Below, in pieces: positions 1 to 10,795 of a DNA stretch of 10,795 nt. Source of the DNA: Cytauxzoon felis (taxonomy: Eukaryota; Apicomplexa; Aconoidasida; Piroplasmida; Theileriidae); the NCBI GenBank assembly GCA_020283715.1, contig JAIQCW010000332.1, positions 1 through 10,795 of the forward strand, read 5' to 3'. Made by a program: the position numbers and the translations under genes. The notes below the pieces were generated by a model. That model saw only the letters and a program-made list of their open reading frames with translations, was not told where the DNA came from and ran no database searches. Every line of letters begins with the position of its first letter. Position 1 is the stretch's first letter.

Positions 1-141
1 TTCAGGGAAGCGAAGGGGGAAATAAATAGAGAAGCTGACGGCAGGAATGTAACCTCGGGTGGACCCGAAAACGATCTACGGGAGTTTGAGGGGGAAGTAA
101 AAGTAAAAGGCTCCACGCCTAGTGGAAAGACCTCAGGTGGA
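1..141 (+). repeat. R1: two tandem right-hand arms, cut by window edge
   Basis: Two plus-oriented A-type units follow each other. The first starts mid-unit at TTCAGGGAAGCG and carries cassette (i) near 32-45; the second has the CCCG...CGGG variant (ACGATCTACGGGAGTTTGAG) and cassette (ii) in its rarer form CTCCACGCCTAGTGGA. The copy ends at CCTCAGGTGGA. The left arm, if present, is outside the window. It lies 39 nt before the splice acceptor at 179-180, so it probably sits in an intron of the plus-strand gene that follows. Confidence 0.8.
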
Positions 142-180
142 GGACGAACTTCGTTCTTTCATGAATATATGATAATATAG

Positions 181-400
181 GTGATTCAGTATTTTGGTCG
201 ATTGATACCAGGTATTTTCAAGGTATGATTGAATATATATATATTAATATAGATTCGCAATATGATATATTTAAAATGATATTAAAAAGGGTTAGTTGTG
301 TTGATTTTATATTGTGTTAATATTTTCTTTATAGATGTGTACATTAATCAAGGTTGAAGATGGTCCAAATCTTTGGAAATTAAAACCAGAATTTATATAA
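181..400 (+). CDS. 3' end of an unrecognised plus-strand gene (last three exons)
   Basis: Three exons can be joined with agreeing phases: 181-222, 253-290 and 335-400 (TAA at 398-400). The introns between them are 30 nt (GTATGA...ATATAG) and 44 nt (GTTAGT...TTATAG), and the first exon follows an acceptor GATAATATAG. The joined tail contains the segments FWSIDTRYFQ, DSQYDIFKMILKR and EDGPNLWKLKPEFI just before the stop. I do not recognise the family; the tail is mixed polar and aromatic with no membrane segment. The gene begins outside the window, and the intron before the first visible exon appears to hold repeat R1. An alternative with a single 112-nt intron (223-334) is possible, but the three-exon model keeps all phases and matches the intron sizes elsewhere. 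It ends 57 bp from the stop of the convergent sphingomyelinase gene. Confidence 0.6.
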
Positions 401-457
401 TAATAAAATAAATTACATTTACAATATAAACAATTAATTATATAATATTTAAATAAA
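401..457. other. Convergent 3' gap of 57 bp
   Basis: Very AT-rich spacer between two stop codons facing each other. Both 3' untranslated regions must overlap here or run into the opposite gene. No repeat or clear signal beyond AATAAA-like strings (AATAAAATAAA at 402-412 on the plus strand). Confidence 0.6.
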
Positions 458-1634
458 TTACCATTTACATATATTTTCATCATCTTCAGATCGATTTTTA
501 GTAATTAACATTGCAAATACAGGATGATGATCACTTATACTAGTGATTTCATAATCACCTTTTGGAAACCATAGCCATCTATATTTTTTTACAGTAACAG
601 GTTTAGTTAACTTCATTAAAATAGTTTTTTGTGATACAATTACATCTAATTTATTAGATGTCATTATATAATCTAATAATTGTTCAGTATCTACATCATT
701 TTCTAAATGGAAGGAAAATAGAGGGTGATGAAATATATACAATCAACTTACGTATTTTACAAAAATCATTAGTTCTAGTACTATATGTTGGATCAGGTAT
801 TTCATCTTTAAATGTATCATAAAATCTAGTTTTCATTCTAGATGAACAAAATAAACGTACAAAATCATTACCTAAATGTTTATTTAAATCTGTATTTAAA
901 TCACCAGCTAATATAATAGGATTATAATTTTTAATATTATATTCTTTATATTTTGATAAAATTTCATCTTTTTTATATAATAATTGTAACCAATCATCAA
1001 TTTCTTTCATTTCTTTAATACGAACTTCATGATGACCTTGATAATCAAATGATTGCATATGTGATCCTATAACATTATATACATAATTACCCTTATTAAT
1101 TACAGCTAATAATGCACCTTTACGTGCAAATGCTGAATAACTCATTATACGATCAAATATTAATTGATGCTTCTCTACTATAGGATATTTAGAGAATATA
1201 CAATTACCACCATTAAATATTGCAAACCAATCACATAATCTTCTACTATAATATGTATTCCAATTAGATACCTCATTTCTAATACCTGATATACCAGTAT
1301 TATATGGTAATATATTTTCTAATTTTTCCTTCAATTTATTATATACTCTATGAGAAAATAATTCATGTAATACTAATACTTCAACATTTAATCTCAAAAC
1401 CAACTTCTTTAAATGAGAACATAATGCATCTTCACGTCTTCTAACATTTGCAAATAATGTCCAACAACTCTCTATACATTGTATATTATAAGTCATCACA
1501 CGCAATGTATTATCACCACCTTTAATCATAAGATTAGAATATGGTTCAGACAAATCATATAATCTACTTGAATCAACACCAGCTCCACACTGGTAATACA
1601 TTAACAATACTACTATTATACTTAAAAATCTCAT
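458..1634 (-). CDS. Secreted neutral-sphingomyelinase-like EEP-family phosphodiesterase
   Basis: Two exons, 1634-752 and 702-458, joined across a 49-nt intron (GTAAGT...CATTTAG) give 375 residues. The start at 1634 is chosen because it opens on a hydrophobic signal peptide (about residues 1-17, MRFLSIIVVLLMYY then QCGAG); an in-frame ATG at 1658 adds eight residues. The endonuclease/exonuclease/phosphatase fold shows its expected motifs in order: MTYN (47-50), HELF with the metal-binding Glu91, RKGAL (171-175), SHMQ (191-194), GDLN (244-247, Asp245 and Asn247), TND (288-290) and SDHHPV (351-356), with His353 as the likely general base. The full motif set and spacing fit Mg-dependent sphingomyelinase/phospholipase C, which releases ceramide and phosphocholine; a related sugar-phosphate or inositol phosphatase is the alternative. 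There is no C-terminal membrane segment, so the product is probably secreted or lumenal. Without splicing the frame would end in the intron and lose the catalytic DHH. Confidence 0.87.
703..751 (-). other. Short intron of the sphingomyelinase-like gene
   Basis: Donor GTAAGT (751-746), acceptor CCATTTAG ending at 703, 49 nt, phase 1. Splicing turns ATA C|AA into Ile-Gln and restores the frame carrying the SDHHPV motif. It has no repeat and serves as a good example of the compact intron class. Confidence 0.85.
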
Positions 1635-2051
1635 TCTGAAATACAATATTACTAACATTAAACAAGTCTATAGGACTAAATATATACACAAACATCAATT
1701 TCACATACACACATGGACAATTTTCCAGAAAAAAAAATTCAAACATTACAATGGGGATTTTACTAGTAATCTGCACAAATTTACAAATATTTAACATATT
1801 AAATGGTATATATTACAATTTAATAGGATATATACCAAGTAAATTCCTCATATTACTACAAATTACCGGTGCATTGATCAATATCATACATACAACCACC
1901 ATTAACACATCACTAAAATTACTACCATTAATCCCCTCCAAAAACAACAACAACAACAATCATACACAATATATATTTAATCTGTAAAAGTATGATATTA
2001 AATATTCATAATTATCAATTTTAAAAAGAAATATAAAACTTCATTTAAAAG
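1635..2051. other. Intergenic region between Sec20-like stop and sphingomyelinase start
   Basis: 417 bp without a repeat-family copy. Both strands stay open for a while: plus 1751-1987 (78 codons, hydrophobic, ending in a poly-Asn run) and minus 1959-1813 (stop TAA at 1813-1815), which reads SNFSDVLMVVVCMILINAP among others. The minus stretch has no ATG giving a convincing start and needs an unseen upstream exon, and the plus ORF has no homology I recognise. The minus strand is G-rich here, as coding strands are in this window, so a missed small minus-strand gene or a spliced 5' untranslated region is possible. It contains the shared 13-mer at 1868-1880. Confidence 0.5.
1868..1880 (-). promoter_or_regulatory. 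Candidate upstream motif, copy 1 (TGATCAATGCACC)
   Basis: The 13-mer GGTGCATTGATCA (plus strand) recurs exactly at 4582-4594. This copy lies 234 bp upstream of the sphingomyelinase-like start. It could be a transcription-factor site such as an ApiAP2 target, but two copies are thin evidence. Confidence 0.3.
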
Positions 2052-4158
2052 TCAAACCTCATCTCTAATTATACCTTCCGTAGGACCACTAATTGCATTT
2101 TTCATCCATCTCAATGGATATAATGATAATTTTATAATCTAAATGTAAAGATTTTGAACCCAGAAAGTCTCAACAAACCAAATAAATAATTTTAAATACT
2201 CTAAATCTCCTCAATGTTATAAAACTACATACAAATAAAAATAAAAAGTAACAACATCTAACAATCCCATAACGCCTCATAGTCCTATATAGAATATGCA
2301 AATTTCTTATCCAAGAGAAACATACTCTTTTCTAACCACACTAAATAATATACTCGCACTGCTAAACCTCTCCTTTAATGCTATTTGATGTTATGAAAAT
2401 CCAAATATAAAGAAAATCATATGCAAATTAATATAACAACCAGAAAAATACAAGAGAACTGCACTTGAGGTCCAATCCTACTCTTCATCTCCCACCTCTT
2501 CTTCCACTGCCGTGGTGGCCTCTTCTATTTAGTTCCCCCTCCGCTTCCCTGAGATCAGCTACGGGTAGTCCACTTGAGGTCCTGCACAACACATCCTTAG
2601 CACCATCTTCCATCATTCCCATGATGGATGATCCATCACAACCTTCATCACTACCCTCGCCACGATCTCTGGGAGTGGCTTCACCCTTCAGGGATAGGTA
2701 ATTAGAAGAGCTGACGGCAGGACGGACCTCAGGTAGAATGAATAGAGGTGGATTGGACCTCAAGTGGAGTACGAAGAGGGTATGTATTGGACTTCGAATG
2801 GGACATTAATGTGGGTAAACAAACTTTTGAGTATATCTTGTTGTTGTGAGATATAATTGGATGATTTGAGTAGTGAAGTTTCTGTAGCTTTCATTTGGTT
2901 GATTTGTGTGATCATCATATTTCTGGTATCTTTGAGTTTTTTAGTAACGATGTTATCATTTTTGCTTGGGGTCATTTCTTGATAAGTTAAATCTTCGTCT
3001 TCAATGCTACGAAAATGAAATTAAAATTACTATTTAATATTAATTGGAAATACTATTCATATACAAGAAATAGAATAAGTAATTAAAAACTAAGATTTAC
3101 AATTGTTCAGTATTATCCACTTGGGATATAAATGAAGATAAACATAAAGTATGATAACGGCGCTCATTCATAGACCACCATTCACTCAATTTATTTTTAT
3201 GCCTAATAATATCATATCAAATGTAATAAATTATAATATACCTCATCAATCTATCATTATAATACTGATATAATGTATACAACTTTACACGATGCTGCTG
3301 ATATGCTACCGATTCACACTGCTTCATCAAATTCTTCAATATCGAAGAATACGAACTTATACGCCTAGACAATCTCAAACGATACTATAAAATAAATTGT
3401 AAACCAGAAGGAAAAAAAACAAATTTATATCTATTGAATCCATCTCCTCTTCCACTTTCACCTCTCTTCGTCTTGCAGACAGCTCTTCCAATTCACTTCC
3501 CCTTCCAGCTCCCGTAGATCGCTTCCAGGTTCCGCTGAGGTTATAAACCTAATCTCGTCGAGATAAAGATAAAGTGATGGAATTCATGTTTGTAGAGATA
3601 TCTCAATGAATATAAATTGAAATGAAGTGATGATGAGTAAATGTAATACAATCCTCAAATTCCTTTTCAATGAAGTATTGAGATTAGAAATTCATCCAAT
3701 ATTCATTGAGATATCATCAGTAGTTTCCCCAGAAATTCAAGATTTCCTTCAAAATTTGAAGTATAAAATGGAACTAGTGTTTGGACCTCAAGTGGAACCC
3801 GCAGCTGATCTACGGGAAGCGAAGGGGGAAGTAAATGGAAGAGCTGTCTGCAAGACGAAGGAACGGCGAGTGGAATGAAGAGTCGGATTGGACCTCGAGT
3901 GGAGTAGACAATAATTGGATATATTTGGAATAGTTGATATTTTTTTTAACTTACTTTATGTATGGCGTAATGTGTATTGAATTCTTCGTTTGAGAGTAGA
4001 AATAGTTCGTTTAGATTGGAATCTAATTGTCTGAGTTCATTGATGATATTATCATCGAATGAATCGGGTAGATTTTTATCATTTTTGAATATATTTTTTT
4101 CACGATAATAGAGATTATCTAGTGAATCGACAATATGCGATGATTTACATGAATTCAT
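2052..4158 (-). CDS. Sec20-like tail-anchored SNARE, seven exons
   Basis: Exons: 4158-3955, 3384-3242, 3202-3101, 3006-2825, 2380-2326, 2284-2200 and 2138-2052; phases agree at all six junctions and give 285 residues. The start is the ATG at 4158; the frame extends a little further upstream without another ATG. Residues 174-228 match the Sec20 pattern: LKDTR, a helix, LLKSSN, then LKERFSSASILFSVVRKE, followed directly by a membrane anchor (about 239-253, CCYFLFLFVCSFITL). The spacing from SSN to the anchor is what Sec20/BNIP1 proteins show. Sec20 acts with Ufe1, Use1 and Sec22 in Golgi-to-ER fusion. The N-terminal 150 residues are helical and charged, as expected for a cytosolic tether-binding part. 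Oddities: a 28-residue lumenal tail ending in RDEV, a GTTTGT donor for exon 4 (the same donor recurs in EPL1), and repeats R3 and R2 in introns 1 and 4. Another Qb-type SNARE is the main alternative. Confidence 0.68.
2462..2768. repeat. R2: A-left/C-right foldback in Sec20-like intron 4
   Basis: The left A-type arm (about 2502-2583, cassette ii) and right C-type arm (about 2654-2722, cassette i) are inverted and closed by outer ends CACTTGAGGTCCAATCC and GGATTGGACCTCAAGTGGA. The spacer holds a perfect small hairpin, CCATCAT-TCCC-ATGATGG (2610-2627). A further degenerate end (ATTGGACTTCGAATGGGA) sits at 2787-2804, outside the right end. The host intron (2381-2824) is 444 nt. A long ORF on each strand crosses it, but these are by-products of the repeat. 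Confidence 0.88.
3444..3903. repeat. R3: long-spacer A/A foldback in Sec20-like intron 1
   Basis: This copy departs from the family rule. Both arms are A-type (left about 3470-3532, right about 3784-3865), both carry cassette (iii) CTGTCTGCAAGACGA, and about 250 bp of AT-rich sequence separates them. That spacer has its own perfect 17-bp inverted repeat, GATATCTCAATGAATAT at 3597-3613 against 3699-3715, so the foldback continues inward. An open frame at 3627-3878 runs across the spacer into the right arm; it has no supporting splice signals or homology and I do not call it a gene. The host intron is 3385-3954, 570 nt. Confidence 0.85.
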
Positions 4159-4679
4159 ATTTAATGATTTACCCTCTATTCCCAATTATATAAACTTTAA
4201 TGAAATAATAATTCCAATTTAACCAAATGGTCATTTGAATTATTTTAAACTGACATTAAAACGATTACGATAATAATTGAATATTTTATAGTTATTATAA
4301 TCCTTTATATATTCTTCATTACATTTACCATATGATTATTATTTAATTTCTAAATGAATATTATTCAAATTACATAAAATTATTAATCATTCACATATTT
4401 TAATTATAAATACTCTGCCTTCCTATATGTATATAACACTTGACCTATTGGCGTTTCGATTATATAAATGTAAACTTATTATCTACTCTATTCAACATAA
4501 ATATTTTATTATAAACATATAATAAACTATAACATTAAATTCAGATTTTTCTTCTTCCTTTTTTTTATATTTATAAGTCCGGGTGCATTGATCATTTAAT
4601 ATGCACGTTGGTGTGTTCATTGTATGTTACATCAATGATCCAAATATAATCTACACATTTCTTCATCATCAATCCACAT
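4159..4679. other. Intergenic region upstream of the Sec20-like gene
   Basis: 521 bp, very AT-rich, between the stop of the coiled-coil gene and the Sec20-like ATG. No convincing exon and no copy of the repeat family. It must hold the 3' end of one gene and the promoter of the next. The only GC-richer patch is around 4575-4640, where the shared 13-mer (4582-4594) is followed by CATTGAT/ATCAATG inverted arms. Confidence 0.6.
4582..4594 (-). promoter_or_regulatory. Candidate upstream motif, copy 2 (TGATCAATGCACC)
   Basis: Exact second copy of the 13-mer found at 1868-1880, in the same orientation relative to its downstream minus-strand gene and 424 bp from the Sec20-like start. Function is a guess from position only. 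Confidence 0.3.
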
Positions 4680-6276
4680 CTATTCATCTTTATCAAATAT
4701 TTTATAACAATCCTAATTTATATAAATAATTTTTTATTCATTAAACTTACTTCATTCTTACAACTATCACCCATATTCTCAATCAAGCCATTCAATATAT
4801 CATTCACAACACGCTTACTCTTGTCAAAATTATCAACATTCTCACGACTACGCAATAATAACTCATTTAAACATTTGTCTCGTTCATCCTATATCAAAGT
4901 AACATAATCACAAAGATGATAACCACTTCAATCGAAGTACAATACACCTGAGGTCGTCATCCACCCGAGGTCATTTCCTTGTCTTGCAGACAGCTCTCCA
5001 CCTGAGGTCAGTCCTGCCGTCAGCTCTTCTAATTACCTATCTCTAAAGAGTAGAGCCACTCCCGGAGATCGTGGCGATGGAGAAGTTAGTGACTGGACCT
5101 CAAGTGGAAGTGGAATACCTGTAAGCGATCTATGGGAGCTGGAAGGGGAAATAAATAGAGAAGCTGACGGCAGGACCAATAGAGGCCAGGATTAGACCTC
5201 AGGTGGAGGACTTATAATAGTCAGTGACTATTCATTGAGTTTGTATGTGATGGATATTATTTGTACTTACAAGTTTCGATTTGAGATTGTTTTTCTCTTT
5301 GTCGTATTTCGTTAGATCGTTGTAGTATCTTTCCTTCATTATCCTCTCCATTTCAAAGTAATCGTTATTCGCTCTCTCGAATTCCATCTGCAACTCCGCT
5401 ATTCTATCCTCTGCTATCCTCAATTTACCACGCAATACCAACTCGTCATAATTAATATAGTCCTATAATTATAAACAATCCAAAAGAACATATCATTCCG
5501 ACGTTCATACTCGATGTTACGTCTAGCAATCGTCCGATCCACCTCTCTTCATCCTGCCGTCAGCTATCCTAATTACCTATCTCTAAAGAGTAGAGCCACT
5601 CCCAGAGATCGTGGCGAATATTATGTTTGTTCTTCCGGGTAGACAATATACCGAAGAATTTTCTCCGGTCCCCTAAGTCACAATTATCCAAATGAAGAAC
5701 TTTAATATAATAATAATATACGCCCCAAATCAAAACTCGAGTTAGTAAATTAAACCTCAAGTGGAATACCCGTAGCTGATCTCAGGGAAGCGAAGGGGGA
5801 GGTAAATAGAGAAGCTGACGGCAGGACCTCAGGTGGAGGCGAGTGGAACAGTGGTTGTAACTTCAGGTGGATTGGATCTCGAGTGGAATGTTCAATGTTT
5901 GTTTGTCTGTATGTGTGGCACTTACATTATTAATGGGTTCTTTGTTATCTTCACCTGAATAATATTTCTCTACACATTAATTTGGGTGTTAACATACTGT
6001 TGATAAAACATTCTACTTGATCTAGTAGCGTGTCTGTATCTTCGATTAATATATCATCCTGGGTGATGAATAAATAGTCATATAAAGATGGACATACATT
6101 AGTACTATTATCAAATTCTAAATCTTTAAGGCAACTTGGATCAACAATCAGCTAAATTTATATAATTTATTTTACCTTTTTAAGGTATAAATTCTAACCT
6201 TGGCATAGTAATTTATGTAGTCACCAAGCATATTAAATTTCCTACATGTCTCATAATCATAAAATATATTAGACAT
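4680..6276 (-). CDS. Unrecognised acidic coiled-coil protein, six exons
   Basis: Exons 6276-6199, 6151-5998, 5954-5926 (only 29 nt), 5462-5271, 4888-4751 and 4712-4680 join in frame to 207 residues. Splice sites are GTTAGA, GTATGT and GTAAGT donors with normal AG acceptors; introns 1, 2 and 5 are 47, 43 and 38 nt, while introns 3 and 4 carry repeats R5 and R4. The N-terminal half is acidic (IEDTDTLLDQVECFINSED). Residues about 92-175 are charged and heptad-like (RIAEDRIAELQMEFERANND, then KYDKEKNNLKSKLDERDKCL), as in a parallel coiled coil. The protein ends IFDKDE. There is no signal peptide or membrane segment. I recognise no family; a structural component such as a kinetochore, centriolar or cytoskeletal protein would fit, but that is speculation. 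Its ATG lies 102 bp after the EPL1 stop. Confidence 0.68.
4945..5207. repeat. R4: C-left/A-right foldback in coiled-coil gene intron 4
   Basis: Reverse-oriented copy. The left C-type arm is about 5011-5076 with cassette (i), preceded by an extra cassette (iii) at 4979-4997. The right A-type arm is about 5097-5183 (GCGATCTATGGGAGCTGGAAGG variant), cassette (i). Several boundary modules (CACCTGAGGTC) are stacked at the left end. The host intron is 4889-5270, 382 nt. Confidence 0.87.
5538..5887. repeat. R5: C-left/A-right foldback with E-module spacer, coiled-coil gene intron 3
   Basis: The left C-type arm is about 5550-5616, the right A-type arm about 5753-5835, both with cassette (i). Beyond the right arm follow a bare GGCGAGTGGAAC piece and two more boundary modules ending GATCTCGAGTGGA. 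The spacer (5617-5752) is the longest copy of a module shared with R7 and the R11-R12 gap. The host intron is 5463-5925, 463 nt. Confidence 0.87.
5617..5752 (+). repeat. E-module spacer of R5
   Basis: Begins near GTTCTTCCGGGTAGACAATA (5629-5648), continues through AATTTTCTCCGGTCCCCT and turns AT-rich before the A-type arm. A diverged copy with the same order (GTTCCTCCGGGTA..., AATTTTCTAGGTCC) occupies 10552-10683 and is also followed by a plus-strand A-type arm; R7 keeps only the first 20-odd bases. Confidence 0.65.
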
Positions 6277-6378
6277 TTCTATTCATATCTTATAAAATAT
6301 ATATTCTAATCTATTAAAAATTATTATTCATTCTATTATTGTCATTTTTGCATTCTAATGCACATTTATACATCATAC
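6277..6378. other. 102-bp gap between EPL1 stop and coiled-coil gene start
   Basis: AT-rich, no repeat. The 3' untranslated region of EPL1 and the promoter of the next gene must fit in or overlap this space. A hydrophobic ORF reading from 6339 on the plus strand is antisense to the last EPL1 exon. Confidence 0.6.
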
Positions 6379-9300
6379 TCAATCTTGCTTATTATACACC
6401 TTGTACGACTCTGGAACCGTCATATTCTCCAACATATTCAATATCTCTAATTGACGTCCCAAATAACCCGGCATACTATAAACAGAAAAACCTATATATT
6501 AATATTTCATCATCAAACAACAACGAGATAAATATATGTAACTTGTAGTATACCAATAGGTACCTTCCTTTCCACCCGAGGTCTAATCAATGTCTTCCAA
6601 TCGCCGTTCCACCTGAAGTCTTTCCACTAGGCGTGGAGCCTCTTCTATTTACCTCCCCCTCAAGTTCCCTGAGATCACTTTCGGGTTCCACCTGAGGTCC
6701 AATGACTAACTTCTCTTCACCGCGATCTCTGGGAGTGGCTCTACTCTTTAGAGATAGGTAAATAGAAGAAGGCTCCACGCCGAGTGGAACAGAGGTTGTA
6801 ACCTCAGGCGAAATTGGAAGATGTAAAATTATTTTGTATTGAATAATGTACATACCTATTGTATTGTATGGGTGTCCGGCTTCATAAGGGTTAGCGAATC
6901 CGGGTAGTGTATTGTGTATATTATGATTATATATATCATAATGATTGTATTTATTAATATCGAATGCTTGTTTGAGTTGTGTAGTTATATTATCTAATGA
7001 TTCTATTGATGATTTTTTATATGTTGTATCATATAAATGTCTACGATCTACCCATACTCTACCACCACGACCAATCCTTCTTGATAAACGCATCTTACTA
7101 TAATTCTCAGCTTCCGGTAATGAAGGCAATGATTTAACACCAACTATATTACCAATCTCATCCAAACTACGTATACTCATACTATTATTGTTTGTAGAAC
7201 TTGAATCATCCCTATTATTATATTATTATCCAAATAAATACAATAAATATATACTGTCCATTCCACTCGAGGTCCAACCGACGACCGTTAGGTCTAGGTC
7301 CAATCCACCACTATTCGTCCTGCCGTCAGCTCCTCTATTTATCTCCCCCTTCGCTTCCCTGAGATCAGCTGCGGGTAGTCCACTTGAGTTACATCTACTA
7401 TATCACGTTCTTCCGGGTAGACATTCTTTGTTACTCCGGGTTAACGCCGCGATCTCCGGGAGTGGCTTTACTCTTTAGAGATAGGTAAATAGAAGAGCTG
7501 TCTGCAAGACGACCTCAGGTGGAATGGCGAGTGGGAAGAAGAGGTGGATTGGACCTCAGGTGGAGTTGAATGAGGAGTAGGATTGGAGTTTGGGTGGATA
7601 ACTTTTAATATACGACGGATGTTTCTGGATATGAACATACTTTGTTCTTCTTTTTTTGATAGCTCGTGATCTTTTAATATCGACAATGCAATGCCAAAAT
7701 GGTGAAGAGTAATTATTATCTATAGTTTCATTACGCCTTTGATCCATTAAAATTAATTCTAATTCAGCCAATATCAATTTTTTCTCATCACGCTGCTTCA
7801 TCTTCATCAATAATTTCAATACCTAAATTCATGAAAATTAAAATTATTTATGAACTCTAGCAAGGTATGGACATTCCATTGAGGTCCGTCCACCTTATCT
7901 TCCACTCGCCTCCACCTGAGGTCCAATCCTACTTTCCTTCCACTAGCCGTGGCGGCTCTTCTATTTACTTCCCCCTCCGCTTCCCTGAGATCAGCTACGG
8001 GTTTATCGCCACGATCTCCGGGAGTGGCTTTACTCTTTAGAGATAGGTAATTAAAAGAGCTGACGGCAGGATGAACAGACTTGGATTGGACCTCAGGTGG
8101 AGTACTAAGAGGGGTGTATCGGATTTCTGAGGAATATAAATACCTTTTTGAATCCATCGATGATATGATAAAGTCTTTGTAATGTTTCAACTTGTGTTCT
8201 TCTAGGTCTTCTTAGAAGCATTTTATCTTTAGCCCTGGGTCTAAATAATGCAAGAGGTGATGTATCATTCGGATTTGTCTGAGGCCATAAATGCCTAACA
8301 AAAGGTAAACCATTCTCAATACGCATCTTTATCCAATACTAAAAGTATTATCAATATGTATAAATACAAACGAAATCTTAATTGAGGTTACCTCTACGTT
8401 GGTCTTGCAGACAGCTCTTCACTCGAGGTCCGTCCTGCCGTCAGCTCTTCTATTTAGCTATCTCTAAAGAGTAAAGCCACTCCCGGAGATCGTGGCGAAG
8501 ATAGTCATTGGACCTCAAGTGGAACCCGAGAACGATCTACGGGAGTTTGAGGGGGAAGTAATTAGAAGAGGCCTCCACGGCGAGTGGAACACTGGTTCTA
8601 ACTTCAAGTGGAGAGCTGTCTGAGGACGAGGAGGTGTGAAGTATTATGGATTCACATGACGACTGGTCAATTTGATATTGGAGCTGGAAATAAACTTACG
8701 GCATGTACATCACGTAATATATACGCTGGTACAACAATATTATGATTCCTAGCAACTATTAATGCTAAAAATATCATTAAAATATATCAATCATTATACA
8801 TACCCAGTTCATATGACAATTGATTATTACGACACTTTGCACAAGTCTTTTCAAATATATCCATCAATAATAAAACTCCATCTATTTATATACATAATAA
8901 GAAATTATAATAGAAGATCAACCCTTCCATTACATAGAGCTACTCCACCTGAGGTCCAATCCAACTCTGTTCCACTCGCCGTGGAGGCTTCTTTTAATTA
9001 CTTCCCCCTTCGCTTCCCTGAGATCAGCTGCGGGTAGTCCACTTGAGGTCCTATCCTCACCACCTTCTCTCCGCCGCGATCTCCGGGAGTGGCTTTACTC
9101 TTTAGAGATAGGTAATTAGAAGAGGCCTCCACGGCGAGTGGAACACTGGTTGTAACCTCAGGTGGAGACGAGTGGAAGAAGAGTATGATTGGACTTCGGA
9201 TAGATGAATGGTAATGAATGTTGTATTATAATGGGTGAAATATTTGATATATTAGCTACTATATCGATTGTAAAGCATACCATGGTTAATTGTACATCGG

Positions 9301-9814
9301 TTGATCGTTGATTGAAGAGTTGTATAAACTGTGTATCATCTTTTCGTAGATTATAATGTATAATGGTATTATCACTGATTTTGATGCCATTAACACTAAA
9401 GAATATAATGGATTAATATTTATGACTAACCTTGTTCGATTTTGTATGAATCGTATATATTTAGGTGGTATATTGAATGGATAATTGATAATATTTTCAT
9501 CTTTTTGTAAAATTGTTGGTGGTACAGTAATTTTTTTACGAATAATATCTTTAACAGGCTTAGTTTTATTAACATTTGATAATTTTGAGGTGATTACACT
9601 TTCATATAATACATTTAAATCATCTAAAGTGTCTTGAGTAGCATTTTCCTTTTGTATTGACTATTTGTAATAAAAATTTTTAAAATTTAATAAAAAAACA
9701 AACTATAAATTTATCAAAATCATTGCGTGTTCTAATGATTTTTATATCTCTAGTTAGATCTACAGTTTTTGTTTTTTGAGTTTTATTCTGATTTTGTACA
9801 ATTGGTGGTGGCAT
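6379..9814 (-). CDS. EPL1: Enhancer-of-polycomb-like protein (EPL1), NuA4-type histone acetyltransferase subunit, nine exons
   Basis: Exons: 9814-9704, 9660-9431, 9395-9281, 8881-8804, 8764-8700, 8338-8144, 7822-7641, 7211-6856 and 6491-6379; about 481 residues. All phases agree except exon 3 to 4, where one base is lacking. The EPL1 layout is clear: an N-terminal basic part with DLTRDIKIIRTRNDFDKF; PFNIPPKYIRF (98-108); HYNLRKDDTQFIQLFN (127-142); MDIFEK; then NIVVPAYILRDVHAYWIKMR (186-205) leading to SPLALFRPRAKDKMLLRR and the long basic/acidic helix KLLMKMKQRDEKKLILAELE. Downstream lies a basic RRIGRGGRVWVDRR motif (370-382 region). In other eukaryotes EPL1 scaffolds the MYST acetyltransferase that acetylates H4/H2A, so this is expected to be nuclear. 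Five of its eight introns hold repeats R6 to R10; the other three are 43, 35 and 39 nt. Start chosen at the first ATG after a short upstream stop-closed ATG. Confidence 0.82.
6571..6811. repeat. R6: A-left/C-right foldback in EPL1 intron 8
   Basis: The left arm (about 6621-6690) has the A-type variant CTCAAGTTCCCTGAGATCAC; the right arm (about 6719-6790) is C-type with CGCGATCTCTGGGAGTGG. Both arms carry the rarer cassette (ii) form GGCTCCACGCC-N-AGTGGAA, so the two arms resemble each other in a feature uncommon in the family. The host intron is 6492-6855, 364 nt. Confidence 0.87.
7262..7598. repeat. R7: A-left/C-right foldback in EPL1 intron 7
   Basis: The left A-type arm is about 7318-7388 with cassette (i); the right C-type arm about 7445-7516 with cassette (iii), so cassettes differ. 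The spacer keeps a short E-module piece, GTTCTTCCGGGTAGACATTC (7407-7426). The ends are ragged: extra boundary modules at 7262-7308 and 7540-7598, the last degenerate (GGATTGGAGTTTGGGTGGA). The host intron is 7212-7640, 429 nt. Confidence 0.87.
7874..8101. repeat. R8: compact A-left/C-right foldback in EPL1 intron 6
   Basis: The smallest complete copy. The left A-type arm (about 7935-8003, cassette ii in the form GCCGTGGCGG) meets the right C-type arm (about 8007-8068, cassette i) with almost no spacer (GGGTTTATCGCCACG). This makes it the closest to a minimal unit. The host intron is 7823-8143, 321 nt, the shortest of the repeat-bearing introns. Confidence 0.88.
8381..8630. repeat. R9: C-left/A-right foldback in EPL1 intron 5
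   Basis: Reverse-oriented copy. The left C-type arm (about 8432-8497) carries cassette (i) with an extra (iii) at 8400-8418. The right arm (about 8511-8590) is the A-type relative with CCCG-(11 nt)-CGGG and GTTTGAGGGGG, cassette (ii), followed near 8611-8629 by a degenerate (iii). Extra cassette (iii) pieces therefore sit at both outer ends. The host intron is 8339-8699, 361 nt. Confidence 0.87.
8944..9200. repeat. R10: A-left/C-right foldback in EPL1 intron 3
   Basis: The left A-type arm is about 8969-9048, the right C-type arm about 9072-9140; both carry the same cassette (ii), CTCCACGGCGAGTGGAAC, over at least 18 matching bases. The host intron (8882-9280, 399 nt) is the one whose flanking exons do not join in frame. 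Confidence 0.88.
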
Positions 9815-10279
9815 TTTTGTTATAATTAATTTATCATTTTAATCATTGCCATCTTTAATATTTTCTAGGGAAAATAAGAACTTTGTATTAGTATGGGCCA
9901 TTTATAGGGATTCATACAGTATACAAATCCAATGTCTATTAAGAAAAAAATTACGATTTTGAAATTATACAACACATAAACATTAATATTTTTTGGGTGT
10001 AATATTTATATTTATATTGTAAGAGGTGGTAAAATGGTCCATTTATATATAGTTTAACTCGTCTATAAATTAGGCATTATTTTTTTTAATTAAAAAGGAT
10101 AATAGAAGATGTTTTAATTTCTATAGATAAATATTAATTTAAATTTAAATAAATTATGTAAATTTATATAATTGTTAAAATTGATCCTATTCAATGCATC
10201 ATGTCTAGATTTTATACATGATACCATTTGAAGGCATAATTAGCCTAGTTCATAACTACTATATATAATATCAAATACT
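9815..10279. other. Upstream region of EPL1
   Basis: 465 bp of AT-rich sequence with no exon I can support and no repeat-family copy. It holds two copies of ATGG-N-CCATTTATA (9893-9906 and 10034-10047, plus strand), 141 bp apart, and a TTGATCC...CAATGCATC string near 10182-10201 loosely like the shared upstream 13-mer. A minus-strand open tail reading VFDIIYSSYELG before a stop at about 10240 could be the end of another gene, but nothing confirms it. Confidence 0.5.
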
Positions 10280-10535
10280 TCCACTCGAAGTCCAATCATT
10301 ATCTCTACTCCACTTGTTCTTCCACTAGGCGTGGAGGCTCTCCACCTGAGGTCAGTCCTGCCGTCAGCTTCTCTATTTAGTTGTCCCTCCGCTTCCCTGA
10401 GATCAGCTACGGGTACTCCACTTGAGGTCCAATGACTACTTCCGCCACGATCTCCGGGAGTGGTATTACCGTTTGCGGGGAGGTAAATAGAAAAGGCCTC
10501 CACGGCGAGTGGAAAGGGGTGTAGTACTAGACCTC
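10280..10535. repeat. R11: A-left/C-right foldback upstream of EPL1
   Basis: The left A-type arm (about 10357-10428) carries cassette (i) with an extra (ii) at 10322-10342. The right arm (about 10441-10510) is a divergent C-type: GCCACGATCTCCGGGAGTGG is kept, but the CTCTTTAGAGAT part is replaced by ACCGTTTGCGGGGAGG, making it a C/A hybrid. Cassette (ii) follows. No flanking exon is visible, so whether it lies in an intron is open. Confidence 0.83.
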
Positions 10536-10683
10536 TACTAGACAAAAGTCTGTTCCTCCGGGTATATTTATATTGATAAAATTTTCTAGGTCCTCTTATT
10601 GGAATAATACACTTTAAATGATAAATGTTATCAACTTATGGTACAACTATACTATTGGATATAAATTCACAATTCAGTAGAAG
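10536..10683 (+). repeat. E-module copy between R11 and R12
   Basis: Starts near GTTCCTCCGGGTATATTTAT (10552-10571) and keeps the AATTTTCTAGGTCC segment seen in R5, then drifts into unique AT-rich DNA before the R12 arm. No coding potential recognised. Confidence 0.55.
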
Positions 10684-10790
10684 GGACCTCAAGTGGAACC
10701 CGCAGCTGATCTCAGGGAAGCGGAGGGGGAAATAAATAGAAGAGGCCACCACGGCGAGTGGAAAGAGAGTAGGATTGGACCTCAAGTGGA
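10684..10790 (+). repeat. R12: right-hand A-type arm at the window edge
   Basis: One complete plus-oriented arm from boundary module GGACCTCAAGTGGA through GATCTCAGGGAAGCGGAGGG, cassette (ii) and outer end GGATTGGACCTCAAGTGGA. It is the cleanest single arm in the window and a good consensus seed. With the E-module before it, the order E then A matches the right half of R5. Confidence 0.88.
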
Positions 10791-10795
10791 CATAA

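Follow-up and report, generated by a model that had tools for sequence, protein, structure and literature searches.

Blind insertion followed by selective sorting of the resulting copies has been proposed for the Rickettsia palindromic elements (RPE), perhaps the best point of comparison for the repeats described here. According to PMC10969869, RPE are short palindromic repeats that lie in frame in unrelated protein genes, carry a peptide-coding frame and have copies outside genes as well. For the Apicomplexa, a survey of 64 genomes (PMC9141347) reports no DNA transposons, few piroplasmid elements (in some Babesia and in T. equi, of LINE-like type) and no transposable elements in Cytauxzoon felis, whose MITE candidates were dropped as likely false positives. 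The current study describes what is very probably a GC-rich palindromic, apparently non-autonomous family that has spread through the C. felis nuclear genome and includes in-frame exonic copies, the whole presumably being sorted by selection.

The window, by which we mean the entire 10,795-bp stretch of a C. felis contig that was analysed, contains 23 arms grouped in 12 blocks (Table 1), confirming the modular repeat family described by the first-pass annotation. A repeat finder recovers direct-repeat families there at a threshold of at least 60% identity, and inverted pairs in the window exhibit 78-97% complementarity among the 25 longest listed. The unit usually consists of one A-type arm and one inverted B-type arm with a short middle between them, about 190-340 bp in the A/B copies of the window, and each arm is a chain of small interchangeable modules. 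The left-minus/right-plus arrangement and the capacity to fold, both proposed previously, hold across the larger sample: among 79 close minus-plus pairs, 76 join an A to a B arm (2 BB, 1 AA), and the median folding z of these elements is -4.2 (52 under -3) versus -0.2 (2 under -3) for 34 control segments, with 20 shuffles each. In 55 of the 79 folded elements, half or more of the left arm is base-paired to the right one. With imperfect terminal inverted repeats and long modular arms able to fold back, the family is foldback-like, and just as the first-pass annotation knew of no such piroplasmid element, we found no description of these elements in the open-licence PMC papers that our searches listed. 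Scans of the window with Rfam (E up to 1) and for tRNAs returned no matches, and none of 992 candidate homologues of its exo/endonuclease-like protein was found at E 0.001.

Table 1. Repeat blocks of the window, located with nhmmer arm models; introns are those of our own gene model.
Position	Strand	Feature	Parts	Context
2..141	+	Part copy	Two A-type arms	Left contig end
2462..2766	.	Complete element	A 2462-2581 (-), middle cassette, B 2657-2766 (+)	Predicted intron 2381-2824 of minus-strand Sec20-like gene
3464..3903	.	AA-type element	A 3464-3541 (-), ~250-bp conserved middle, A 3784-3903 (+)	Predicted intron 3385-3954
4962..5207	.	Complete element	B 4962-5077 (-), A 5096-5207 (+)	Predicted intron 4889-5270
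5532..5871	.	Element	B 5532-5618 (-), A 5754-5871 (+)	Predicted intron 5463-5925
6571..6808	.	Complete element	A 6571-6699 (-), B 6717-6808 (+)	Predicted intron 6492-6855
7296..7562	.	Complete element	A 7296-7388 (-), B 7445-7562 (+)	Predicted intron 7212-7640
7911..8099	.	Complete element	A 7911-8003 (-), B 8006-8099 (+)	Predicted intron 7823-8143
8427..8612	.	Complete element	B 8427-8499 (-), A 8511-8612 (+)	Predicted intron 8339-8699
8944..9164	.	Complete element	A 8944-9050 (-), B 9070-9164 (+)	Intron or gap
10280..10790	.	Element with extra A arm	A 10280-10429 (-), B 10441-10536 (+), further A 10685-10790 (+)	Right contig end

The copy number of the family is far above chance expectation, as its core motif GATCTCNGGGA has 5,210 matches in 8.62 Mb, compared to 4 for a reversed control pattern. 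Density is uneven, with just 3 arms in the 20 kb sampled from contig C94. Extrapolated genome-wide, the counts yield about 4,400 blocks and 8,160 arms of about 105 bp each, and it appears from this arm count that one palindromic family makes up roughly 10% of the assembly.

Within the window, 9 of the 12 blocks were placed in 8 predicted introns, two of the nine being the two arms of the single AA element. To this extent, the intron placement claimed by the first-pass annotation stands; the block at 8944-9164 is uncertain, as three versions of the gene finder assign it to an intron ending at donor 9280, a tandem gap or a divergent gap, while two further blocks, which abut the contig ends, were left unplaced. 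At 7911-8099, a sense frame is open, yet the flanks lack a coding score. The intron holding 2462-2766 has outside support, since the Sec20 profile match extends across it after splicing, from positions 3-52 in a single ORF to 3-91 in the spliced product. The host genome has spliceosomal introns, and in its HSP90 gene (84% identical to the Theileria annulata counterpart and 83% to that of Babesia duncani) the exons cover contiguous profile positions, with both of the introns between them carrying arms. Judging from these two genes, intronic copies are presumably spliced around.

A broader census was taken from 229 kb, made up of the window, one other contig in full and stretches of 50 kb and 20 kb from two more. 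Gene structures are the output of a purpose-written gene finder, the one outside transcript support being the published cloning of cf76. The final census employs the version in which exons were barred from elements; the version allowing exons in elements broke many in-frame copies into mixed classes and contributed nothing but the set of blocks, the total lengths of intron and exon sequence, and the spliced protein products of the window. The 128 blocks divide into 67 in predicted introns, 29 in-frame exonic, 28 intergenic (18 of them in convergent gaps) and 4 at contig edges. Expressed per kb of unmasked DNA, introns carry 2.3 blocks, convergent gaps 2.8, tandem gaps 0.66, divergent gaps 0.22 and exons 0.21, a pattern that resembles promoters and coding DNA being avoided more than introns being preferred. 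Thus, the first-pass statements that gene-to-gene gaps hold no copies and that no protein is encoded both fail as general rules, given the intergenic and exonic blocks, and its picture of an essentially intronic element finds no support, given the density of convergent gaps. Of the two refuting outcomes named by the first-pass annotation, equal intergenic density is seen only in these gaps, the value over all gaps pooled being lower than in introns, and segments that are exons of expressed genes are seen for a minority of the copies.

It is highly improbable that the family is an intron-specific foldback element or structured RNA that might aid splicing. Such specificity would accord with the intronic majority in both window and sample, with the strong folding and with the length of element-bearing introns (median 372 bp versus 44 bp for element-free ones, in a set that still included exonic copies), but 29 blocks are exonic and 32 fall in gaps or at contig edges, and block density in convergent gaps matches that in introns. 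The splicing role suggested initially is also unsupported, given that about half of the blocks lie outside introns and that intronic A/B pairs occur in both orientations (21 BA to 17 AB, p = 0.63). A first count of 44 BA to 17 AB had hinted at an orientation signal at the RNA level, which fell to these figures after removing exonic copies miscalled as intronic. Furthermore, no covariation is seen between arms, because their tail-module types are unmatched beyond chance (the same in 30 of 71 typed pairs versus 25.2 expected, p = 0.13). Equally hard to credit is an introner, in which the element creates its own host intron. The flanks in 43 single-element introns, some exonic copies included, do have a median combined length of 130 bp, longer than an entire element-free intron (44 bp); however, the splice sites lie outside the repeat and are often tens of bases off, the intron flanks share no common sequence as judged by eye, and many copies occupy exons and gaps.

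The exonic copies exhibit a distinct set of regularities. The 29 blocks, 25 of them assigned by rule and 4 by hand (long open frames with one flank scored under 4), lie in frame within long ORFs of unrelated proteins. All 24 exonic A/B pairs are ordered B-then-A along the gene (6 of the 29 blocks lack such a pair), with A arms sense in 45/45 cases and B arms antisense in 29/30. Taken in the B-to-A direction, the unit contains a single long open reading frame whose peptide is recognisable (abridged consensus PPEVQS..SSNYLSLKG.ATPGDRGG...SDLRELEGEVNREG). With 17 pairs left out for want of an anchor, this canonical B-to-A frame is open in 19/19 exonic, 6/29 intronic and 3/11 intergenic pairs, the first value being partly circular because the exonic set was chosen partly by open frames. 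The orientation, the single frame and the gaps in homologues are free of this circularity. In the asparaginyl-tRNA synthetase, for example, the insert adds about 130 residues that are missing from all 8 aligned homologues, and stretches matching the PDB (5-140 and 274-415) border it on both sides. An ankyrin-methyltransferase ORF has one domain on each side of its insert, a NAT10/Kre33 ORF has a match on the upstream side only, and other host ORFs encode CPSF-A, MIZ/SP-RING and GAF proteins. A genome-wide protein search yielded 4,223 candidates, of which 150 were scored and 45 of these 150 lie in open frames of at least 300 aa.

These regularities might alternatively reflect a genuine protein domain dispersed through exon shuffling, with the intronic and intergenic copies as debris. 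Consistent with a domain, the one conserved frame is open in 9/40 non-exonic copies compared to 3/200 for the other five frames combined. Nevertheless, this origin is improbable, as most copies are non-coding, the exonic peptides have no match in Pfam (4 of 29 searched) or NCBIfam (10 of 29 searched), and diversity by codon position is about equal in exonic and non-exonic copies (1.06/0.90/1.07 for A, 1.03/0.87/1.01 for B). Owing to this resemblance, selection on the peptide is not clearly indicated.

One may also ask whether in-frame copies are cryptic introns cut from the mRNA and hence untranslated, a scenario that we regard as very doubtful. A hairpin within a tRNA synthetase domain looks costly, and splice scores tell the classes apart only partly. 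On the other hand, the strongest donor and acceptor scores in the 200 nt around exonic copies (medians 3.5 and 3.9) are nearer to those of random mid-exon positions (4.5 and 3.8, n = 47) than to those of intronic copies (5.9 and 4.8), and both sites reach at least 6 in 0/29 exonic, 7/67 intronic and 1/47 random cases. Spliced introns, moreover, need neither an open frame nor a fixed orientation, and the element is kept in cDNA products of cf76, a vaccine candidate. Two published cf76 PCR primers have exact, facing matches in the genome 2.3 kb apart, which identifies it as that of C. felis, and the gene, which contains two in-frame elements, was amplified from cDNA as one exon. The genomic distances between its fragment primers are 720, 828 and 675 bp, identical to the published product sizes from C. 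felis cDNA, although those sizes are possibly design values, and two published primers fall within element 1. For this one gene, the published cDNA supports retention of an exonic copy in the mRNA.

Based upon these features, several inferences can be made regarding how a translated, selection-sorted family might have arisen. Firstly, insertion may be largely blind, with selection then sorting the copies: any copy could persist in introns and 3' gaps, but exons would accept just the open B-to-A ones and promoters hardly any. Secondly, the patchy near-identity between copies suggests that modules are shuffled by recombination or gene conversion. Mobility itself is inferred from dispersal, as neither a target-site duplication nor a transposase of the two families searched for (MULE and DDE_3) was found in the genome. 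For 96 elements, the longest common substring of the flanks averages 5.06 compared to 4.96 (sd 0.09) when shuffled; a duplication could be hidden by the age of the copies and their variable outer ends. Thirdly, a coding-competent source is conceivable, since in non-coding copies the coding frame is still open much more frequently than the remaining frames. A joint reading, in which about 1,000 in-frame copies (extrapolated from 29/128 blocks and about 4,400 blocks genome-wide) are translated selfish DNA, exonic or coding-competent copies are the source and the shared peptide is a recurrent antigen, is offered tentatively and is somewhat unlikely to hold in full. Of the cf76 fragments, the one with the strongest reported reactivity to immune cat sera contains one whole element, whereas the two weaker-reacting fragments contain parts of the other, which counts against the antigen idea. 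If true, this would be genome-scale translated selfish DNA within a eukaryotic nucleus, and the tolerance of proteins to random peptide insertions could be measured from thousands of copies that splicing and reading frame have sorted. C. felis gene models need re-reading, and for vaccine work on cf76, part of the antigen is a repeat common to many other parasite proteins.

When compared with known systems, the C. felis element appears to behave most like RPE, by analogy and without detected homology. The NCBIfam library contains an RPE model, which none of the 10 exonic peptides searched matched. A single peptide pattern run against a prokaryote genome collection gave 36 stretches, none of which was confirmed as a relative, and candidate relatives in IMG/VR were rejected (two contigs with short 39% matches, one of which resembled a chance hit once its matching segment was translated). 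Like MITEs and foldback elements, the family is short and dispersed, with inverted arms around variable middles and no transposase seen inside, but it differs in having no fixed outer end and an in-frame coding habit. Introners, as presented in PMC9860276, are similarly intron-associated repeat families, some with inverted ends, whereas the C. felis element sits inside longer introns without supplying splice sites. PARCEL are palindromic coding repeats of microbes, eukaryotes included, and PMC2996958 describes them as tandem repeats of 25 residues, amphipathic in character, in ORFs of unassigned function; in C. felis, a conserved gene is broken up by a single unit or a few, and an alignment of 14 of the 29 exonic peptides has no obvious 25-residue tandem. 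Palindromes in nematomorph mitochondria are likewise inverted repeats within eukaryote coding sequence, but there, according to PMC6649704, both arms lie in mtDNA and encode conserved native residues, while in C. felis the palindrome is an addition to nuclear genes. The distinctions from RPE are those of host and scale: a eukaryotic nuclear genome and not a bacterial one, longer units than the approximately 150 bp of RPE, thousands of copies compared to 44 in R. conorii, placement in spliceosomal introns as well, and construction from swappable modules. In-frame selfish palindromes are already known from Rickettsia, and the C. felis family would extend them to a eukaryotic nucleus in thousands of copies.

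The repeat has two types of GC-rich arm, A and B. Profile models of each, made from the window copies, found 238 arms in a non-random sample comprising the window, which is one complete contig of the 8.62-Mb, 181-contig Cytauxzoon felis assembly, together with contig C75 (148 kb), 50 kb of C108 and, later, 20 kb of C94. The window contributes 23 of these arms, which merge into 12 blocks of neighbouring arms. Genome-wide, the core pattern has 5,210 matches vs 4 for its reversed counterpart. Scaled by 150 core matches per 235 arms in the sample, C94 excluded, this extrapolates to some 8,160 arms, grouped into about 4,400 blocks, or roughly 10% of the assembly at ~105 bp per arm. Density is uneven, as C94:60001-80000 (20 kb) holds only 3 arms, far under the sample mean. 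GC content of the sampled DNA is 31–33%; the published description of the C. felis genome, broadly in line with this and with the assembly size, gives 9.1 Mb, 361 contigs and 31.8% GC (PMC3748084). The HSP90 of the present genome is piroplasmid, its best named matches being those of Theileria annulata (84%) and Babesia duncani (83%).

Neighbouring arms mostly run minus then plus, as the inverted left and right arms of the first-pass annotation would have it. A point absent from that annotation is the directionality of the unit. The 79 close minus-plus pairs comprise 39 AB, 37 BA, 2 BB and 1 AA, and since nearly all pairs join one A arm to one B arm, the unit is asymmetric. Arms are built of small modules strung in a row: the border motif GACCTCAAGTGGA, a core of GATCTC.GGGA or a variant of it, a GTAAATAGAAGAG box, and a tail module drawn from three alternatives. 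Borders and tails recur outward in varying number and the outer ends of the arms are therefore not fixed. The arms are separated by short cassettes, by a ~250-bp conserved middle lying between two A arms (at least 11 copies, 73–82% identity among the matches listed), or by an AT-rich middle of ~360–430 bp (at least 5 copies, 78–87% identity among the matches listed), four copies of which are flanked by A arms on both sides and one by a B arm and an A arm. The hairpin envisaged earlier was upheld, in that elements fold far more strongly than shuffled sequence. The tail types of an element's two arms are paired no more than by chance, so the fold may simply derive from inverted duplication and need not be maintained.

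Gene structures were predicted with a hidden-Markov model trained on long ORFs. It yielded 108 genes with 382 introns, whose splice consensus is clean. Median length is 44 bp for the 297 predicted introns free of elements and 372 bp for the 85 with elements, although this latter set still included exonic copies recognised later. Two outside checks bear on these introns. Firstly, HSP90 profile positions 1–255, 253–419 and 418–502 fall contiguously on consecutive predicted exons, and both intervening introns hold arms (26612-26681; an AB pair in the intron at 27222-27714). Secondly, the Sec20 match in the window extends from profile positions 3–52 to 3–91 after splicing across an element intron. 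The window also encodes, at 458-1667 on the minus strand, a gene with an endonuclease/exonuclease/phosphatase domain, for whose product the protein search returned no homologue at E 0.001.

A first census, in which exons were barred from elements, placed 92 of 125 merged blocks in introns; it was superseded once open frames were seen to run through elements. Upon inspection, a subset of the supposed introns showed poor splice sites and a surplus of A arms, and proved to be ORFs passing uninterrupted through elements, such as a 2,545-aa ORF, a match to CPSF-A, that takes in 20 arms, and a 2,245-aa ORF with 7 arms. Blocks were classed as exonic when the frame was open throughout and the coding score exceeded 4 on both flanks (25 blocks); four more, each scoring lower on one flank but situated in those ORFs or in ORFs of similar length, were added by hand. 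The corrected census of 128 blocks has 67 in introns, 29 in exons, 18 in convergent, 8 in tandem and 2 in divergent gaps (one of these two being an uncertain window block), and 4 at contig edges. Thus, as general rules, neither the empty gene-to-gene gaps nor the absence of encoded protein, both stated for the window in the first-pass annotation, was borne out, with 28 of the 128 blocks in gaps and open reading frames running through the 29 exonic ones. Blocks per kb of unmasked DNA number 2.3 in introns, 2.8 in convergent, 0.66 in tandem and 0.22 in divergent gaps, and 0.21 in exons. Introns are denser than tandem and divergent gaps, but not than convergent ones. Among the gaps, divergent differ from convergent at p = 6e-6 and tandem from convergent at p = 6e-4. 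The AT-rich-middle class may have some connection with terminators or 3' ends.

Locations of selected elements and of the reverse-transcriptase-like gene
Feature	Location	Description
AT-rich-middle element	C108:5741-6106	arms classed convergent gap
AT-rich-middle element	C108:21522-21883	arms classed convergent gap
AT-rich-middle element	C108:40560-40957	arms classed convergent gap
AT-rich-middle element	C75:116428-116798	arms classed convergent gap
AT-rich-middle element	C75:136690-137120	arms classed convergent gap
Sixth, partial AT-rich-middle match	C75:107812-108205	adjoins arm classed tandem gap
cf76 element 1	L037:712-955 (C114)	B-A, in frame; nt 570-813 of ORF
cf76 element 2	L037:1861-2110 (C114)	B-A, in frame; nt 1719-1968 of ORF
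Reverse-transcriptase-like gene	C56:73693-74436	1,010-aa open frame

Exonic copies follow an orientation rule. Along the gene, B precedes A in every one of the 24 exonic A/B pairs, which come from 23 blocks (binomial on the 19 frame-testable pairs, 4e-6), the remaining 6 exonic blocks being without an A/B pair; A arms are sense in 45/45 cases and B arms antisense in 29/30. These arms share a single frame, save for indels that shift parts of many A arms. With 17 pairs lacking a frame anchor excluded, this canonical B-to-A frame is open in 19/19 exonic, 6/29 intronic and 3/11 intergenic pairs, whereas the other five frames combined were open in 3 of 200 tries on non-exonic copies. The canonical frame thus belongs to the element itself and appears to be decaying in non-exonic copies. 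Near exonic copies, splice signals are closer to those of random mid-exon positions than to those of intronic copies, though the classes overlap at every single threshold.

By codon position, exonic diversity is hardly below non-exonic (lowest ratio 0.87, position 2 of B arms), so the element peptide looks tolerated rather than useful. Position 3 is the most diverse in both groups, which would fit a coding-competent source. In asparaginyl-tRNA synthetase, PDB homologues align on both sides of the insert and not within it. In an alignment with T. annulata, T. parva, T. orientalis, T. equi, B. bovis, B. bigemina, B. microti and P. yoelii, a ~130-residue stretch is exclusive to C. felis; the gap in the homologues is, as judged from this alignment, an empty site at the protein level, in a loop of variable length among relatives too. 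An extra stretch of their own is present upstream, at a different site, in three Theileria enzymes (P0131, P0135 and P0128; T. annulata, T. parva and T. orientalis). When the whole genome was searched with a single element peptide, 4,223 candidates resulted, of which 150 were scored; 45 of these 150 lie in open frames 300 aa or more in length.

A 326-bp exonic element is duplicated, 100% identical and inverted, in neighbouring opposite-strand genes (C75:63484-63809 and C75:65113-65438), in frame in both and with no evident target duplication. Other copies share patches of 97–98% identity across ~100 bp. No target-site duplication emerged among 96 elements, and the transposase families MULE and DDE_3 were not found in the genome, which has one RVT_1 gene, a putative telomerase. 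Copies may be spread by an enzyme, and modules may be exchanged between copies by recombination.

Two in-frame copies also lie in cf76, which was cloned from C. felis cDNA, sequenced and described as a single exon (PMC3748084). Two printed cf76 primers match exactly and face each other at C114:6472 and C114:8778. The ORF is 722 aa in this assembly and 723 aa as published (PMC3748084), and the full-length product spans 2166 bp between primer ends here vs 2172 bp published (PMC3748084). Two published fragment primers fall within element 1, and the genomic spacing of the fragment primers equals the published products (720, 828 and 675 bp), although the published sizes may be design values. A third B-A element lies 3' of cf76 (L037:3155-3354), within a 771-aa open frame. 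The C-terminal cf76 fragment is the most reactive with immune sera, the N-terminal and central fragments being weaker (PMC3748084). The C-terminal fragment contains element 2 entire, and the other two contain parts of element 1; one may speculate that the element peptide carries a shared epitope.
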